A model generated the notes under the pieces. The model did no database searches. It had not been told where the DNA came from and saw nothing but the letters and a program-made list of their open reading frames with translations. The position numbers and the translations under genes are program-made. Positions 1-64,000 of a stretch of DNA of 64,000 bases are shown here, in pieces. The stretch is from Halostagnicola larsenii XH-48 (GTDB lineage: Archaea > Halobacteriota > Halobacteria > Halobacteriales > Natrialbaceae), in NCBI RefSeq assembly GCF_000517625.1, contig NZ_CP007055.1:1860001-1924000 (forward strand), in the 5' to 3' direction. The first letter of the stretch is position 1; each line of letters begins with the position of its first letter.

Positions 1-40
1 GAAACGAACCTTCTTGTATCCGCTCGGACTACGACCTCGC

Positions 41-1384
41 ATGGGTCTGTTTGACCGGTTACGGGGCGATGGAAGCCCTCGAGTCGCGTTTATCGGAGTT
101 GATGGTGTTCCGTACAGTCTTCTCAGGGACAACGAAGAGCGGTTCCCGAACTTCGCGGCGCTCGCGTCGGACGGGACCGCAAGCGAGATCTCGAGCATCG
201 TACCGCCGGAGTCCAGCGCCTGCTGGCCCTCGCTGACCACCGGGATGAACCCCGGCGAGACCGGCGTCTACGGCTTTCAGGATCGGGAGGTCGGCACCTA
301 CGATACCTACGTCCCGATGGGCAACGAGGTGCAAGCCACCCGCGTCTGGGACCGCGTCCAGGAGGACGGACGAAATGCGACGGTGATGAACGTGCCGGTC
401 ACGTTCCCGCCCCAGCGAAACGTCCAGCGGATGGTTTCTGGCTTTCTCTCCCCCGGCCTCGAGAAAGCGGCCTACCCCGACGACGTTCGAGACACCCTCG
501 AGGGATTCGAATATCGGATCGACGTCAACCCGAAACTCGGCCATCAGGAGGACAAACGCGAGTTCATCGAAGACGCACACGCGACGGTCGACGCGCGATA
601 CGAGGCGTTCAAACACTACATCGAGGAAGACGACTGGGACCTCTTTTTCGGCGTCTTCATGACGACCGACCGGGTCAACCACTTCCTGTTCAAAGACTAC
701 GAGCGCGACGGCGAGTTCCGCGAGGAGTTCCTCGAGTTCTACGAGAAGGTCGACGACTACATCGGTAAGCTACGCGAGGCGCTTCCCGAAGATGTCACGC
801 TCATCGTCGCCTCCGATCACGGCTTCACCAGCCTCGATCACGAGGTTCACTTCAACGAGTGGCTTCGGGAGAACGACTGGCTCTCCTTCCGGACCGACGA
901 ACCGGAGGAACTGGACGATATCGCCGACGAGACCAAAGCCTACTCGTTCATTCCGGGTCGGTTCTACATCAACCTCGAGGGGCGAGAGCCCCGCGGGTCG
1001 GTCCCCGAATCGGAGTACGACGAAGTTCGCGACGAGCTCAAGGCCGAACTCGAGGCCCTCGAAGGACCCGACGGCCGCAAGGTGGTCGATCGCGTCGTCG
1101 AGAAGGAAGCCGCCTTCCGCGGCGACCACGATGAGATCGCGCCCGATCTGGTCGCGATCCCGACGAAGGGATTCGATCTCAAGTCCGGCTTCAAGGCCGA
1201 TTCGGAGGTGTTCACGACGGGACCGCGAAACGGCATGCACAGCTTCGACGACACGTCGCTGTACGTCGACGATCCGAACGTGACCATCGACGACGCCGAC
1301 CTCTACGATATCGCGCCGACGATCCTCGATCTGATGGAGATCGAGTACAGTCGCGGCGAGTTCGACGGCGCGAGCCTGGTATAG
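41..1384 (+). CDS. Alkaline phosphatase superfamily phosphodiesterase / nucleotide pyrophosphatase-like protein
   Basis: 447 aa. Predicted metal-dependent phosphodiesterase or phosphomutase-type enzyme of the alkaline phosphatase fold. Visible metal and nucleophile motifs: an early Asp in FIGVDGVPYS (about residue 18), a Ser/Thr nucleophile region in CWPSLTTGMNPGETG (about 60-75), the pair D...H in TTDRVNHFLF (about 210-218), VASDHGF (about 257-263) and a late His in GMHSFDDTS (about 398). No signal peptide or membrane segment, so it is probably cytoplasmic. ATG at 41 begins the conserved MGLFDRL; a TTG 27 bp upstream is less likely. Haloarchaeal members are often called AP4A hydrolase-like or sulfatase-like; the substrate cannot be told from sequence. 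Confidence 0.85.
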   Translation: MGLFDRLRGDGSPRVAFIGVDGVPYSLLRDNEERFPNFAALASDGTASEISSIVPPESSACWPSLTTGMNPGETGVYGFQDREVGTYDTYVPMGNEVQATRVWDRVQEDGRNATVMNVPVTFPPQRNVQRMVSGFLSPGLEKAAYPDDVRDTLEGFEYRIDVNPKLGHQEDKREFIEDAHATVDARYEAFKHYIEEDDWDLFFGVFMTTDRVNHFLFKDYERDGEFREEFLEFYEKVDDYIGKLREALPEDVTLIVASDHGFTSLDHEVHFNEWLRENDWLSFRTDEPEELDDIADETKAYSFIPGRFYINLEGREPRGSVPESEYDEVRDELKAELEALEGPDGRKVVDRVVEKEAAFRGDHDEIAPDLVAIPTKGFDLKSGFKADSEVFTTGPRNGMHSFDDTSLYVDDPNVTIDDADLYDIAPTILDLMEIEYSRGEFDGASLV

Positions 1385-1453
1385 TCTGGCTCAGTGCTCG
1401 AGAACCGGGCGCACGATCGATTCCATTTTCAGCGTGAGGCGGCGAACGTAGCT

Positions 1454-1945
1454 ATGAGCGATCCGACGACGACCAGCGACGGCGGCGAACGGAAAGACGA
1501 TATCGACGAGCGAGAGCGCACCCTCGAGGAAATCATCCACGCCCGCGGCCACGAGAACGTCAGCGCCGAGCACGCGAGCACGTTCGAGGTTTCGACCGAC
1601 GACTTTCTGACCCCTGCCGGCGACTGTATCCTCGCGATCGAGGCCGACCGCGCACCAGCGGATTTCGACCCGGAATTCGTCGCCGCCTGCCAACAGCGCG
1701 ATGCGACGATCACGGTCACGCTCGAGGCCGACGGCCACCGGGATTCGGTCCGCGGTCGCGGCGACCCGGAACTCGAGTTCTCGAGCGAGCGCAGCGCGGT
1801 GGGTCGGACGAGCGAGTACGTCGACGAGCGGACGATCGCGCTCGAGTCGGAACACGCCGCGGAGGGGTTCGATCGGGACCTCGTCGATTCGCTGGCCGCG
1901 GGCGCGGACGTGACCGTGACGATCACCGTGTCCGTGGACGATTGA
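1454..1945 (+). CDS. DUF371 family protein
   Basis: 163 aa. I recognise the archaeal DUF371 signature: HARGHENVSAEHASTFEVS followed by LTPAGDCILAIEADRAP. The function of the family is unknown. The first 20 residues are a disordered acidic lead-in. ATG 1454 is preferred over an upstream in-frame start at 1394 because a T-rich element (attccattttc, about 1421-1431) lies at the right distance for a leaderless transcript. It lies between the phosphodiesterase and nth, all on the same strand. Confidence 0.82.
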   Translation: MSDPTTTSDGGERKDDIDERERTLEEIIHARGHENVSAEHASTFEVSTDDFLTPAGDCILAIEADRAPADFDPEFVAACQQRDATITVTLEADGHRDSVRGRGDPELEFSSERSAVGRTSEYVDERTIALESEHAAEGFDRDLVDSLAAGADVTVTITVSVDD

Positions 1946-2042
1946 GCGCGACTGAGCGTTAGAAGCGGTGGAGGGAGAAACTCGATGATCCTCGAGGGAG
2001 CGATCCAGTGGGGTTTTGCCCGCTCGAGCGCTACCTGAATAC

Positions 2043-2870
2043 ATGAGCGAAGACCCGGAACCGTCGCGCAACATCAGCGGCGGTCTCGAGGGTGGCGGCG
2101 TCGCGGCGGAGTTCGACCCGGCGGAGGCTGAGACGCGCGCGGAGGCGGTCGTCGACAGGCTCGGCGAACTGTACTGGCAGAAGACCTACGGCGGGCAGGA
2201 CGCCTTCACCTGTCTCGTCCGCACGATTTTGAGCCAGAACACGAGCGATAAGGCCAGCCAGCCCGCACACGACGCGCTGCTCGAGCGCTACGGTACGGAC
2301 GATTCGGGAGACGCCGACGCTGATCTCGCCGAGGCGCTCGCGAACGCAACACAGAGCGAACTCGCCGAGACGATCAGTTCCGCGGGACTGTACAACCAGA
2401 AGTCGGAGACGATCATCGACACGGCCGAGTGGGTCCTCGAGGAGTTCGGTTCCGCGGCGGCGTTCGACGCCTTCGTCAAGGACGAGCCGCCGGAGACGGT
2501 TCGCGAGACGCTGCTGTCGGTTCGCGGCGTCGGCCCGAAGACGGCCGACTGCGTGTTGCTCTTCGCGGGCGGTCGCGGCGGCGTCTTTCCCGTCGACACT
2601 CACGTCCACCGCATCGTTCGACGGCTTGGAATCGCCCCGCCCGACGCGGATCACGAGGGCGTCCGCGAGGTCGTCGAACGCGACGTGCCGGCGACCAAAT
2701 GCGGCTTCGGACACACCGCGATGATCCAGTTCGGCCGCGAGTACTGCACCGCGCGCAACCCGGCGTGTCTCGAGGATCCGGACGCGTGCCCGATGGGCGA
2801 CCTGTGTGACCAGGTCGGCGTCTATCCGGCGACCGGAGAGGTCGTCGACCCGTCCGAAACGCTCGAGTGA
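2043..2870 (+). CDS. nth: Endonuclease III (bifunctional DNA glycosylase/AP lyase)
   Basis: 275 aa. Base excision repair enzyme that removes oxidised pyrimidines and cleaves the abasic site. Helix-hairpin-helix LLSVRGVGPKTADCVLLF (about 157-174) carries the catalytic Lys; the catalytic Asp lies in VFPVDTHVHRIVRRLG (about 180-195). The C terminus holds four Cys for a 4Fe-4S cluster, with spacing C-x6-C-x6-C-x5-C; the middle gap is longer than the usual x2. The first 25 residues are a haloarchaeal extension. A T-rich element about 27 bp before ATG 2043 suits a leaderless start. BluB follows 69 bp downstream on the same strand. Confidence 0.95.
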   Translation: MSEDPEPSRNISGGLEGGGVAAEFDPAEAETRAEAVVDRLGELYWQKTYGGQDAFTCLVRTILSQNTSDKASQPAHDALLERYGTDDSGDADADLAEALANATQSELAETISSAGLYNQKSETIIDTAEWVLEEFGSAAAFDAFVKDEPPETVRETLLSVRGVGPKTADCVLLFAGGRGGVFPVDTHVHRIVRRLGIAPPDADHEGVREVVERDVPATKCGFGHTAMIQFGREYCTARNPACLEDPDACPMGDLCDQVGVYPATGEVVDPSETLE

Positions 2871-2938
2871 GTCGATGCGAGCGGCCACCACCGGTTGATT
2901 TCGACGCGGCTTTGCCAGAGCCGTGTGCTACCGAACGC

Positions 2939-3664
2939 ATGGTCGAATTCACGGACGCCGACCGCGAGGGCGTCTACAAAGCGATCTACGCTCGACGGGA
3001 CATCCGCCGGTTTCGAGACGACCCGATCCCAGACCCAGTGCTCGAGCGACTTCTCGAGGCCGCCCATCACGCGCCGAGCGTCGGCTTCTCGCAGCCGTGG
3101 GATCTGATCGTAATCGAAGAGCGAGAGACCAAACGTGGGGTGAAATCGATCGCGGATCGCGCCATCGCAGCGGCCAGAGAAGGGTACAAGGAACCGCGAC
3201 GATCCGAGTACGCCGCCCTCAAACTCGAGGGTATCCTCGAATCGCCGGTCAACATCTGTGTGACCTGCGACCCGACGCGTGGTGCGCCCCACGTTCTGGG
3301 GCGAAGTTCGATGAAACGCACGGACGTCTACTCGACGTGTCTGGCCGTCCAGAACCTCTGGTTGGCCGCTCGAGCGGAAGGCGTCGGCGTCGGTTGGGTG
3401 AGCGTGCTCTATCCGTCCGAACTGCAGGAACTGCTCGGGATTCCGCCGCACGTGAAACCGATCGCGTACCTGTGTTTCGGATATCCCGAGAACGGGTTCC
3501 CGGACGAGCCGGTGCTCGAGACGGCAGGGTGGCGCGAGCGACTCGACAGCGAGACGATCGTCCACGAGGAGTGTTGGGAGTCGAGACCACAGTACGAGGC
3601 CGGCCGCGAGGGAGACGGGGTATCGCGGTGCTCCGAGGGCGGATCACCGATCGGTAGCGAGTAA
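2939..3664 (+). CDS. bluB: 5,6-dimethylbenzimidazole synthase (BluB), nitroreductase fold
   Basis: 241 aa. Flavin-dependent enzyme that fragments reduced FMN to make the lower ligand of cobalamin. The family pattern is clear: YARRDIRRFRDDPI near the N terminus, AAHHAPSVGFSQPWD (about 42-56), then CDPTRGAPHVLGR and YSTCLAVQNLWLAARAEGVG (about 105-150). The ATG at 2939 starts MVEFTDADRE; an in-frame GTG at 2867 overlaps the nth stop but adds an unconserved 24-residue leader. No other cobalamin gene is in the window. The last codons lie in the first unit of a degenerate tandem repeat, so the final 20 or so residues are unlikely to be conserved. Confidence 0.92.
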   Translation: MVEFTDADREGVYKAIYARRDIRRFRDDPIPDPVLERLLEAAHHAPSVGFSQPWDLIVIEERETKRGVKSIADRAIAAAREGYKEPRRSEYAALKLEGILESPVNICVTCDPTRGAPHVLGRSSMKRTDVYSTCLAVQNLWLAARAEGVGVGWVSVLYPSELQELLGIPPHVKPIAYLCFGYPENGFPDEPVLETAGWRERLDSETIVHEECWESRPQYEAGREGDGVSRCSEGGSPIGSE

Positions 3665-3780
3665 CCTGAGGCGGATCCGGTCGATAGCGAGCGGGTTGGG
3701 ACGACTCCGATCGGCAGCGAGTGACTTGTGAAGGCCGATCGGTAGCGAGTGATTCGGGACGACTCCGACCGGAAGCGAGG
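3647..3780. repeat. Degenerate tandem repeat after bluB
   Basis: Five copies of a unit close to CCGATCGGTAGCGAGTGAC are seen at about 3647-3665, 3677-3693, 3707-3725, 3735-3752 and 3766-3780. The last three sit in a longer partly repeated unit containing GGGACGACTCCGA. The first copy encodes the C terminus of BluB (PIGSE-stop), so the array has grown from or into the coding end. No ORF or hairpin explains it. Confidence 0.75.
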
Positions 3781-3833
3781 AGCTTTCGAACGGTCCGCAT
3801 GGGATTGTACGCGACCGTTTCGAACTTCACAAC

Positions 3834-3842
3834 CGTTTTATG
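3834..3842 (+). promoter_or_regulatory. TATA box of the ABC importer operon
   Basis: CGTTTTATG is centred about 30 bp before the ATG at 3870, the spacing expected if transcription starts at or next to the start codon (leaderless mRNA). Confidence 0.6.
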
Positions 3843-3869
3843 TTGCACTCGGATAGGGCCGGGTCACCA

Positions 3870-5012
3870 ATGGCTGCAGACCCGACACGGGTTGCAGAGA
3901 CGAGGGGAGTTGAGACGGAACCAACAACCGAATCGACGAGCGGCGTCTCTCGACGGGGGATGCTAGCCGGCGTTGCGGCCGGATCGGCCGCGGGGCTGGC
4001 AGGGTGTACGCGGATTTTCGGCGGCGACTCCACGGCGTCCGGCGAGACGCTGACCGTCTGCGTCTGGAGTGGGAACTACGCGGATCGGTTCAAGGAGGCA
4101 GTCGTCCCGATGTACGAGGACGAACACGACGTGACGCTGCAGGTCGAGACCGGCTGGAACAACATCCTCGCGAACATCAGGCAATCGCAGGGGTCTCCGC
4201 CGTACGACGTCACCGTCACGGACGGCAACTTCTACTACCGCGGCCGGCAAGAGGGGCTCTTCGAGTCGATCCGAACGGAAAACGTTCCTCACCTCGAGGA
4301 GACGATCGACTACTACAGCGAGTTCCGCCCGACGGAGTACGGCATGCCGGTCGACGGCGCGCCGTGTAACATCATCTACCGGGAGGACCTCGACTTCGAA
4401 CCGACCGAATGGGGTGACCTCTCCTCGAGCGAGGTCGCGGATAGCCGAGGAATCGGTATCGACACCGGCTTCTGGTGGTTCCCGGTCCACGCCGCCGCGA
4501 TGGGCATGGACGACAGCGAAGCTGCGGGCGAACTCTACGACGAATCCCTCCACGCGGAGGTCTTCGACGAGATCCGAAACTGGAACGTCCAGAGCTGGGC
4601 CAGCAGCGGACAGGACATCTGGCAGGCGTTCGACAGCGGGACGATAGACGTCGCGCAGTGGTACTTCGAACAAACGGCTTACGACATCGGCGACTACGAC
4701 GGGCTCACGCACACGTTGCCCGAGGAGACCACCGGCTACCTCAACCACTGGTGCGTGACCAGCGGCACCGACAAGCGAGACCGCGGCGAGGAGTTCATCG
4801 ACTTCCTCATGCGACCCGAAGTCCAGACCGAGTGGTCGAAATCGAGCCCGGCGCTGTTTTGCAACGCCGACATGGAGTACGCGAACGACCTCGGCGAGCA
4901 GCTTCCGACGAGCGCCGAGGACGCACAGAACATCGCCTTCCCCGACTGGGAGTACCTCATCGACTACTACGACGAGTTCGAGTCCGAGTACTCGAGCATC
5001 CGAAACGACTGA
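3870..5012 (+). CDS. Tat-exported lipoprotein, polyamine-type ABC substrate-binding protein
   Basis: 380 aa. Extracellular binding protein of the PotD/PotF type. The N terminus has a twin-arginine motif (SRRGML, residues 27-32), a hydrophobic stretch and a lipobox LAGC with Cys46, so it should be exported folded and lipid-anchored, as is usual in haloarchaea. The mature part follows the spermidine/putrescine-binding fold (start LTVCVWSGNYADRF, middle GMPVDGAPCNIIYRED, end WEYLIDYYDEFESEY). ATG 3870 is chosen from the TATA box spacing; an upstream ATG at 3840 lies inside that box. First gene of a four-gene operon. The true ligand (polyamine, thiamine, iron chelate) is not decided by sequence. 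Confidence 0.88.
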   Translation: MAADPTRVAETRGVETEPTTESTSGVSRRGMLAGVAAGSAAGLAGCTRIFGGDSTASGETLTVCVWSGNYADRFKEAVVPMYEDEHDVTLQVETGWNNILANIRQSQGSPPYDVTVTDGNFYYRGRQEGLFESIRTENVPHLEETIDYYSEFRPTEYGMPVDGAPCNIIYREDLDFEPTEWGDLSSSEVADSRGIGIDTGFWWFPVHAAAMGMDDSEAAGELYDESLHAEVFDEIRNWNVQSWASSGQDIWQAFDSGTIDVAQWYFEQTAYDIGDYDGLTHTLPEETTGYLNHWCVTSGTDKRDRGEEFIDFLMRPEVQTEWSKSSPALFCNADMEYANDLGEQLPTSAEDAQNIAFPDWEYLIDYYDEFESEYSSIRND

Positions 5013-5017
5013 AGCCA

Positions 5018-6154
5018 ATGTCAGAAATAGAACTCTCCGGACTGGAGAAGCGCTACGGCGACGAACTCGCGGTCGAGGACGTCTCCGTGACGATCGAGGA
5101 CGGCGAACTGCTCTGTCTGCTGGGTCCAAGCGGCAGCGGCAAATCGACGACGCTGCGCATGATCGCCGGCCTCACGTCACCGACCGACGGTGAGGTCCAC
5201 ATCGGCGAGGACGACGTCACCGATCGGCCGGCCTACGACCGAACCACCGCGACCGTGTTCCAGGACTGGGCGCTGTTTCCTCACAAGACCGTCCTCGAGA
5301 ACGTCGCCTTCGGGCTGCGGATGCGGTCGGTGTCGAAAGACGAGCGCCAAGAGCGCGCCCGCGAGATGTTAGACCGCGTCGAGATGGTGGATCACGCCGA
5401 CGACGACCCGACGAACCTGAGCGGCGGGCAGAAACAGCGGGTCGCGCTCGCGCGCTCGCTGGCGGTCAACCCGGACGTCCTCCTGCTCGACGAACCGCTG
5501 TCGAACCTCGACAAGCGCCTGCGCGAGGACATGCAGATCGAACTCCGCGAGATCCACGAGGATCTCGAGAAGACGTTCGTCCACGTCACGCACGATCAGG
5601 ACGAGGCCTTCACGCTGGCCGACCGGATCGGTATCATGGCCGACGGCGAACTGATTCAGGTTGGGAATCCCCACGAGGTCTACGAGAACCCGAAGAACCG
5701 GTTCATCGAGGGGTTCCTTGGTGACACGAACTTCGTCGCGGGCGAGGTCGCGCGGACGACGGCCGACTCCGTCGTCGTCGAAACGGAACTGGGCCAGGAT
5801 ATCGTCCTCCCGAGCGACAACGGCGACGCGCTCGCTTCGGGAGAGTCGGTGACGGTGTCGCTTCGACCCGAGGTCCTCTCGATCGGCGCGAACGCGGATC
5901 CGGTTGACTCCGATCGAGCGGACGCGGCTGTCGCCGACGGCGGGCCGACGAACGAGATCGTCGGGTCCGTCGAGAACGTCATCTATCGCGGGTCGACGGT
6001 CCGTTACTCCGTGGCGGTCGACGGAAGCTCGGTGTTCGTCGAGCGAACGGTCGCCGACTCGGGTGCGTTCGACGCCGGCGACGACATCCGCATCCGCTGG
6101 GACGGCGCGGACGTACTTGCGTTCCGCGGGGACGGTACGAGGGTCGACCTGTAA
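5018..6154 (+). CDS. ABC transporter ATPase, PotA type
   Basis: 378 aa. Energises the importer. Walker A GPSGSGKST (about 35-43), Q-loop near FQDWALFPH, signature LSGGQKQRVALARS (about 132-145), Walker B LLLDEPLSNLD (about 154-164) and H-loop HVTHDQDEA are all intact. After about residue 235 comes a C-terminal TOBE-type regulatory domain of about 140 residues. It begins 5 bp after the binding-protein stop and ends 2 bp before the first permease, so the genes are one transcription unit. Confidence 0.94.
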   Translation: MSEIELSGLEKRYGDELAVEDVSVTIEDGELLCLLGPSGSGKSTTLRMIAGLTSPTDGEVHIGEDDVTDRPAYDRTTATVFQDWALFPHKTVLENVAFGLRMRSVSKDERQERAREMLDRVEMVDHADDDPTNLSGGQKQRVALARSLAVNPDVLLLDEPLSNLDKRLREDMQIELREIHEDLEKTFVHVTHDQDEAFTLADRIGIMADGELIQVGNPHEVYENPKNRFIEGFLGDTNFVAGEVARTTADSVVVETELGQDIVLPSDNGDALASGESVTVSLRPEVLSIGANADPVDSDRADAAVADGGPTNEIVGSVENVIYRGSTVRYSVAVDGSSVFVERTVADSGAFDAGDDIRIRWDGADVLAFRGDGTRVDL

Positions 6155-6156
6155 CC

Positions 6157-7083
6157 ATGTCCGGAACCGATTCGAACGCCGCGGCGTCGGGAGCGCTCGA
6201 GCGGGTCTGGAAGCCGCTTGCGGCGCGGTCGCGATCGAAACGAGCGTTGTTGCTCATGCTCCCGCTCGTCGCCTTCGAGCTTCTGATCTTCGTCGCGCCG
6301 TTCCTGATCTTGCTCCGGATCAGCGTCTCGGAGGCTGGCGATCGCGGGGCGGCCTACGCCGATGGGACGTGGTCGCTTGACGCGTACGCAGACGTCCTCA
6401 CGAGCGGCGTCGCGCGAGAAGTCATCGCCCACTCGTTTACGATCGGGATCGTCGCGACGGTGATCGCCGTCGCCGTCGCTTTGCTGTACGCCTACGCGAT
6501 CTGGCGAGCCGAGGGACTCCGTAAGTCGCTCTTGCTGTTCTCGGTCGTTCTCCCGCTGCTGACGACGCTGGTCGTCAAGACCTACGCCTTCCGGCCGCTG
6601 CTTTCTCCCACCGGGACGCTGAACTCCCTTCTGGAATCGCTCGGGCTGCTCTCGACGCCGCTCGAGATCGTGCCCGGGTTGGCGGGAGCGATCGTCGGAC
6701 AGGTGTACATCGTCCTCCCCTACGCCGTCCTGGCGATCTACAGCGTGCTGGCGACGATGGACTGGCAGTTAGTCGAGGCCGCGCGGGACCTCGGAGCGAG
6801 CCGCCCCCGCTCGGTCCTCGAGGTCGTCGTCCCGCAGGCGATGCCGGGGATCGTCGTCGCGACGGTGATCTCCTTCGCTTGGAGCGTCGGCTCGTACGCC
6901 GCACCGTTTCTCCTCGGCGACAACGTCACGTTCGCGATGCGGGTCGAAGGGCAGATCCTGCGTGACTTCCAGTGGCCGACGGCGACCGCGCTGTCGGTCG
7001 TGATGATCGGGGCGATGCTCGTGGTGATCGCTGCCCTCGTCACCGTCCTCTCGCGCTTCGGAGGTGAGATGGAATATGCGTAG
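6157..7083 (+). CDS. ABC transporter permease, PotB type
   Basis: 308 aa inner-membrane subunit with about six membrane helices. The first begins near residue 30 (ALLLMLPLVAFELLIF). The cytoplasmic coupling loop EAARDLGASRPRSVLEVVVPQAMPGI (about 205-230) matches the EAA motif that contacts the ATPase. Its last 8 bp overlap the start of the second permease, which implies translational coupling. Confidence 0.92.
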   Translation: MSGTDSNAAASGALERVWKPLAARSRSKRALLLMLPLVAFELLIFVAPFLILLRISVSEAGDRGAAYADGTWSLDAYADVLTSGVAREVIAHSFTIGIVATVIAVAVALLYAYAIWRAEGLRKSLLLFSVVLPLLTTLVVKTYAFRPLLSPTGTLNSLLESLGLLSTPLEIVPGLAGAIVGQVYIVLPYAVLAIYSVLATMDWQLVEAARDLGASRPRSVLEVVVPQAMPGIVVATVISFAWSVGSYAAPFLLGDNVTFAMRVEGQILRDFQWPTATALSVVMIGAMLVVIAALVTVLSRFGGEMEYA

Positions 7084-7879
7084 GGAACGACTCGAGACGG
7101 CCCTCTTCCGTGCGGGCTATCTCGCGGTGTTCGCGTTCATGCTGTTGCCGCTTGCCGTCGTCGTCGTGACGTCGTTCGGCGACTCCGGACAGCTCGCGTT
7201 CCCGCCGACGGGATTCTCGCTCACCTGGTACGAATCGTTCTTCAACCAGATCGACTGGCTGCGCGCGTTCGATAACAGCCTTCTCGTGGGCATCGGCACG
7301 GCGGTCGTCGCGACGATACTGGGCGTCACCGCCGCGTTCGGACAGGAGTTAGACGACGGTCCGCTGGGGCGGCTGCTCGCACCGCTAGTACTCCTGCCCA
7401 TGCTGATTCCGCCGGTTATCTTCGGCGTCACGCTGCTCGTGTACTTCAGCGAGTTCGACCTGCGAGGCTCCTACGCGAGCCTGATCCTTGCGCACACGCT
7501 GTGGGCGACGCCGCTCGTCTACTTCGTCATGCGGTCCGTCTTCAGCCGGTTCGACTGGCAGCAGTTAGACGCCTCCCACGACCTCGGTGCCGGTCCGGTG
7601 CGGTCGTTCGTCCACGTCGTCCTGCCGAACGTGAAACACGGCATCTTCGTCGGCGCGCTGCTCGCGTTCATCGTCAGTCTTCAGGAGTTCGTGATGGCGC
7701 TTTTCCTCTCGGATCACACCACCGAAACCATCCCAGTGGTCGCCTGGAGCCAACTCAGAAACTCGCTATCGCCGATGGTCAGCGTTGTCTCGACGTTCCT
7801 GATCCTGATCTCGCTCGGCGCGATCGTACTCGCCGCCGCAGCGACGAACCTGAACTGGCTGTCGAAACAACTGTCCTAA
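7076..7879 (+). CDS. ABC transporter permease, PotC type
   Basis: 267 aa, about six membrane helices. The EAA loop appears as LDASHDLGAGPVRSFVHVVLPNV (split here as DASHDLGAGPVR and SFVHVVLPNV). The ATG at 7076 is preferred over a GTG at 7064 because GGAGGTGA at 7060-7067 is an unusually good Shine-Dalgarno sequence for it; that ribosome-binding site lies inside the preceding permease gene. Last gene of the importer operon; an AT-rich stretch (gaaatatttta) follows and may end transcription. Confidence 0.92.
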   Translation: MRRERLETALFRAGYLAVFAFMLLPLAVVVVTSFGDSGQLAFPPTGFSLTWYESFFNQIDWLRAFDNSLLVGIGTAVVATILGVTAAFGQELDDGPLGRLLAPLVLLPMLIPPVIFGVTLLVYFSEFDLRGSYASLILAHTLWATPLVYFVMRSVFSRFDWQQLDASHDLGAGPVRSFVHVVLPNVKHGIFVGALLAFIVSLQEFVMALFLSDHTTETIPVVAWSQLRNSLSPMVSVVSTFLILISLGAIVLAAAATNLNWLSKQLS

Positions 7880-7917
7880 TCGGGCGCTCGAGCGACGCGA
7901 AGATGTATTGAAATATT

Positions 7918-8277
7918 TTACCCGGTATCGAGGATGTCCAGATCCGAATCAAGCCCGATAATGGTCGAAAGGGACGACTCCAATCCGTCGAGTCGGTCGG
8001 TTGGCTCCACCAGCTGGCGTTCCCGATCGTACGTGATTACCTTCGCGTCTGCCAACTTTGGAACGTGTTGATGAACTACTGAAAGATGTATCCGGCTCAC
8101 CGTCTCACTCGGCACGTCGGTGATCGACATGCGGTGATTGTGCCGTACGATCTCCTTCGTCAGGTCGTTCAGCGTTAACGCCCGTCGGTCTTTCAGGAGG
8201 ATTGCAAGGACGATTCGACGGTGTTCGACGCGACACAATTCAAGAACCGTATCGAGTTCGCCCGTCGCATCACTCAT
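7918..8277 (-). CDS. DUF7344-type winged-helix regulator
   Basis: 119 aa. Small predicted DNA-binding protein. The pattern LCRVEHRRIVLAILLKDRRALTLNDLTKEI followed by VVHQHVPKLADAKVITYDRERQLVEPT is the haloarchaeal winged-helix family usually labelled DUF7344 (the motif is given in two parts, residues about 14-43 and 68-94). It converges on the importer operon, 38 bp from its stop. Targets unknown. Confidence 0.8.
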   Translation of the reverse strand: MSDATGELDTVLELCRVEHRRIVLAILLKDRRALTLNDLTKEIVRHNHRMSITDVPSETVSRIHLSVVHQHVPKLADAKVITYDRERQLVEPTDRLDGLESSLSTIIGLDSDLDILDTG

Positions 8278-8380
8278 TTATACGGGTAGATGGCTACGTG
8301 TCTTTAGAACGCATCCTTCTATAGAAGGGTGTTTTACACGGGAATTGACATGGTTTCCCCACCAGCCTCGTCCGCCGTTG

Positions 8381-9028
8381 TCACTCCGAAGTCACGACGA
8401 GGGTCTGTTCGACCAGTGATCGGTATCCGCGGTGTAACAGTTCCGAGAGAGATTGGGGCGTGATATCGAGTTCAGCGGCGACATCCGCGAGGGCCACGTC
8501 CGCGGAGTCGAAGTACTCCATCTCGTACGCAGCCAACAACGCGTCGTGTTGTTTTCGTGTCAACCCGTACTGACTCCCCGTTCGCGGCTGTGTGAGTTCG
8601 TGGAGGCGAACGAGTTGAAACGGAATCTCCCGTTGGTCACAATAGTCCTGAAACTGGCTGAGGTCCTCGTGCTCGTCGAAGCGGATACAGAGCGTCCAAC
8701 CGTTGTACTGTCCACTGGCCTCGAGGATCGTCGCACCGACATGGGTGTATGCGTAAACGATGGTATCGGTATTTTCGGTCCAATCGGCTCGGAACAACGT
8801 GGATCGATCGAAGTCATCTAACCGACGGAGATTGCGAACCGACGGATCGGTTTCGGTGACGGTTTCAAACTCGTCGATGTCGTCGCCGTTCACCCAAAAA
8901 TACGGTGCGAGCAACTCTTCGGTAGCAACGACGCGTTCGATTTCGATGACCACGTCGGGAAGCTCTTCTAACGTGTCCTGGAGCGCGAACGCCTCTGCGG
9001 GAATGTCGAACTCTCCGAACAGGCTCAT
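8381..9028 (-). CDS. HTH-10 (bacterio-opsin activator-like) transcriptional regulator
   Basis: 215 aa. The N-terminal two thirds form a haloarchaeal sensor-like domain; the C-terminal 55 residues are the HTH-10 domain, starting at YGLTRKQHDALLAAYEMEYF and continuing ALADVAAELDITPQSLSELL, the typical recognition region. The signal sensed and the target genes are unknown. Same strand as the DUF7344 gene, 103 bp upstream of it. A second HTH-10 protein lies at 37.4 kb. Confidence 0.88.
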   Translation of the reverse strand: MSLFGEFDIPAEAFALQDTLEELPDVVIEIERVVATEELLAPYFWVNGDDIDEFETVTETDPSVRNLRRLDDFDRSTLFRADWTENTDTIVYAYTHVGATILEASGQYNGWTLCIRFDEHEDLSQFQDYCDQREIPFQLVRLHELTQPRTGSQYGLTRKQHDALLAAYEMEYFDSADVALADVAAELDITPQSLSELLHRGYRSLVEQTLVVTSE

Positions 9029-9179
9029 ATCGGACGGTACGTCGTCACTGGAGAAAGGTACAGTGATCGTTCCGCTTGACGAAACAAAACCGAGATCGAT
9101 CCGTTAGCGAGATCAACAGCGTCTGCTGCTGGCGCGTAGGTTGTGAACAACGCTCCGGCGGCTTGACCGCGGGGGGCGT

Positions 9180-10142
9180 TCACCCGGACCCGAATTGGAT
9201 CAACACGCAGCCGGCGAGGATCACCACGGACGCCACCCCCTTTTGCACCAGCGTAAACGGATCGAACTGCTCGGCGAGCAGTTCCGGTGTCAGCTTGCTC
9301 AACGTCAGCGATCCGACGAAGACGAGCAGCACGTCGAGTTTAGTGATCGCCGTCGCGAGCGAGACCGGCCCGGTCTCGAGCGCCCGAACAAACGTCAACA
9401 ATGCGACGGCGTTCAACAGCCCACCGGCGACCAGAACGGTCGTCCCCTTCGAGGGTCGCGAGGAAAGCAGGTTGCTCGAGTGGACGGCCGGTCGGACTCG
9501 ATCACCCTCCCGGAACGGCGCGAGCGCGACGACCGACGCCAGTCCGCCGACGCTGATCCAAAAGAGGATCTCGAGTGTTCCGAACTCGGTCGTGAGGACT
9601 TTCATTCCCGTATTGAGCACGGCAAAGGCCCCAGCGGCGACCGCCGCAACGACGATGGTCGACGGCCCGACGGTCCCGCGAAGCGACCCGCTCTCGTGCT
9701 CGTAGGAAATGAATAACGCGCCGAATACCACGAGTAGGACGCCCATATACACGCCGGCCGGGAACGACTCCTCGAGGAGGACAAAGCCGAGGACGAGCAC
9801 GAAAATCGTTTCGATGGCCAACGCCGGGACGAACCGCGAGACGTCGCCGCTGACGAGACCCCAGTAGTAGATTCCGTAGCCGACCGTCGAGACGACGCCG
9901 AAGCCAATCGCCGTGAACACCGCCGATAGCGGCGTCGGATTAGAGACAGCGCTCTCCGATATCGCCGTCGGCTCGAGGAGTACACCGGCCGCGACGTAAA
10001 CGGCGTAAAACGGAACGCAGGAGTAGATCGTCAGCGTGATCGGATCGTCGATTTCGGTGCCGCTGACGACTTTCGCGAGGAGTGCAATCGCCGCGTAGAC
10101 GATAGCCGTCAACAGCGCGTAACCGAACCAGATCGGTATCAC
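9180..10142 (-). CDS. EamA/DMT-family transporter
   Basis: 320 aa, about ten membrane helices in two five-helix halves, as in drug/metabolite transporters. The first half starts MIPIWFGYALLTAIVYAAIA; the C terminus ends in a helix LVQKGVASVVILAGCVLIQF, the second-half EamA pattern. Start codon is GTG. Substrate unknown. It lies 173 bp downstream of the aCPSF1 gene on the same strand, probably with its own promoter. Confidence 0.88.
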   Translation of the reverse strand: MIPIWFGYALLTAIVYAAIALLAKVVSGTEIDDPITLTIYSCVPFYAVYVAAGVLLEPTAISESAVSNPTPLSAVFTAIGFGVVSTVGYGIYYWGLVSGDVSRFVPALAIETIFVLVLGFVLLEESFPAGVYMGVLLVVFGALFISYEHESGSLRGTVGPSTIVVAAVAAGAFAVLNTGMKVLTTEFGTLEILFWISVGGLASVVALAPFREGDRVRPAVHSSNLLSSRPSKGTTVLVAGGLLNAVALLTFVRALETGPVSLATAITKLDVLLVFVGSLTLSKLTPELLAEQFDPFTLVQKGVASVVILAGCVLIQFGSG

Positions 10143-10315
10143 TCAGCGATCACCCTCCGGACAGTTACAATCGCTCACGGGGGCGGTATCGTCCCGAATC
10201 GGAAAATCGCTTGGATTCGATCCGAATCGAACACGCTGTGACAGGGCCCGTCCCGGCATCAGCCTGACTCAGATGAGAAAACGCCTGCAGGCGCACCGAA
10301 ACGGTGACTCGAGCC

Positions 10316-12250
10316 CTAGAGGAACCGGAACGTCTCGAGGTTCTTCGGCGCGAACGTTCGCATGTTGTAGTCGTGATAGAGCGCGGAGGAGAGGTCCTGC
10401 GTGGAGCGTTCGTCGCCGTGGACACAGAGGACCTTCTCCGGACGCGGGTTCATCGTGTCGACGAAGTTCATCAGGCCCTCCCGGTCGGCGTGCCCGGAGA
10501 ACCCGTCGACGGTTTCGACTTCCATGTTGAGCGAGAGCGTGCCCCGGCCGTTGCTATCGCCCATCGCTCCGACTTCGCTGGTCGGAATCTCGTCCCAGCC
10601 GTTCTGGATGCGTCGGCCGAGCGTTCCCTGGGCCTGGTAGCCGACGAAGACCAGCGACGAGTCCGGATCCGGGCCGAGGTGGCTCAGCCACGACATGATC
10701 GGACCGCCGGTGACCATCCCGGAGGTCGAGAGGATGATACAGGAGTCGCCGTCGGCGACGTCCTGGCGCTCTTCCTCGCCGCCGTCGATGTGGTTGAACT
10801 CGTCGGCGAGGAACGGGTTCTCGTCGTCGTGGAAGATCCGATCGCGGAGGTCGTCGCGGAGGTATTCGGGGTAGGTCGTGTGAATCGCCGTCGCCTCCCA
10901 GATCATCCCGTCGAGGTGGACCGGCATCCGCGGAATCTCGCCCTCGCGCATCGCCTTCTCTAAGACGAGCATGATCTCCTGGGACCGACCAACCGCGAAG
11001 GCCGGAATGAGAACTTTTCCGTCGCGTTCGGCCACCTCGTTGATAACCTCCTTCAGGTGCTCTTCTGACTCCTCCTGGTCGGTCTGGTAATCGTTCCGAC
11101 CGCCGTAGGTCGATTCGAGAACGAGCGTTTCGACCCGCGGGAAGTCGTTTGTCGCGCCGTTGAAAAGGCGCGTATCGTCGTAGTGAATGTCACCCGAGAA
11201 CGCGACGTTGTAAAGGCCGTCGCCGATGTGGAAGTGACTGACCGCAGAGCCGAGGATGTGCCCTGCGTTGTGGAACGTGAGTTTGACGTCCGGCGCGATG
11301 TCGGTGACGTCGCCGTACTCGAGCGGGATGCAGTGTTTGATCGCCTCGCGGACCATCTCGGATTCGTACGGCGGCGTGCGCCCTTCCTTCGTGGCGACGT
11401 CGAGATAGTCGAGCGTGAGCAGTCCCATCAGGTCGCGCGTCGGCTCGGTACAGTAGATCGGGCCGTCGTAGCCGTACTTAAAGAGGAGCGGAATCAGCGC
11501 GGAGTGGTCAAGGTGGGCGTGCGTGAGCACGACGGCGTCGATGGTCTGCGGACCGGCACCGAGCGCCTCGGGTGCGTGGAGGTACGGCACCTCGCCCTCT
11601 GCGCCGGGTTTGTCGCCGCAGTCGATCAGGATACGCGTCTCGGGCGTCGAGAGGATAAACGATGCGCGTCCGACTTCGCGACAGCAGCCCAGCGTGGTGA
11701 TGCGGACGTACTCGTCGTCGGACATCTCCTCGCGGTGGATCTGTCTGCCGACGCGCTCTAAGACGTCCCGGCGCTCGTCGCGCTCTTGTTTGAGGAAGTT
11801 TCGGACGTTCGATACCGTCGAGGACTCGATCGGCGGGGTCCGAACGACTTCGGGCGTCCAGCCGACGTTTTTCGTGATGTCTCGAAGCGTCGAGCCGTGG
11901 CGACCGATCACCATACCCGGCTTCTGGGCTTCGATGACGACTTCGCCGGTATCAGCGTGGAAATCGAGGTCCGTGACCCCCGCCTCTTCGGGGATGACGT
12001 TCATGATCTCCTCGCGAGCCGTTTCGGGTCTCGAGAGAACGCTCGGATCGGGCCGGACGGTGATCCGTTTTCGAAGCTTACTCGCGAGTTGCCGGATGAG
12101 GTCGCCCTTCTGCGCGAACTTCTTCGGGTCGCGCGTATAGACCACCAGTTCGGGGCCTTCGTATTTCACCGAGGAGACCGAGATATCTGCCGGTAACTCG
12201 CTCGTGATCTGTTCTTCCAAATCGTCGAGTTGCTGCTCTACAGTGCTCAT
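10316..12250 (-). CDS. fttA: aCPSF1 / FttA, KH-metallo-beta-lactamase-beta-CASP ribonuclease and transcription termination factor
   Basis: 644 aa. Archaeal homologue of CPSF73; family members cleave nascent RNA at U-rich sites and end transcription. Two KH-type domains occupy about residues 1-140 (GMVIGRHGSTLRDI is the second KH loop). The metallo-beta-lactamase core has HAHLDHS (about 244-250) and a zinc Asp/His region around GDIHYDDT (about 353). The beta-CASP domain includes STYGGRND, AFAVGRSQE and the late zinc His in SGHADREGL (about 588). All catalytic residues appear intact and the length is that of the family. The start is ATG 12250; a perfect palindrome lies just upstream (see 12278-12294). 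Confidence 0.95.
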   Translation of the reverse strand: MSTVEQQLDDLEEQITSELPADISVSSVKYEGPELVVYTRDPKKFAQKGDLIRQLASKLRKRITVRPDPSVLSRPETAREEIMNVIPEEAGVTDLDFHADTGEVVIEAQKPGMVIGRHGSTLRDITKNVGWTPEVVRTPPIESSTVSNVRNFLKQERDERRDVLERVGRQIHREEMSDDEYVRITTLGCCREVGRASFILSTPETRILIDCGDKPGAEGEVPYLHAPEALGAGPQTIDAVVLTHAHLDHSALIPLLFKYGYDGPIYCTEPTRDLMGLLTLDYLDVATKEGRTPPYESEMVREAIKHCIPLEYGDVTDIAPDVKLTFHNAGHILGSAVSHFHIGDGLYNVAFSGDIHYDDTRLFNGATNDFPRVETLVLESTYGGRNDYQTDQEESEEHLKEVINEVAERDGKVLIPAFAVGRSQEIMLVLEKAMREGEIPRMPVHLDGMIWEATAIHTTYPEYLRDDLRDRIFHDDENPFLADEFNHIDGGEEERQDVADGDSCIILSTSGMVTGGPIMSWLSHLGPDPDSSLVFVGYQAQGTLGRRIQNGWDEIPTSEVGAMGDSNGRGTLSLNMEVETVDGFSGHADREGLMNFVDTMNPRPEKVLCVHGDERSTQDLSSALYHDYNMRTFAPKNLETFRFL

Positions 12251-12277
12251 AATCGCCGAATGTGGGTTGCGTGGACG

Positions 12278-12294
12278 TCCCGTAGATTACGGGA
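12278..12294. promoter_or_regulatory. Perfect inverted repeat over the aCPSF1 promoter
   Basis: TCCCGTA-GAT-TACGGGA: 7-bp arms, 3-bp centre, 28-44 bp upstream of the aCPSF1 ATG and covering the only TATA-like element there (read leftwards, GTAATCTA). Likely an operator or an RNA hairpin in the leader. Confidence 0.5.
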
Positions 12295-12598
12295 ATCAGG
12301 AACGTCCGACGGAAAGCGGGGAGTCAGGGCGGTTTCGTACGCCCGAGAACGTCGCGTTCGTATCGAATCCGTCGATGGCATCGAAATACGACCCCAAACG
12401 GGGACTGTCATTCGTAGCATCTCACGAAGTCGATAGGTATCTCGGGGACGCCGTCCGTCTTCGTACAGATACGCTCCCGGATCGGTTATCCTGGTCCGTG
12501 CGGGAAGTTTCCAGGAAGAACCCGCTTACTCGAGGCTATTCCTCGCGTGGTATAAAAGCCTTCGCAAAGATGAGGGCCGTTCGTCACGAACGACCGGT
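12295..12598. other. Intergenic region between aCPSF1 and the 12.6 kb gene
   Basis: No convincing gene. Near the right end it holds a strong TATA box (TATAAAAG, 12551-12558) and, at the transcription start predicted from it, the perfect inverted repeat CGTTCG-TCA-CGAACG (12578-12592). These probably control the gene beginning at 12599. Confidence 0.55.
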
Positions 12599-13087
12599 AT
12601 GCGACTCACGCGAGCCCGCGTCGTCGAACAGCGCGACTGGGTAGCGACGCTCTCTGAAACCGTCGTGCCGACGATAAATGACGTTCGAGCGGATCTCGGG
12701 GACCTGTTCGGGACCGAGGTCGACTCCGTCACCGAGACACAGTACCGAGCGGAAGTCGACGCGGTGTTCGCCGACGGCGACCTCGCCGTCAACGTCGCGG
12801 CGCTGGTCGCTATCCTTCGCGACCTCGACGTCGAGGACGATTATCCCGGCTTCGTCGTCGACGAGATCCTCGGGCGCGAACTGGCGGCGACCATCGCGGG
12901 CACCCAACCACTCCGGACGCTCGGCGAAGCAACCTTTCACTACGCGGACGTCCACGTCCACGGCTCGAGCGACGAAAACGCGGGCGTCGACGACCTCGAG
13001 GCGGCGCTGGCCGCGGGGTTTCAAGAGCGGCTTCCGGGCTGGGACTGGACCGAACGCGACAGCCCGTTCGCCGTCGAACCCGAGTGA
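12599..13087 (+). CDS. Hypothetical haloarchaeal protein
   Basis: 162 aa. I do not recognise a family. It is acidic, soluble and predicted mostly helical, with no cysteine, no signal peptide and no membrane segment; a His-rich patch FHYADVHVHGSS lies at about 116-127. ATG 12599 is about 40 bp after a strong TATA box, so the mRNA may have a leader of about 20 nt containing a short inverted repeat. The mismatch endonuclease nucS follows 104 bp downstream on the same strand but has its own promoter. Confidence 0.75.
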   Translation: MRLTRARVVEQRDWVATLSETVVPTINDVRADLGDLFGTEVDSVTETQYRAEVDAVFADGDLAVNVAALVAILRDLDVEDDYPGFVVDEILGRELAATIAGTQPLRTLGEATFHYADVHVHGSSDENAGVDDLEAALAAGFQERLPGWDWTERDSPFAVEPE

Positions 13088-13160
13088 GCACCGGGCCGGA
13101 TCTCGATCGGTGCTGCGGGAGCCGATACGGACCGCTGTCAGTTAGTTTCCGTGTCGCGCC

Positions 13161-13170
13161 GTTTTTATTC
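13161..13170 (+). promoter_or_regulatory. TATA box of nucS
   Basis: GTTTTTATTC is centred 26 bp before the GTG at 13192, supporting a leaderless transcript and fixing the start codon. Confidence 0.6.
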
Positions 13171-13191
13171 GACCGTCGGCTAGGGTCTCCA

Positions 13192-13935
13192 GTGACCGCT
13201 TCCGATCACGCAGCGCCAACGACCCTCGAGCGACCTGCCGTCGAGACGGCGTGCGAAACCGTCGCCGACGGCATCGACCGGGACGCCTTGGTGACCGTCT
13301 TCGGACGCTGTTCCGTCGAGTACGACGGCCGTGCCTCGAGCCAGCTCGACGCCGGGGATCGACACGTCATGTGCAAACCGGACGGGACGACGCTGGTCCA
13401 CACCGACGAGGGCCAGCAGCCGGTCAACTGGCAGCCCCCGGGGTGTACCCACGAGGTGTTTTGCGATGACGGCGCGCTGTTCCTCGAGAGTCACCGATCG
13501 ACTCCCCAAGAGCGGCTGTTGATCGGGTTCGAACGCGTGGTTCACGTATCGGTTTTCCCCGTCTCCGACTCGAGCGAACTCACCCTCGTCGGGACCGAAG
13601 AGGACCTCCGCCAGCGGATCCTCGAGGACCCCGGCCTGCTCGAGCCCGGCTTTCGACCGCTGGCGACCGAGCGCGACACTCCTGCGGGTGCGATCGACAT
13701 CTACGGCGAGGACTCGGTCGGGCGCGCGGTCGTCGTGGAACTCAAGCGCCGCCGGGTCGGCCCCGACGCGGTGAGCCAGTTGCGACGGTACGTCGATGCC
13801 CTCGAGCGGGATCTACACGCCGACGCGTCGATCCGGGGAATTCTGGTCGCGCCGTCGGTGACCGACCGGGCGAGCGGGCTCCTCGGCGAGCACGGCCTCG
13901 AGTTCGTCTCGCTCGAGCCAGTCAGTAACGGGTGA
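13192..13935 (+). CDS. nucS: NucS / EndoMS mismatch-specific endonuclease
   Basis: 247 aa. Makes double-strand cuts at mismatched bases, an alternative to MutS/MutL repair; family members are tethered to the sliding clamp. The N-terminal DNA-binding domain includes DRHVMCKPDGTTLVHTDEG and QPVNWQPPG (about 60-88). The C-terminal RecB-like nuclease has GAIDIYGED (about 164-172) and VVVELKRRRVG (about 179-189), giving the D...ExK active site. GTG 13192 is chosen because of the TATA spacing; the longer ATG-started frame from 13084 has an unconserved leader. MutS lies 2.7 kb away, so both systems coexist here. Confidence 0.95.
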   Translation: MTASDHAAPTTLERPAVETACETVADGIDRDALVTVFGRCSVEYDGRASSQLDAGDRHVMCKPDGTTLVHTDEGQQPVNWQPPGCTHEVFCDDGALFLESHRSTPQERLLIGFERVVHVSVFPVSDSSELTLVGTEEDLRQRILEDPGLLEPGFRPLATERDTPAGAIDIYGEDSVGRAVVVELKRRRVGPDAVSQLRRYVDALERDLHADASIRGILVAPSVTDRASGLLGEHGLEFVSLEPVSNG

Positions 13936-14178
13936 TGCTCGAGAAATATACTACTCTTTTGTTACGAGGATTATCAGATTCGAGAAGTACGTCACTCGCG
14001 CTGGCAACAGGGATGTCCACTTCCTCCCCAACCGATTTACTCACTCACAAATTCGTTCTTCATCCCTCGCACATCATTGAATCGCGCTTCGTCTCACTCA
14101 GCGCGATTCAGCGCGCGCCACCGCACGTGGATTGTTCGGTAAAGTGATCCAGAAAAACCGACCGAGCGCCCGCAAAAC

Positions 14179-14547
14179 TCACTCGTCGTCGGCGTCGTCC
14201 GTTGGCGCGTACTTCTCGTGAATCCGATCCATCCGCGCCGCCATTACGAAATCGGTCTTGTGGAGGCCGTCGATCTTGTGAGTCCACATCTCGACGACGA
14301 CCTCGCCCCACGAGAGTTCGATGTCCGGATGGTGCCACTCCTCCTCGGCGAGTTCGCCGATCTCGTAGGTGAACTCGAGGGCGTCGCGAAAGTCCTCGAA
14401 TTCGTAGGTTCCCTCGAGGTGGTGTTCGTCGACGACCTCCCAGACGTCGGTATCGATTCGGTCGTACAGGTTCGTGATCGCGTCGCCGGTGAGCGGATCG
14501 TCGTCGCTGGTGCAGGCGACGCACTCCTCTTGTGCGAGTTCGGGCAT
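14179..14547 (-). CDS. phhB: 4a-hydroxytetrahydrobiopterin (pterin-4a-carbinolamine) dehydratase
   Basis: 122 aa. Dehydrates pterin-4a-carbinolamine formed by aromatic amino acid hydroxylases, or serves another pterin route. The conserved active-site pattern is complete: [20 protein letters not shown], then [20 protein letters not shown] (about 68-107), with the paired His, Pro and Asp. An N-terminal extension has two Cys (ECVAC, residues 8-12) not needed for activity. No pterin-dependent hydroxylase is in the window. Confidence 0.93.
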
Positions 14548-14677
14548 GCGAGGTCGTACGATCCGGCGGTGGAAAACTCGTTCGCACGGCTACTCTTACG
14601 TCGAGCGGTACGTATCGCTGTGCGCAGGATTCACCAACGGAAGGGTTTACACTTCTCTCACGACTAGCAGTCGCAGA

Positions 14678-16636
14678 ATGGGTTCGACTTCCGAAACGGA
14701 TGCGGAGCTACACGATCGGATTCACCAACAGGAAGTGGTCGTGGAACTCGGACAGCAAGCCCTCGAGACCGACGATATCGAGCAGTTCTTGTGCGATGCG
14801 GCGAAAGTAGTCGCCGAGACGCTCGACGCGGAGTACTGCAAAATCCTCGAGTTGCGTCCGGGCGATGACGAGCTCCGTTTGAGCCACGGGGTCGGGTGGC
14901 AGGAGGGGCTCGTCGGCACTGCAACGGTGCCGACTGGCACCGACTCGCAGGCCGGGTATACGCTCCGTACCGACGAACCGGTCGTCGTCGAGGACCTTCG
15001 GACCGAGGACCGGTTTTCCGGACTCGAGTTGCTCACCGATCACGGCGTCGTCAGCGGGTTGAGCGTCGTCATCGGTTCATCTGACGACCCGTGGGGGGTG
15101 CTGGGAGTACACACGACGGAGCGACGAGCGTTCGCCGAACACGATATCAACTTCGTCCGAAACGTTTCGAACGTTCTCGCCTCGACTATCGACAACAGGG
15201 AGACCGAACGACGACTCGAAACGGAAAAGCGAGTCAGAGAGCGAGTCGTCGAAACCAGCCCGGTGGGAATCATCGTCGTCGGCGCCGATGGAACGCTTCG
15301 GTTCGCCAACGAGCGCGCGGAGGAAATCTACGGTCGGACCCGAGACGAACTCGAGACCTACACCCACGACGACTCTCGCTGGGATCTCGTCGACAGCCAC
15401 GGAGAAACGCTCTCAGCGGACGAAACTCCCTTCGGGCGAGTACTGACAACGGGAGAGTCGGTTTTCGATATGGAAGTCGGTTTGCGCCGACCTGACGGAC
15501 AGCGCGTTTGGCTATCCGTCAACGGCACGCCGGTGGAACTCGATGACGAGGGAAACGCCGTCTTCGCCGTTACCGACATCACCGAGCAAAAGCGCCTCGA
15601 GGCCGAATTCACGGAGATGCTGGGTCGAGTTTCCGACGCGTTCTACGCGCTCGACGACGAGTTCCGCTTCACCCACGTCAACGAGCGCGCCGAAGAGCTT
15701 CTCCAGCACACGGAGGAGGAACTGCTCGGTGAGAACCTCTGGGACGTGTTCCCCTCCGCCGCCGAGATCGACGAGGTCTGGGACGCCTTCCAGACGGCGC
15801 GAGACGAGCAGGTTCCGACCAGCTACGAGCTCTACTACGATACCCTCGGGTTCTGGGTCGAGGCGAACCTCTACCCCTCCGAGACCGGGATTTCGGTCTA
15901 CTTCCGAGATATCAGCGATCGCGTCCAGCGAGAACGGGCGCTCGAGCGCTCGAACGAACGTCTCGAGCGGTTCGCGTACTCCGCGTCTCACGACTTACAG
16001 GAGCCGCTCCGGATGGTCTCGAGTTACCTTCAGCTGATCGAGCGTCGGTACCGTGACGCTCTCGACGAGGACGGCGAGGAGTTCCTCGAGTTCGCTATCG
16101 ACGGTGCAGACCGGATGCGCGCGATGATACAGAGCCTCCTCGAGTACTCCAGAGTTGAGACCCGCGGTGAACCGCTCGAGTCGGTCGACCTCGAGACCGC
16201 CGTCACCGATGTCATCGACGATCTCCAGTTACGGATCGACGAGCACGACGCCGATATCACCGTCGAGGAACTCCCCCGAGTCGAGGGCGATCCTGGCCAA
16301 TTGCGGCAACTCTTCCAGAACCTCCTCTCGAACGCGATTCAGTACAGTGGCGACGAGACACCGCGGGTCCACATCGCCGCGGAACGGTCAGATTCGATGT
16401 GGACGATATCGGTCACGGACGAGGGGATCGGGATCGATCCCGACGAGACGGGCCGAATTTTCGAAGTGTTTGAGCGGTTACACAGCCGGGCAGAATACTC
16501 GGGGACGGGAATCGGACTCGCACTCGCCCAACGCATCGTCGAGCGCCACGGCGGCGATATCTGGGCCGAATCCGTCCCCGGTGAGGGCGCGACGTTCTCG
16601 TTTACCCTTCCTCCGGCCGAAACGGACGACCGGTAG
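14678..16636 (+). CDS. Sensor histidine kinase with GAF and two PAS domains
   Basis: 652 aa, no membrane segment, so a cytoplasmic sensor. Order: short coiled N terminus; GAF about 25-170 (VAETLDAEYCKILELRPGDD); PAS about 185-300 (ETSPVGIIVVGADGTLRFAN); PAS about 305-420 (VSDAFYALDDEFRFTHVNER); HisKA with the phospho-acceptor His in SASHDLQEPLRM (about 437); HATPase with N-box NLLSNAIQYS (about 547) and G-box DEGIGIDPDETGRIFEVFER and GTGIGLALAQ. No response regulator is adjacent. ATG 14678 is chosen because MGSTSETDAELHD begins the helical part and gggtttacac lies at TATA distance; an ORF open from 14474 is mostly antisense to the pterin dehydratase. Confidence 0.92.
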   Translation: MGSTSETDAELHDRIHQQEVVVELGQQALETDDIEQFLCDAAKVVAETLDAEYCKILELRPGDDELRLSHGVGWQEGLVGTATVPTGTDSQAGYTLRTDEPVVVEDLRTEDRFSGLELLTDHGVVSGLSVVIGSSDDPWGVLGVHTTERRAFAEHDINFVRNVSNVLASTIDNRETERRLETEKRVRERVVETSPVGIIVVGADGTLRFANERAEEIYGRTRDELETYTHDDSRWDLVDSHGETLSADETPFGRVLTTGESVFDMEVGLRRPDGQRVWLSVNGTPVELDDEGNAVFAVTDITEQKRLEAEFTEMLGRVSDAFYALDDEFRFTHVNERAEELLQHTEEELLGENLWDVFPSAAEIDEVWDAFQTARDEQVPTSYELYYDTLGFWVEANLYPSETGISVYFRDISDRVQRERALERSNERLERFAYSASHDLQEPLRMVSSYLQLIERRYRDALDEDGEEFLEFAIDGADRMRAMIQSLLEYSRVETRGEPLESVDLETAVTDVIDDLQLRIDEHDADITVEELPRVEGDPGQLRQLFQNLLSNAIQYSGDETPRVHIAAERSDSMWTISVTDEGIGIDPDETGRIFEVFERLHSRAEYSGTGIGLALAQRIVERHGGDIWAESVPGEGATFSFTLPPAETDDR

Positions 16637-16657
16637 CGAACTCCTGCGGGCGAGGCG

Positions 16658-19345
16658 TTACTCCTCGAGCAACCGCTTCAACCGATCCAGTTCGGTCAGC
16701 GCCTCGACCGGCGTGAGGTGGGCCAGATCGAGCGCGCGGAGTTCGGCCGCGACGTCGGTCGGCACGTCCCCGCCGTCTGCGCTCGCGGTCGTCGCCGTCT
16801 CGTCACGCGTTGCTCGTTGGCTCGGCCCGTCGGGCGCCGTTCGTTCGTCCGCCGGCTCGTCGGCCGCCTCCGCGACCAGCTTTCGCGAGCGCTCGACGAC
16901 GGGTTCGGGGACGCCCGCCGCGGTCGCGACGGAGACGCCGTAGGAGCCGTCGGCCGCGCCGGGGGCGATTTCGTGGTGGAAGACGACCTCGCCGTCTTCC
17001 TGAGTCGTCTCGAAGTGAAGGGTAAACGCGGCCTCGAGCTCCGCAGTCAGTTCGGTCAGCGGGTGGTGGTGAGTCGCAAACAGCGTCGTCGCGCCGACCT
17101 CGTCGTGGAGGTGTTCGGTGATCGCCTGCGCGATGGCGAGCCCGTCCGCCGTCGAGGTCCCGCGGCCGACTTCGTCGAGCAGCACGAGCGAGCGATCGTC
17201 GGCCTCCGCGAGTATCGTCGCGAGTTCGTCCATCTCGACCATGAACGTCGAGCGCCCGCCCGCGATGTCGTCGCTCGCGCCGACCCGGGTGAAGATCCGC
17301 TCGAGCGGCGTCAATCGAACCGACTGGGCGGGAACGAAGCTGCCGACCTGCGCGAGCAACGCGATCTGGGCGACCTGTCGCATGTACGTCGACTTCCCGG
17401 ACATGTTCGGTCCGGTGATGATCCCCAGTCGGCGGTCGCTCGAAAAGCGAGCCCCGTTCGGGACGAACGACTCTTGGGTTCGCTCGACGACGGGGTGTCT
17501 GCCGCCGTCGATCTCGAGCACCTGTTCGTCCCCGCGCTCGAGAAGCTCGGGCCGACAGTAGTCGTACTGTGCCCCGACGGTCGAAAGCGAGACGAGCGCG
17601 TCGAGGGTCGCGACGGCCTCTGCGAGCCCCTGGACGCGTTCTACCTCGTCGGCGATCTCGCGTCGAATCTCACAGAACAGCTCGTACTCGCGCTCGTCGG
17701 CGCGCTCTTCGGCACCGACGATTTCGTCCTCTCGCTTCTTGAGATCCGGCGTGACGAACCGCTCGGAGTTCTTCAACGTCTGCCGGCGCTGGTAGTTCTC
17801 CGGCACCGACTCGAGGTTCGGGTTGGTGACCTCGATGTAGTAGCCGTGGACGGAGTTGTAGCCGACCGACAGCGAGTCGATGTCGGTTCGCTCGCGTTCG
17901 GTTTCCTCGAGGTCGTCGATCCACTGCTTGCCGTCCCGTGCGGTCTCGCGGAGCCGGTCGAGGTCGTCGTCGTACCCCTCGGCGATGACGCCGCCCTCGG
18001 TGATCTCGATCGGCGGGTCGGAAACGATTCCGTCCTCGATCAGTTCGCGAACGTCCGCGAGCGGGTCGAGGTTCGCGTACAGCGACTCGAGTCGGTCGCA
18101 CTCGCCCCGGACGGCCTCGAGTCGGTCCCTGATCTCGGGGACGACCGCGAGCGTGTCCCGCAGCGAGCGCAGGTCCCGCGCGTTCGCCCGCTCCCGAGAG
18201 ATCCGGCCGATCAGTCGCTCGAGATCGTACACGTCCCGAAGCAGGTCCTGTAGCTCCTCTCTGGTTGCGACGGCATCGGTCAACTCCTCGACCGCGTCGA
18301 GGCGCGCTTCGATCCGGGCCGGTTCGAGCAGCGGTCGACGAAGCCAGTCTCTGAGTTTCCGCCCGCCCAGCGCGCTCGAGGTCTCGTCGAGGACGCCGAA
18401 CAGCGTGGCCTCCTCCCTGCCGTAGACGGCCCGAGGTTCGAACAGTTCGAGGCTGCGTAACGCGACGGCGTCGAGCAGGAGGTACTCCCGCGGGTCGTAG
18501 CGCGTGAGATGGGTCAGGTACTCGAGTCGCGTCGTCTGAGTGCCGGTTTCGATCATCCCGGCGGAGTCGGCGTCGTCGTTCTCTTCGACGCCCCCTCGAG
18601 CGTACTCCGCGTAGGCGAGCAAGGCGCCGCAGGCCCGCACCTCCGCGTCTCCTGCGAGCAACGAATCGGGGTCACCGAAATAGTCGGCGAGCATCTCGCC
18701 GGCGCGCTCGCGCTCGAATGCGGATTCGTCGAAGGGCGTGACCATGCAGTCCTCGGGAGCGAGCGTCCCGTCGGCCGCCGGGCCGACGATCGCCTCGGCG
18801 GGATCGAACCGGCTCATCTCGTCGGCGATCGCCTCGCTCGAGGTCGAACTCGTCGCGAGGAAGTCGCCGGTCGACACGTCGAGGAGTGCGAGCCCGCGGG
18901 CGTCGCCGTCGCGAGCCAGCGCCGCGACGAAGTTGTTGTCGTCGCTCGCGAGCAGTTCGTCTTCGGTGAGCGTCCCGGGCGTAATGACGCGCGTGACAGC
19001 GCGTTCAACCACGCCGGGCGACTCGCCCGGCTCTTCGACCTGATCGGCGACCGCGACGCGGTAGCCCGCCTCGAGCAAGTCGTCGATGTAGGAGGCGGCG
19101 TTGTCGACCGGGATCCCGGTCATCGGATACTCCCCGGTCGAATCCTCCCGGCTGGTGAGCGTCAACTCGAGGAGGCGGGCGGTTCGTTCTGCCGCGCCGC
19201 AGAAGGTTTCGTAGAAGTCGCCGACCTGAAAGAGAACGATCGCGTCATCGTAGCGCGCACAGAGGTCGTGGTACTGGCCCATCATGGGCGTCAGTTCCTC
19301 GCGCCGTTCGGCCATTTCGGGTGGCGGGCCACAGGCCGAGTCCAT
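16658..19345 (-). CDS. mutS: DNA mismatch repair protein MutS
   Basis: 895 aa, MutS1 type. Binds base mismatches and loops and recruits MutL. The mismatch-recognition motif F-x-E is in [10 protein letters not shown] (about 37-46). The ATPase has Walker [10 protein letters not shown] (about 642-650), Walker B region [13 protein letters not shown] and the following ATHHHPL. The C terminus ([20 protein letters not shown]) is the short helical tail of bacterial-type MutS. The frame is open 153 bp further upstream, but ATG 19345 begins the family-like N terminus. No mutL follows in the window. Confidence 0.96.
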
Positions 19346-19490
19346 ACCCAGTATCGGCCGCCGAACGCTGAAATAGCTTGCTGGATCGACCCGAAACAGC
19401 GAGCGTCGCCGGAGAGATGTGACGCTTCGAAGATACGTTTTTTTAGTTTTGCACCAATCCGCATAATAGGGGACGGGAACCAGGCAGCGT
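19346..19490. promoter_or_regulatory. Divergent promoter region mutS / 4Fe-4S membrane protein
   Basis: 145 bp between divergent starts. GCATAATAGG (19461-19470) is centred 26 bp before ATG 19491 and is a good TATA box for the rightward gene. A run of seven T (19438-19444) and the leftward AT-rich stretch agctatttcag near 19371-19380 serve mutS or end stray transcripts. Confidence 0.5.
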
Positions 19491-20828
19491 ATGAGCAATC
19501 AGCCCGACAACCCGTGGCACCTGACGCTCACCCGGTCACGGCTCTTCCGATTCTTGCTCACGAATCGATACGTGCAACCGGCCGTCCACGTGATCATGGT
19601 CACGTTGTTCGCGTGGGCCATCTGGACTGCCTTCACCGGACCACAGAACCCCGATACGAACTTCGGGAGCGTGGCCTTTTTCAGCCTCTGGTGGTCGACG
19701 GTCATGCTCGTCAGTCTCGTGGTACTCGGCCGCGTCTGGTGTTACGTCTGCCCGATGGGGGCGATCGTCCGGTTCACGCAACGGTTCGGACTGCAGCGTC
19801 ACTTCCCGATGTTCACCGGTCCGAAAGCGACCGTCTTCGGCATCTCGCTGTCGGTGCTCTCGATCACGGCGATCACGTTCCTGTTCGCCCGCATGCCGAT
19901 GTACAAACTCGGGATGGTCTTCGAACCGCGGCTGGTCGGCATCTACTTCCTCGCCTTCACCGCGCTGGCGGTCGGCGTCAGTCTCGTCTTCCAGCGCCAG
20001 GCGTTCTGTCGCTACGTCTGTCCCGCCTCGGGAGTCATGAGCGTTACCTCGAAGCTCTCGCCGGTCGAAATCCGCCAGGAGGAGTCGACCGGCGTCCAGT
20101 GTGCGACCCTCGAGTATCAGAGCGACTATCTGAGCACCGAGCGCCGCTGTGTCTCCTGTATGAAGTGTACGACCGAACAACCGAAAGCGGACGTCGGGCT
20201 CCGCGTTCGGTGGCCCGGCGCTGCGGCGGTGCGCCAGAAAATCGCGCTTCCGGACGAAGCCCTGCTCGTGATCGTCCTGTGGGCGGTGTTCCCGATCGAT
20301 CACGTCCTCGGCGGCAGGGTCGCCGAACTGATCGCGATGTCCGAACCGTGGCCCAGCGTGCTCGCGTACTTCGTGAGCGTTTTCGCGGCGATCGGCGCCT
20401 ATTCCGGAGCCACCGCGCTCGGCTCGCGCTGGAGCGGTCTCGAGTGGGAACCGTCGTTCACCCGATTCGCCTACGCCTACCTGCCGTTCTCGATCATGTA
20501 CATGCTAGGCAATCACGTTGTCACGAACCTCATGACGGAGGGCGGTGCGCTGGTCAACACGTTTTTCGCCGGTCTCGGCGTTCCGTTGAACCTCCCGGAA
20601 GCCCTTGCAAGCCCGTCGACGGTCGCCGCCTGGGAGTGGTTCAACGCCACGATCTGGCCGTGGCTTGGCGTCCTCTGGGGAATCGCGCTCGTTTGGTATA
20701 GCGCGACGCAGATCAGCGACTCGCCCGGGCAGGCGATCCGCGCCATCGCTCCGCACGTCCTGCTGGTCTGTCTCTCGACGGCGTGGATTATCGGCGTCGT
20801 CACCGTCCCCGGATTCGGCGGCCACTAA
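19491..20828 (+). CDS. Membrane 4Fe-4S protein, NapH/NosR/CcoG-like
   Basis: 445 aa polytopic membrane protein with two CxxCP motifs near helix ends (WCYVCPMGA about 83-91; [10 protein letters not shown] about 170-179) and a ferredoxin-like CVSCMKC (about 222-228), enough ligands for one or two 4Fe-4S clusters. About eight to ten hydrophobic helices. This arrangement occurs in quinol-linked electron-transfer or metallo-oxidase assembly proteins (NapH, NosR, CcoG), but flanking subunits that would tell which are absent. The C-terminal half lacks known catalytic motifs. Confidence 0.8.
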
Positions 20829-20978
20829 CCGCGACAGCGCTTTCGGTGCCCCGTCGATCGAATCGGTTTCCGCCCGAACACGTCTTTGAGCCGGCCGAGA
20901 GAACCTATCTGGGGTAGCTCCGCTGAATCTGTCGTCAAACGACGGAAAAAGGTATTACGGTTGCCTCGCCAGTAGGTC

Positions 20979-22751
20979 ATGAACTCCATGGACTCGCCGA
21001 TCTCGAGCGGAACGGTCGCGTTCCTCGCGCTGGTGGTGGTCTGTGCCATAGTCGCCGGAGCGACCGGTTCAGCCCTGGCAACCACGGCACCGGACTACTC
21101 GCTCGAGGAGGTCGGTTCGGACGACGCTACGCTGTCCGACCTCGAGATCGATACCGAGTCGGGCGAGACCACCCTCGAGAACGCGACGGACGACGAAGCC
21201 GATTCACTCGAGGAATCGACGGACGAGACGACCGATAGCGTCGACGGGTCGACCGACGAGGTGACGGGCGATGACGGCGACTCGACGAACGGCACAACCC
21301 GCGACGAGGACGAGGATACCGACGGGGAAGACGACCTGACCGACGCCGACGACACCCTCAGTGACGACGACCTGACCGACGACCCTACCGACACGGACGC
21401 GACCGACGAAAGCGGCGGTTCAGCCGAAGACACTGGCGAAGACCCCGTGGATGCAAGTAGCGTGGATGACGACACGGCCGATCCGGTCAGCGGTACGAAC
21501 GATTCGATCACCAACGGGACCGACGGCCTCGAGGAGACGAGCGACAGTCTGAACGACACGACGGATGCCGTCTCGAACGCGACGAACGAAACGACGGGCG
21601 GACTCGAGGGGACGGTCGAGAACACGACGGGCGGACTCGACGGCGCGACGGACGAGCTCGAGAAGACGACGGACAAACCGGCCAACGAGACCGGTTCGTT
21701 CCTCGAGAAGCCGGTTCGCTCCGCGTCGGACGTGCTCGCAGGGACGACCGCGGGAGCCGAAGCGGGCATCTCGACGACCGTCTCGAGCGTCACGTCGACC
21801 GGTCTCTCAGAGGCGTCTGAAACGATATCGGCAGTGGTGGACGACGATTCGCCGGTTGGCAGCGCCCTCGCCGGCGGGGAGCCCGCAGATCCGGGAGTCG
21901 CCCAGACCGCAACCGACGCAATCCTCGTCGGAATGCTGGGAGCCGTGGCCGCCTCTGCCGGGGCGGCCGGCGGAATCGGAGCGACGGGTGGCACGATCGG
22001 TGCAGCAGGAGGCGGACTCGGGGCTGCGGGCGGCGGAATCGGCGGCGCGGGTGCGGCCGGGAGCGCGGGGGCGACGGCCGGTGCCGGTCTCGCGGGCGGA
22101 ACGGCGGGTTCCGGCGCGGGAGCGGCGAGCGGGAGTGGCACGACGGGTGCCGCGAGCAATGCGGTCGCAAACTGGACGGCGAGCGGCCGTCGGTATCTCC
22201 GCCGCGCTCTCGCGTCGATTCCGTGGGAACTGCTCCCGATTTTCAAGTACAGCAGGTACGACGACTCGGACCCGCTCGAGAACGAAACCCGGGCGACGAT
22301 CTACGAGACCGTCGAGGCTCATCCGGGCAGGTACCTCTCCCAGATTAGCGACGACGCCGACGTCCCGCTGTCGACGGTTCGCCACCACGTCCGGATCCTC
22401 GAGGAAGAAGACCTCCTGACCGCCGCGAAGATCAACGGCAAGCGTCGGTACTACCTCGAAGAGACCGATTCGACGCTTCAGGCCGCACTCGAGGAACCCG
22501 CCAAACGCGACGTGCTCGAGGCGCTGGCGACGCTCGAGCGCGCGAACAACAGTGAACTCGCGGCGGAACTCGAGCGCGATCCGAGCACGATTACGCACCA
22601 TCTGTCGACGCTCGAAGACGACGGGCTTGTGGTTCGAAACCGCGATGGGCGGTCTGTCGTCACCGAACTCGCGACGGAGACGAAAGCGGCGCTGGGCGAG
22701 GACGATATCTCGACGCTCAAGGACGCCTCTCCGCAGGCACCGGCGGATTGA
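20979..22751 (+). CDS. Predicted membrane-anchored regulator: secreted acidic region, Ala/Gly-rich helix, two winged helices
   Basis: 590 aa. Signal peptide or first helix at about 9-33 (VAFLALVVVCAIVAGATGSA); then about 200 residues of Asp/Thr/Ser/Glu-rich low complexity with several N-x-T/S sites; a hydrophobic stretch about 311-337 (TDAILVGMLGAVAASAG) running into about 60 Gly/Ala residues; then two winged-helix DNA-binding domains, about 435-495 (ISDDADVPLSTVRHHVRIL) and about 505-565 (LAAELERDPSTITHHLSTL). The likely topology is outside acid tail, one membrane span, cytoplasmic DNA-binding end: a one-component membrane-tethered transcription factor. ggaaaaaggtattac about 28 bp upstream is a plausible TATA box. 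It converges on gvpO with 42 bp between stops. Targets unknown. Confidence 0.75.
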   Translation: MNSMDSPISSGTVAFLALVVVCAIVAGATGSALATTAPDYSLEEVGSDDATLSDLEIDTESGETTLENATDDEADSLEESTDETTDSVDGSTDEVTGDDGDSTNGTTRDEDEDTDGEDDLTDADDTLSDDDLTDDPTDTDATDESGGSAEDTGEDPVDASSVDDDTADPVSGTNDSITNGTDGLEETSDSLNDTTDAVSNATNETTGGLEGTVENTTGGLDGATDELEKTTDKPANETGSFLEKPVRSASDVLAGTTAGAEAGISTTVSSVTSTGLSEASETISAVVDDDSPVGSALAGGEPADPGVAQTATDAILVGMLGAVAASAGAAGGIGATGGTIGAAGGGLGAAGGGIGGAGAAGSAGATAGAGLAGGTAGSGAGAASGSGTTGAASNAVANWTASGRRYLRRALASIPWELLPIFKYSRYDDSDPLENETRATIYETVEAHPGRYLSQISDDADVPLSTVRHHVRILEEEDLLTAAKINGKRRYYLEETDSTLQAALEEPAKRDVLEALATLERANNSELAAELERDPSTITHHLSTLEDDGLVVRNRDGRSVVTELATETKAALGEDDISTLKDASPQAPAD

Positions 22752-22793
22752 TCGACCGCGGACACCACTACGGAGGTGGCGGCCTCCGTGAGG

Positions 22794-23366
22794 TCAGTTC
22801 TCGAACGACCCCGTATCGCCGCGTCGGTATCGATCGATCCGCTGGTAGCCGAGCACGACCGCGTCCTCGTCGAGTTCGATTTCGTACCGTCCGAGGACGT
22901 CCTGCGTATCCGGGACCGAGGCTCGTTCGACGACTTCGGCGACCGCACGCCAGCCCTCGTCCGTCGGCGTAATCTCGCTGACGCCGTCGAACCGATACCC
23001 GATCAGTTCGCCCGCCGTCGACTGGACGGTTCGACGGACCGCGAGCACGCCTTCGATCTTGCTCTCGTCGACGTCGCCGGTTTCGACGTCCGCATCCTCG
23101 AGCGAACTCGTATCGACGTCTTCGGGGTCCGTCGTTTCCTCGCCCGCTATCGAGTCCGTCTGGGAACCGGCGTCGTCGCCCGCCTGCTGGTCCTGCTCTT
23201 GCTGTTCTTGCTGTTGTTCTGTTTGGCTGTCGCTCACGGTTGTATCACTCTCGTCGTGTTGGTAGCAAAACCCGTCGTCCTGGGCCGGGCGCGAACAGCG
23301 CTCACCGTCGTCGGTGAGTGCCTGACATCGTTCGCTCGAGTCCGTTTCGGTTTCGGCTTCGGCCAT
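22794..23366 (-). CDS. gvpO: Gas vesicle protein GvpO with N-terminal zinc-knuckle
   Basis: 190 aa. The C-terminal 90 residues are GvpO (AVRRTVQSTAGELIGYRFDG, then WRAVAEVVERASVPDTQDVL and YEIELDEDAVVLGYQRIDRY), a small protein needed for gas vesicle formation in haloarchaea. In front of it is a separate motif C-x9-C-x9-C-x2-H (RCQALTDDGERC ... FCYQH, residues about 14-37), which looks like a small zinc-binding knuckle, joined by a Gln/Asp/Glu-rich linker. The Halobacterium GvpO I know has no such motif. Third gene of the leftward gvpA-N-O unit, 38 bp after gvpN. Confidence 0.9.
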   Translation of the reverse strand: MAEAETETDSSERCQALTDDGERCSRPAQDDGFCYQHDESDTTVSDSQTEQQQEQQEQDQQAGDDAGSQTDSIAGEETTDPEDVDTSSLEDADVETGDVDESKIEGVLAVRRTVQSTAGELIGYRFDGVSEITPTDEGWRAVAEVVERASVPDTQDVLGRYEIELDEDAVVLGYQRIDRYRRGDTGSFEN

Positions 23367-23404
23367 TGATTTTGGGAGGTTGGATTCTTGGTTTCGGTGT
23401 GGGT

Positions 23405-24427
23405 CTATACCGTCTCAGAGATCCGGTCTTTGAGTTCGGTGACATCGTCGCCCTCGCGCCCGCCGGACACTTTCGGCGCGAGAACGTCGGTGAAGACGTC
23501 AGCGAGCAGTTCGTCTGCGATGCCGTTATCGCTGGTGTTGAACACTGACAGCCCTTTAGCCGTCGTGATCGCGGCTCGAGTCCCGACGACGATATCGAGT
23601 TCGTCACGCAACTGCTGGGTCGTCGAGACGACTTCGTCGATCTGGTCGGACGGCAATTCGACGTGTGCGTCGACGATCTCGCGCTCGGTTTCGGCGTCGT
23701 AGTAGTCGATGTGGACGCCGACGACGCGATCGAGCAGGGCATCCTGTTGCTGGTGGACCCCCGCGTACTCGATGTCGTTCGAGGTGAGTATCGCGCGAAA
23801 CTCGGGGTGGACGTCTATCGTCCGATCGTCGCCGCGCTTGCCCGGCCGCTCAAGGACGCCCTCCTCGAACAGCGACAGCAAGACGTTGTGAGCGGCGGGA
23901 TCGCTCCGGGAAAATTCGTTGTACACGAGCGTCGCGCCCTCCCGAACGGCGACCGAGAGCGGGTTGTCGACCCATCGCTCGCGGACGATCTGCGTCCGCT
24001 TGTCGACGCCGCCCACGAATTGATCGCGTTCTTCGTACCGTTCGCCGCCCGCGTGGGCGCCGACGAGAGCCGCCGTGTCGACGGCCTCGTCGCCGTTGAG
24101 CCAGACGACCGGCCGTCCACGTTCCGCTGCGGCCGAAAGCGCGAGTGACGTCTTTCCGCAGCCGGTCGGCCCGATCAGGTGGACCGGTTGTTCCGCCTCG
24201 AGCCAGCCCTGAATCCGGTTGCGAATCGAGTCGATTTCGTCGGTTTCGACGAACGGCTCCGGGGCGACTTCTTCCGGGGCTGAAAGCGGCGTGTCACCGT
24301 TTCGTTCGCTGGCCGCCGCCTTTCGACGGAGCTCTTTTTCGGCTTTGCGGCCGCTCTTTTGTGCGCGATCGGTTCGAATTTTCGTGCCGCGGACCTTCCG
24401 TTTACGCGAAGACGAGTCGTCCGCCAT
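23405..24427 (-). CDS. gvpN: Gas vesicle protein GvpN, AAA+ (MoxR-like) ATPase
   Basis: 340 aa. ATPase that promotes gas vesicle enlargement. Walker A GPTGCGKTS (about 86-94), a Walker B-like GATLVYNEFSRSDP (about 150-163) and sensor region FRAILTSNDIEYAG (about 197-210) are present. The first 40 residues are strongly basic (SRKRKVRGTKIRTDRAQKSG), as in other haloarchaeal GvpN. It starts only 5 bp after the gvpA stop, so no gvpC lies between them, unlike the p-vac and mc-vac clusters. Confidence 0.95.
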   Translation of the reverse strand: MADDSSSRKRKVRGTKIRTDRAQKSGRKAEKELRRKAAASERNGDTPLSAPEEVAPEPFVETDEIDSIRNRIQGWLEAEQPVHLIGPTGCGKTSLALSAAAERGRPVVWLNGDEAVDTAALVGAHAGGERYEERDQFVGGVDKRTQIVRERWVDNPLSVAVREGATLVYNEFSRSDPAAHNVLLSLFEEGVLERPGKRGDDRTIDVHPEFRAILTSNDIEYAGVHQQQDALLDRVVGVHIDYYDAETEREIVDAHVELPSDQIDEVVSTTQQLRDELDIVVGTRAAITTAKGLSVFNTSDNGIADELLADVFTDVLAPKVSGGREGDDVTELKDRISETV

Positions 24428-24432
24428 CGAGG

Positions 24433-24720
24433 TTATTGTGAGGCCGACTGGGGCGACGACTCGGGGCGTTGCTCGACCTCGAGTTCCTCGAGATCTTCCA
24501 TATCGCCGTCGGCCCTCGCTTGCTCAATTTTTGCGATCTCCTCCGCGTAGTGCAGGAAGGTGTCCACCGACGCGACGACGACGCGCGCTTCGATGGTGAG
24601 CAGTTCGATCCCGACGACCGAGACTCGCGCCCAGATGTCGATGACGACGCCCTTGTCGAGGACGCGGTCAAGTACCTCTGCGAGACTTGAGGAATCCGGT
24701 CTTCGTTGTGGTGATGGCAT
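24433..24720 (-). CDS. gvpA: Major gas vesicle structural protein GvpA
   Basis: 95 aa. The hydrophobic protein that builds the gas vesicle wall ribs. The core [40 protein letters not shown] and [14 protein letters not shown] is almost identical to halobacterial GvpA. It is longer than the usual 76 or so residues: an N-terminal [10 protein letters not shown] and a C-terminal acidic tail [23 protein letters not shown] 24720 is chosen because it begins closest to the family start; the frame is open to an ATG at 24762. First gene of the leftward unit. Confidence 0.96.
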
Positions 24721-25025
24721 CTCGTCCAAGTGTCCATCGCGGATGGGTTTGAGGACTCGCATTGCGTTTGCAAGTCCGCCGTTTGAAACGGGACGGCTGC
24801 TAGTGCAAGCACGAGAGTAACGTCGGGTGATCGCATACCCACTGTCGAACGTACTATGTCAATTCAGCGTATGCGCGAGCGCTGGCGGTCGCGGCCACCC
24901 ACGACGGGTCGGCTCCGGCGAGCACGGATCGGCCCCGTCCGCTCGAAGAGGACGTGCTTCCCCCAGTGCGCCTCCCGATCGGGGCCCCACTCGTTCGCAC
25001 GGTTTTGCTCGAGAGGTGACACCGA
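24721..25025. promoter_or_regulatory. Divergent control region between gvpA and gvpF
   Basis: 305 bp between the two gas vesicle units. In Halobacterium salinarum and Haloferax mediterranei gvpD and gvpE occupy the position before gvpF; here neither is present and no other gene fits. A Shine-Dalgarno-like GAGGTGA lies 8-14 bp before the gvpF GTG. I see no convincing TATA box for gvpA; a weak imperfect repeat GGGT-GATCGCAT-ACCC is at about 24835-24850. Confidence 0.6.
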
Positions 25026-25655
25026 GTGAACAACCGCTACGTCTACGGCATCGTCGAATCCGGCGCGGACCTCGAGTTCGAAACTGACGCCGTCGGGGGC
25101 GCAGATCGCGTCTACACCGTCTCCCACCGCCGGTACGAGGCCGTCGTCTCGGACATCGACACGACCGATCCGGAGGAGACGGACGAGGACGCACGGCGAC
25201 ACGACGAGGTCCTCCGCGAGATCATGGAGCGGACCAACGGCCATCCGATCGTCCCGATGCAGTTCGGGATGGCCTTCGAGAGCAACCGCGCGTTGAAGAA
25301 CGTCATTCGGGGCGCTCGACCGGCGTTCCGGCGCGCGATCCGCGACATCGAGGGTCGGATCGAACTGGGGGTCAAGCTCGTCACCGAGGAGGACGCAGAC
25401 GTCGATCGAGAAGCGATCGAGGAGACCGTCGCCGACGAACTCGAGCCGCTGGCCGCCCAATCGGTCGCGAACGACGACTTCAGCGATCGGCTCGTCGTCA
25501 ACCGGTCGTACCTCGTCGAGGAAACGGAGCGCGAACAGTTCGACGAAGCCGTCGCGGACCTCGAGGATCACCCCGACCTCGAGGACGTGATCGTCCAGTA
25601 TACGGGTCCGTTCGCCCCCTACAGCTTCGTCGACGTCAAAATCGGAGCCCAGTGA
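25026..25655 (+). CDS. gvpF: Gas vesicle protein GvpF
   Basis: 209 aa. GvpF/GvpL-family accessory protein, thought to bind GvpA early in assembly. Start motif RYVYGIVESG, the conserved GHPIVPMQFGMAF (about 75-87) and the C-terminal VQYTGPFAPYSFVDVKI are typical. GTG start with Shine-Dalgarno GAGGTGA. First gene of the rightward unit F-G-H-I-J-K-L-M. Confidence 0.94.
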   Translation: MNNRYVYGIVESGADLEFETDAVGGADRVYTVSHRRYEAVVSDIDTTDPEETDEDARRHDEVLREIMERTNGHPIVPMQFGMAFESNRALKNVIRGARPAFRRAIRDIEGRIELGVKLVTEEDADVDREAIEETVADELEPLAAQSVANDDFSDRLVVNRSYLVEETEREQFDEAVADLEDHPDLEDVIVQYTGPFAPYSFVDVKIGAQ

Positions 25656-25661
25656 TTTCCC

Positions 25662-25916
25662 GTGTTCGTACTCGATGACCTCCTCTTCCAGCCGTTCGTG
25701 AACATCCTCGACGCGATCCACACCATCGCGCTCGACGAGTTGTACGATCTCGAGGGACTCGAGGACGAGCGCAAGGAAAACCAGCTCCTGTACGAACTCG
25801 GCGAGCGGTCGGAAGAAGAGTATCTCGAACGAAAGGAAGTGCTCGAAGAAGAGATCGAAATCGCCCGAGAAGTCCACGAACAACTGCGGAGCGGACGCGT
25901 CGAGGTGAAACGATAA
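25662..25916 (+). CDS. gvpG: Gas vesicle protein GvpG
   Basis: 84 aa, usual length for the family. Begins LDDLLFQPFVNILDAIHTIA and then forms an acidic coiled region (EERSEEEY-like, LERKEVLEEEIEIAREVHEQ). An accessory protein essential for vesicle formation in haloarchaea. GTG start 6 bp after the gvpF stop; its stop overlaps the gvpH start by 1 bp. Confidence 0.92.
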   Translation: MFVLDDLLFQPFVNILDAIHTIALDELYDLEGLEDERKENQLLYELGERSEEEYLERKEVLEEEIEIAREVHEQLRSGRVEVKR

Positions 25917-26701
25917 TGTCCGACGAACCGCCATCAGACGACGAGCGACCGGACGAATCGAGCGACGATCACCGCGAATCCCAGCCCGACGAGGCCGACG
26001 ACCCTCACGACGGAGAGCCGTCACTGCCCGATGAACGCCGACCGCCGATCGGTCCCGAGTCGACGGATGACTGGTCGTCCGCAGAGCCGACGGGAGCAGA
26101 CGATCCCGAGGACGGCCACTGGCTCTCGAGTCTCCTGAATCTCCTCGACTCCCTCGATCGGACCGCCAGCGCGTCGGGATCGGGACGGGCCGGTGGCAGG
26201 AGTCGATTCGGGCTCGAGTACGACGTCTCGATCGGATCGGGGCTCGATCCGACCGGCTCGGATTCCGCACGAAGGTCGTCTAACCGACCCTCTCGGATCT
26301 CTCGAGGGGACGCTGCTAGACGCGACACCGCCGAGGAGCGCCCCTCCCGAACGCGGCGTCGGCGTTCGTCGCTTTCTACCCACCGCGTGACGACCCGGAC
26401 GTACGACGACGAACTGCTGGTCATCGCCGACGTTTCGGGTGTCGATCCCGAGACGGTTACCGTCGGATTCGACGGCAGCGACGACGACCCGACGCTCGTC
26501 GTCGGCGTCGGCGACCGGGAACTCGAGCGCGTCGACGTGCCGTGGGATCGGTCGTCGGTCGAAGCGGGCGCACGGATCAAAAACGGCGTCCTCACGGTTA
26601 CCGTCTCGACAAGCCACCGCGACGGTGCCACAGACACGGCGTCTGAGGGATCGAGCGCCACCGAACACGACGACGAATCCGGCGGTGATCGGCGTGAGTG
26701 A
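25916..26701 (+). CDS. gvpH: Gas vesicle protein GvpH with alpha-crystallin-like C terminus
   Basis: 261 aa. About 150 residues of disordered acidic, then Arg/Ser-rich sequence precede a C-terminal Hsp20-like domain (about 158-235): TYDDELLVIADVSGVDPETV, then VPWDRSS and ARIKNGVLTVTVS, which carries the alpha-crystallin NGVL motif. Family members are accessory and not essential. Overlaps gvpG by 1 bp and gvpI by 8 bp. Confidence 0.9.
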   Translation: MSDEPPSDDERPDESSDDHRESQPDEADDPHDGEPSLPDERRPPIGPESTDDWSSAEPTGADDPEDGHWLSSLLNLLDSLDRTASASGSGRAGGRSRFGLEYDVSIGSGLDPTGSDSARRSSNRPSRISRGDAARRDTAEERPSRTRRRRSSLSTHRVTTRTYDDELLVIADVSGVDPETVTVGFDGSDDDPTLVVGVGDRELERVDVPWDRSSVEAGARIKNGVLTVTVSTSHRDGATDTASEGSSATEHDDESGGDRRE

Positions 26702-27632
26702 GGAATCGAGCGACGACGACTCGGTGCTCCTCCAGAACGCAATGGCACACCTCGAGTCCCTCCGGAACGAACTCGATCCCGTCGAATCGATCGAAGAACT
26801 CGACGACGACGCTCTCGAGTCCGTCATCGGCGACGTCGACGCGCTCGTGGACGTCGCGACGGAACTCGAGGAACTGTTCGAGGCACTCGATCTTGAGAAC
26901 CTGCCGGAGGCGGTCGAGGGCGACGAACTGCTCGAGGCGATCGACGCGAGCGAGGTACCCGCGGCCCTGAGCGGCGGTGACGAGAGCGGCGTCGATGACG
27001 TCGTCGACCTCGGCCAGGTAGTCTCCGCGGTCGACCTATTGAGCGCCTGGAACGCGACCGACCTGACCGAAATCTGGGAGGAAACCCAGGAACTCGAGCA
27101 AGCGGTCGACGACCTCGCGAACGACGAAGACGGCGGACTGGCTTCGGAGGCTGCCTCGGCCGTGACCGACGACGACAGCGGTCTCGTCGGCGACGATGGA
27201 CTCCTCAGCGGAGAGGAGGACGGGAACGGACTGCTCGGCGGCGGAGATGACCTCCTCGAGGACGTCGATCCGACGGACGCGCTAGGCTCGATCAACGTCG
27301 ACGAAAACCCCGAAGCCTATCAGGCGTTCATCCAACAACAGGCGATGGAGGGAATCGACGAGTTTCGGGACGCCCTGTTGAAGACCCACGGCAAGTTCGA
27401 GAGACTCTACGAACTGAACCGCGAGAAGATGCGCCGACAGGATACGAGCACCAGCTCCCGAAATCCGACGGCGGCGTCGACGATTCCGACGAATCGACGC
27501 GACGTAGGCGGCGGCGCTCGACACTCGACGGTGCCGCGAAAAGTGAAGTACTCGACCGCACCGGCTCGAAACCGGATCTACGGACGCCGGTTCGAACTCG
27601 AGCGCAAGCGACGGGGGTACGACGATGACTAA
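26694..27632 (+). CDS. gvpI: Gas vesicle protein GvpI, enlarged
   Basis: 312 aa. Called from its place between gvpH and gvpJ and from the basic C terminus: SRNPTAASTIPTNRR, ARHSTVPRKVKYSTAPARN and RIYGRRFELERKRRG (about 255-308). The first 220 residues are very acidic and helical (repeated Leu-Asp-Glu patterns). Halobacterium GvpI is about half this length, so this is an extended or fused form. The start GTG 26694 overlaps the gvpH stop, supporting coupling; the reading frame is open further upstream inside gvpH. An internal ATG near 26741 is an alternative. Confidence 0.78.
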   Translation: MSEESSDDDSVLLQNAMAHLESLRNELDPVESIEELDDDALESVIGDVDALVDVATELEELFEALDLENLPEAVEGDELLEAIDASEVPAALSGGDESGVDDVVDLGQVVSAVDLLSAWNATDLTEIWEETQELEQAVDDLANDEDGGLASEAASAVTDDDSGLVGDDGLLSGEEDGNGLLGGGDDLLEDVDPTDALGSINVDENPEAYQAFIQQQAMEGIDEFRDALLKTHGKFERLYELNREKMRRQDTSTSSRNPTAASTIPTNRRDVGGGARHSTVPRKVKYSTAPARNRIYGRRFELERKRRGYDDD

Positions 27633-27691
27633 TGGAGAGGTCACTGCTACGGTGAGCGCAATGCTAGGTACATCACGACATCCGGCAGTCG

Positions 27692-28276
27692 ATGAATCAG
27701 CCCGAATCGGCTACGAACGCCCGTGGGTCGTTCGGACGACCGCGTGGAGAGGTGATCGGCGTGGTCGATGACTTCCAACCGAGTCGGCAGAAGACAGACC
27801 TCGCCGAAGTCGTCGAGATGCTGCTCGATAAAGGAATCGTCATCAACGCCGACATCGCCGTCTCGATCGGCGATACGCAGCTGCTTGGCATTCAGGTCCG
27901 GGCGGCGATCGCGTCCTTCGAAACGGCGGCCAAGTACGGCCTCGAGTTTCCCGAGGGAACCGACATGCGGCGAGTCGCAGAAGCTGTCGACGACCCCGAG
28001 TTAGCCGAAACGGACCGGCCGAACCCGGCGATCGACCCGACTCGAGGCGTCAACGTCACGCCGAATCCCGAGGACGACGGCGGTGATTCGAACGGCGGGA
28101 CCAGCGACGAGGGAGACGAGACGGCCCCGGAAGATGGCGACAGTGAGGCGGATCCGGCTGACGACGACAGTGAGACGGACCCGGCTGACGACGACAGCGA
28201 GGCGGACCCGGATACTGACGACACTGAGACGGAGGACGAAGAGGCCGAAGCGACGGCGGAGGCGGATACCGAATGA
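27692..28276 (+). CDS. gvpJ: Gas vesicle protein GvpJ (GvpA family) with long acidic tail
   Basis: 194 aa. Minor structural protein of the GvpA fold: [20 protein letters not shown] and [20 protein letters not shown] (about 37-75). Followed by the GvpJ-specific [15 protein letters not shown], then about 80 residues of Asp/Glu-rich tail built partly from a 27-bp tandem repeat. There is a 59-bp gap after gvpI; a GTG at about 27751 is a possible alternative start. Stop overlaps the gvpK start (ATGA). Confidence 0.93.
28141..28221 (+). repeat. 27-bp tandem repeat in the gvpJ tail
   Basis: Three copies (28141-28167, 28168-28194, 28195-28221) encoding variants of DSEADPADD, read in frame inside gvpJ. 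The copies differ at a few bases, so the array is probably variable between strains. Confidence 0.85.
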
Positions 28277-28617
28277 CGACGATCGACGTCGGCGACGGTG
28301 AGGACGCCAGAGACGGGCTCATGACGCTCGTCGTTACCGTCGTCGAACTGCTCATCGAGGCCCTCGAACGGGAGGCCGTCCGCCGAATGGAGTCCGGTGA
28401 TCTCGACGACGAAGAGATCGAACGGCTCGGGGAACAGCTCGCGACGATCGAAGCCGAACTCGAGGAGCTGAAATCGGACGAGGGTATCGACGACGGCGTC
28501 GACGACCTTCGGGGAGACCTAGACGGGCTGGTACGCGACGCGATCGAGCAGTTAGAGGGAGGATACTCCGAACACAAACGACCCGGCTACTCCGTCTTCG
28601 GAGGTGAGGACGAATGA
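28273..28617 (+). CDS. gvpK: Gas vesicle protein GvpK
   Basis: 114 aa, usual length. GvpK core: [51 protein letters not shown] (about 16-68). Essential accessory protein of unknown mechanism. Coupled by ATGA overlaps to gvpJ upstream and gvpL downstream. Confidence 0.94.
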
Positions 28618-29543
28618 GTGGAGATCGGGCAGGGTCCGGCGTCGACTCTCGAGAGGAACGGCGCGGTGCCGTCGAGTCGGATTCGCTTCCCGACATCGAA
28701 GAGGGACGCTACCTCTACTGTGCCGTTCGAGTCGACGGGGACGACTCTCGAGGCGAAGACTCACGAAACGGGGATGCGCTCGACCTCGAGACCGGCGGGG
28801 TCGACGGCGAACCCGTTTCCGTGATCTCCGTCGGCGATATCGGCGTCGTCTGCCACGAGTGCGACGGACTCTACGATTCGGACGACCTCGCTCAGGTCAA
28901 ACGCTGGCTCGTTCGTCACCAGACCGTCGTCGATGCCGCGGGCGAGCAGTTCGGAACGCCGATCCCGTTCCAGTTCGATACGATCATCAGAACCGACGAC
29001 GATGGAGTCCGCGAGTGGCTTCGAAACGAGTCCGACACGCTCGAGCCCACGCTCGAGGAACTCGCAGGCCACTGGGAGTACCGCATCGAGGTCGTCGAGA
29101 CGGACCCGCTCGAGGAACAACGGCTGCTCGAACGCGACGAGCAACTCGCCGACCTCCGAGAGCGGATCGACGACTCGGGGTCGGGAACCGCACATTTACT
29201 CGAAAAACAGTACGAACAGCGTCTCAAACAGTTGCGAGCGGATCGCCGAGAGCGTATCGAAGCCGACCTCCGAGAGCGGATCGACGAACGCGTCAGGGAG
29301 GTACACGCCCTCGAGCGATCGCCGAACGCCACGCTCGACGATGGATCGGATGATTCGGCAGAGACCTCGCTCGATTCCGGAGAAACGCTGTGCCGGTTCA
29401 CCGTGCTCGCTCACGAAGATGAGGAGGGCGCTGTCGGTTCGGTTCTCGACGACGTCGCGTCGAATCCCGGGTTCACGGTCAAATTCACCGGCCCGTGGCC
29501 GCCGTACACGTTCGCCCCCGAACTCGGAGGGAACGACGGATGA
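28614..29543 (+). CDS. gvpL: Gas vesicle protein GvpL
   Basis: 309 aa. GvpF/GvpL family: [12 protein letters not shown] near the N terminus (about 31-42), [20 protein letters not shown] (about 103-122) and the C-terminal [16 protein letters not shown]. It is considered a hub that binds several Gvp proteins. A coiled, Arg/Glu-rich middle (about 170-235) separates the two conserved halves, and the linker before the last block is acidic. Confidence 0.94.
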
Positions 29544-29848
29544 TGCCGAGTAAGGACGACGAGGCGCTGGTCGACCTCCTCGACGTGATCCTGCGTGACG
29601 GCGTCATCCTTCGCGCCGACGTGATCATTTCGGTCGCCGAAATCCCCCTCGTCGGGCTCAAACTCACTGCCGCGCTCGCCGGAATGGACACGATGACCGA
29701 ATACGGGCTCTTCGAGGAGTGGGATGTCGAGCGGCGCCGTTCGCCGATCACCCGCCGGCAGTACGGCGACTCGAAAAAACGCGAGCGGCCCGTACCCGTA
29801 GCGAGGGGGCACGCCGAAGAGTCTGGAACGCTCGAGGAACGAAACTGA
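29543..29848 (+). CDS. gvpM: Gas vesicle protein GvpM (GvpA family)
   Basis: 101 aa. GvpA-fold minor protein: ALVDLLDVILRDGVILRADV, IISVAEIPLVGLKLTAALAG and MTEYGLFEEWD (about 8-60) are typical of GvpM. Two adjacent ATG codons (29540 and 29543) are possible starts; both overlap the gvpL stop. The 40-residue tail is basic and not conserved. Last gene of the rightward gas vesicle unit. Confidence 0.93.
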   Translation: MPSKDDEALVDLLDVILRDGVILRADVIISVAEIPLVGLKLTAALAGMDTMTEYGLFEEWDVERRRSPITRRQYGDSKKRERPVPVARGHAEESGTLEERN

Positions 29849-29943
29849 ACGACGTCGGAACGAACGAAGCGGACACAAGGGAAGAAGAACCGGGATCACA
29901 CGTCCGCGTTCGGTGCGGGGATCGATACCTCGTTTCGGACCAG

Positions 29944-30159
29944 TCAAGCGAACTTCGGTCGTTCCCTGGTAAGTTCGACGTCACCGGTAACGCTCGCTTC
30001 GTCGTGATCCTCGTCGTAGATGTACTGCCCGGTCGCCTCGCAGAGGGTGCACTCGTAATGTTCCGTGATTTCGTTTATCATCTCGCCGTCTTCGAAGTAC
30101 ACCCGGCTCTGCGTGATCTGGAGAAACTGGGCGGTCTCGCAGTTCGTGCAGGTGATCAT
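29944..30159 (-). CDS. Small zinc-finger protein (haloarchaeal micro-protein)
   Basis: 71 aa. Two CxxC knuckles, CTNC (residues 4-7) and CTLC (about 37-40), flank ITEHYE and should bind one zinc ion. Such small four-cysteine proteins are common in haloarchaea and mostly uncharacterised. It converges on gvpM, with 95 bp between; no evidence that it acts in gas vesicle formation. Confidence 0.75.
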   Translation of the reverse strand: MITCTNCETAQFLQITQSRVYFEDGEMINEITEHYECTLCEATGQYIYDEDHDEASVTGDVELTRERPKFA

Positions 30160-31023
30160 ACCGACCTCTCAGCCGGGACAGGTTGTAGTTATCCGGCTTG
30201 TAACCGAAAGTAGGCGATTTCTATGAGCGAATTAACGGATTTTCGATTCGGGCGAGCGACCCCCTCCCAGCGAGTGGCTGTGACAGCCGAATCATCGATC
30301 GTTAGCCACTGGGTAAGAAGCGTATACCGCCAGAGTGCGCCACGAATGCGACGCTGCGAGAATTCTTAAATCAGGGGAGTAAAACGCCGTCTACCGGCGA
30401 AAAACGATACCGTTCGGCCGTAAGATGGTCCTCGAAACGCAGGTCGGAAATCCCGCACGGTTTCGGAACTGGTGCCAGTCGATATCGTTGCTTGTCCGAA
30501 CTGAAACGGTTACGTAAAACGGACGGGAAGCCGGATCAGTTGGTCGAATTCACATCGGTTCGACGCTCGAGTCGGTTCGGAACGAACCGACCTGGACGAT
30601 CGGCGCATTCGGAGTCGCCGTTCCCTGAATTATCCGCCGTTTCGACTGTTTGCAACGATTGCTCGACACTCACCCTCGTCTGACGACCTCCGTAGGCAAT
30701 CACCACCAAGAGAAACGACCAGCTATCGTCCCACGTGAAGCGGATGCGGTGATTCCGTAGCCGGACGGTACGAGCCAGACACACGACAGCGACGATTAGT
30801 TTTGATACGCTACTCTCCAACAGGTTGTTCATAACAAAACAACAGCTTCCCATCGACTCAATCGCGGGGAAATCACCCCGTCGGGTGCGTGCCCAGTGCT
30901 CATCACGTACTGACCGTACGATTGCGTGTCCGTGCCCGGATCCTCGAGGCGGCTTCGCCCCCGTGTCGGGGAGCTCATGTCTCTCAACCCAGGACGGGCT
31001 CCCGCCCCCGTCTGGGCTTCGAT
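30160..31023. other. 864-bp region without a convincing gene
   Basis: Parts of this stretch are AT-richer than the surrounding genes. Short frames exist (63 aa at 30492, 105 aa on the minus strand 30536-30853, and a 48-codon frame from ATG 30223) but none has a recognisable domain or family. The block around 30780-30850 has TTGTTcataacaAAACAA-like inverted sequence. It may be a decayed insertion or a spacer. Two GC-rich stem-loops at its right end follow the alcohol dehydrogenase stop. Confidence 0.5.
30959..31016 (-). terminator. Tandem stem-loops just downstream of the alcohol dehydrogenase
   Basis: Two hairpins: CCCCG-TGT-CGGGG (30959-30971) and a 10-bp stem with one bulged base, CCCAGgACGGG / CCCGTCTGGG (30988-31016, 8-nt loop). 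The second starts 7 bp after the stop of the leftward gene at 31024. No T-run follows directly, so a role as mRNA 3' end protector is as likely as termination. Confidence 0.45.
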
Positions 31024-32085
31024 CTAGAACTCGGTAATGACTGGAATGCCGACAGTGTCGTACGTATCCATCGAGGCGAGCGTCTCCGGAACGTCCGCGA
31101 GCGAGAGCGTCTCGCCAACGATCTTGCCCGGCTCGAGAGTTCCCTGTGCGATGAGCGTGAACAGCTCATCGTAGCGGACGAGCGGCATCCCGAATGATCC
31201 GTGGAACTCAATCTCCTGCATCGTCATCGCATCGACGGGAACCGATACTTCGCCGCCTTCCGCTCCCGTAGTGAGTCCAACCTGCACGTGAGTTCCGGTC
31301 TTTCCGAGGCTTTGGATGGAGTTCCTGCAGGTTTCTTCGATACCCAGCGCATCCAGTGAGACGTCCGCTCCGCGGTCAGCGATAGCCGTCACCTCGCCTG
31401 CCGTATCGTCCGTCTCAGAAGCGTTGACCGTCGCAACCGCACCCAGCTCTCGAGCCCGCTCGAGTTTGTCCTCGCGAACGTCGACCGCGATGGGATGCGC
31501 GCCGAGTGCGTCCGCAATGTGAACCGCCGACAGACCGACGCCGCCGCAACCGTGGATCGCGACCCGGTCACCGGGTCGGAGCTCCGCCCGGTCTGCGAGG
31601 GCGTGGTAGGCGGTCATAAATCGGCATCCCAGTCCCGCCATCTCGGTGAAATCGACATCGTCGGGAAGTTCGACGCAGTTGAAATCCGCCTCGCGAACGG
31701 GGAACGCCTCCGCGAACGCACCCGGCGCGACACCGGTAAATCCCAGCGGAATCACCGTATCGCAGACGTTCGCTCGGCCGGCACGACAGTGGGGACAGCT
31801 TCCGTCGGCGAGGTGAAACGGAACCGTCACGCGGTCGCCTTCGGCGAGCGTTTCGACCGCATCGCCGACCTCGGAGACGATTCCGGCTGGCTCGTGACCG
31901 AGAATCTGGCCCTCGGGGGCTTTCGCACCCACCCAACCCCAGTCGCCCTGCCACGCGTGCCAATCGCTCCGACAGATTCCGCAGGCTTCGGGTTCGACGA
32001 TCACCTGATCCGGTCCCGGCTCCGGGTAGTCGACTTCCTCGATCACGAGCGGTTCGCCGTGTTCCTCGAGTACTGCGGCGCGCAT
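31024..32085 (-). CDS. adh: Zinc-dependent alcohol dehydrogenase (MDR family)
   Basis: 353 aa. NAD(P)-dependent oxidation of an alcohol. Catalytic zinc ligands are in CGICRSDWH (about 36-44) and GHEPAG (about 63-68). The lobe loop GSCPHCRAGRANVC (about 95-108) has three Cys; the usual first Cys of C-x2-C-x2-C-x7-C is replaced by Asp (ADGSC). Rossmann motif GCGGVGLSAVH (about 169-179), followed by VDVRED, an acidic residue that suggests NAD. Substrate unknown; family members include primary and long-chain alcohol dehydrogenases. Confidence 0.92.
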   Translation of the reverse strand: MRAAVLEEHGEPLVIEEVDYPEPGPDQVIVEPEACGICRSDWHAWQGDWGWVGAKAPEGQILGHEPAGIVSEVGDAVETLAEGDRVTVPFHLADGSCPHCRAGRANVCDTVIPLGFTGVAPGAFAEAFPVREADFNCVELPDDVDFTEMAGLGCRFMTAYHALADRAELRPGDRVAIHGCGGVGLSAVHIADALGAHPIAVDVREDKLERARELGAVATVNASETDDTAGEVTAIADRGADVSLDALGIEETCRNSIQSLGKTGTHVQVGLTTGAEGGEVSVPVDAMTMQEIEFHGSFGMPLVRYDELFTLIAQGTLEPGKIVGETLSLADVPETLASMDTYDTVGIPVITEF

Positions 32086-32234
32086 GAGTTGGGCATTCCG
32101 GACGCATCCTATAGTTCAGCGGGATCGTTCAGACAGCGTATCGGTCGCCTGAAACCCGCCATCGAGAACGTCGCGTGAACTCGAGTGATGTCGAAACCGA
32201 TCGAGGCTCACCCCCACCACTCGCGTCGTGGGAC

Positions 32235-33575
32235 TCACTCGAGTCGCGCCAGGAGGTTGAGCGCGTAGACCGTCCGCAACACGTCGACGCTCTTTCCCTG
32301 ATCGAAGACGAGGTCGTCCGTCCGGAGGACGTGGTCGAGCGTATCCTGCGAGGAGTGTTCGGGAGCCGCGGCGATGCCAGCGTCGTTGTCGTCGACCCAC
32401 TTCATCACCCGTAGGTCGCTCTTGGAGTCGCCCATCACCAGCGCGAACGGGTCGTCGATTCCTAACACGTCGAGCGCCCTCTCGACGCCGACGACCTTGT
32501 TCAACTCGAGGCTGCCGATTTCGGCCGCGTCGGCCTCGTAGTAGGCCACGTCGATTCGCTCGAGCACGTCGGTCAGTTCGGACGGCGTCGAATCCGCGTC
32601 GAGGTCCGGATAGGCGCGTTCGCTCTCGAGGACGGCGCGGATCTCGGGGTCCTGATCGGCGTAAAACGCTCGCGTCCACTCGCTGACCGTGTTCCCCGCG
32701 ATGGTTCGGGTGCCATTGCCGTCGCCGCTATTATCGGGACCACCGCCGTCCTTTTCATCGCCATCGCTGCCCTCGTCTCGAGGGCTTTTGGAACCGACCT
32801 CGAGCGCAGCGCCGACGGCGTCTGCGAGCAGGTCGATCAGATACACCAGCGCCTCGTCGATGACCGCTCGAGCCTGTGAGGTCCCGGTTTCGTAGTTGGG
32901 TTTCATCGTCACGTTGAACTCGTTGCCCTGTAAGTGACAGCCCCGTCGGAGGTCCGTCGGCGCCTCCGGGAGCACCCGGCTTCGAACGTCGTCGAACACC
33001 GTTCGGATCTCCTCGTCTAAGTCCTCGTAGAGCAACTGCTTCGTGTTCGCCCCGTGGCCGGGCGTAAAGACGCCCGTCCCCGCCTCGTAGACGATCGAGA
33101 GGTCGCCCGAGTGGACGATTTCGCTGCCCAGCCCCTGGATGGCAAAGCCCTTGACGTTCTCTAATGTCTGGCCGGTACAGATGACGATCGGAATCCCCGC
33201 CTCGTGAAACTCCGTGAGCATGTGCAGCGTATCCCGCGGAATCTCGTTGTCCGTCCCGCCGGCGGACCGAAGCGTCTCGTCGACGTCGAGGACGAGGACG
33301 TTCACCGCCCGGTCGTACTTCGCGCCCAGATCGAGGGCGGTAAACGCCTGCTCTCGAGTCGCCCGCGCGACGACCTCGGCGAAGGTCTCGCCCGCGGCGA
33401 AATCGCCCCGAATCTCGTCTTTTCGCTCCTCGAGCACCGTGTTCGCTTCCTGCCAGTGCTCGAGGGCCGCTCTCGAGTCGATCGCCGGAAAGACGTCCAC
33501 GAACTCCTGGTACTCCCGGAGCGTCTTCGTGTCGTACTCGTCGTAGAGGCGGTAGACGAGGTCGTATCGTTCCAT
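32235..33575 (-). CDS. HAD-superfamily hydrolase-like protein
   Basis: 446 aa. Predicted phosphatase. HAD motif I is LVLDVDETLRSAGG (about 92-105), motif II VICTGQT (about 125-131), and the late motif FALVMGDSKSDLRVMKW with the metal Asp pair at about 383-399. A disordered acidic/Gly insertion (about 258-285) interrupts the cap. The N-terminal 90 residues are helical and particular to the haloarchaeal group. ATG 33575 (MERYDLV) is preferred over an ATG 57 bp upstream. Substrate unknown. Confidence 0.85.
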   Translation of the reverse strand: MERYDLVYRLYDEYDTKTLREYQEFVDVFPAIDSRAALEHWQEANTVLEERKDEIRGDFAAGETFAEVVARATREQAFTALDLGAKYDRAVNVLVLDVDETLRSAGGTDNEIPRDTLHMLTEFHEAGIPIVICTGQTLENVKGFAIQGLGSEIVHSGDLSIVYEAGTGVFTPGHGANTKQLLYEDLDEEIRTVFDDVRSRVLPEAPTDLRRGCHLQGNEFNVTMKPNYETGTSQARAVIDEALVYLIDLLADAVGAALEVGSKSPRDEGSDGDEKDGGGPDNSGDGNGTRTIAGNTVSEWTRAFYADQDPEIRAVLESERAYPDLDADSTPSELTDVLERIDVAYYEADAAEIGSLELNKVVGVERALDVLGIDDPFALVMGDSKSDLRVMKWVDDNDAGIAAAPEHSSQDTLDHVLRTDDLVFDQGKSVDVLRTVYALNLLARLE

Positions 33576-33701
33576 GTTCCCTACAGGTGGGGGCAGTGGG
33601 ATAATCGTTTCCCGGTTCGATTGGCTCGACACCGCCGGGTTGGAAAACGGCGGTCGCTCGAGTGCGTCGACGGTTTGGTCGCCACGGGCCCGTCGCCCCG
33701 C

Positions 33702-35213
33702 TCAGTCGTCGGCGTGCAGCGCCGTTCCCTCGAGTTGGGGGCGAGCCACGTCGCGGTCGGTCTCTTCGCCCTCGATGTCGTATGGATATTCGCCGGTTAC
33801 ACAGCCCATACAGAGGTCGTCGCGGTCGTTCTCGAGAACGCCTGCGACGCCGTCGGTCGAGAGGTACGCGAGGCTGTCGGCGTCGATGGCGTCGCAGACT
33901 TCTTCGGTGTCCTTGTCGGCGGCGATGAGTTCCTCCCGCGTCGCCATGTCGATGCCCATGTAACAGGGCGCGACGATGGGCGGCGCGCCGATGCGCATGT
34001 GGACCTCCTCGGCCCCGCAGTCTTTGAGCAATTGCACGAGCTGCGTGGAGGTCGTCCCGCGAACGATGGAGTCGTCGATGAGCGTGACGGTCTTGCCCTC
34101 GACGGTCGACTTGATCGGGTTGAGCTTCAGCCGAACCGCCCGCTCGCGTTCGTCCTGGGTCGGCATGATGAACGTCCGGCCCACGTACCGGTTTTTCATC
34201 AGCCCCTCGGCGAACTCGACGCCGTCGTCGTTCTCGTCTCGGGGCTCACCTTCGGCCGACGTTTCGCTCGCGGCGTCGGCGTAGCCGGAGGCGAACGCCC
34301 GCCCCGAGTCGGGGACCGGCATCACGACGTCCGTTTCCACGCCACTTTCCTCCCAGAGCGTGCGACCGAGTTCGCGTCGGGCCTCGTAGACGAGCGTGTC
34401 GTCGATCACGCTGTCGGGCCGGGCGAAGTAGACGTGTTCGAAAAAGCAGTGTGCCGTGTGTTCGCGCTCGATCAACTGGTAGGAATCGAATCCCCGCCCG
34501 TCTTCCTGCAGGACGACGAGTTCGCCCGGCCGAACGTCGCGGACGAGTTCGCCGTCGAGCGTGTCGATCGCTGCGGATTCGGAGGCCAGAATGTAACCGT
34601 CCTCGAGCTTCCCGATACAGAGCGGGCGATTCCCCTGCGGGTCGCGCACGCCCATGATCGTCTCGTCGTGGCTGATCGTAAGCGAGTACGAGCCGTGAAT
34701 TCGCTGCATCGTGCGCTTTACCGCGCGAACGAGGTCCTCCTCGAGCAAGTTGCGCGCGAGGTCGTGGGCGATCACTTCGGTGTCGCCGTCGCTCGTAAAG
34801 GCGTGGCCCGCGCCGGCGAGTTCGTCCCGAATTTCGTCGGCGTTGACGAGGTTGCCGTTGTGGCTGAGTCCGAGCGACCCGCTCTTGAACGACACCGAAA
34901 AGGGTTGTGCACAGGAGGAGTCGACCGATCCCGCCGTCGGGTAGCGGACGTGTCCGATCCCCGCCGAACCGTTGAGCACGTCGAGGTCGCCCTCGCCGAA
35001 CACGTCGCCGACGAGGCCCATGTCGACGTGGCTGTGTTGTTGGAAGCCGTCGTGGGTAACGATCCCCGCAGACTCCTGGCCGCGGTGCTGGAGTGCATAG
35101 AGCGCGTAGTACAACGGCCGTGCCGCGTCTCGACCGTTCAGTGCGACGCCGACGACGCCGCACTTCTCGGTCATTCCTGTTCGCCGGGGAGTCTCGCCCC
35201 GCGCTTCAGTCAT
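33702..35213 (-). CDS. purF: Amidophosphoribosyltransferase (PurF)
   Basis: 503 aa. First step of purine synthesis, PRPP plus glutamine to phosphoribosylamine. The N-terminal glutamine amidotransferase nucleophile is the Cys of MTEKCGVVGVAL, preceded by a short leader that is normally removed; HRGQESAG and the RYPTAG region are present. The PRPP domain has VMPVPDSGRAFASGYA and LIDDSIVRGTTS (about 350-375). ATG 35213 fits a TATA box 28 bp upstream (leaderless); an internal ATG at 35174 would leave a 39-nt leader. A long open frame on the opposite strand is only a GC-bias shadow. Confidence 0.96.
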   Translation of the reverse strand: MTEARGETPRRTGMTEKCGVVGVALNGRDAARPLYYALYALQHRGQESAGIVTHDGFQQHSHVDMGLVGDVFGEGDLDVLNGSAGIGHVRYPTAGSVDSSCAQPFSVSFKSGSLGLSHNGNLVNADEIRDELAGAGHAFTSDGDTEVIAHDLARNLLEEDLVRAVKRTMQRIHGSYSLTISHDETIMGVRDPQGNRPLCIGKLEDGYILASESAAIDTLDGELVRDVRPGELVVLQEDGRGFDSYQLIEREHTAHCFFEHVYFARPDSVIDDTLVYEARRELGRTLWEESGVETDVVMPVPDSGRAFASGYADAASETSAEGEPRDENDDGVEFAEGLMKNRYVGRTFIMPTQDERERAVRLKLNPIKSTVEGKTVTLIDDSIVRGTTSTQLVQLLKDCGAEEVHMRIGAPPIVAPCYMGIDMATREELIAADKDTEEVCDAIDADSLAYLSTDGVAGVLENDRDDLCMGCVTGEYPYDIEGEETDRDVARPQLEGTALHADD

Positions 35214-35235
35214 GGCTCACCCTACGGAGCCCAAC

Positions 35236-35246
35236 CGATAAAAACT
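35236..35246 (-). promoter_or_regulatory. TATA box of purF
   Basis: Read leftwards, GTTTTTATCGG, centred about 28 bp before the purF ATG at 35213. It decides the upstream start codon. Confidence 0.6.
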
Positions 35247-35279
35247 TCCTTGTTTGTGCTCGAATCAGTCTCGAAAACG

Positions 35280-35294
35280 CGAAATATATGCACG
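35280..35294 (-). promoter_or_regulatory. Candidate purine operator upstream of purF
   Basis: Read towards purF: CGTGCATATATTTCG, 66 bp before the ATG and about 35 bp upstream of the TATA box. Nearly the same sequence in the same orientation lies 55 bp before the purine permease (56859-56874). It also overlaps a perfect 7-bp inverted repeat GCGAAAT-(9)-ATTTCGC (35279-35301). Confidence 0.45.
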
Positions 35295-35331
35295 ATTTCG
35301 CATACTCGTTGGGCCGCGATCGGTTTCACCG

Positions 35332-35375
35332 ACGGTTCACGCGCCGGCGGAGCAACAACGGTTCACGCGCCGGCG
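35332..35375. repeat. 18-bp direct repeat between purF and ctaA
   Basis: ACGGTTCACGCGCCGGCG occurs perfectly at 35332-35349 and 35358-35375, a 26-bp period. Each copy contains the palindrome CGCCGGCG. It lies between the divergent purF and ctaA promoters. Confidence 0.75.
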
Positions 35376-35451
35376 AAGATTCGATTCTCGAGCGCTGGGA
35401 CCGACTCGGATAACCTAAATGCAACCGTTCCCAAGCCCAGCCTGAACGACC

Positions 35452-36315
35452 GTGTCGTCTACTACACACACATCCAACTCGACAATGCGCTCGCTCCACG
35501 ATCGGTTCGACTTTCCGCATCTGCTGGCGGCGACGCTCGTGCTGGTCGGCGCGACGATCCTTCTCGGTGTCGCGGCGAAAGCGACCGGCTCCGGCCTCGG
35601 CTGTGAGGCGAACTGGCCCCGATGTGACGCCGGCCCGTTCAACCTGTTTCCGGCCCACATCGTGAGTTTTTACGAGTGGTTCCACCGCTTCGTCTCGATG
35701 TTCGCAGGCTTCGCGATCATCGGGACTGCCGTCGCCTCGATCCGGCTGGCAGACGTCGACCGGCGCGTCACCGCCCTGGTCGTCCTCGGGATGATACTGA
35801 CGCCGATCCAGGTCGCACTCGGCCGAGAAACCGTCCAGCAGTACACCACGGACATCCTCTCGCTTCACTTCTGGACGGCGATCCTGATATTCACCCTGTT
35901 CGTCGTCGCGACGATTCTCGTCTGGGCTCCGCGGCTGACCGGGGGCCAGGTTACCACCGCCCTCATCGTGGGGGCCCTGACAGTCCCGGTTCACGTCGGG
36001 CTGAGCCTGTTCTATCTCAGTCCTGGGGCGAGCTATCCCCCCCGCGTACAGATCGCCCAGTACGGAGTCTCGCTGGCGGTAGTCTCCGTGGGTGTCTTCG
36101 TCGCACTCGTCGGTCGACGCCGCTTCGACAAAACACGGGTGCGAAGCGTGCTCTCCGTGTCCCTGGTACTCGCCTATCTGACCGTCTTTTTCGGTCGCCA
36201 GTCCGTCGCAGGATTCAACCAACTGGTCGATATCACCTACCTCGGACTCGCGACGGTGTTGACGGTTACGTTCGCTGTGGGGGTACTGCTCACGAGGGCC
36301 AGTTCCCGGTCGTAG
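35452..36315 (+). CDS. ctaA: Heme A synthase-like protein (CtaA/Cox15)
   Basis: 287 aa, eight predicted membrane helices. Converts heme O to heme A for terminal oxidases. First-half motifs are normal: TGSGLGCEANWPRC (about 46-59), EWFHRFVSM with a heme His, and LSLHFWTA with the second. In the second half I find only the His of PVHVGLS; the region that normally holds the last His reads FNQLVDITYLG. GTG 35452 follows cctaaatg at about 30 bp (leaderless); ATG 35485 is an alternative that drops 11 residues. Divergent from purF. Confidence 0.88.
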   Translation: MSSTTHTSNSTMRSLHDRFDFPHLLAATLVLVGATILLGVAAKATGSGLGCEANWPRCDAGPFNLFPAHIVSFYEWFHRFVSMFAGFAIIGTAVASIRLADVDRRVTALVVLGMILTPIQVALGRETVQQYTTDILSLHFWTAILIFTLFVVATILVWAPRLTGGQVTTALIVGALTVPVHVGLSLFYLSPGASYPPRVQIAQYGVSLAVVSVGVFVALVGRRRFDKTRVRSVLSVSLVLAYLTVFFGRQSVAGFNQLVDITYLGLATVLTVTFAVGVLLTRASSRS

Positions 36316-36404
36316 ACGACTGAATCGAACGCTATCGAATCACCGAACGTGCATCGTCTCGAGCAGCGAATCCTGCCTCGGACTCGAGCCGTCGACTGAG
36401 ACAG

Positions 36405-36896
36405 CTACGAGAGCACTGCAACCAGCCAGACGCTAGCGGCGGTCACGACGACGCCTATCGCGAACAGCGCGTAGTTGGCGACCGGATTCGCCGCCGGTGT
36501 CAGTTCCGCAGTGTAATGATAGCTCGAGACCGGCCGGAACGGCCGGATTCCCATCGGCGTGATCGCGTCCGCGAGGAGGTGTGAGAGGATCGAGAGCGTG
36601 CCGACGACGAACGCGAACGGAACGATGAGAGAGACCGAACTCGAGAGTGTCCCGGTGAGGAGCACCGAGGCGGCCGCTGCAAGAACCACACCAACGAGCA
36701 CGGCGAACCCCAGCGTGTGCGTGATGCCCCGGTGTTCGAGGAACGGGACGTCGTGATCGCAGTCGGGGAACGTCGAGAGCGACACGCAGACGAGGCCACC
36801 GACGACGGCGAGACCCTCTGCTCCCGCGAGTGCGACGCCCACGCCGAGCGGCGCGTACGCGAGGAGGGCGACGCCGAAATGGCCGAACCGATACAT
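36405..36896 (-). CDS. YdjM/DUF457-type membrane-bound metal-dependent hydrolase
   Basis: 163 aa, about four to five membrane helices. The pattern FPDCDHDVPFLEHRGITHTL (about 43-62) gives the Asp/His metal site, and SHLLADAITPMGIRPFRP (about 105-122) the second His/Asp cluster. Function in archaea unknown; probably acts on a membrane or wall component. It converges on ctaA, with 89 bp between stops. Confidence 0.85.
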   Translation of the reverse strand: MYRFGHFGVALLAYAPLGVGVALAGAEGLAVVGGLVCVSLSTFPDCDHDVPFLEHRGITHTLGFAVLVGVVLAAAASVLLTGTLSSSVSLIVPFAFVVGTLSILSHLLADAITPMGIRPFRPVSSYHYTAELTPAANPVANYALFAIGVVVTAASVWLVAVLS

Positions 36897-37403
36897 TCGG
36901 TTCCGTCTTGGCTCGCGACGACTAAGTCGTTCGCGGTTCTCGAGGGCGAACGGCCGTCCACGGTGCCTAACGGCGGAAAACCCCTTTTATTGCAGCGGAT
37001 ACCGTCTCGGGACGGTGTCCATACGGATGGATAGTCCCTGCACAATCACATCTACAAACTGAAATATTTTTGCTGTCAGTATGATATCGGTTTTATCGCC
37101 CCTAACCGCCAGATAGGTACCGATCGACTAACGCCGCTTGCCAGTGTTGTTGAGCGATAATAGCACAGTACCGATATGTATGGGCAGCCGAAATACGTAT
37201 AAAGGGCTTTGATACCGAAGCTCGCGATTTTTACAATCAGTACGGATACGTTGGATGTAACGAGGACGAATGTACGACCGACTAATCGAATCCCGGAGAC
37301 ACCGATCGATTCGATCGAACACACCGTCGAGACAATTCATGCTTCCAAATTCCCCCAGCAGTAGCCTATCAGCCAGTGATAGACCCACTTCCCGACACGA
37401 CAA
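36897..37403. other. 507-bp intergenic region with two palindromes
   Basis: No gene seen; short frames lack domains and the region is AT-richer than its flanks. It holds the perfect palindromes CGATCGA-T-TCGATCG (37303-37317) and TATCA-GCCAG-TGATA (37367-37381), the latter 23-37 bp before the HTH-10 start at 37404, where the promoter should be. Both may be operators, perhaps for self-regulation. ccccttttattgc near 36980 is a TATA-like element for the leftward gene or another transcript. Confidence 0.5.
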
Positions 37404-38090
37404 ATGAGCGTCATCGCAAGCGTTTCGATACCAGCGGCCGAGTTCCCGCTCGGATCAGTACTCGAGTCCGAACTCGACGGTCCACTCACCATCGAGACGA
37501 CGGTTCCGATCAGCGAAGAGGCGATTCCGTATCTGTGGGTGCCCAAGTCCACCGCCGAGAGGGTTCTCGAGACGATCGACTCACAGCCAGTCGTGAAATC
37601 AGCGACGCGTATCGATAGTATCGGTGATCACGACCTCCTCAAAGTCGAGTGGACGACGTCGATCAACGGCTTTCTCGCCGCGATTCGAGAACACGACGCC
37701 ATCGTGACCAGCGGGACCGGGACGAGTGACCGGTGGCTGTTTCAGTTGCGGTTTCCCTCCTACGAAGACCTCTCGTGTTTTTACACCGCCTGTCTGGATC
37801 GGGGCGTCTCCGTAGACCTCGTACAACTCCACGAGGCGGTCGACCCCGAAACGGACGATCAGTTCGGTTTGACGTCGCCACAGCGAGAACTCGTCGTCGC
37901 GGCCTACGAATCGGGGTACTTCGACGTACCGCGAGAGACGACCCTCGTCGAGCTCAGCGACGAACTGGGAATCTCGGATTCTGCGGTTTCACAGCGATTG
38001 CGGCGTGGACTCGCGTCGCTGGTCGATTCGACGCTGGCCATCGATGCCGAAACGACGAGCGGAACAGCTGGGCCGAACCATCACGATTGA
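37404..38090 (+). CDS. HTH-10 (bacterio-opsin activator-like) transcriptional regulator
   Basis: 228 aa. Same architecture as the 8.4-9.0 kb regulator: sensor-like N-terminal domain, then HTH-10 at about 155-215 (FGLTSPQRELVVAAYESGYF, TTLVELSDELGISDSAVSQR). The two proteins share the motif order but little identity in the sensor part. A perfect inverted repeat lies at the expected promoter. Targets unknown. Confidence 0.88.
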   Translation: MSVIASVSIPAAEFPLGSVLESELDGPLTIETTVPISEEAIPYLWVPKSTAERVLETIDSQPVVKSATRIDSIGDHDLLKVEWTTSINGFLAAIREHDAIVTSGTGTSDRWLFQLRFPSYEDLSCFYTACLDRGVSVDLVQLHEAVDPETDDQFGLTSPQRELVVAAYESGYFDVPRETTLVELSDELGISDSAVSQRLRRGLASLVDSTLAIDAETTSGTAGPNHHD

Positions 38091-38147
38091 TTATCTGTAT
38101 CTCGCAAAATCGCGCGAATTAACTGTCCTTCTCCCATATTTGCCCCC

Positions 38148-38780
38148 GTGAAAAACGTCACCGATAGGACGAGCAACCCCTTCGGCATGCGGCCACCGTT
38201 CGAACGGCAGGACGCGGGGAAACAGCCCGCCGTCTTCGGTTACGGTGACGCCAACGCCGACTTTCAGGTGATCGGCGGGCATCCCGGCGTTCACGGCGGC
38301 GAGACGACCGGCGTCCCGTTCACCGAAACCGACGATGGCACCGCAGTCCAGCAACTCTTTCGCGACGCCGAGTTCGTCACCGGCCCGACGAACGACCCCC
38401 GTCTCGAGAACCTGTTCGCCGACTACATCCACATGTGCTCGCTACCCGACGGGCGCGCACCGACGCCCGAGGAGTACGCCGAACTCGAGCGCTACTTCGA
38501 CGCGGAACTCCGGGCGATCAACGCCCACATCCTGCTCCCGGTGGGCGAACGCGCGACCGACCACGTACTGGGCGAGTACACCACACAACGGGGAAAACTC
38601 GATCTCGAGATGGACGCCCTCCACGCCAGCGAAATTCGCGGCCGCGGATTCCTGGTCGTTCCCATCCGCAACCCGACCGAGTGGACAGACGGCGATCGGG
38701 ACGCGATCCTCGAGACGATAGAGTCGATCCTGGCGAGCGACTACCGCCAGACGAAAGGCGTCGCGACGACCGTCGGCTAA
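38148..38780 (+). CDS. Uracil-DNA glycosylase-fold protein
   Basis: 210 aa. Resembles the UDG superfamily in layout: an early FQVIGGHPGVHGGETTGVPF block (about 39-58) in place of the usual GEAPG loop, a central ILLPVGERATDHVLG, and late VPIRNPTEW (about 175-183) in place of the HPS loop. The changed motifs make the substrate uncertain and no 4Fe-4S cysteine set is present. GTG start. It converges with the translesion polymerase gene, 12 bp between stops. Confidence 0.7.
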   Translation: MKNVTDRTSNPFGMRPPFERQDAGKQPAVFGYGDANADFQVIGGHPGVHGGETTGVPFTETDDGTAVQQLFRDAEFVTGPTNDPRLENLFADYIHMCSLPDGRAPTPEEYAELERYFDAELRAINAHILLPVGERATDHVLGEYTTQRGKLDLEMDALHASEIRGRGFLVVPIRNPTEWTDGDRDAILETIESILASDYRQTKGVATTVG

Positions 38781-38792
38781 CCTCCACGCGAC

Positions 38793-40178
38793 TCAGTCCG
38801 ATCGGAAGTCGGTCAACGAGGTCTGCCCTGCCGGCAGGCGCTCGCGTTCCGCGGAGGTCGCCGATCCGTCGTCCGACCCGCTCTGTGCACCATCGGTTTT
38901 TTGCTCGGCGCTACCGCTGCCCGCCGAATCGGGCGGCGAGTCGCCGACAACGGAGTCGTCCGAATCGCCCCCTTCACTGCCGTCCCACCCGTCCAACCGG
39001 GCCTGATCGGCCCCGGTGAACTCGAGGTTTGCGACGCGAACGCCGACCTTTCGAACCGGTTCCGTCTCGAACTCGGCGAAGAGATCCTCGGCGATCCGCT
39101 CGACGAGGTCCGGATCGTCCACCGGGCCGGAGAGCGACTGTTCGCGAGTGTTGACCTCGAAGGGCGGTAGCACGGCTTTCACCCCGACGGTTCGGTAGAG
39201 CGCGCCTTCTCGAGTCGCACGATCCGCGACTGCGGTCGCGAGCGTCTCGATCCGCTCGTACTTCGGTTCCGGCTCAGAGACCGCCTCGGAGAACGCCGAC
39301 TCCCGCGAAAAGCTCTTGGGCTCGCCGCGGGGCTCGACGCGCCGGTCGTCATCGCCGCGTGCCCGGTCATACAGCTCGCGGCCGCGTTCGCCGAACCGAT
39401 CCTCGAGCGGGCCGGGATCCGCCGCCGCGACTTCGCCGGCGGTCCCGAGGCCCATATTCCGTAGCTCCCGGGCCGTCACGGGGCCGACCCCGTGGAGCAA
39501 CTCGACCTCGAGCGGGGCCAGAAACGATTCGACCTCGCCGGGCCGGACGACGGTCAGCCCGTCGGGTTTGTCGAAGTCGCTGGCGATCTTGGCGGCGCTC
39601 ATCGTCGGCGCGACGCCGATGCTCACGGTGACTCCGACCTCGCGCTCGATGCGTCCTTTGACGTGGCGTGCGAAGCCGTCGGCGACCTCCCAGGCGGTTC
39701 GATCGGTCACGTCAAGGTAAGCCTCGTCGATGCTCACCTCCCGAACCACGTCGGCACAGTCGTGGAGGATCGCTCGCACCTCCGAGGCGACCGACTCGTA
39801 GTACTCCATATCGACCGAGCGATAGTAGCCGGTTTCCGACCGCTCGAGGGCCGCCGGTTCGTCGGCACCCGAGTCCCCGTCCGAAGGCGCGTCGGAACCG
39901 TCTTCGAGGGCCGCTCGCCGCGGCAGTTTCTCGAGTGCGGTCGAGATGGCCTGCGCGCTCTCGACGCCGAACTCGCGGGCCTCGTAGCTCGCGGTCGCGA
40001 CCGCGCCGATGGTCTCCCCTTCCTCGTAGCCCATCCCGACGACGACCGGTTCGCCCTCGAGTTCGGGCTCTTTGAGCCGCTCGCAGGACGCGTAAAAGCA
40101 GTCCGCGTCGACGTGCAGGACGATCCTGTCCTCCTCGTCGACGGCGTCGACTCCCGGCAGCCGTGGCCCGTCGTTCAT
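38793..40178 (-). CDS. dinB: DNA polymerase IV (Y family) with C-terminal PIP box
   Basis: 461 aa. Translesion DNA polymerase. Catalytic carboxylates are in VLHVDADCFYASCE (about 20-33) and EVSIDEAYLDVT (about 146-157). Helix-hairpin-helix LLHGVGPVTARELRNMG (about 229-245). A disordered acidic loop (about 85-117) interrupts the palm, and the last 60 residues are a flexible tether ending GQTSLTDF, a sliding-clamp-binding box. Length is above the 350-430 usual for Dpo4-type enzymes because of these insertions. Confidence 0.95.
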   Translation of the reverse strand: MNDGPRLPGVDAVDEEDRIVLHVDADCFYASCERLKEPELEGEPVVVGMGYEEGETIGAVATASYEAREFGVESAQAISTALEKLPRRAALEDGSDAPSDGDSGADEPAALERSETGYYRSVDMEYYESVASEVRAILHDCADVVREVSIDEAYLDVTDRTAWEVADGFARHVKGRIEREVGVTVSIGVAPTMSAAKIASDFDKPDGLTVVRPGEVESFLAPLEVELLHGVGPVTARELRNMGLGTAGEVAAADPGPLEDRFGERGRELYDRARGDDDRRVEPRGEPKSFSRESAFSEAVSEPEPKYERIETLATAVADRATREGALYRTVGVKAVLPPFEVNTREQSLSGPVDDPDLVERIAEDLFAEFETEPVRKVGVRVANLEFTGADQARLDGWDGSEGGDSDDSVVGDSPPDSAGSGSAEQKTDGAQSGSDDGSATSAERERLPAGQTSLTDFRSD

Positions 40179-40408
40179 CCGTTGGTGTATCGGTTCGTCT
40201 GGGCGGTTGTGAACGTTGCGACCGTCGAGACCCGTGCTCGAGTGACGGGCGCGGTGGGCTGTATCGGGCGTGGTCGTCGATTGTATTTGGGCGGGGTTGG
40301 TGAGTTGGGCTTAGGTATCGACCTGCAGGAGAAACGGTCGAAATGCAGGTGCGATAGTCGATCCCTCGAGGGGTGACGTCTCGAGTGCGATCGACCGAGC
40401 CAGATTGC

Positions 40409-40690
40409 TTAGCTCCGAACGTCTTCGATCTTGTCTTTGGCCTTCTCGAGCGTCGATTCGAACGTCTCCTCTATTTCTTCGACGGATCGTTCGACGTAGT
40501 AAACCTGGTTATCAGGGACCCGACGAACCAAGTCGTTGCCGTCCTCGTCGGACCCGTAGGCGAACAGCCAGTGGTCCTGAAAGTAGGCGATGCGGTCGTT
40601 GTCGACGGTGACGGATTCTCGCCCGTCTTCGGGTGTTTCGTAGACGATCGTCGCCGTTCCGATCTCCGTTGAACTGTGTTGATCCGGCAC
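40409..40690 (-). CDS. Hypothetical haloarchaeal protein
   Basis: 93 aa. Unknown family. Acidic and soluble; predicted beta-rich N-terminal two thirds (ATIVYETPEDGRESVTVDND, YFQDHWLFAYGS) and a helical tail VEEIEETFESTLEKAKDKIE. Distribution of charge and the complete small fold suggest a real gene; nothing indicates its role. Confidence 0.7.
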   Translation of the reverse strand: MPDQHSSTEIGTATIVYETPEDGRESVTVDNDRIAYFQDHWLFAYGSDEDGNDLVRRVPDNQVYYVERSVEEIEETFESTLEKAKDKIEDVRS

Positions 40691-40863
40691 GGGTCCTGAT
40701 ACGGCGATCGGTCACGTAGTCGCCCACCCGGCAAATGCAACCCACGGAATACCGTGTAGATATCTACGTGCCAGGTAGTCTATAGGAAAACGTCTGTACA
40801 GCACTGCAACGGTTCGAGAGTCCGGTTGCGAACGCCCTCGAGCATCTCTCCCTCGAGCGGAGC

Positions 40864-42363
40864 CTACCCTTTGATGTTACACACCGGAAACGTCCGCGCG
40901 ACTTTGTCGCCGATCCCCAGTTCGTCCGAGACGCGGACGACCTCGTCGACATCCTTGTAGACGCCCGGCGCTTCCTCGGCGATCGTGGCCCCGGACTGGG
41001 CCTTGACGTAGATCTGGTCTCGTTCCTCGAGTTCCTGCTTTACGTCGCCGCCCCAGTAGTCGTTTTTCGCCTGCGTTCGGCTCATCAGCCGCCCCGCACC
41101 GTGGGCCGTCGACCCGAACGTCAGATCCATCGAGGCCTCGCCGCCCCGGAGGACGTAGCTGCCGGCACCCATGCTGCCGGGGATGATCACCGGCTGGCCG
41201 ACGTCCCGGTAGGCCGCGGGTACTTCGGGATGGCCCTTCGGGAACGCTCGAGTCGCGCCCTTTCGGTGGACGAACAGTTCGCGCTGTTCGGTTTCGACGG
41301 CGTCGCCGTCCCCCGCCGGTCGCCCGTGCGATCCGACGGTGTGCGTCTCCTTCTTCGCGATGTTGTGAGCCACGTCGTAGAGCAGGTCCATCTCCATGTC
41401 CTCCCAGGACCGACCGAAGACGCGCTCGAAGACCTTCCGCGTGCGGTGCATGATCAACTGGCGGTTGACCCACGCGAAGTTGATCGCGGCGTTCATCGCG
41501 CCGTAGTAGTCCTCGGCGAGTTGCGAGCCCGCGGGTGCCGCCGCCAGTTCCTTGTCCGGCAACTGCTCGAGCAGTCCTTGGTGTTGCCGTTCGATCTTTC
41601 GCAGATAATCGTTGCACGTCTGGTGGCCGAGCCCTCGAGAGCCACAGTGGATCAGGACGACGATCTGGTCCTCCTTGAGGCCGAACGCCTCGCCAACCTG
41701 GTCGTCGAACACGTCGGTCACGCGCTGCACCTCGAGGAAGTGATTGCCCGAGCCGAGCGAGCCGATCTGGTTCTTTCCGCGGTCTTTGGCCTTCTGGGAG
41801 ACCTTCGAGGGATCTGCCCCCTCTCGCCTCCCTTCGTCCTCGCAGTGGAGAAGGTCCGCCTCGACGGCGTGGCCGTTCTCGAGCGCCCAGTCGACCCCGC
41901 GGGCGAGGATTTCCTCCACGTCGTCGATCCCAGTTTCGACGATGCCGCCGCCGCCCAAACCTGACGGAATATTTGTAAACAACGAGTCGACGAGTTCTTC
42001 TTCGTGGCCTTCGACTTCGTTATAGGTCAAATTCGTCCGCATCATCCGGACGCCACAATTGATGTCATAGCCGACAGCCCCCGGCGAAATGCAGCCGTCC
42101 TCCGCATCGAGTGCGCCGACGCCGCCGACGGGGAAGCCGTAGCCCTGGTGGCCGTCGGGCATACAGATCGCGTAGTTCGTCATCCCCGGCAGGTGCGTCG
42201 CATTCTGCAGCTGCTCGAGCGTTTTGTCCTGACTGATCTCCTCGAGCAACGCCTCGCTCGCGAGCACTCGCGCGGGCGTTCGCATCGATCCCTCCCGTTT
42301 CACTTCCCAGACGTACTCTCGAACCTGCTCGAGAGTGACGCCGTTTGCGTCGAACGTAGTCAT
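40864..42363 (-). CDS. rtcB: RNA ligase RtcB (tRNA-splicing ligase)
   Basis: 499 aa. Joins 2',3'-cyclic phosphate and 5'-OH RNA ends, including spliced tRNA halves. Metal-site motifs: CMPDGHQGYGFPVGG (about 67-81), VGYDINCGVRMM with the ligand Cys (about 95-106), HCGSRGLGHQ (about 240-249); the guanylated His is probably in STAHGAGRLMSR (about 418-429), and the C terminus ends in PVCNIKG. Full length and without an intein. Located 115 bp downstream of its activator archease on the same strand. Confidence 0.97.
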   Translation of the reverse strand: MTTFDANGVTLEQVREYVWEVKREGSMRTPARVLASEALLEEISQDKTLEQLQNATHLPGMTNYAICMPDGHQGYGFPVGGVGALDAEDGCISPGAVGYDINCGVRMMRTNLTYNEVEGHEEELVDSLFTNIPSGLGGGGIVETGIDDVEEILARGVDWALENGHAVEADLLHCEDEGRREGADPSKVSQKAKDRGKNQIGSLGSGNHFLEVQRVTDVFDDQVGEAFGLKEDQIVVLIHCGSRGLGHQTCNDYLRKIERQHQGLLEQLPDKELAAAPAGSQLAEDYYGAMNAAINFAWVNRQLIMHRTRKVFERVFGRSWEDMEMDLLYDVAHNIAKKETHTVGSHGRPAGDGDAVETEQRELFVHRKGATRAFPKGHPEVPAAYRDVGQPVIIPGSMGAGSYVLRGGEASMDLTFGSTAHGAGRLMSRTQAKNDYWGGDVKQELEERDQIYVKAQSGATIAEEAPGVYKDVDEVVRVSDELGIGDKVARTFPVCNIKG

Positions 42364-42478
42364 ACCCGAAAATCGGGCGCGGACGGTGAAAGATGTTCGT
42401 CTCCGTCTTCGTCGGGGAATCGCCCACTGGGGCGGCTACAATCGTACCAGAAGATGGTCGTCGGCAGGGCGCTCGAGG

Positions 42479-42934
42479 TCACACGTCGAAGACGACGTAC
42501 GCCTCCCAGCCGTCGTCGGTTTCCTCGAGTCGCATCTCCGAGTACGTGACGGCTTTGATCTCGCGGGCGACGACATCGGACAACGGAACGCCCCGCGCCG
42601 TCGCCTCGAGGGAGTACGCCGAGTCATCCGCGGATTCGCCGCCAGCCGTCGACTCGTCGGCAGAATCGACCGCGATTCCGTCGACCTGATTGTCCACGGG
42701 CAACTCGAGGCGAACGTCGCGGAGGTAGATCAGTTCGTCGACGTAGTCGAACAACAGCGCCTCGAGATTTTCGGCCGTGACCGAAAGCGAAAACCGCTCG
42801 CCTCCCGTCTCCGGAACGCGCTCGCACGAGGCACCGGCGAGCCCGTCGGCGACGGACTCGAAGACTGCCTCGAGGGTCGGCCCGGTCGCAGCGACGGCGA
42901 TGTCGGCGGTGTGCTCACGCAGTTCGAAACCCAT
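42479..42934 (-). CDS. Archease, RtcB activator
   Basis: 151 aa. Speeds guanylation of RtcB and widens its nucleotide use. Motifs: GFELREHTADIAVAATGPTL at the N terminus with the metal His/Asp, LLFDYVDELIYLRDV (about 68-82) and REIKAVTYSEMRLEE near the C terminus; the final Asp of VVFDV completes the site. A haloarchaeal acidic insertion (about 92-112, ADESTAGGESADDSA) is present. The ATG at 42934 is chosen because MGFELREHTADI is the family start; the frame is open 123 bp further. Confidence 0.95.
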   Translation of the reverse strand: MGFELREHTADIAVAATGPTLEAVFESVADGLAGASCERVPETGGERFSLSVTAENLEALLFDYVDELIYLRDVRLELPVDNQVDGIAVDSADESTAGGESADDSAYSLEATARGVPLSDVVAREIKAVTYSEMRLEETDDGWEAYVVFDV

Positions 42935-43128
42935 TAGGTTCCAGTTTATCGGCAACGACCGTATGGCCGTCGGTTCCACGAACCCAAACAGTGCGCACAA
43001 ACGGACGACCAGCTGCGTTAGGGCGGTCGATACGCCCTCGTCTCGGGTGAAACTCACAGCGTTTCACGTTCACGGAAAACGTTCGCTTGCCGGTGGAATT
43101 ATATTGACGACACTGTTAGAAAGGAGTA

Positions 43129-43605
43129 GTGAGCGTCAACATCGACAGCCGTGTCGTCACCTCGGGCAGTGACGATTTTGTCGACGAAGCCTGGGAACTC
43201 AAAGAGGAGATCAATAGCCGTGTTGGCGTCCTCAAACAGCGCCGTAGCTTCTTTACCGACGCGTATCGCCGTTCGACGGTTCAGATATACTTACAGGACG
43301 ACGAACTGATCGGGTTTGCCGCCGTTCGACGCGACGGCTACATTCTCTTTCTCGCCGTCTCACCCGAGTATCAGGGCGAAGGAATCGGCAAGCAACTCGT
43401 TGCCCGCGTCGCAAAAGAACACGATACGATCACGTGTCACGCCCGAACGACCAACGAAGGCGCACTCCAGTTCTACGAACACCTCGGCTTCGAGATCAAA
43501 CGCCGGATCGACAACTACTACGAAGACGGAGGCGACGCCTACTACCTCAAACTCGGCTCGAGCGGTAGTATCGCCGACAAGATTTCGGATCTGGTCCGAC
43601 GGTAA
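43129..43605 (+). CDS. GNAT-family N-acetyltransferase
   Basis: 158 aa. Acetyl-CoA-dependent acetyltransferase. The CoA-binding loop is in LAVSPEYQGEGIGKQLV (about 83-99), followed by the late motif NEGALQFYEHLGFEIKRR (about 113-130), a RimI-like pattern. The target is unknown. GTG start supported by a TATA box ttatatt at 43099-43105, 27 bp upstream (leaderless). Divergent from archease. Confidence 0.88.
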   Translation: MSVNIDSRVVTSGSDDFVDEAWELKEEINSRVGVLKQRRSFFTDAYRRSTVQIYLQDDELIGFAAVRRDGYILFLAVSPEYQGEGIGKQLVARVAKEHDTITCHARTTNEGALQFYEHLGFEIKRRIDNYYEDGGDAYYLKLGSSGSIADKISDLVRR

Positions 43606-43772
43606 CCGCGTGCCCGTGGAATCCGATAGCTGTCTCCCCTGAGCATCAGCCGTCTTCTCGCTGAGCGTCCGCCTTTTCCTATCACGCGGGGTGAGCCCCA
43701 TCGTCCGCTGTCTTTCGGCCCTTCGAGACTTTCGGGAAGATTATAGTCTCCCATCTCCGATACCGTGGACGA

Positions 43773-44948
43773 ATGGAGGAGCGAACGAGAGCCTATCTTC
43801 GCGGTCGATTCCGTGATCACTATCGCCGAACGGAGATCACGCTGCCGCCCGAGGCCAACGAGCGCGAGTGGGGATTTATCCCGTGGACCGAGAGTCCCGG
43901 AACGACGATGGTCAGACACCGCTCGCTGCTCGAGCTGGGGGATATCGAGGAGTTTCTCGTCCGCAAGCGGCCACAGCACGTCTACTTTTCTGCGGGTCGC
44001 TACCGCGATCCGGGCGCGGGGTCGATGACCGAAAAGGAGTGGCGATCCTCGGACCTCGTCTTCGACCTCGACGCCGATCACCTGCCGAGCGTGACCCTCG
44101 GCGAGGATTCCTACGCGGACATGCTCGGGAAGTGCAAGGACGCGCTGATGCGCCTGCTCGAGTTTCTCGAGGACGATTTCGCCTTCGAGGACATCGAAAT
44201 CGTCTTTTCGGGCGGACGAGGCTATCACGTCCACGTTCGCGACGAGAACGTAGCACACCTCGACCGAGAACACCGCCGGGAGATCGTCGATTACGTTCGC
44301 GGCATCGGCCTCGACTTCGAGAAGTTGATCGAAACCGAGACGGTGGCCGGCCTCGGCCGGAAGACGCCGACCGAGCGACGAACCCTGCGGGTCGACGGTG
44401 GCTGGGGGTCCCGAATCCACGAACACTTCATGGCCTTCATCGAGGACCTCCTCGAGATGGACGATGAGGACGCCCTCGAGCGCTTACAGGCGTTCGACGG
44501 TATCGGCGAGGGGAAGGCAGAAGCCACCCTCTCGGCCGCCCGGAACAACCGCGAGGGCCTCGAGGCGGGCAACGTCACCGTTCACACGGCCATCGCACAG
44601 TTAGCCGAACGCTTCGCCGCGACGGCCGTCGAGCGGGACAACGCGCCGATCGACGAGCCGGTGACGACGGATACGAACCGGCTCATCCGACTACCCGGGA
44701 GCCTCCACGGCGGGAGCGCGCTGACGACCCAGCGGATCGCACCCGAGGATCTCGAGGCGTTCGACCCGCTGGTCGACGCCGTCCCCGAGACGTTCACCGG
44801 TCACGAGGTCGCGGTCGACGTCGAACGCGGCGGCGAGGTCGAACTCGCGGGCGATATCTTTACAGTCCGGGAGGGTGACCAGTCACTACCAGAGTACGTC
44901 GCCATGTTTCTCATGGCGCGTGGTCGCGCCGAAAAGGAGAAAGAATGA
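43773..44948 (+). CDS. priS: DNA primase small (catalytic) subunit PriS
   Basis: 391 aa. Archaeal/eukaryotic-type primase. Catalytic Asp pair in SSDLVFDLDADHLPSV (about 93-108); the conserved FSGGRGYHVHVRDE (about 148-161) and a later LIRLPGSLHGGS (about 306-317) are typical. TATA-like gattatagtc sits about 30 bp before the ATG. Its stop overlaps the GINS start by 4 bp (ATGA), a conserved archaeal pairing of replication genes. The large subunit is not in this window. Confidence 0.96.
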   Translation: MEERTRAYLRGRFRDHYRRTEITLPPEANEREWGFIPWTESPGTTMVRHRSLLELGDIEEFLVRKRPQHVYFSAGRYRDPGAGSMTEKEWRSSDLVFDLDADHLPSVTLGEDSYADMLGKCKDALMRLLEFLEDDFAFEDIEIVFSGGRGYHVHVRDENVAHLDREHRREIVDYVRGIGLDFEKLIETETVAGLGRKTPTERRTLRVDGGWGSRIHEHFMAFIEDLLEMDDEDALERLQAFDGIGEGKAEATLSAARNNREGLEAGNVTVHTAIAQLAERFAATAVERDNAPIDEPVTTDTNRLIRLPGSLHGGSALTTQRIAPEDLEAFDPLVDAVPETFTGHEVAVDVERGGEVELAGDIFTVREGDQSLPEYVAMFLMARGRAEKEKE

Positions 44949-45817
44949 ATCTCGACGAACTACGCTCGGTCCAGAGCAAGGAGCGCCAGAAGGATAGCCT
45001 CCAGAACTTGCGCCCCTCGTTCTATCAGGAGGTCGGCGAGTACATCGCAGACCTCGAGGACAAACGTGATCGTGCGGCCGCCGAGGCGGAGGATCCGTTC
45101 TCCTCGCCGGAAGTGAGCCGGCTCACGGACGAGATCGAGACCGCAAAAGATGTCGTCGAGGCCATCTACGAACGCCGAATGGGAAAACTCGTCAAGCAGG
45201 CGAGCCTCTCCGCGGCCGGCATGGCCGCGAACGACGAGGGACTCACCGCGGAGGAAGTGGACCTCTTCGACGACCTCGTCGATCGCATCCAGTCGAACAA
45301 GTCGCGCGTGCTCGACGTGCTCGAGGGCGTCGAAGCCGAACCCGACGCACTCGAGGATTCCGAACGGTCGGATGCGCCCGGAAAGCCCGACGAGTCAGCC
45401 GAGCAATCCACTCGAGAGTCGACCGACACAGCGCCGCCGGCACCGCCCGAGACGCCGCCGGACGACGTCGACTCGACTGCCGCCTCGGACTCGAGCGGCG
45501 TCAGTGCCGCGGACGTGATGGGCGGTGAGCCGCCAGAGACGACGAACGCAGATTCGGGTGCAGACGAGCCGGCCGAAACGCCGGCGACCGACGGCGGCGC
45601 AGGGGCCGTCTCGAGCGACGGAGCCAGTTCCGGCGACGACGCGATGGGAGACGAGCCCTCGCTCGAGCGCCTCACCGTCAAGATCACCGAGGACGTCGGC
45701 TCGATCCTCGGCGTCGACGACCGGGAGTATACCCTCGCAGCCGACGACGTGGTGACGCTGCCCGAACAGAACGCGACGCCGCTGGTCGAGCGCGAGGCGG
45801 CAGAACAACTGGACTGA
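44945..45817 (+). CDS. GINS complex subunit (Gins51-like)
   Basis: 290 aa. Replisome factor that joins MCM helicase and other fork proteins. The helical A domain covers about 1-120 (MNLDELRSVQSKERQKDSLQ; SFYQEVGEYIADLEDKRDRA; VEAIYERRMGKLVKQASLSA). A disordered acidic linker of about 110 residues follows, then a small B domain (about 238-290: LTVKITEDVGSILGVDDREY, LPEQNATPLVEREAAEQL). The linker is longer than in non-halophilic relatives. Co-transcribed with priS. Confidence 0.92.
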   Translation: MNLDELRSVQSKERQKDSLQNLRPSFYQEVGEYIADLEDKRDRAAAEAEDPFSSPEVSRLTDEIETAKDVVEAIYERRMGKLVKQASLSAAGMAANDEGLTAEEVDLFDDLVDRIQSNKSRVLDVLEGVEAEPDALEDSERSDAPGKPDESAEQSTRESTDTAPPAPPETPPDDVDSTAASDSSGVSAADVMGGEPPETTNADSGADEPAETPATDGGAGAVSSDGASSGDDAMGDEPSLERLTVKITEDVGSILGVDDREYTLAADDVVTLPEQNATPLVEREAAEQLD

Positions 45818-46224
45818 CACACCTCGAAGCGTAACCGGGACATAGGGTCTGCGGTGAGGCCCATTACGTATTCGTTATGCACTTCTTTCCGGCCTCACAG
45901 CGGTGAGCCGTTGGACCGCCCGCACGCATCGCTCTCCGAACCGCTTCGACTCGAGTTTCGTCTATGGCGCGCTGGCGCGGCGTCCGAGCCGTCGTCGCCG
46001 AGAACGCCGTGCGGATCCGCGAGGGGGAACGAGTGGAGCGAGTGAGTCGGTTGGGGAGGGCGAGGCGATGGTCGGATCGAATGGGGGAGATGGTTTATAG
46101 AGGGACTTCACGCTCGGAGAACGGTCGGTTACAGACCGTTCACACGAGAATCGACCACGGACCCCGGTCCACGGCGGCCGAGGCGAATCACAATACATAC
46201 AATCGCGCCCCCCAAGTCGCTTCC
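45818..46224. other. 407-bp intergenic region with TATA box and hairpin
   Basis: No gene; frames crossing it have no family features. A TATA-like ggtttatag lies at 46092-46100, about 20 bp before a perfect hairpin (46119-46141), which suggests a leader or small RNA starting near 46120-46125. A second TATA-like aatacata (46192-46199) is at leaderless distance from the peroxiredoxin ATG. The middle (about 46000-46070) is purine-rich simple sequence with repeated gagtgagtcgg-like tracts. Confidence 0.5.
46119..46141 (+). promoter_or_regulatory. Perfect hairpin/inverted repeat upstream of the peroxiredoxin
   Basis: GAACGGTC-GGTTACA-GACCGTTC: 8-bp arms and a 7-nt centre, 84-106 bp before the peroxiredoxin start. 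Could be an operator or an RNA stem-loop. Confidence 0.5.
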
Positions 46225-46704
46225 ATGCTCGACGTTGGCGACGACGCACCAGAGTTCGAACTGCCCAACCAGCACGGCGAGACCGTTCGCCGATCGGATT
46301 TCGACGGTCAACGGCTCGTCGTCTACTTCTACCCCCGCGCCAACACCGACGGCTGTACGACCGAGGCCTGTGGATTCAACGACTCGCTCGAGCGGTTCGA
46401 CGACGCAGACGTCGCGGTCGTCGGGATCAGCGACGACCCGGTCTCTGACCTCGAGAAATTCGCCGACGAGTACGGCCTCGAGTTCGACCTGCTCGCAGAC
46501 GAAATGGGCGAAGTGTCGACGCTGTACGAATCCTACGGCGAAAAACAGATGTTCGGCAATACGTTCGACGGCGTCTTTCGCAACACCTACGTCGTCGGCC
46601 CCGACGGAACCATCGAAGCCGTCTACGAGAACGTAACGCCCGACGGCCACGCCGACGAACTGCTCGAAGACCTCGCGGAACAACCGACCGCCCACTGCGA
46701 CTGA
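46225..46704 (+). CDS. bcp: Thioredoxin-dependent peroxiredoxin (BCP/PrxQ)
   Basis: 159 aa. Reduces peroxides. The peroxidatic and resolving Cys are in RANTDGCTTEACGFND (about 42-57), the C-x4-C spacing of PrxQ enzymes. N terminus LDVGDDAPEFELPNQHGETV and the late NTFDGVFRNTYVVGPDG fit the family. ATG 46225 is 29 bp after a TATA-like element. A T-run follows 14 bp after the stop. Confidence 0.94.
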   Translation: MLDVGDDAPEFELPNQHGETVRRSDFDGQRLVVYFYPRANTDGCTTEACGFNDSLERFDDADVAVVGISDDPVSDLEKFADEYGLEFDLLADEMGEVSTLYESYGEKQMFGNTFDGVFRNTYVVGPDGTIEAVYENVTPDGHADELLEDLAEQPTAHCD

Positions 46705-46717
46705 GAGACGGAGCTGA

Positions 46718-46723
46718 TTTTTT
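46718..46723 (+). terminator. T-run terminator after bcp
   Basis: TTTTTT about 14 bp after the peroxiredoxin stop, the type of U-tract used by archaeal RNA polymerase and aCPSF1. Confidence 0.45.
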
Positions 46724-46862
46724 GCGGCGAAACCCCGAACGGGTCGAATCGACCGCGTCGAGACTGATCGAACTAGTCGTTCGAACGGGATCCGACAGCC
46801 GCTCGAAACTACTGTAGGTACCGAAAAGAAAATCGCAGCGGGAACAATCGCAGTCGGACGGC

Positions 46863-49127
46863 TTACTGGAAGGTCCGACCCAGCTGGTCGCTCTGACCGC
46901 TCGGTTCGGCCTGCTGGAACTCGTCTTCGAGTTCTTCGTAGCGCTCTCGGGTCTCCGGGGTCACGCTCGGTTGGACCTCCTCGAGCGCCTTCTCGAAGTG
47001 TTCGCGGCCGATTCGAACGTTGCCGATGCTCTCTGCCATCTCGTCCGGATCGACGGAGTTGATGAACTCGCGGCTGGCCGACATCGAGGCTTCCCGGCAG
47101 ACGGCTTCGATGTCGGCACCGACGTAGCCCTCCGTTTCGGCGGCGAGCCACTCGAGGTCGACGGCGTCGGCCAGCGGCTTATCGCGCGTGTGGACCTCGA
47201 AGATCCGTTCGCGGCCCTCCTCGTTGGGGACGGGCACGTGGACGTGTCTATCGAGCCGGCCCGGCCGGAGCAGGGCGCTGTCGATCAGATCGGGTCGGTT
47301 CGTCGTCGCGATGACGACCACGTCCTCGAGTTCCTCGAGTCCGTCGAGTTCGGTCAACAGCTGGCTGACCACGCGCTCGCCGACGCCCGAGTCGGTGGTG
47401 TTTCCGCCGCGTTCGCCGGCGATGGAGTCGATCTCGTCGAAGAAGATCACGGTCGGTGCGTTCGACCGCGCCTTCTCGAAGACCTCCCGAACCCCTTTCT
47501 CGGATTCGCCGACGTACTTGTTGAGCAGTTCGGGGCCTTTGATCGAGATGAAGTTCGACTCCGCCTCGTTGGCCACCGCCTTCGCGAGCAGCGTCTTGCC
47601 CGTTCCGGGCGGGCCGAACATCAGGACGCCTTTCGCGGCCTGCATGTCCATCGCCTCGAACACGTCGGGGTAGTCGAGCGGCCACTGGATGGTTTCGCGA
47701 AGCCGCTCTTTCGTGTCTCCCAGTCCGCCGACATCGTTCCAGGTAACGTCCGGAACCTCGACGAAGACCTCCCGAAGCGCCGAGGGTTGAATTCCCTTGA
47801 GCGCCTCTTTGAAGTCCCGTTCGGTGACCTGCAGGCTCTCGAGGACGTCCGCGTCGATCTCGTCCGACTCGAGGTCCAGCTCGGGCCGGATACGACGGAG
47901 TGCGTTCATCGCGCTTTCACGGGCGAGACTCTCGAGGTCCGCGCCGACGAAGCCGTGGGTGTTCGACGCGTAGTGCTCGACGTCGACGGAATCCGAGAGC
48001 GGCATCCCGCGGGTGTGAACCTGCAAGATCTCCTTGCGGCCCTGTTTGTCCGGAACGCCGATTTCGATCTCGCGGTCGAATCGACCGCCGCGACGAAGTG
48101 CGGGGTCGATGTCGTCGATGCGGTTGGTCGCCGCGATGACGGTGACCCGCCCGCGCTCTTCCAAGCCGTCCATCAGCGAGAGCAATTGTGCGACGACGCG
48201 CCGTTCGACGTCACCGCCGGCGTCCTCGCGTTTCGCGGCGATGGAGTCGAGCTCGTCGATGAAGATGATCGCCGGGGCGTTCTCTTCGGCTTCCTCGAAG
48301 ACTTCGCGGAGTTGCTCTTCTGACTCGCCGTAGTACTTCGACATGATTTCCGGCCCGGAAATCGTCTCGAAGTGAGCGTCGATCTCGTTTGCGACCGCCT
48401 TCGCCATCAGCGTCTTCCCGGTGCCCGGCGGTCCGTGTAAGAGAACGCCCTTCGGCGGCTCGATGCCGAGTTGCTGGAACAGTTCGGGGTGGCGCATCGG
48501 CAACTCGATCATCTCGCGAACCTGATCGAGTTCCTCGTCGAGACCACCGATATCTTCGTAGGTGACGTCCGGGACGCCCTCGGACGTTCCGCCCGGTCCC
48601 GAAGTGATCTGCTCGGCGGGGGTTTCCGAAATCTCGATCTCGGATGAGTCGGTGATTACGACGGTCCCGGACGGCGAGGTGCTCGCTATCTTCAGCGGAA
48701 CCGACTGACCGGAACTGGCCATCGGCCCGAACGACAGCGAGAACGGCACCGTCTGTCCCTCGGTTACGGCCTGTCCGCTCAGCTTGTCCCGAACGAGCGG
48801 ACCGATGTCCCCTCGAATGCGGAGGTTCTGCGGGAGCGCGACGGTGACGGTCGTGGCGGGCTTGACGTCAGCCTTTTCGACGGTGACGCTGTCGTCGATT
48901 CCCACATTGGCCTCCTGTCGCAGTCGTCCGTCGATCCGGACGACGTTCCGTCCCTCGTCTTCGGGATAGCCTGGCCAGACGCGCGCGACGGACTGGCCGT
49001 CACCTTTTCCGTCGATCGTGATGTAATCGCCGTTCTCGAGGCCGAGTTCGCTCATCGAGACGCGATCGATCGCTGCGAGTCCGCGGCCTGCGTCTTTTTG
49101 CTTGAGGGGTTTGACGGTGAGTTTCAT
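46863..49127 (-). CDS. cdc48: Cdc48/VAT AAA+ ATPase (p97 homologue)
   Basis: 754 aa. Unfoldase that feeds proteins to degradation or remodels complexes. N domain about 1-190 (double-psi barrel start [20 protein letters not shown]), D1 about 195-440 with Walker A GPPGTGKT (about 230) and [13 protein letters not shown]2 about 470-720 with a second GPPGTGKT (about 503) and [12 protein letters not shown]. Both ATPase sites and the arginine fingers appear intact. The C-terminal tail is short and polar. Its ATG overlaps the stop of the small Hsp20-like gene upstream (ATGA), so the two are translated together. Confidence 0.97.
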
Positions 49128-49366
49128 GCGTTGTCCTCCAGTTCGATAGTGAGGACGCCGTTTTTGATAAACGTGTGCGCATCCGTCCGTTCGACTGGTA
49201 GGTCGAACTCGTATTGCTCACCATCGCTGACGATGATGACCGTACCGTCGACGACGTCGACCGACGGCTCCGGCACGGTGGTGCCGAGGTCGATCGCAAT
49301 GACCGCCCCGTCGTCGTACTCGTATTTGCGAGCGAGTTGATCGCTCGTGAATTGCTCGGTGTTCAT
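49124..49366 (-). CDS. Small alpha-crystallin/Hsp20-like protein (DUF7127 type), coupled to cdc48
   Basis: 80 aa. Predicted all-beta domain. [40 protein letters not shown] and [17 protein letters not shown] follow the strand order of an alpha-crystallin domain; the last segment has the NGVL motif and resembles the one in GvpH (ARIKNGVLTVTVS). It lacks the I-x-I tail and the N-terminal arm of true small heat-shock proteins. The 4-bp overlap with cdc48 suggests it is a partner or adaptor of Cdc48. TATA-like tatatac at 49394-49402 (read leftwards) is its promoter. Confidence 0.82.
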
Positions 49367-49376
49367 TGTGACTAAC

Positions 49377-49387
49377 CCTAAGTTAGG
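49377..49387. promoter_or_regulatory. Palindrome between TATA box and start of the Hsp20-like/cdc48 operon
   Basis: CCTAA-G-TTAGG, perfect, 11-21 bp before the ATG at 49366 and downstream of the TATA element, a position suited to a repressor. Confidence 0.45.
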
Positions 49388-49558
49388 TCCGCTAGTATAT
49401 ATGGATTTCGGCAGTAAATCACCAGAGGGCGAAGGGATATAGAAAAGGACATTGAACGCAGTTCCGCCACTGATCGTAACGCATCGACCAGCGAAGTCGA
49501 CCTGCGACCGGCGAAGTGGACTCGGGTATTTATGCAGGCCGTTATCCTATGACATCGT

Positions 49559-50329
49559 ATGGACACGGTCACCCACCATGGACGGGAAACGGCCTATACC
49601 GTTACGAACGGTGGAGAGTCAGCAGAGACGATCTGTTTCGTACACGGCAGCGGCACGTCACGCGAAGTCTGGCAATTTCAGGAACCGCTGTCGGATCGAT
49701 ACGATACCGTTTCACTCGACCTGAGTGGTCACGGCGAGTCCGACGAGATCCAGGCGAACGCCGGCTACGCGGCATTGTCGGCGTACACCGATGATCTGCT
49801 CGCAGTCGTCGACGAGACGGATTCGACGGTACTCGTCGGCAGTTCGCTCGGCGGTGCCGTCGTCCTTCACACGTTGCTCGAGCGGTCGTTCGACCCCGAA
49901 GCAGCCGTTCTGACCGGAACCGGTGCCCGAATGGGCGTTCTCGACGATCTTTTGGTCTGGCTCGAGTCGGATTTCGAGCGGGCGATCGAATTCCTCCATG
50001 GACCGGATCGACTCTTTCACGATCCGGATCCCGAACTTCTCGAGACCTCTCGCGATCGAATGCGCGAGTGCGGACAACAGACGACCGAGCGCGATTTCCG
50101 CACCTGCCACCAGTTCGACGTCCGAAACGACCTTGGCAACATCGACGTACCGACGCTTGCGGTCTGTGGCGAGTACGATCAGCTAACACCGCCGTGGTTT
50201 CACGAGTATCTCGCCGACGAAATCCCGAACGGCGTTCATGCGACAATCGACGACGCCGCCCACCTGCCGATGCTCGAGCAACCCGACACGTTCAACGGGC
50301 AATTGATCGACTTTCTCGAGTCTCGATAA
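49559..50329 (+). CDS. Alpha/beta-fold hydrolase
   Basis: 256 aa. Nucleophile elbow VGSSLGGAV (Ser about 97), oxyanion region CFVHGSGTSREVW (about 26-38), acid CGEYDQLTPP (Asp about 206) and catalytic His in DDAAHLPMLEQ (about 234) form a complete triad. Could be an esterase, lactonase or other hydrolase. TATA box gtatttatg at 49526-49534, 29 bp before the ATG, indicates a leaderless transcript. Divergent from the cdc48 operon. Confidence 0.9.
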   Translation: MDTVTHHGRETAYTVTNGGESAETICFVHGSGTSREVWQFQEPLSDRYDTVSLDLSGHGESDEIQANAGYAALSAYTDDLLAVVDETDSTVLVGSSLGGAVVLHTLLERSFDPEAAVLTGTGARMGVLDDLLVWLESDFERAIEFLHGPDRLFHDPDPELLETSRDRMRECGQQTTERDFRTCHQFDVRNDLGNIDVPTLAVCGEYDQLTPPWFHEYLADEIPNGVHATIDDAAHLPMLEQPDTFNGQLIDFLESR

Positions 50330-50374
50330 TCCGACCGTCTCCTCGCGCCGTCGACGGTTGCAACTCGGTATCGC

Positions 50375-51187
50375 TCAGTAAATATCGTCGATATCGGCCG
50401 CTTCGTGACTGTGTTCCTCGGCCGGGAACTCGCCGTCTTCGACCGCCCCAACGTACTCGTCGACCGCCGATTCCATCTCCGAGCGAACGTCGCCGAACTG
50501 TTTCGAGAACGACGGCGTCCACTCGCTCAGGCCGACGGCGTCGTCGAAGACCAGCACCTGCCCGTCGCAGTGCGGACCCGCGCCGATTCCGATCGTCGGA
50601 ACGTCGATCGCCTCGGTTATCGTCTCCGCGAGATTCGACGGGACGTGCTCTAACACCAGCGAGAACGCGCCCGCATCCGCGTGGGCTTTCGCGAGCTCGA
50701 GCATTCGATCCGCGCCAGCCTGATCCGTTCCCTGCCGGGGGTAGCCGCCGTACTGGTTGACGTGCTGTGGCGTCAGCCCGAGGTGTGCCATCACGGGGAT
50801 TCCGAGTTGGACCATCCGCTCTGTGATGTCGACCGTGTGCGGGCCGCTCTCGAGTTTGACCGCGGACGCGCCCTCCTCTTTGAGCATGCGCCCGGCGTTT
50901 TCGATCGTCTCGGCCTCGTCGACGCCGAAGGAGAGAAACGGCATGTCGGCGACTACCAACGCCTCGTCGGTCGCTCTCGCGACGGCACCGACGTGGCTGG
51001 CCAGTTGGTCGACGGTCACCGGAACCGTCGTCTCGTAACCGAGCGTCGTGTTGCCGACGCTGTCGCCGACGAGAACCACGTCGACGCCCGCTTCGTCGAC
51101 GATTTCGGCCGTCGGTGCGTCGTATGCGGTCAACATCGTGATGGGGTCCTCGCCCATCTGCTCGCGGAGATCCCGAACGGTTACCAT
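50375..51187 (-). CDS. panB: 3-methyl-2-oxobutanoate hydroxymethyltransferase (PanB)
   Basis: 270 aa. Makes ketopantoate for coenzyme A. TIM-barrel motifs: MLTAYDAPTAEIVDEAGVDV, LVGDSVGNTTLGYETTVPVT (Mg-binding Asp), KLESGP, MAHLGLTPQHVNQYGGYPRQG and the catalytic Glu in LVLEHVP. The start at 51187 (MVTVRDLRE) fits a TATA element read leftwards as gaggtttaatgag, 26-28 bp upstream; ATGs at 51193 and 51211 are alternatives. Other coenzyme A genes are not in the window. Confidence 0.95.
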   Translation of the reverse strand: MVTVRDLREQMGEDPITMLTAYDAPTAEIVDEAGVDVVLVGDSVGNTTLGYETTVPVTVDQLASHVGAVARATDEALVVADMPFLSFGVDEAETIENAGRMLKEEGASAVKLESGPHTVDITERMVQLGIPVMAHLGLTPQHVNQYGGYPRQGTDQAGADRMLELAKAHADAGAFSLVLEHVPSNLAETITEAIDVPTIGIGAGPHCDGQVLVFDDAVGLSEWTPSFSKQFGDVRSEMESAVDEYVGAVEDGEFPAEEHSHEAADIDDIY

Positions 51188-51286
51188 ACCCATACCTTCG
51201 TGGCAACTCATTAAACCTCACCGCTCTTCGAGTGTACAGCGGGCCGTCCCGCGGCACTTATTAGGACTGCACGGCGATGCTCACTC

Positions 51287-51520
51287 GTGCCAGAACCCGT
51301 CGAAACCACCTCACCCGACGGCGTCGACTTCGGCTGGGTGATGCAAGTTACGTTCGTCCTGACCATCGCCGTCGGCGCACCCATCGTCGCGGTGCTCTCG
51401 ACGACAGTCGACCTCGCAAGCTGGGGTGCCCGCGCCGAATTTGCGGTCCGCGTCGGCGCGGTCATCTGGATCGTCACCGCGCTGTCGGTGTTCGCGTACG
51501 CGAAACGCCAGCAAGAGTAA
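51287..51520 (+). CDS. Small membrane protein (DUF5822-like)
   Basis: 77 aa with two membrane helices (about 18-40 VMQVTFVLTIAVGAPIVAVL, and about 52-71 VRVGAVIWIVTALSVFAYA) and a basic C terminus KRQQE. Function unknown; the family appears limited to haloarchaea. GTG start with cacttattagg about 28 bp upstream (leaderless), divergent from panB. Confidence 0.75.
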   Translation: MPEPVETTSPDGVDFGWVMQVTFVLTIAVGAPIVAVLSTTVDLASWGARAEFAVRVGAVIWIVTALSVFAYAKRQQE

Positions 51521-51605
51521 CCTCGAGCAGATCCCCGAGACACCGGGACCCCCCACGGTGCTCGAGCGACAGGCGACCGATCCGGTGCTCGAGTCGATCC
51601 GAAAA

Positions 51606-52145
51606 TCAGCGATCCGCCAGTTGCTCGTCGACGTACTCAAAGTCGATCCCCGCACGTTTTGCTGCCAGTTCGTCCCGTTCCGAATCGCCGACGAACAACG
51701 TTGTCGCCGGCGTTCCCGAAAGCAGCCGAACCGCCTCGAGCAGCGGTTCCGGGTCGGGTTTCGTCGCCGGAACCGTATCGCGGCCGACGACCGCGCTAAC
51801 TGACGCGTCGAGGCCGTGTTCCTCGAGCGCGAGTCGACAGGCGGTCTCGCAATTCAGCGAGCAGACGGCGACGGGAACCGATCGCTCGAGGAGTTCGTCC
51901 GCTCGAGCGAGCCGATCGGATCGGCGGGCACCCTCGCGTTCGTGGGCGGCGATGGCAGCCTCGACGTCGGCGGCGAGTCCGGCGGCGTCCGCTCCCTCGA
52001 GCAGGTCCCAGAGGTCGGCGCTCGGCGGTTCGACCCCGCCGGCATCGTAGACGGCGAGCACGTCGGTCCGGACGGCGTCCCAGTCGACTTCGAGGTCGAC
52101 TACCGTCCCGTCGAGATCATAGATAACCGCATCGTACGCTGTCAC
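51606..52145 (-). CDS. HAD-superfamily hydrolase, phosphoglycolate phosphatase-like
   Basis: 179 aa. All HAD motifs are present: IYDLDGTVVDLEVD (about 8-21), VCSLNCETA (motif II Ser, about 94), Lys in ATKPDPEPL (about 127) and FVGDSERDELAAKRAG (about 150-165). The cap is a short helical insert (C1 type). Substrate unknown. Converges with the small membrane protein. Confidence 0.9.
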   Translation of the reverse strand: MTAYDAVIYDLDGTVVDLEVDWDAVRTDVLAVYDAGGVEPPSADLWDLLEGADAAGLAADVEAAIAAHEREGARRSDRLARADELLERSVPVAVCSLNCETACRLALEEHGLDASVSAVVGRDTVPATKPDPEPLLEAVRLLSGTPATTLFVGDSERDELAAKRAGIDFEYVDEQLADR

Positions 52146-52328
52146 AGGTGTTCCTATTGGCTATACCCGAATAGTGACTTCGGTTCCTGCTGTTGCGTTC
52201 GGCGTTGCGCGTCACTCGTTGGGTTCGATTGTCACTGTGACGGAGCTGTTAGCGTGCATCGGGTTCGGTGGCGAAAGCCAGTCACCTCGAGAGTACCGAA
52301 CAAAAATATCGGCCGCAGACACGGCGAC

Positions 52329-52733
52329 TCAGTCGTCGCCGGGTGCTGCCGCCTGCTGTTCGTTGATGTGGTCGACGATCGATTCGGTTTCGGCCTCGAA
52401 CTCCTCGTGGTCTATTTCCGCGCCGTGTAACACCGTCGAGAAGTTTCGGACGGTACCGGCGACCGCGAACGCTTCCGCTAACTCCGCTTCTGTTACCTCC
52501 TCGAGTTTCGCTTCTTCGCGGTGGAAGTGGATGCAGTAGGGACACTGGATCGCAGCGCCCGCACCGACCGCGACGAGTGCCTTTTCCCGCCGCGTGAGTT
52601 CGGTTTCTCCGAGTTGGAGATCGCGGACGACGCTCCAGCTGTGATCTGCAGCTGAATCGGGTAACGCCTCGATCCAGCTCGGAACTACTCCGAGATACTC
52701 CTGAATTTCGTCTGCTGTCTCATTGGATACCAT
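52329..52733 (-). CDS. AhpD-like / carboxymuconolactone decarboxylase family protein
   Basis: 134 aa. All-helical family with the redox motif CPYCIHFH (C-x2-C-x3-H, about 73-80) and preceding Glu (RREKALVAVGAGAAIQ), the active site of alkylhydroperoxidase D-type enzymes. ATG 52733 is supported by GGAGGAG 5-11 bp upstream on the minus strand, a good ribosome-binding site; the frame continues upstream but without family similarity. Real substrate unknown. Confidence 0.88.
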   Translation of the reverse strand: MVSNETADEIQEYLGVVPSWIEALPDSAADHSWSVVRDLQLGETELTRREKALVAVGAGAAIQCPYCIHFHREEAKLEEVTEAELAEAFAVAGTVRNFSTVLHGAEIDHEEFEAETESIVDHINEQQAAAPGDD

Positions 52734-53139
52734 TTCGTCTCCTCCTCTGTTCTGGTCGTCTCTGTCCGTTCTGGACCTCGTCGCGACCGCGTCTGGCTTC
52801 CGAACGACCGCCAGCGCCAGCCCTCGAGATCCGCGTTTCTTTAGGTCCTCTACCGCGAAGTACCTGACACGCTCTTCTCTGGCGGGAGCTGTCGTGATTC
52901 TAGTGCCTCTCCGGTCAGAGCCAACGACGGAGTCGGACGGACTCAACGGCGGGTTCTGACAGAAACAATAACGAAACCAGACAGATGCAATTCGAACTCA
53001 GACAGACGCAACCACGAACTGACGGGGGTGTAACGACAGCCACGGATCGCGTGCCCATCACCGTTTCGTCGCTGTCGAGAAAGTGGGCACCAAATGCCTC
53101 ATCCTTGGGATTTTTGCGCGTCGAGACCCTACGAGCGGT
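52734..53139. other. 406-bp intergenic region
   Basis: Divergent spacer between the AhpD-like gene and tfs. Apart from the ribosome-binding site at its left end and a TATA-like ggatttttgcg (about 53108-53118) for tfs at the right, I see no gene or strong repeat. Confidence 0.5.
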
Positions 53140-53469
53140 ATGCAGTTTTGCGACGAGTGCGGCTCGATGATGAAAGCCGACGGCGACCAGATGGTCTGTA
53201 CGAACGACGAGTGTGCTGGCTCGAGCGACCGCGACCGGGAGCGCGAATCGGCGTTCGTCACCACGGAAGCCCAGACGGACGACGACGTGATCGAATCGAG
53301 CGAGGAGGCGAACTTCGAGGGGAAACCCATTGCCTCGGACGTCGTCTGTGACGACTGCGGAAATCAGGAAGCCTGGTACGAACTCAAACAGACCGCCTCG
53401 GCCGACGAACCGCCGACGCGGTTTTTCAAGTGCACCGACTGCGGCTACCGCTGGCGCGAATACAACTGA
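53140..53469 (+). CDS. tfs: Transcription factor S (TFIIS/Rpb9-like)
   Basis: 109 aa. Stimulates RNA cleavage by backtracked RNA polymerase. N-terminal zinc ribbon MQFCDECGSMMKADGDQMVC to CTNDEC; C-terminal ribbon CDDCGNQEAWYELKQTASAD, EPPTRFFKCTDCGYRWREYN, with the acidic DE pair (SADEPPTRF) that enters the polymerase active site, so it is a cleavage-competent TFS rather than a plain Rpb9. The first 38 codons of the open frame upstream of ATG 53140 are not family-like. Confidence 0.95.
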   Translation: MQFCDECGSMMKADGDQMVCTNDECAGSSDRDRERESAFVTTEAQTDDDVIESSEEANFEGKPIASDVVCDDCGNQEAWYELKQTASADEPPTRFFKCTDCGYRWREYN

Positions 53470-53617
53470 CGGTTCTGCGGATCGTGATAAGCTCCTGCAG
53501 GCCGGAACGATCGTAACGGTCCCGGCGGTCGCAGCCGGCCGCGATCCGAAAATCATCCGTCGAGGTCGTCATGTAGCGTCTCGGTACACTGATTTGACCG
53601 ACCGTCCAACGTCGCGT

Positions 53618-54397
53618 ATGAACATCCTCGAGGCTCTTCGTGCGGAGTCGGGAACCGTCTGTGCGGTCGGTGCGGGCGGGAAGAAAACGACCCTCTACGC
53701 GCTCGCAGCGCGCGCTGCCGACGGAGTCGCCCCCGAGACCGTCGTGACCGCGAGCGTCCGAATCCCGTTTTTCGACTCGCAGGTCGCCAGCGTCGCGGTA
53801 ACCGAGGAGCCGGTTTCGGTGCTCGAGCAGCGAATCGAACGAGAAACGAACTCGAGCGCCACGGACGGCGGCTGGCCGCTGGGTCTCGTCCCCGGCCGCG
53901 CGGACGAAGAACGGTACGGCGGCTACGATTGCGAAACTATCGACGACATCGAGGACTCCGGGCTCGCGGATCTGGTTCTCGTCAAAGCCGACGGCGCGCG
54001 AATGCGCGATTTCAAGGCACCGGCCGACCACGAGCCCCAGATACCACAGCGGACGGACACCGTGATTCCCATCGCGAGCGCGCACGTCGTCGGTGAGCCG
54101 CTGTCGACCGACCTCGTTCACCGCCCCGAACTGGTCGCCGAGATCACCGGGCTCGAGCCAGGCGACGAGATTCGACCGACAGATGTCGCTGCCGTGCTCG
54201 CGAGCGAACGAGGTGGGATGAAAGACGTTCCCGAAGGTGCGACGGCCGTCCCGTTGCTCAACAAAATCGACGATCAGTCACGACGCGCCGTCGGAACCGA
54301 AATCGCGACGGAACTTCTCGAACGAACCTCTGCGGTCGACCGCGTCGTCTTGGCGCGGATGATCGACGACGACCCGCTCGTCGACGTACTCGAGTAG
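53618..54397 (+). CDS. yqeC: YqeC-like putative selenium-dependent molybdenum hydroxylase accessory protein
   Basis: 259 aa. Begins LRAESGTVCAVGAGGKKTTL (P-loop-like Gly/Lys-rich motif, about 7-26) and continues TVVTASVRIP, DLVLVKADGARMRDFKAPAD (about 123-142) and VPLLNKIDD, the pattern of YqeC proteins. In bacteria these occur with molybdenum hydroxylases that carry labile selenium. No other Se or Mo gene is in the window, so the link here is only by family. TATA element not obvious; ATG 53618. Confidence 0.82.
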   Translation: MNILEALRAESGTVCAVGAGGKKTTLYALAARAADGVAPETVVTASVRIPFFDSQVASVAVTEEPVSVLEQRIERETNSSATDGGWPLGLVPGRADEERYGGYDCETIDDIEDSGLADLVLVKADGARMRDFKAPADHEPQIPQRTDTVIPIASAHVVGEPLSTDLVHRPELVAEITGLEPGDEIRPTDVAAVLASERGGMKDVPEGATAVPLLNKIDDQSRRAVGTEIATELLERTSAVDRVVLARMIDDDPLVDVLE

Positions 54398-54448
54398 CGG
54401 ATCTTCGAGTTCCATCACTGTTATGCCCCAGCGACGACCACTCGGGGT

Positions 54449-55585
54449 ATGACCGACGATGAGCGCCACCGCCAGAGTCGCCTCGTCACCGACGACGACG
54501 GGGCGTTCGACGCCGAACGCGCTCGAGACGAGTCCCTCCCGGTCGAGGACGGCGAGGTGATCGACACGGACGAACTGGCCGACCACCAGCGGTACCTCGA
54601 GGGTCGGGGCATCTACGACGAGCGAAACCGGGTCAACGACCTGACCGGGCGCGAGTGGAAGTACGCGACGAAGTCCGTTATCGCCGAAGGGTACCCGCCT
54701 GACGTCCAACACGACCTGCGCAGCGAACACGGCGGACAGAAGCCCCCGCGACTCTGTGCGGAGTTGATCGGCCGATTCAGCAAGGCCGGCGACACCGTCC
54801 TCGACCCCTTCGCCGGGGTCGGCGGCACCTTGCTCGGCGCGAGTTTCTGCGAACACGAAGGAACGGGGTTGCGAGACGCCATCGGCTTCGAGCGGAATCG
54901 GCGGTGGATCGAACTCTACGAGGACGTCCTCGAGCGAGAAAACGCCGAGCGCCGCGACCGGGGTGAGCCGCCGCTTGCCGAACAGGACCTCCGCCACGGG
55001 GACTGTTCGTCCTTGATCGAGGAGATACCGGACGAGTCCGTCGACCTCCTGCTCACCGACGTTCCCTACTGGCACATGGACGAACTCGAGCAGACCCGGA
55101 ACGAGCGGGCGACTCGAGCGAGTAAACTGGGGGCGTTCGACGAGGAGCAGGCGGATACCGACGACTCGAGCGGGGGAGACGAAGACCGTACGGACGATGT
55201 CGACGCCGTGGACGAGTCCGCAGCGGAGTCAGCGGAGCAACAAAAAGCGGCGTCGACAGACCAGACGAAAGCGGAGTCGGCCGATCAGACGAAAGCGGAG
55301 TGGCTCGCGGACATGGGCGAGAAGTTCGCCCGATTTACAGCGGCCGTCAAACCGGACGGTCACCTCGTCGTCTTCATCGGCGACATGTACCGCGAACAGT
55401 CCTACGAGTTCCTCTCGGCCGACCTCGCGCGGGCGATCGAATCCGCGGCACCCGTTCGGTTGGTCGCCAACCTGATCTGGTACGACCCCTCGAAGGACCT
55501 CCACGTCTACGGCTATCCGTTCTCGTTCGTGCCCTCGATGGTCCACCAGAACGTCCTCGTCTTCCGGCCCGATCGGGCGGAGTAG
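54449..55585 (+). CDS. Orphan N4/N6-type DNA methyltransferase-like protein
   Basis: 378 aa. SAM-binding motif DPFAGVGGTLLGASF (about 113-127) followed by FERNRRW, and a catalytic-type motif LLLTDVPYWHMDEL (about 199-212; DVPY in place of DPPY). The SAM motif precedes the catalytic one, the reverse of the usual beta-class order. Between them and the last block lies a disordered insertion (about 225-285) with a repeated DQTKAES/DQTKAEW unit (55262-55277 and 55286-55301 at DNA level, 24-bp period). The C terminus DGHLVVFIGDMYR, YGYPFSFVPSMVHQNVLVF is methyltransferase-like. No restriction gene is adjacent; DNA, RNA or protein target is open. Confidence 0.8.
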   Translation: MTDDERHRQSRLVTDDDGAFDAERARDESLPVEDGEVIDTDELADHQRYLEGRGIYDERNRVNDLTGREWKYATKSVIAEGYPPDVQHDLRSEHGGQKPPRLCAELIGRFSKAGDTVLDPFAGVGGTLLGASFCEHEGTGLRDAIGFERNRRWIELYEDVLERENAERRDRGEPPLAEQDLRHGDCSSLIEEIPDESVDLLLTDVPYWHMDELEQTRNERATRASKLGAFDEEQADTDDSSGGDEDRTDDVDAVDESAAESAEQQKAASTDQTKAESADQTKAEWLADMGEKFARFTAAVKPDGHLVVFIGDMYREQSYEFLSADLARAIESAAPVRLVANLIWYDPSKDLHVYGYPFSFVPSMVHQNVLVFRPDRAE

Positions 55586-55974
55586 GCGGCCAAAACGACC
55601 GGCTGTCGACGAGGATTTCCTCGCCGTCTGACGATCGTCACGCAATCGTCTGACGCAGTTTTATCATGTTTCGAACCAACGAATCAAACAGGCGCGCATC
55701 GCGTGACGGGTACTACCTCCCCCCATCCTCCCGTCGGCGCGCCTCCCCCCATTCGCTCCCCACTTTTCACCCCTCCACTTGCGGTTCGCGTCAGCTCGAC
55801 ATATTGTGAAAACTGACAATTTGAAATAACGTACCGATACTCGATTACTCGGGTGCAAACGCCAGGCACATCGTCCATCGGCTATGGCCGCTATCCATCG
55901 TCCACGACGGCCGCTATCCATCGGCCGCGGACATCTCCCGTCGGCCACGCGCATCGTCCGTCGTAACCGCGAGC
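55586..55974. other. 389-bp intergenic region with short repeats
   Basis: No gene supported. The right part holds CATCG-rich repeats: GGCCGCTATCCATCG occurs at 55886-55900 and 55909-55923 (23-bp period), with more diverged CATCGTCC/CATCGGCC copies to 55960. An AT-rich tract (about 55800-55835, with attgtgaaaactgacaatt) interrupts the high GC. Possible terminators of the two convergent flanking genes. Confidence 0.55.
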
Positions 55975-56637
55975 CTAGCTCGAGGTGGGCGAGAGGGTCG
56001 TACGAACCTCCTCAGCCGACCTCGTTTCGGCGATGACGGCGACCTCGTCGCCGGTCGCCAGTTCGGTGCCGGGGAGCGGGATCGTCAGCGGATCGTTGTC
56101 GTGGCCGTGTGCGTAGATTCGCGCGTTTCCGGGCAGATCCAGTTCGCTGATCCGCTTTCCCACGGCGGGCGATCCCTCCGTGATTTCGACGACCGTGAGC
56201 TGGAGGGTTTCCGTGAGGTCCGCGACCACGTTGAAATCGCCACCGAGCAAGGCGGTTTTCGCACCCGCAGCGCCGAGACGTTCGGGGTAGATGATCTCGT
56301 CGACGTCGTTTGCGTACTTCTCGTAGATATCCTGTCGGTAGTCCTCGTCGATCCGAAGAACGGTCCGACAGCCGTGGTGAGAGCCGACCATGCACGCCGC
56401 GAAGTTAACGTTCAGATCCGGCGTGAACGCGCCGATCGCCTCGGCAGTGGCGATCCCCGCGTCAGTCAGTACCGCTTCGTCCGCGCCGTCGCCGTGGACG
56501 GTTTCGAACCCGTCGCCGACGGCTCGATCGACCCGTTCCGAATCGTCGTCGACGACGACGACGTCGTGTCCTTCCTCCGCGAGAACGCGCGTCGTCCGCG
56601 ATCCGACGCGGCCATATCCCACGATAACAAACCTCAT
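55975..56637 (-). CDS. TrkA-type RCK protein (NAD-binding potassium transport regulator)
   Basis: 220 aa. RCK_N Rossmann domain with VIVGYGRVGSRTTRVLAEEG (GxGxxG, about 4-23) and an acidic residue after the second strand (VVVDDDSERV), then RCK_C from about 135 (GGDFNVVADLTETLQLTVVE; RIYAHGHDNDPLTIPLPGTE). Such proteins gate Trk/Ktr channels by binding NAD(H), ATP or cyclic dinucleotides. No channel subunit is adjacent. Divergent from the purine permease. Confidence 0.9.
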   Translation of the reverse strand: MRFVIVGYGRVGSRTTRVLAEEGHDVVVVDDDSERVDRAVGDGFETVHGDGADEAVLTDAGIATAEAIGAFTPDLNVNFAACMVGSHHGCRTVLRIDEDYRQDIYEKYANDVDEIIYPERLGAAGAKTALLGGDFNVVADLTETLQLTVVEITEGSPAVGKRISELDLPGNARIYAHGHDNDPLTIPLPGTELATGDEVAVIAETRSAEEVRTTLSPTSS

Positions 56638-56850
56638 GGGTTAGCGTATGCGACGGACCGTCAAATACGTTGGTCCCGTCGGCGGAGAAATGCGTTCCCG
56701 TTCTGGTGGATCACACCCGCTCGAGCGAGTGTGCTCGAGCGGTCGTCGAACCCGCCCGATCGTCGCCACGGTGTCGATCTCGAGTCCGCCGCAGGTTGGC
56801 AGCAACCGCCGAGAGAGGGGATAGTGTGAGAGCGCAACAATCGCACGACA

Positions 56851-56884
56851 TGCACGAACGTGCAATATATCTCGTCAGACGAGA
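56851..56884. promoter_or_regulatory. Two palindromes and a candidate purine operator upstream of the purine permease
   Basis: TGCACG-AA-CGTGCA (56851-56864) and TCTCGTC-A-GACGAGA (56870-56884), both perfect, flank AATAT. Between them runs CGTGCAATATATCTCG (56859-56874), nearly identical to the element upstream of purF. A TATA-like gggttaaatt (56891-56900) follows, so the sites lie at the position of an activator or just upstream of the promoter of the gene at 56930. Confidence 0.55.
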
Positions 56885-56929
56885 CAGGAAGGGTTAAATT
56901 GCCGGTGTCGCTATGCTCGTTCATCCAAC

Positions 56930-58411
56930 ATGGGGGCACGTGAGACGATCGCGGCGTTCTTCGACTTCGACGAGTACGGCACTGATTTCAAAACCGAGTC
57001 GCTCGCGGGGCTCACGACGTTTCTGGCGATGGCGTACATCATCGTCGTCAACCCGATTATCCTTCGAGACGCGATTCTCTACGATCGCGCCAGTGGGGAG
57101 TTTCAGGCTGCGGCGACGATAAACGGGGTGGAGTACACGCCGAACGAGTTGTTCCAGATGATCGCCGTGGTGACGATACTGGCTTCAGTCGTGGCAATGC
57201 TAGTCATGGCGCTGTACGCGAACCGGCCGTTCGGGCTCGCACCGGGAATGGGGCTGAACGCCTTTTTCACCTACACGGTGGTCGTCATCCTCGGCGTGCC
57301 GTGGCAACTCGCGCTCGCGGCGGTTTTCGTCGAGGGATTGGTCTTCATCGCGCTGACGGCCGTCGGCGCACGGAAGTACGTCCTCGAGTTGTTCCCCGAA
57401 CCCGTCAAATTCGCCGTCGGAGCCGGTATCGGCATCTACTTGCTGTTTCTCGGACTGCAGGAGATTCAACTGGTGGTCCCACACGATGATACGTTCATCA
57501 CGCTCGGCAACGTCATCCAGAGTCCGGTCGCGGCCCTCTCGCTGGTCGGACTTACGCTCATGCTCCTGTTGTACGCTCGAGGCGTCAAAGGCTCGATCGT
57601 CATCGGGATCGTCACGACGGCCATCGCCGGGTGGGCGCTCACCCTCGCCGGCGTCGTTCAACCCGACGTTCTCACGCCGGCGGGATCGTACGACAGCGTG
57701 ACAAACGAGGGAATCATCTCGATGCTCACCTCCGTTCAGTACGACTTCACGCCGCTGTTCTGGGGATTCGTCGACGGACTCGGAATGATCACCGACGATC
57801 CGCTCGTGTTCGTCCTGGTCGTCTTTACGTTCTTCTTCGTCGATTTCTTCGACACCGCAGGGACGCTAATCGGCGTCTCTCAGATCGGCGGCTTCCTCGA
57901 CGAGGACGGCGACCTGCCCGAGGCCGAGAAACCGCTCATGGCCGACGCGGTCGGGACGACGGTCGGCGCGATGATCGGCACCTCGACGGTGACGACGTTC
58001 ATCGAATCCTCGACCGGCCTCGAGGAGGGCGGCCGGACCGGATTCACCACGCTGGTCGTCGCCGGGTTCTTCGCGCTCTCGTTGCTGATCGTTCCGCTGA
58101 TGTCCGCGATCCCGCAGTACGCGACCTACCTCGCGCTGGTCGTCGTCGGAATCATCATGCTACAGGGGGTCGCCGACATCGACTGGCAACATCCCGCGTG
58201 GGCGATTTCGGGCGGCCTGACCATCACGATCATGCCGCTTACGACCTCGATCGCGAACGGCCTCGCAGCGGGAATCATCACCTACCCGCTGGTCAAATCC
58301 GCGGTCGGCGAGCGCCGCGACGTCTCGCTGGGCCAGTGGCTGCTCGCGATCTCGTTTATCGTCTACTTCGTCGCTTACTTCGCGGTGCAGGCCGGAATGG
58401 TCACGTTCTGA
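56930..58411 (+). CDS. NCS2-family purine permease, AzgA/PbuG type
   Basis: 493 aa, twelve to fourteen predicted helices. Takes up hypoxanthine, guanine or adenine. AzgA features: N-terminal TEVREAFFDF-like start ETIAAFFDFDEYGTDFKTES, then GLTTFLAMAYIIVVNPIIL, GLAPGMGLNAFFTYTVV (about 102-118), ALPEPVKF-like LFPEPVKFAVGAGIGIYLLF (about 156-175), FVDFFDTAGTLIGVSQ (about 302-317) and GTSTVTTFIESSTGLEEGGR (about 346-365). Palindromic sites upstream suggest regulation by purine supply. Confidence 0.94.
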   Translation: MGARETIAAFFDFDEYGTDFKTESLAGLTTFLAMAYIIVVNPIILRDAILYDRASGEFQAAATINGVEYTPNELFQMIAVVTILASVVAMLVMALYANRPFGLAPGMGLNAFFTYTVVVILGVPWQLALAAVFVEGLVFIALTAVGARKYVLELFPEPVKFAVGAGIGIYLLFLGLQEIQLVVPHDDTFITLGNVIQSPVAALSLVGLTLMLLLYARGVKGSIVIGIVTTAIAGWALTLAGVVQPDVLTPAGSYDSVTNEGIISMLTSVQYDFTPLFWGFVDGLGMITDDPLVFVLVVFTFFFVDFFDTAGTLIGVSQIGGFLDEDGDLPEAEKPLMADAVGTTVGAMIGTSTVTTFIESSTGLEEGGRTGFTTLVVAGFFALSLLIVPLMSAIPQYATYLALVVVGIIMLQGVADIDWQHPAWAISGGLTITIMPLTTSIANGLAAGIITYPLVKSAVGERRDVSLGQWLLAISFIVYFVAYFAVQAGMVTF

Positions 58412-58494
58412 GACGATTCCGGCGAAAACGGCCGTCGTTTTCGGCTCACCTGGCAACCAACGTACTCATACGGCTGGCTCGAGAACGTTCACGT

Positions 58495-58740
58495 ATGGCA
58501 GACATCACGTTCTACGAACTTCCAGGGTGTCCGTTCTGCGCGAAAGTCCGAACGAAACTCGAGGAGCTCGATCTCGAGTACGACTCCGTCGAAGTCCCCC
58601 GGTCACACGCCGAGCGCACCGAGGTCGAGGATGTAAGCGGCCAGACCGGCGTGCCCGTCATCGTCGACGAGGCCCACGGCGTCGACGGCATGCACGAGAG
58701 CGACGATATCGTCGCCTACCTCGAGGAGACGTACAACTAG
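58495..58740 (+). CDS. Glutaredoxin-family protein
   Basis: 81 aa. Thioredoxin fold with CPFC (residues about 11-14) in FYELPGCPFCAKVRTKLEEL, cis-Pro in TGVPVIVDEAHG (about 52-63) and the helix-4 region MHESDDIVAYLEETY. In haloarchaea the electron donor is not glutathione but probably gamma-glutamylcysteine. ATG 58495, 83 bp after the permease stop, same strand. Confidence 0.93.
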   Translation: MADITFYELPGCPFCAKVRTKLEELDLEYDSVEVPRSHAERTEVEDVSGQTGVPVIVDEAHGVDGMHESDDIVAYLEETYN

Positions 58741-58823
58741 GGAGTTCTCAGGACCGCTTTCCGGAAATAGCCTCAGCAATACCTGTCACGTGATCGGCGA
58801 CGGACAGGTTCACGGCGGGGTCG

Positions 58824-59033
58824 TTAGGCCGACACGGTGTATCCCGCCCCTTCGATCGCACCGCCGATCGCGGCCGCATCCGCGAGCGCCGGGTCGTGTT
58901 CGACGCGGACCTCGTTCGACTCGTGATCGGCGGTCGCCTCTGAAACCCCCTCGAGTCCTTCGAGGGCCTCGACGACGGTTTGTTCACAGCCGTTGCAACT
59001 CATCCCGGTGACCTCGAGCGTCGTCTGCTCCAT
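58824..59033 (-). CDS. Heavy-metal-associated (copper chaperone-type) protein
   Basis: 69 aa. Single HMA domain with the metal site GMSCNGCEQ (about 10-18, CxxC) and the ferredoxin-like ending VRVEHDPALADAAAIGGAIE. Binds Cu(I) or another soft metal. No P-type ATPase is adjacent. Downstream of the thiamine-binding protein gene on the same strand, 186 bp apart. Confidence 0.93.
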   Translation of the reverse strand: MEQTTLEVTGMSCNGCEQTVVEALEGLEGVSEATADHESNEVRVEHDPALADAAAIGGAIEGAGYTVSA

Positions 59034-59083
59034 ACCGTACGTTCCGGGGCCAACGAATTGAGCGTTATCCTCTCGAGTGCGTA

Positions 59084-59105
59084 GATCGTGTCTCGGTGCA
59101 CGATC
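59084..59105. terminator. Stem-loop between the thiamine-binding and HMA genes
   Basis: GATCGTG-TCTCGGTG-CACGATC, 7-bp arms and an 8-nt loop, about 115 bp after the leftward gene that ends at 59220 and 51 bp before the HMA start. A 3'-end structure or an operator for the HMA gene. Confidence 0.35.
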
Positions 59106-59219
59106 CTATTCCGATGCGCGAGCGTGTCCCGGTTTGATCACGGGCAAGCAGCCGAACGCGACCGCGAATCACTTGGGGCGTCCCGAAACCACAACGTCGA
59201 CCCAGCGGCCGCTCGAGTC

Positions 59220-59534
59220 CTACGTCCCGTCGCTTTTCGCTTCACGCCCCAGATGCGACTCGACGGCCTTGACCTTGTCCCGCGCCGTGTGATCGCTCGT
59301 TCGTTTGTCGTCGATTTTGAGCACCGTGCTGACTCGATCCGCGTCGACGGCGTCGTGGGCCGCTTGCGCGGCGGCGAACAATTCGTCCGTCGTCTCGGCT
59401 TCGATGGTCGTCCCCATCGGTCCGGTTTCGTACTCGATATCGTAGCCCTCGAGCGCCTCTACGGCGTTCGCGACTTCTTCTGACATACTCTCTTCGACGA
59501 CGGGTGCCGTACTGAGAAAGCCGATGACTGTCAT
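59220..59534 (-). CDS. MTH1187/YkoF-type thiamine-binding family protein (DUF77)
   Basis: 104 aa. Ferredoxin-like fold, tetramer in relatives: VIGFLSTAPVVEESMSEEVA, ETGPMGTTIEAETTDELFAA (about 37-56) and the C-terminal DRVSTVLKIDDKRTSD are the family pattern. Relatives bind thiamine or its hydroxymethylpyrimidine part, but the true role is unsettled. ATG 59534. Confidence 0.88.
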   Translation of the reverse strand: MTVIGFLSTAPVVEESMSEEVANAVEALEGYDIEYETGPMGTTIEAETTDELFAAAQAAHDAVDADRVSTVLKIDDKRTSDHTARDKVKAVESHLGREAKSDGT

Positions 59535-59620
59535 CGAGAGAGCTATCGACGAGGAGGACCCTAAAACTCACCCTCGAGGGATCGCGGACGTAGTCGCGCC
59601 GATGAAGCGGGCCGAAGGCG

Positions 59621-59974
59621 TCAGTTCGAGGGACCGCGGGGTCGGGACTCTGACGGCGGGAAAACGACGATTTCCCCGTCGGCGTAGACGTAGACCTCGT
59701 GCTCGAGGGCGGTGAACGCGACGTGGCCGCCTGTTCGGTCGCTTCCGTCAGCTTTCGACGCGAACAGTCGCTCGAGGGCGTCTGGATCGACGCTGTCGTA
59801 CAGGGAGAACTCTCCCTGCGAGACGTCGGTGTCCGCGATCGACGCCAGCGCGTGAACGACCGTCGTCGTCAGCGTCGCGCTGCCGTCGGGATCGTACTCG
59901 AAGACGTACCGATCGTTCGTGTGGTCGTACCGGATCTCGTCCGCTCCATCAGAAGTATGAACTTTCGTTTGCAT
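59621..59974 (-). CDS. HalOD1 output-domain protein
   Basis: 117 aa. One HalOD1 domain, common in haloarchaeal signalling, with TLTTTVVHALASIADTDVSQ, FSLYDSVDPDALERLF and GHVAFTALEHEVYVYADGEI. It has no fused receiver or sensor domain. Function unknown. A TATA-like ttttatac (read leftwards) lies about 50 bp before the ATG. Confidence 0.82.
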   Translation of the reverse strand: MQTKVHTSDGADEIRYDHTNDRYVFEYDPDGSATLTTTVVHALASIADTDVSQGEFSLYDSVDPDALERLFASKADGSDRTGGHVAFTALEHEVYVYADGEIVVFPPSESRPRGPSN

Positions 59975-60114
59975 TGCTGTACGTTGGCGTTCAATCGTCC
60001 AATTGTGGATACCTGTTCATAGTATAAAAGACGATCGGACTCCATAAATATAGACGTTTGTGACTATAGCCGTGGTCTGAAAATCGCACTACTGGGTGTC
60101 GAAATTGCTCCGGG

Positions 60115-60381
60115 ATGGGGGGGGTTTTGTTCATACTCGTTCTATACTGTTGCATATCGGACATTTCGCTGGACGACCGCGGTCGCCTCACGCTTCCGAA
60201 GGAAGTTCGGGAACGATACGGCGACCGATATCACGTCGTTCAGCTTCCCGAGGGAGTCAAATTAGTCCCACTAGCCGACGACCTTCGTAACGAGGCTCGT
60301 GAAGCCGTCGTAAACAACCTCGGGTCGGGTGGCCGTGACATTTGTACCTCCGTAGATTCGGAGGCAGTCGACGAAGCGTGA
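60115..60381 (+). pseudogene. Decayed AbrB/VapB-type antitoxin
   Basis: Recognisable AbrB (SpoVT) DNA-binding half: DISLDDRGRLTLPKEVRERY, GDRYHVVQLPEGVKLVPLAD. In related haloarchaeal antitoxins the protein usually starts MSDISLDDRG; here that codon is ATA (60154-60156), so the normal start seems mutated. The only in-frame ATG, at 60115, gives an unlikely hydrophobic leader. After LVPLADD the usual linker is missing and the sequence jumps to LRNEAREAVVNN, and no PIN toxin follows. Either a pseudogene or an orphan regulator using a non-standard start. Confidence 0.6.
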
Positions 60382-60423
60382 CGCTCCGCAACCCCTAAAC
60401 GCGACTCGCACCTAGAGCGAGTA

Positions 60424-61986
60424 ATGAGCGATTGGACGGAGAAGTACCGGCCGACGACGCTGTCGGAGGTACGCGGGAACAACAAGGCTCGAGACAAACT
60501 CGAGGAGTGGGCCCGGTCGTGGGACGACCACCGCAAAGCCGTCATCGTCCACGGCAGTCCCGGCGTCGGGAAGACCTCCGCGGCGCACGCGCTGGCCTCG
60601 GACGTGGGCTGGCCGGTAATGGAACTCAACGCGAGCGACGACAGGCAGGCCGACGTCATCGAACGGATCGCCGGCGAGGCCGCCAAAAGCGGCACCCTCA
60701 CCGGCGGGGAGACGGGCCGTCGACTCGTCGTGTTAGACGAGGCAGACAACTTCCACGGCAACGCAGACTACGGCGGCTCTCGAGAGGTCACTCGAGTCGT
60801 CAAGGACGCCGAGCAGCCGATCGTCCTCGTGGCCAACGAGTTCTACGAGATGAGCCAGTCGCTTCGCAACTCCTGTGAGACCATCGAGTTTCGCGACGTT
60901 TCCTCGCGGTCGATCGTTCCCGTGCTCCGCGATATCTGTCGCCGCGAGGGCGTCGAGTTCGACGAGGAGGCCTTGAAGGCCATCGCCGACTCGACCAGCG
61001 GCGACCTGCGCTCTGCGGTCAACGACCTGCAGGCCGTCGCCGAGGAGGCGGATCGGCTCACCGTCGACGACGTCGTCACCGGCGAACGCGACACGACCGA
61101 GGGCATCTTCGACTACCTCGACGCACTCATCAAAGAGGAGGACGCCGAGGGAGCGCTCCGGGGATCCTACGACGTCGACGAGACGCCGGACGACCTGCTC
61201 AACTGGATCGAGGACAACGTTCCCAAGGATTACGAGGGCGACGAACTCGCCGACGCCTACGAGTTTCTCTCGAACGCGGACCGCTGGCTCGGGCGCGTCC
61301 GCGCGACTCAGGACTACTCCTACTGGCGCTACGCCTCGGACAACATGACCGCCGGCGTCGCGGCCTCCCGGCGGGGAGACAAGGACGGGTGGACCCGCTA
61401 CGGCCCGCCGAGCTACTGGTCGAAACTCGGCCGAACTCGCGGCGCTCGAGACACCCGCGATTCGATCGCCGAGCGCATCGCCGAGCGCGAGGGGACGAGC
61501 GTCGGGACCGCACGCCGGGAGATCGTCCCCTACCTCGAGTCGATGACCCACCACTGCAAGAACCGCGACTTGACGGTGACGATGGCCGCCGCCTACGACT
61601 TAGACGCCGAGGAAGTCTCGTTTATCACCGGCAGCGGCGCGGACACGAACAAGGTCGAGTCGGTCGTCGAGGACGCCCAGGAGCGAACCGAGGCGGTCGC
61701 CGTCGAACACTCCGGAACCGCGTTCGAGAACGCGGTCCGTTCGTCGGAGGCGGACGACGACCCTGACGCCGACGGCGACGACGCGGCTGGCACTGACAGC
61801 GACGACGCTGGCACTCGATCGAACGGCTCCGGCGGTTCGAACGGACAGGCGACGCTCACCGACTCGAGCGGACAGTCGGAGTCAGCCCGATCGAACGCCG
61901 CCGGGTCCGACGAAGCGGGAGACCGGGAGCGGACCGACGACGCCGAAACCGACGACGATCAGTCGGGACTGAACGAGTTTTTCTAG
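60424..61986 (+). CDS. rfcL: Replication factor C large subunit (clamp loader)
   Basis: 520 aa. Loads the PCNA clamp on primed DNA. Walker A HGSPGVGKTSAAHAL (about 43-57), DEAD box LVVLDEADNF (about 100-109), sensor residues and the RFC-specific N terminus DWTEKYRPTTLSEVRGN. Collar domain to about 420. The last 100 residues are an acidic Ser/Gly-rich tail ending QSGLNEFF, a PCNA-binding box. TATA-like acccctaaac 27 bp before ATG suggests a leaderless mRNA. Confidence 0.96.
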   Translation: MSDWTEKYRPTTLSEVRGNNKARDKLEEWARSWDDHRKAVIVHGSPGVGKTSAAHALASDVGWPVMELNASDDRQADVIERIAGEAAKSGTLTGGETGRRLVVLDEADNFHGNADYGGSREVTRVVKDAEQPIVLVANEFYEMSQSLRNSCETIEFRDVSSRSIVPVLRDICRREGVEFDEEALKAIADSTSGDLRSAVNDLQAVAEEADRLTVDDVVTGERDTTEGIFDYLDALIKEEDAEGALRGSYDVDETPDDLLNWIEDNVPKDYEGDELADAYEFLSNADRWLGRVRATQDYSYWRYASDNMTAGVAASRRGDKDGWTRYGPPSYWSKLGRTRGARDTRDSIAERIAEREGTSVGTARREIVPYLESMTHHCKNRDLTVTMAAAYDLDAEEVSFITGSGADTNKVESVVEDAQERTEAVAVEHSGTAFENAVRSSEADDDPDADGDDAAGTDSDDAGTRSNGSGGSNGQATLTDSSGQSESARSNAAGSDEAGDRERTDDAETDDDQSGLNEFF

Positions 61987-62039
61987 GAAAGCGACCGATC
62001 CGTACAATTACGGTCCTGCCTCGCGTGACTTCCTGTCGA

Positions 62040-62246
62040 ATGACTCCCACGAACCAGACCTGTCCGATCTGTCAGAGCGCGTTCGAGAAAGAAACGCGAC
62101 TGACGGTCCACCTCGAGGTCGAACACCGGAAATCGGAGCTCGCGACCTATCTCGTCGAGAACCGCGGCGGTTCGGCAGCACCGATCGCTGGTCCGGAAGA
62201 CGACGAGGAGTCGCGTTCGAACACTCACACCGCACCCCGGCTGTGA
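62040..62246 (+). CDS. Small C2H2 zinc-finger protein
   Basis: 68 aa. One classical-type finger, CPICQSAFEKETRLTVHLEVEH (C-x2-C-x12-H-x4-H, given here at residues about 8-29), followed by KSELATYLVENRGGSAAPIA and an acidic tail. Probable nucleic-acid or protein binder of unknown role. ATG 62040 is preferred over GTG 62025. Confidence 0.75.
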   Translation: MTPTNQTCPICQSAFEKETRLTVHLEVEHRKSELATYLVENRGGSAAPIAGPEDDEESRSNTHTAPRL

Positions 62247-62315
62247 GGCGTCTTCGTCGCCCCAGAATCAGGCGCTCTCCCCCTCGCTTTCTTCGTCAGC
62301 CGTTGGGATGAGCCA

Positions 62316-63005
62316 TCACTCCGCGGAGCCGGAGCCGGAGTCGATCGAAAGCGACCGGCGAGCGCCGAGTGCGAGTTCACGGGGTGTCTCAGCAGAAAGC
62401 TGTGGAACCGTCTCGACGGCGTGTCCCGTCATCCGCTCGAGTTCCGCGACGTTCGTCCGCTCGGCTGTCGTCTCCCCGCGATACTCGTTACAGACGATCG
62501 AGTGGACGGAGACGCCGCGACGCTCGAGCGCCTCAACGGTGAGCGTCGTGTGATTCAGCGTTCCGAGTCCCGATCGAGTCACGACGACGGCCGGGCACGC
62601 GAGATCCGCCACGAGGTCGATCACGTCGCGGTCTCCCGCGAGTGGCACGTAGAGCCCGCCGATTCCCTCGAGCACGCCTACCTCGGCCGCCTCGAGGGCG
62701 TCATCGCAGCGTTCCCGTAACCCCTCGTAGGAAAGCTCGACGCCAGCACGCTCGGCGGCGACCCGCGGGGCGAGGGGCTCTTCGAGGTATTCGAAACAGG
62801 TCGCAGCGTCGGGGTCCTCGCAGGCCGCCTCGACGAACCCGGCGTCGTCGTCCGGCGGATGGCCCGTCTGGGCGGGCTTGACCGCTCGAGCGTCGATTCC
62901 AGCGTCTCGAAGGACCGTGACGACGGCCGCCGTGATAACGGTCTTGCCGACGCCCGTGTCAGTGCCGACGACGGCGATCCGGTCGTGGTCGTGCTCGAGA
63001 ATCAT
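62316..63005 (-). CDS. bioD: Dethiobiotin synthetase
   Basis: 229 aa. ATP-dependent ring closure, the step before biotin synthase. P-loop VVGTDTGVGKT (residues 12-22), substrate Lys in AVKPAQTGH (about 41-49), EGIGGLYVPLAGDRDVIDL (about 113-131) and VTRSGLGTLNHTTLT. 25 bp downstream of bioF on the same strand, so one operon. The C-terminal tail SIDSGSGSAE is unconserved. Confidence 0.95.
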   Translation of the reverse strand: MILEHDHDRIAVVGTDTGVGKTVITAAVVTVLRDAGIDARAVKPAQTGHPPDDDAGFVEAACEDPDAATCFEYLEEPLAPRVAAERAGVELSYEGLRERCDDALEAAEVGVLEGIGGLYVPLAGDRDVIDLVADLACPAVVVTRSGLGTLNHTTLTVEALERRGVSVHSIVCNEYRGETTAERTNVAELERMTGHAVETVPQLSAETPRELALGARRSLSIDSGSGSAE

Positions 63006-63030
63006 AGCAATTCAATCGGATCGGAGTCGT

Positions 63031-64000
63031 TCAAAACAGCCCGACTTTCTTCCCGACGATCTGGAACGCCTCGAGGCAGTTGACGATGTCCGCTTCGTCG
63101 TGTGTCGCGGTCGGGGCGATGCGAATCCGGCTGGCTCCCTCGGGCACGGTCGGCGGCCTGATCGCCGGCGCGACGATGCCGCGCTCGCGCAGGCCCGCGG
63201 CGAGGTCGAGGGCGTCCCGGCGGTCGCCGATGATCACGGGAAGGACCTGCGAGTCCCCAAGAACCTCGAGATCGAGCGCCTCGAGGCCGTCCCGGAGGTG
63301 GGCGACGTTCTCCCAGAGGCGTTCGCGGACGTCGCCGTAGCGGGAGATGTGAAGCGCCTCGCTCGCCGACGCGGCCGCCGGCGGCGCGAGCCCCGTCGAG
63401 TACACGAACGATCGCGCCTCGTTGATCAGGAGTTCGATCAGCGCGTCGCTGCCGGCGACGTACCCGCCCTGGCTCGCCAGCGCCTTCGAGAGCGTTCCCA
63501 TCTGGACGTGGACGCGATCCTCGAGCGACTCCGACTGGACGATGCCGCCGCCGTCGGCGTACAGCCCAGTCGCGTGTGCCTCGTCGACCATCACCCACGC
63601 GCCGACTTCCTCGGCGGCCCGACAGATCGCCTCGAGCGGCGCGACGGTGCCGTCCATGCTGAAGACCGAGTCCGTCACGATCAGCCAGGACTCGTCGGAT
63701 CGGTCGTCCGCGCCGGTGGGTTCCGTCGATTCATCCCGTTCGGCGCGTGCCGTCAGTTTCGCTCGCAAATCGTCCGCGTCACAGTGGTCGTAAACCACGA
63801 CATCGGCGTCGGCGAGGCGACTCGCGTCGATGATGCTCGCGTGGTTCAACTCGTCGGAGAAGATCACGTCCGGGTCGAGCGCGGTGATCGTCCCGACGTT
63901 CGCGGCGTACCCCGACGAGAAGGTCAGCGCGCGATCCGTGCGTTTGGTCTCCGCGAGCAGCCGCTCGAGGTCGTGGTGGACGAGCGTGTCGCCGGTCACC
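63031..64000 (-). CDS. bioF: 8-amino-7-oxononanoate synthase, 5' end beyond the window
   Basis: At least 322 aa of the C-terminal part. PLP enzyme joining pimeloyl-thioester and alanine. Visible: SSGYAANVGTITALDPDVIF, DELNHASIID, the PLP Asp/His of MVDEAHATG and the Schiff-base Lys in MGTLSKALASQGGYVAGSD. The first in-window Met is internal; translation begins before (to the right of) base 64000, so the start and about the first 60-80 residues are not seen. Operon with bioD. Confidence 0.95.
   Translation of the reverse strand, partial: VTGDTLVHHDLERLLAETKRTDRALTFSSGYAANVGTITALDPDVIFSDELNHASIIDASRLADADVVVYDHCDADDLRAKLTARAERDESTEPTGADDRSDESWLIVTDSVFSMDGTVAPLEAICRAAEEVGAWVMVDEAHATGLYADGGGIVQSESLEDRVHVQMGTLSKALASQGGYVAGSDALIELLINEARSFVYSTGLAPPAAASASEALHISRYGDVRERLWENVAHLRDGLEALDLEVLGDSQVLPVIIGDRRDALDLAAGLRERGIVAPAIRPPTVPEGASRIRIAPTATHDEADIVNCLEAFQIVGKKVGLF

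Follow-up and report, generated by a model that had tools for sequence, protein, structure and literature searches.

The gas vesicle (gvp) cluster of a Halostagnicola (Natrialbaceae) chromosome lies beside a gene for a predicted membrane-tethered protein that we consider on balance to be a type I transmembrane one-component regulator with a C-terminal pair of winged helix-turn-helix (wHTH) domains, whose adjacency to gvp was inherited and which is not a dedicated replacement for GvpD and GvpE (GvpDE). The evidence comes from a 64-kb stretch of this chromosome, hereafter the window, and from comparison with related loci and 125 Natrialbaceae genomes.

Architecture and relatives of the predicted membrane protein

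The open reading frame of the putative regulator, called the regulator below, begins with ATG (an alternative start, Met4, lies at 20988), has a GC3 of 0.80 and is preceded by a candidate TATA box. The gene and its features are as follows.
20979..22751, + strand: predicted membrane-tethered double winged-helix protein, 590 aa (ORF and homology)
20952..20958, + strand: TATA-like box of the regulator gene, within GGAAAAAGGTATTACG (kept 5′ of orthologs)
20979..21080, + strand: signal-peptide-like N terminus, residues 1-34 (hydropathy and orthologs)
21081..21905, + strand: acidic S/T-rich low-complexity segment, residues 35-309, predicted to be extracytoplasmic
21906..21992, + strand: hydrophobic span kept among orthologs, residues 310-338, running into Gly/Ala-rich sequence; predicted transmembrane helix
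22185..22244, + strand: basic/amphipathic juxtamembrane segment GRRYLRRALASIPWELLPIF, residues 403-422 (alignment conservation, helices in the model)
22245..22463, + strand: winged helix 1, residues 423-495, HTH_20 / HVO_0163_N (Pfam, model, sequence match)
22476..22670, + strand: winged helix 2, residues 500-564, ArsR/MarR-like (Pfam, model, structure match)

The N terminus, MNSMDSPISSGTVAFLALVVVCAIVAGATGSALA, is signal-like, as the preliminary description of this DNA had it, and orthologs begin alike with a short n-region, a hydrophobic core and an A-x-A-like end. The following segment contains 82 Asp/Glu, 5 Lys/Arg, 79 Ser/Thr and 9 N-glycosylation sequons; it had been correctly described as acidic and is predicted to be extracytoplasmic, but it measures about 275 residues rather than the 200 first given. 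The single hydrophobic span, TDAILVGMLGAVAASAG, runs on into a long Ala/Gly stretch, again as described, and is conserved among orthologs. A basic GRRYLRR segment precedes the winged-helix pair, and the positively charged residues that follow the span would agree with a C terminus in the cytoplasm.

That two winged helices follow each other is borne out by Pfam matches to HTH_20 (residues 433-481) and HTH_5 (507-551) and by an AlphaFold2 model built with 52 sequences, in which both wHTH units are complete and the pLDDT of the block is mostly 90-98. PF24266, the N-terminal HTH of HVO_0163, scores 49.6 bits on the window protein against a gathering cut-off of 31 and matches all 52 family members scanned, while NF033788 scores 70.5 bits (cut-off 55). 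Winged helix 1 matches PDB 5duk in sequence. Winged helix 2 matches ArsR and MarR regulators structurally with Z scores of 12-13.5, CzrA among them at 13.5, and its sequence agrees. Mean column identity across the pair is 72% (14 orthologs, alignment A1), and the recognition-helix residues LSTxRHH and DPSTxSHH are almost invariant among orthologs. None of the invariant or nearly invariant alignment columns of the pair holds a cysteine, which speaks against a metal site in the winged helices.

Homologs occur at E≤1e-10 in 75 of the 125 Natrialbaceae genomes, mostly as long open frames, and 56 genomes carry a member of the ortholog clade defined with the A1 profile, built on the wHTH pair. All 56 orthologs keep the order of signal-like start, acidic segment, span TDAVLVGLLGAITASGAAAGG and wHTH pair. 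Their acidic segments range from 114 to 491 residues (median 192; Asp+Glu 27%, Lys+Arg 2%), a variation that argues against a folded ligand domain. Relatives are also found in other haloarchaeal families, and a second clade of this predicted membrane protein has no gvp linkage; in five of its loci (L136, L139, L140, L147, L148) it lies near a small Hsp20-like gene, recognized by eye, and an oxidoreductase-like gene. At L116, L121, L125, L127 and L130, all from one genus, a topoisomerase I-like gene (also by eye) follows the regulator in tandem instead of gvp. An apparently cytosolic double-wHTH paralog lies 2.7 kb past the window end (L002) beside a His-rich membrane-like protein, and genomes G111 and G112 carry double-wHTH forms of 197 residues that also appear cytosolic.

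We propose that the signal peptide exports the acidic segment, which would probably be disordered and glycosylated, and that the membrane is spanned by a single Gly/Ala-rich helix, which may aid dimerization. The basic juxtamembrane segment would then lead into two cytoplasmic winged helices able to bind DNA without a phosphorelay; sequence, conservation and structure prediction all favor this membrane-tethered, phosphorelay-free architecture, which had been suggested from the start. The accompanying suggestion that the protein senses outside conditions is doubtful, as its outer part looks disordered, is of low complexity and very variable length, and has no recognizable ligand domain.

The gas vesicle neighborhood

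The regulator lies among the following genes.
16658..19498, − strand: mutS, the usual divergent neighbor of the regulator in relatives
19491..20828: Fer4_5 iron-sulfur protein gene, product apparently polytopic, here between mutS and the regulator
22794..23366, − strand: gvpO, convergent neighbor of the regulator
23405..24427, − strand: gvpN
24433..24762, − strand: gvpA (homology suggests that the true start is Met15, at about 24720)
25026..29848, + strand: gvpF-gvpM operon

The convergence of the regulator on gvpO had been correctly noted. The usual Natrialbaceae order is mutS / regulator / gvpO-N-A / gvpF-M, in which mutS and the regulator diverge and the regulator and gvpO converge. Among orthologs from gvpO-positive genomes, 45 of 52, spread over 13 genera, adjoin gvp genes, and they converge on gvpO at every such locus that has it; co-occurrence with gvp had been set beforehand as a test of the link, and on this count the link stands. 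Presence of gvp was scored by GvpO, since gvpN alone under-called clusters and is missing at several linked loci. The gvp clusters of L128, L131-L133, L138, L085 and L086 apparently have no gvpN between gvpA and gvpO. Outside Natrialbaceae, the two genes are convergent and 2.8-4.8 kb apart in three genomes of one genus, and unlinked in the remaining genomes with both for which both positions were listed. In G021, a Halostagnicola relative, gvp is split over two contigs (L084/L183), gvpF-M with the regulator versus gvpA-N-O. The Fer4_5 gene has a scattered distribution (18 of 125 Natrialbaceae genomes) and was rejected as a partner of the regulator, from which it lies apart in the other placements listed.

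Regulator and gvp are kept or lost separately. Of the 125 genomes, 111 carry gvpO; an ortholog accompanies gvpO in 52 of them and occurs in 4 of the 14 genomes that lack gvpO, so the two are not associated (Fisher p=0.26). In many of the 59 gvpO-positive genomes without an ortholog, close family members are missing as well (E≤1e-25). The four orthologs in genomes without gvpO are intact, among them those of L095 (284 bits) and L104 (279 bits), which lie by mutS, and at L112 and L116 an intact regulator remains at mutS with the gvp genes located elsewhere in the genome. A mutS tree (FastTree) scored by parsimony gives about 13 state changes for the regulator and 5 for gvp, counted irrespective of direction, and most of the regulator changes occur with gvp kept. 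Regulators are often lost in evolution while their targets are retained, which leaves independent loss compatible with regulation where both are present.

The description of a gvp cluster lacking gvpD and gvpE is confirmed: tblastn with Halobacterium GvpD and GvpE queries matched the positive control but nothing in the window or at 129 related loci, and GvpE gave nothing on the window at E≤1e-3. Every cluster checked lacks gvpDE, whether the regulator is present or absent, in line with PMC4390858 and PMC3403918. A whole-genome GvpD search, run without a positive control, also gave no match. PF07088 (GvpD P-loop) has no match in the genome of the window; its matches elsewhere were set aside as mostly ATPase-like frames of about 500 residues, mostly away from gvp, as were scattered genome-wide GvpE matches, often of about 168 residues, none of which lay near gvpN among those compared.

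A gvp promoter element and the possible role of the regulator

Upstream of gvpA lie two copies of a gvp-specific element, the only ones in the window (0.07 expected).
24763..24774, − strand: gvp-specific promoter element, proximal copy CTTGCAAACGCA
24798..24809, − strand: gvp-specific promoter element, distal copy CTTGCACTAGCA

The core, CTTGCAnnnGCA, stands a median of 54 bp before the gvpA start codon, beside a TATA-like GTGTTACG; a second core copy lies farther upstream in the direction of GATAAC, a TATA-like sequence on the gvpF strand. Allowing up to one mismatch, the core occurs in 41 of 44 clusters with the regulator and 50 of 51 without it, compared with 0.04-0.06 matches per shuffled region; among the gvpA upstream regions of L085-L212 it is absent from L131, L132, L138 and L159. 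Across the 125 genomes, an extended pattern matches at 49 sites, 45 of which lie just upstream of a gvpN match. Those in G036 and G052 lie within about 1.2 kb of gvpO, the G090 match is on a contig possibly adjoining the gvpN contig, and the one match elsewhere is on contig 27 of G089. Sister loci with the regulator (L151) and without it (L211/L212) are near-identical in the gvpA promoter. Because the element is kept with and without the regulator, another factor probably reads CTTGCAnnnGCA.

These data bear on the earlier proposal that the protein replaces GvpDE. As a dedicated gvp regulator it would bind the divergent gvpA-gvpF promoter region, possibly at CTTGCAnnnGCA, and turn gas vesicles on or off in answer to the cell surface. 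Its linkage and invariable convergence with gvpO, recurring in a second family (three genomes), point that way, as do the consistent lack of gvpDE and the absence of any account of how these species regulate gvp (PMC4390858); linkage retained over 13 genera and a second-family genus could reflect selection. Yet the 59 gvpO-positive genomes without an ortholog, the uncorrelated presence and independent state changes, and the proteins left intact where gvp is gone argue against it, and so does an element that is as conserved where the regulator has been lost. A scan with the motif of the regulator's own promoter likewise found no enrichment in gvp intergenic regions. Replacement is unsupported, since gvpDE-less clusters are as frequent without the regulator. 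We regard a dedicated role as unlikely and direct control of gvp as possible at the same low level; that the protein controls the GvpDE-less clusters of Natrialbaceae, with backup factors acting on the same element where it was lost, seems a little less probable again. An inherited neighborhood explains the adjacency at least as well as function: it probably stems from an old chromosomal block, mutS/regulator/gvpONA/gvpF-M, passed on vertically in Natrialbaceae, and the regulator's own gene and envelope genes would be as likely targets as gvp.

Two further readings concern how the winged helices act. Regulated proteolysis within or close to the Gly/Ala-rich span could free them as a soluble regulator; the long flexible linker that joins span and wHTH pair would suit this, and apparently cytosolic double-wHTH relatives exist (the L002 paralog and the G111/G112 forms), but neither a cleavage site nor a partner protease was identified and ToxR/CadC and ArnR work from the membrane, making such proteolysis improbable. 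The pair might instead hold a chromosomal locus at the membrane with no role in transcription, as Foldseek aligns it as a whole with ScpB and other DNA-architecture proteins. That superposition is poor (rmsd 10-13), ArsR/MarR-type regulators give the sequence matches and the best structural ones, and the gene neighborhood varies, so we consider a pure DNA anchor very unlikely. A one-component regulator acting from the membrane is the reading we retain.

How the many gvpDE-less haloarchaeal clusters are regulated, and whether they are expressed in the first place, is a question left open in PMC4390858, to which the gvp-adjacent regulator is probably not the answer. The gvp-specific element, which has no known reader, is testable and may be the more useful lead. 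The regulator itself represents an uncharacterized archaeal family of putative membrane regulators whose winged helices come in tandem; were it to control gvp, it would couple buoyancy to cell-surface state from the membrane.

Relation to known regulators

CadC and ToxR consist of an N-terminal cytoplasmic wHTH domain of the OmpR type, a transmembrane helix and a C-terminal outer domain. The window protein reverses this order, with a signal peptide, an outer segment, a transmembrane span and a C-terminal double wHTH of the HTH_20/HTH_5 type. Winged helix 1 scores above the cut-off for the HVO_0163 HTH family (PF24266), whose Pfam model spans the first HTH only; no description of HVO_0163 function was found in the literature searched. 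Winged helix 2 shares its fold with ArsR/SmtB proteins (CzrA, SmtB), from which the regulator differs by its tandem wHTH, its predicted membrane tether and its lack of a conserved metal-ligand cysteine.

Like the GvpE/GvpD pair of Halobacterium and Haloferax (PMC4390858), the regulator sits by a gvp cluster, but no sequence relation between them was found; GvpE, whose gene is part of the cluster, is a leucine-zipper-like activator. The Natrialbaceae element resembles in position the GvpE-responsive element beside the BRE (PMC4390858), and its core was not found in the gvpD-gvpA intergenic region of Halobacterium pNRC100. Like the transmembrane transcription regulators surveyed in PMC10269533 (ToxR and CadC among them), the window protein unites a DNA-binding domain with one or more transmembrane regions, both by prediction, in a single chain and would need no phosphorelay. 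ArnR/ArnR1 of Sulfolobus are likewise archaeal membrane-bound one-component regulators; ArnR has an N-terminal HTH, a HAMP/sensor region and two C-terminal transmembrane helices (PMC6396743), and the window protein, compared by domain description, is set apart from it by the reversed order of its domains.
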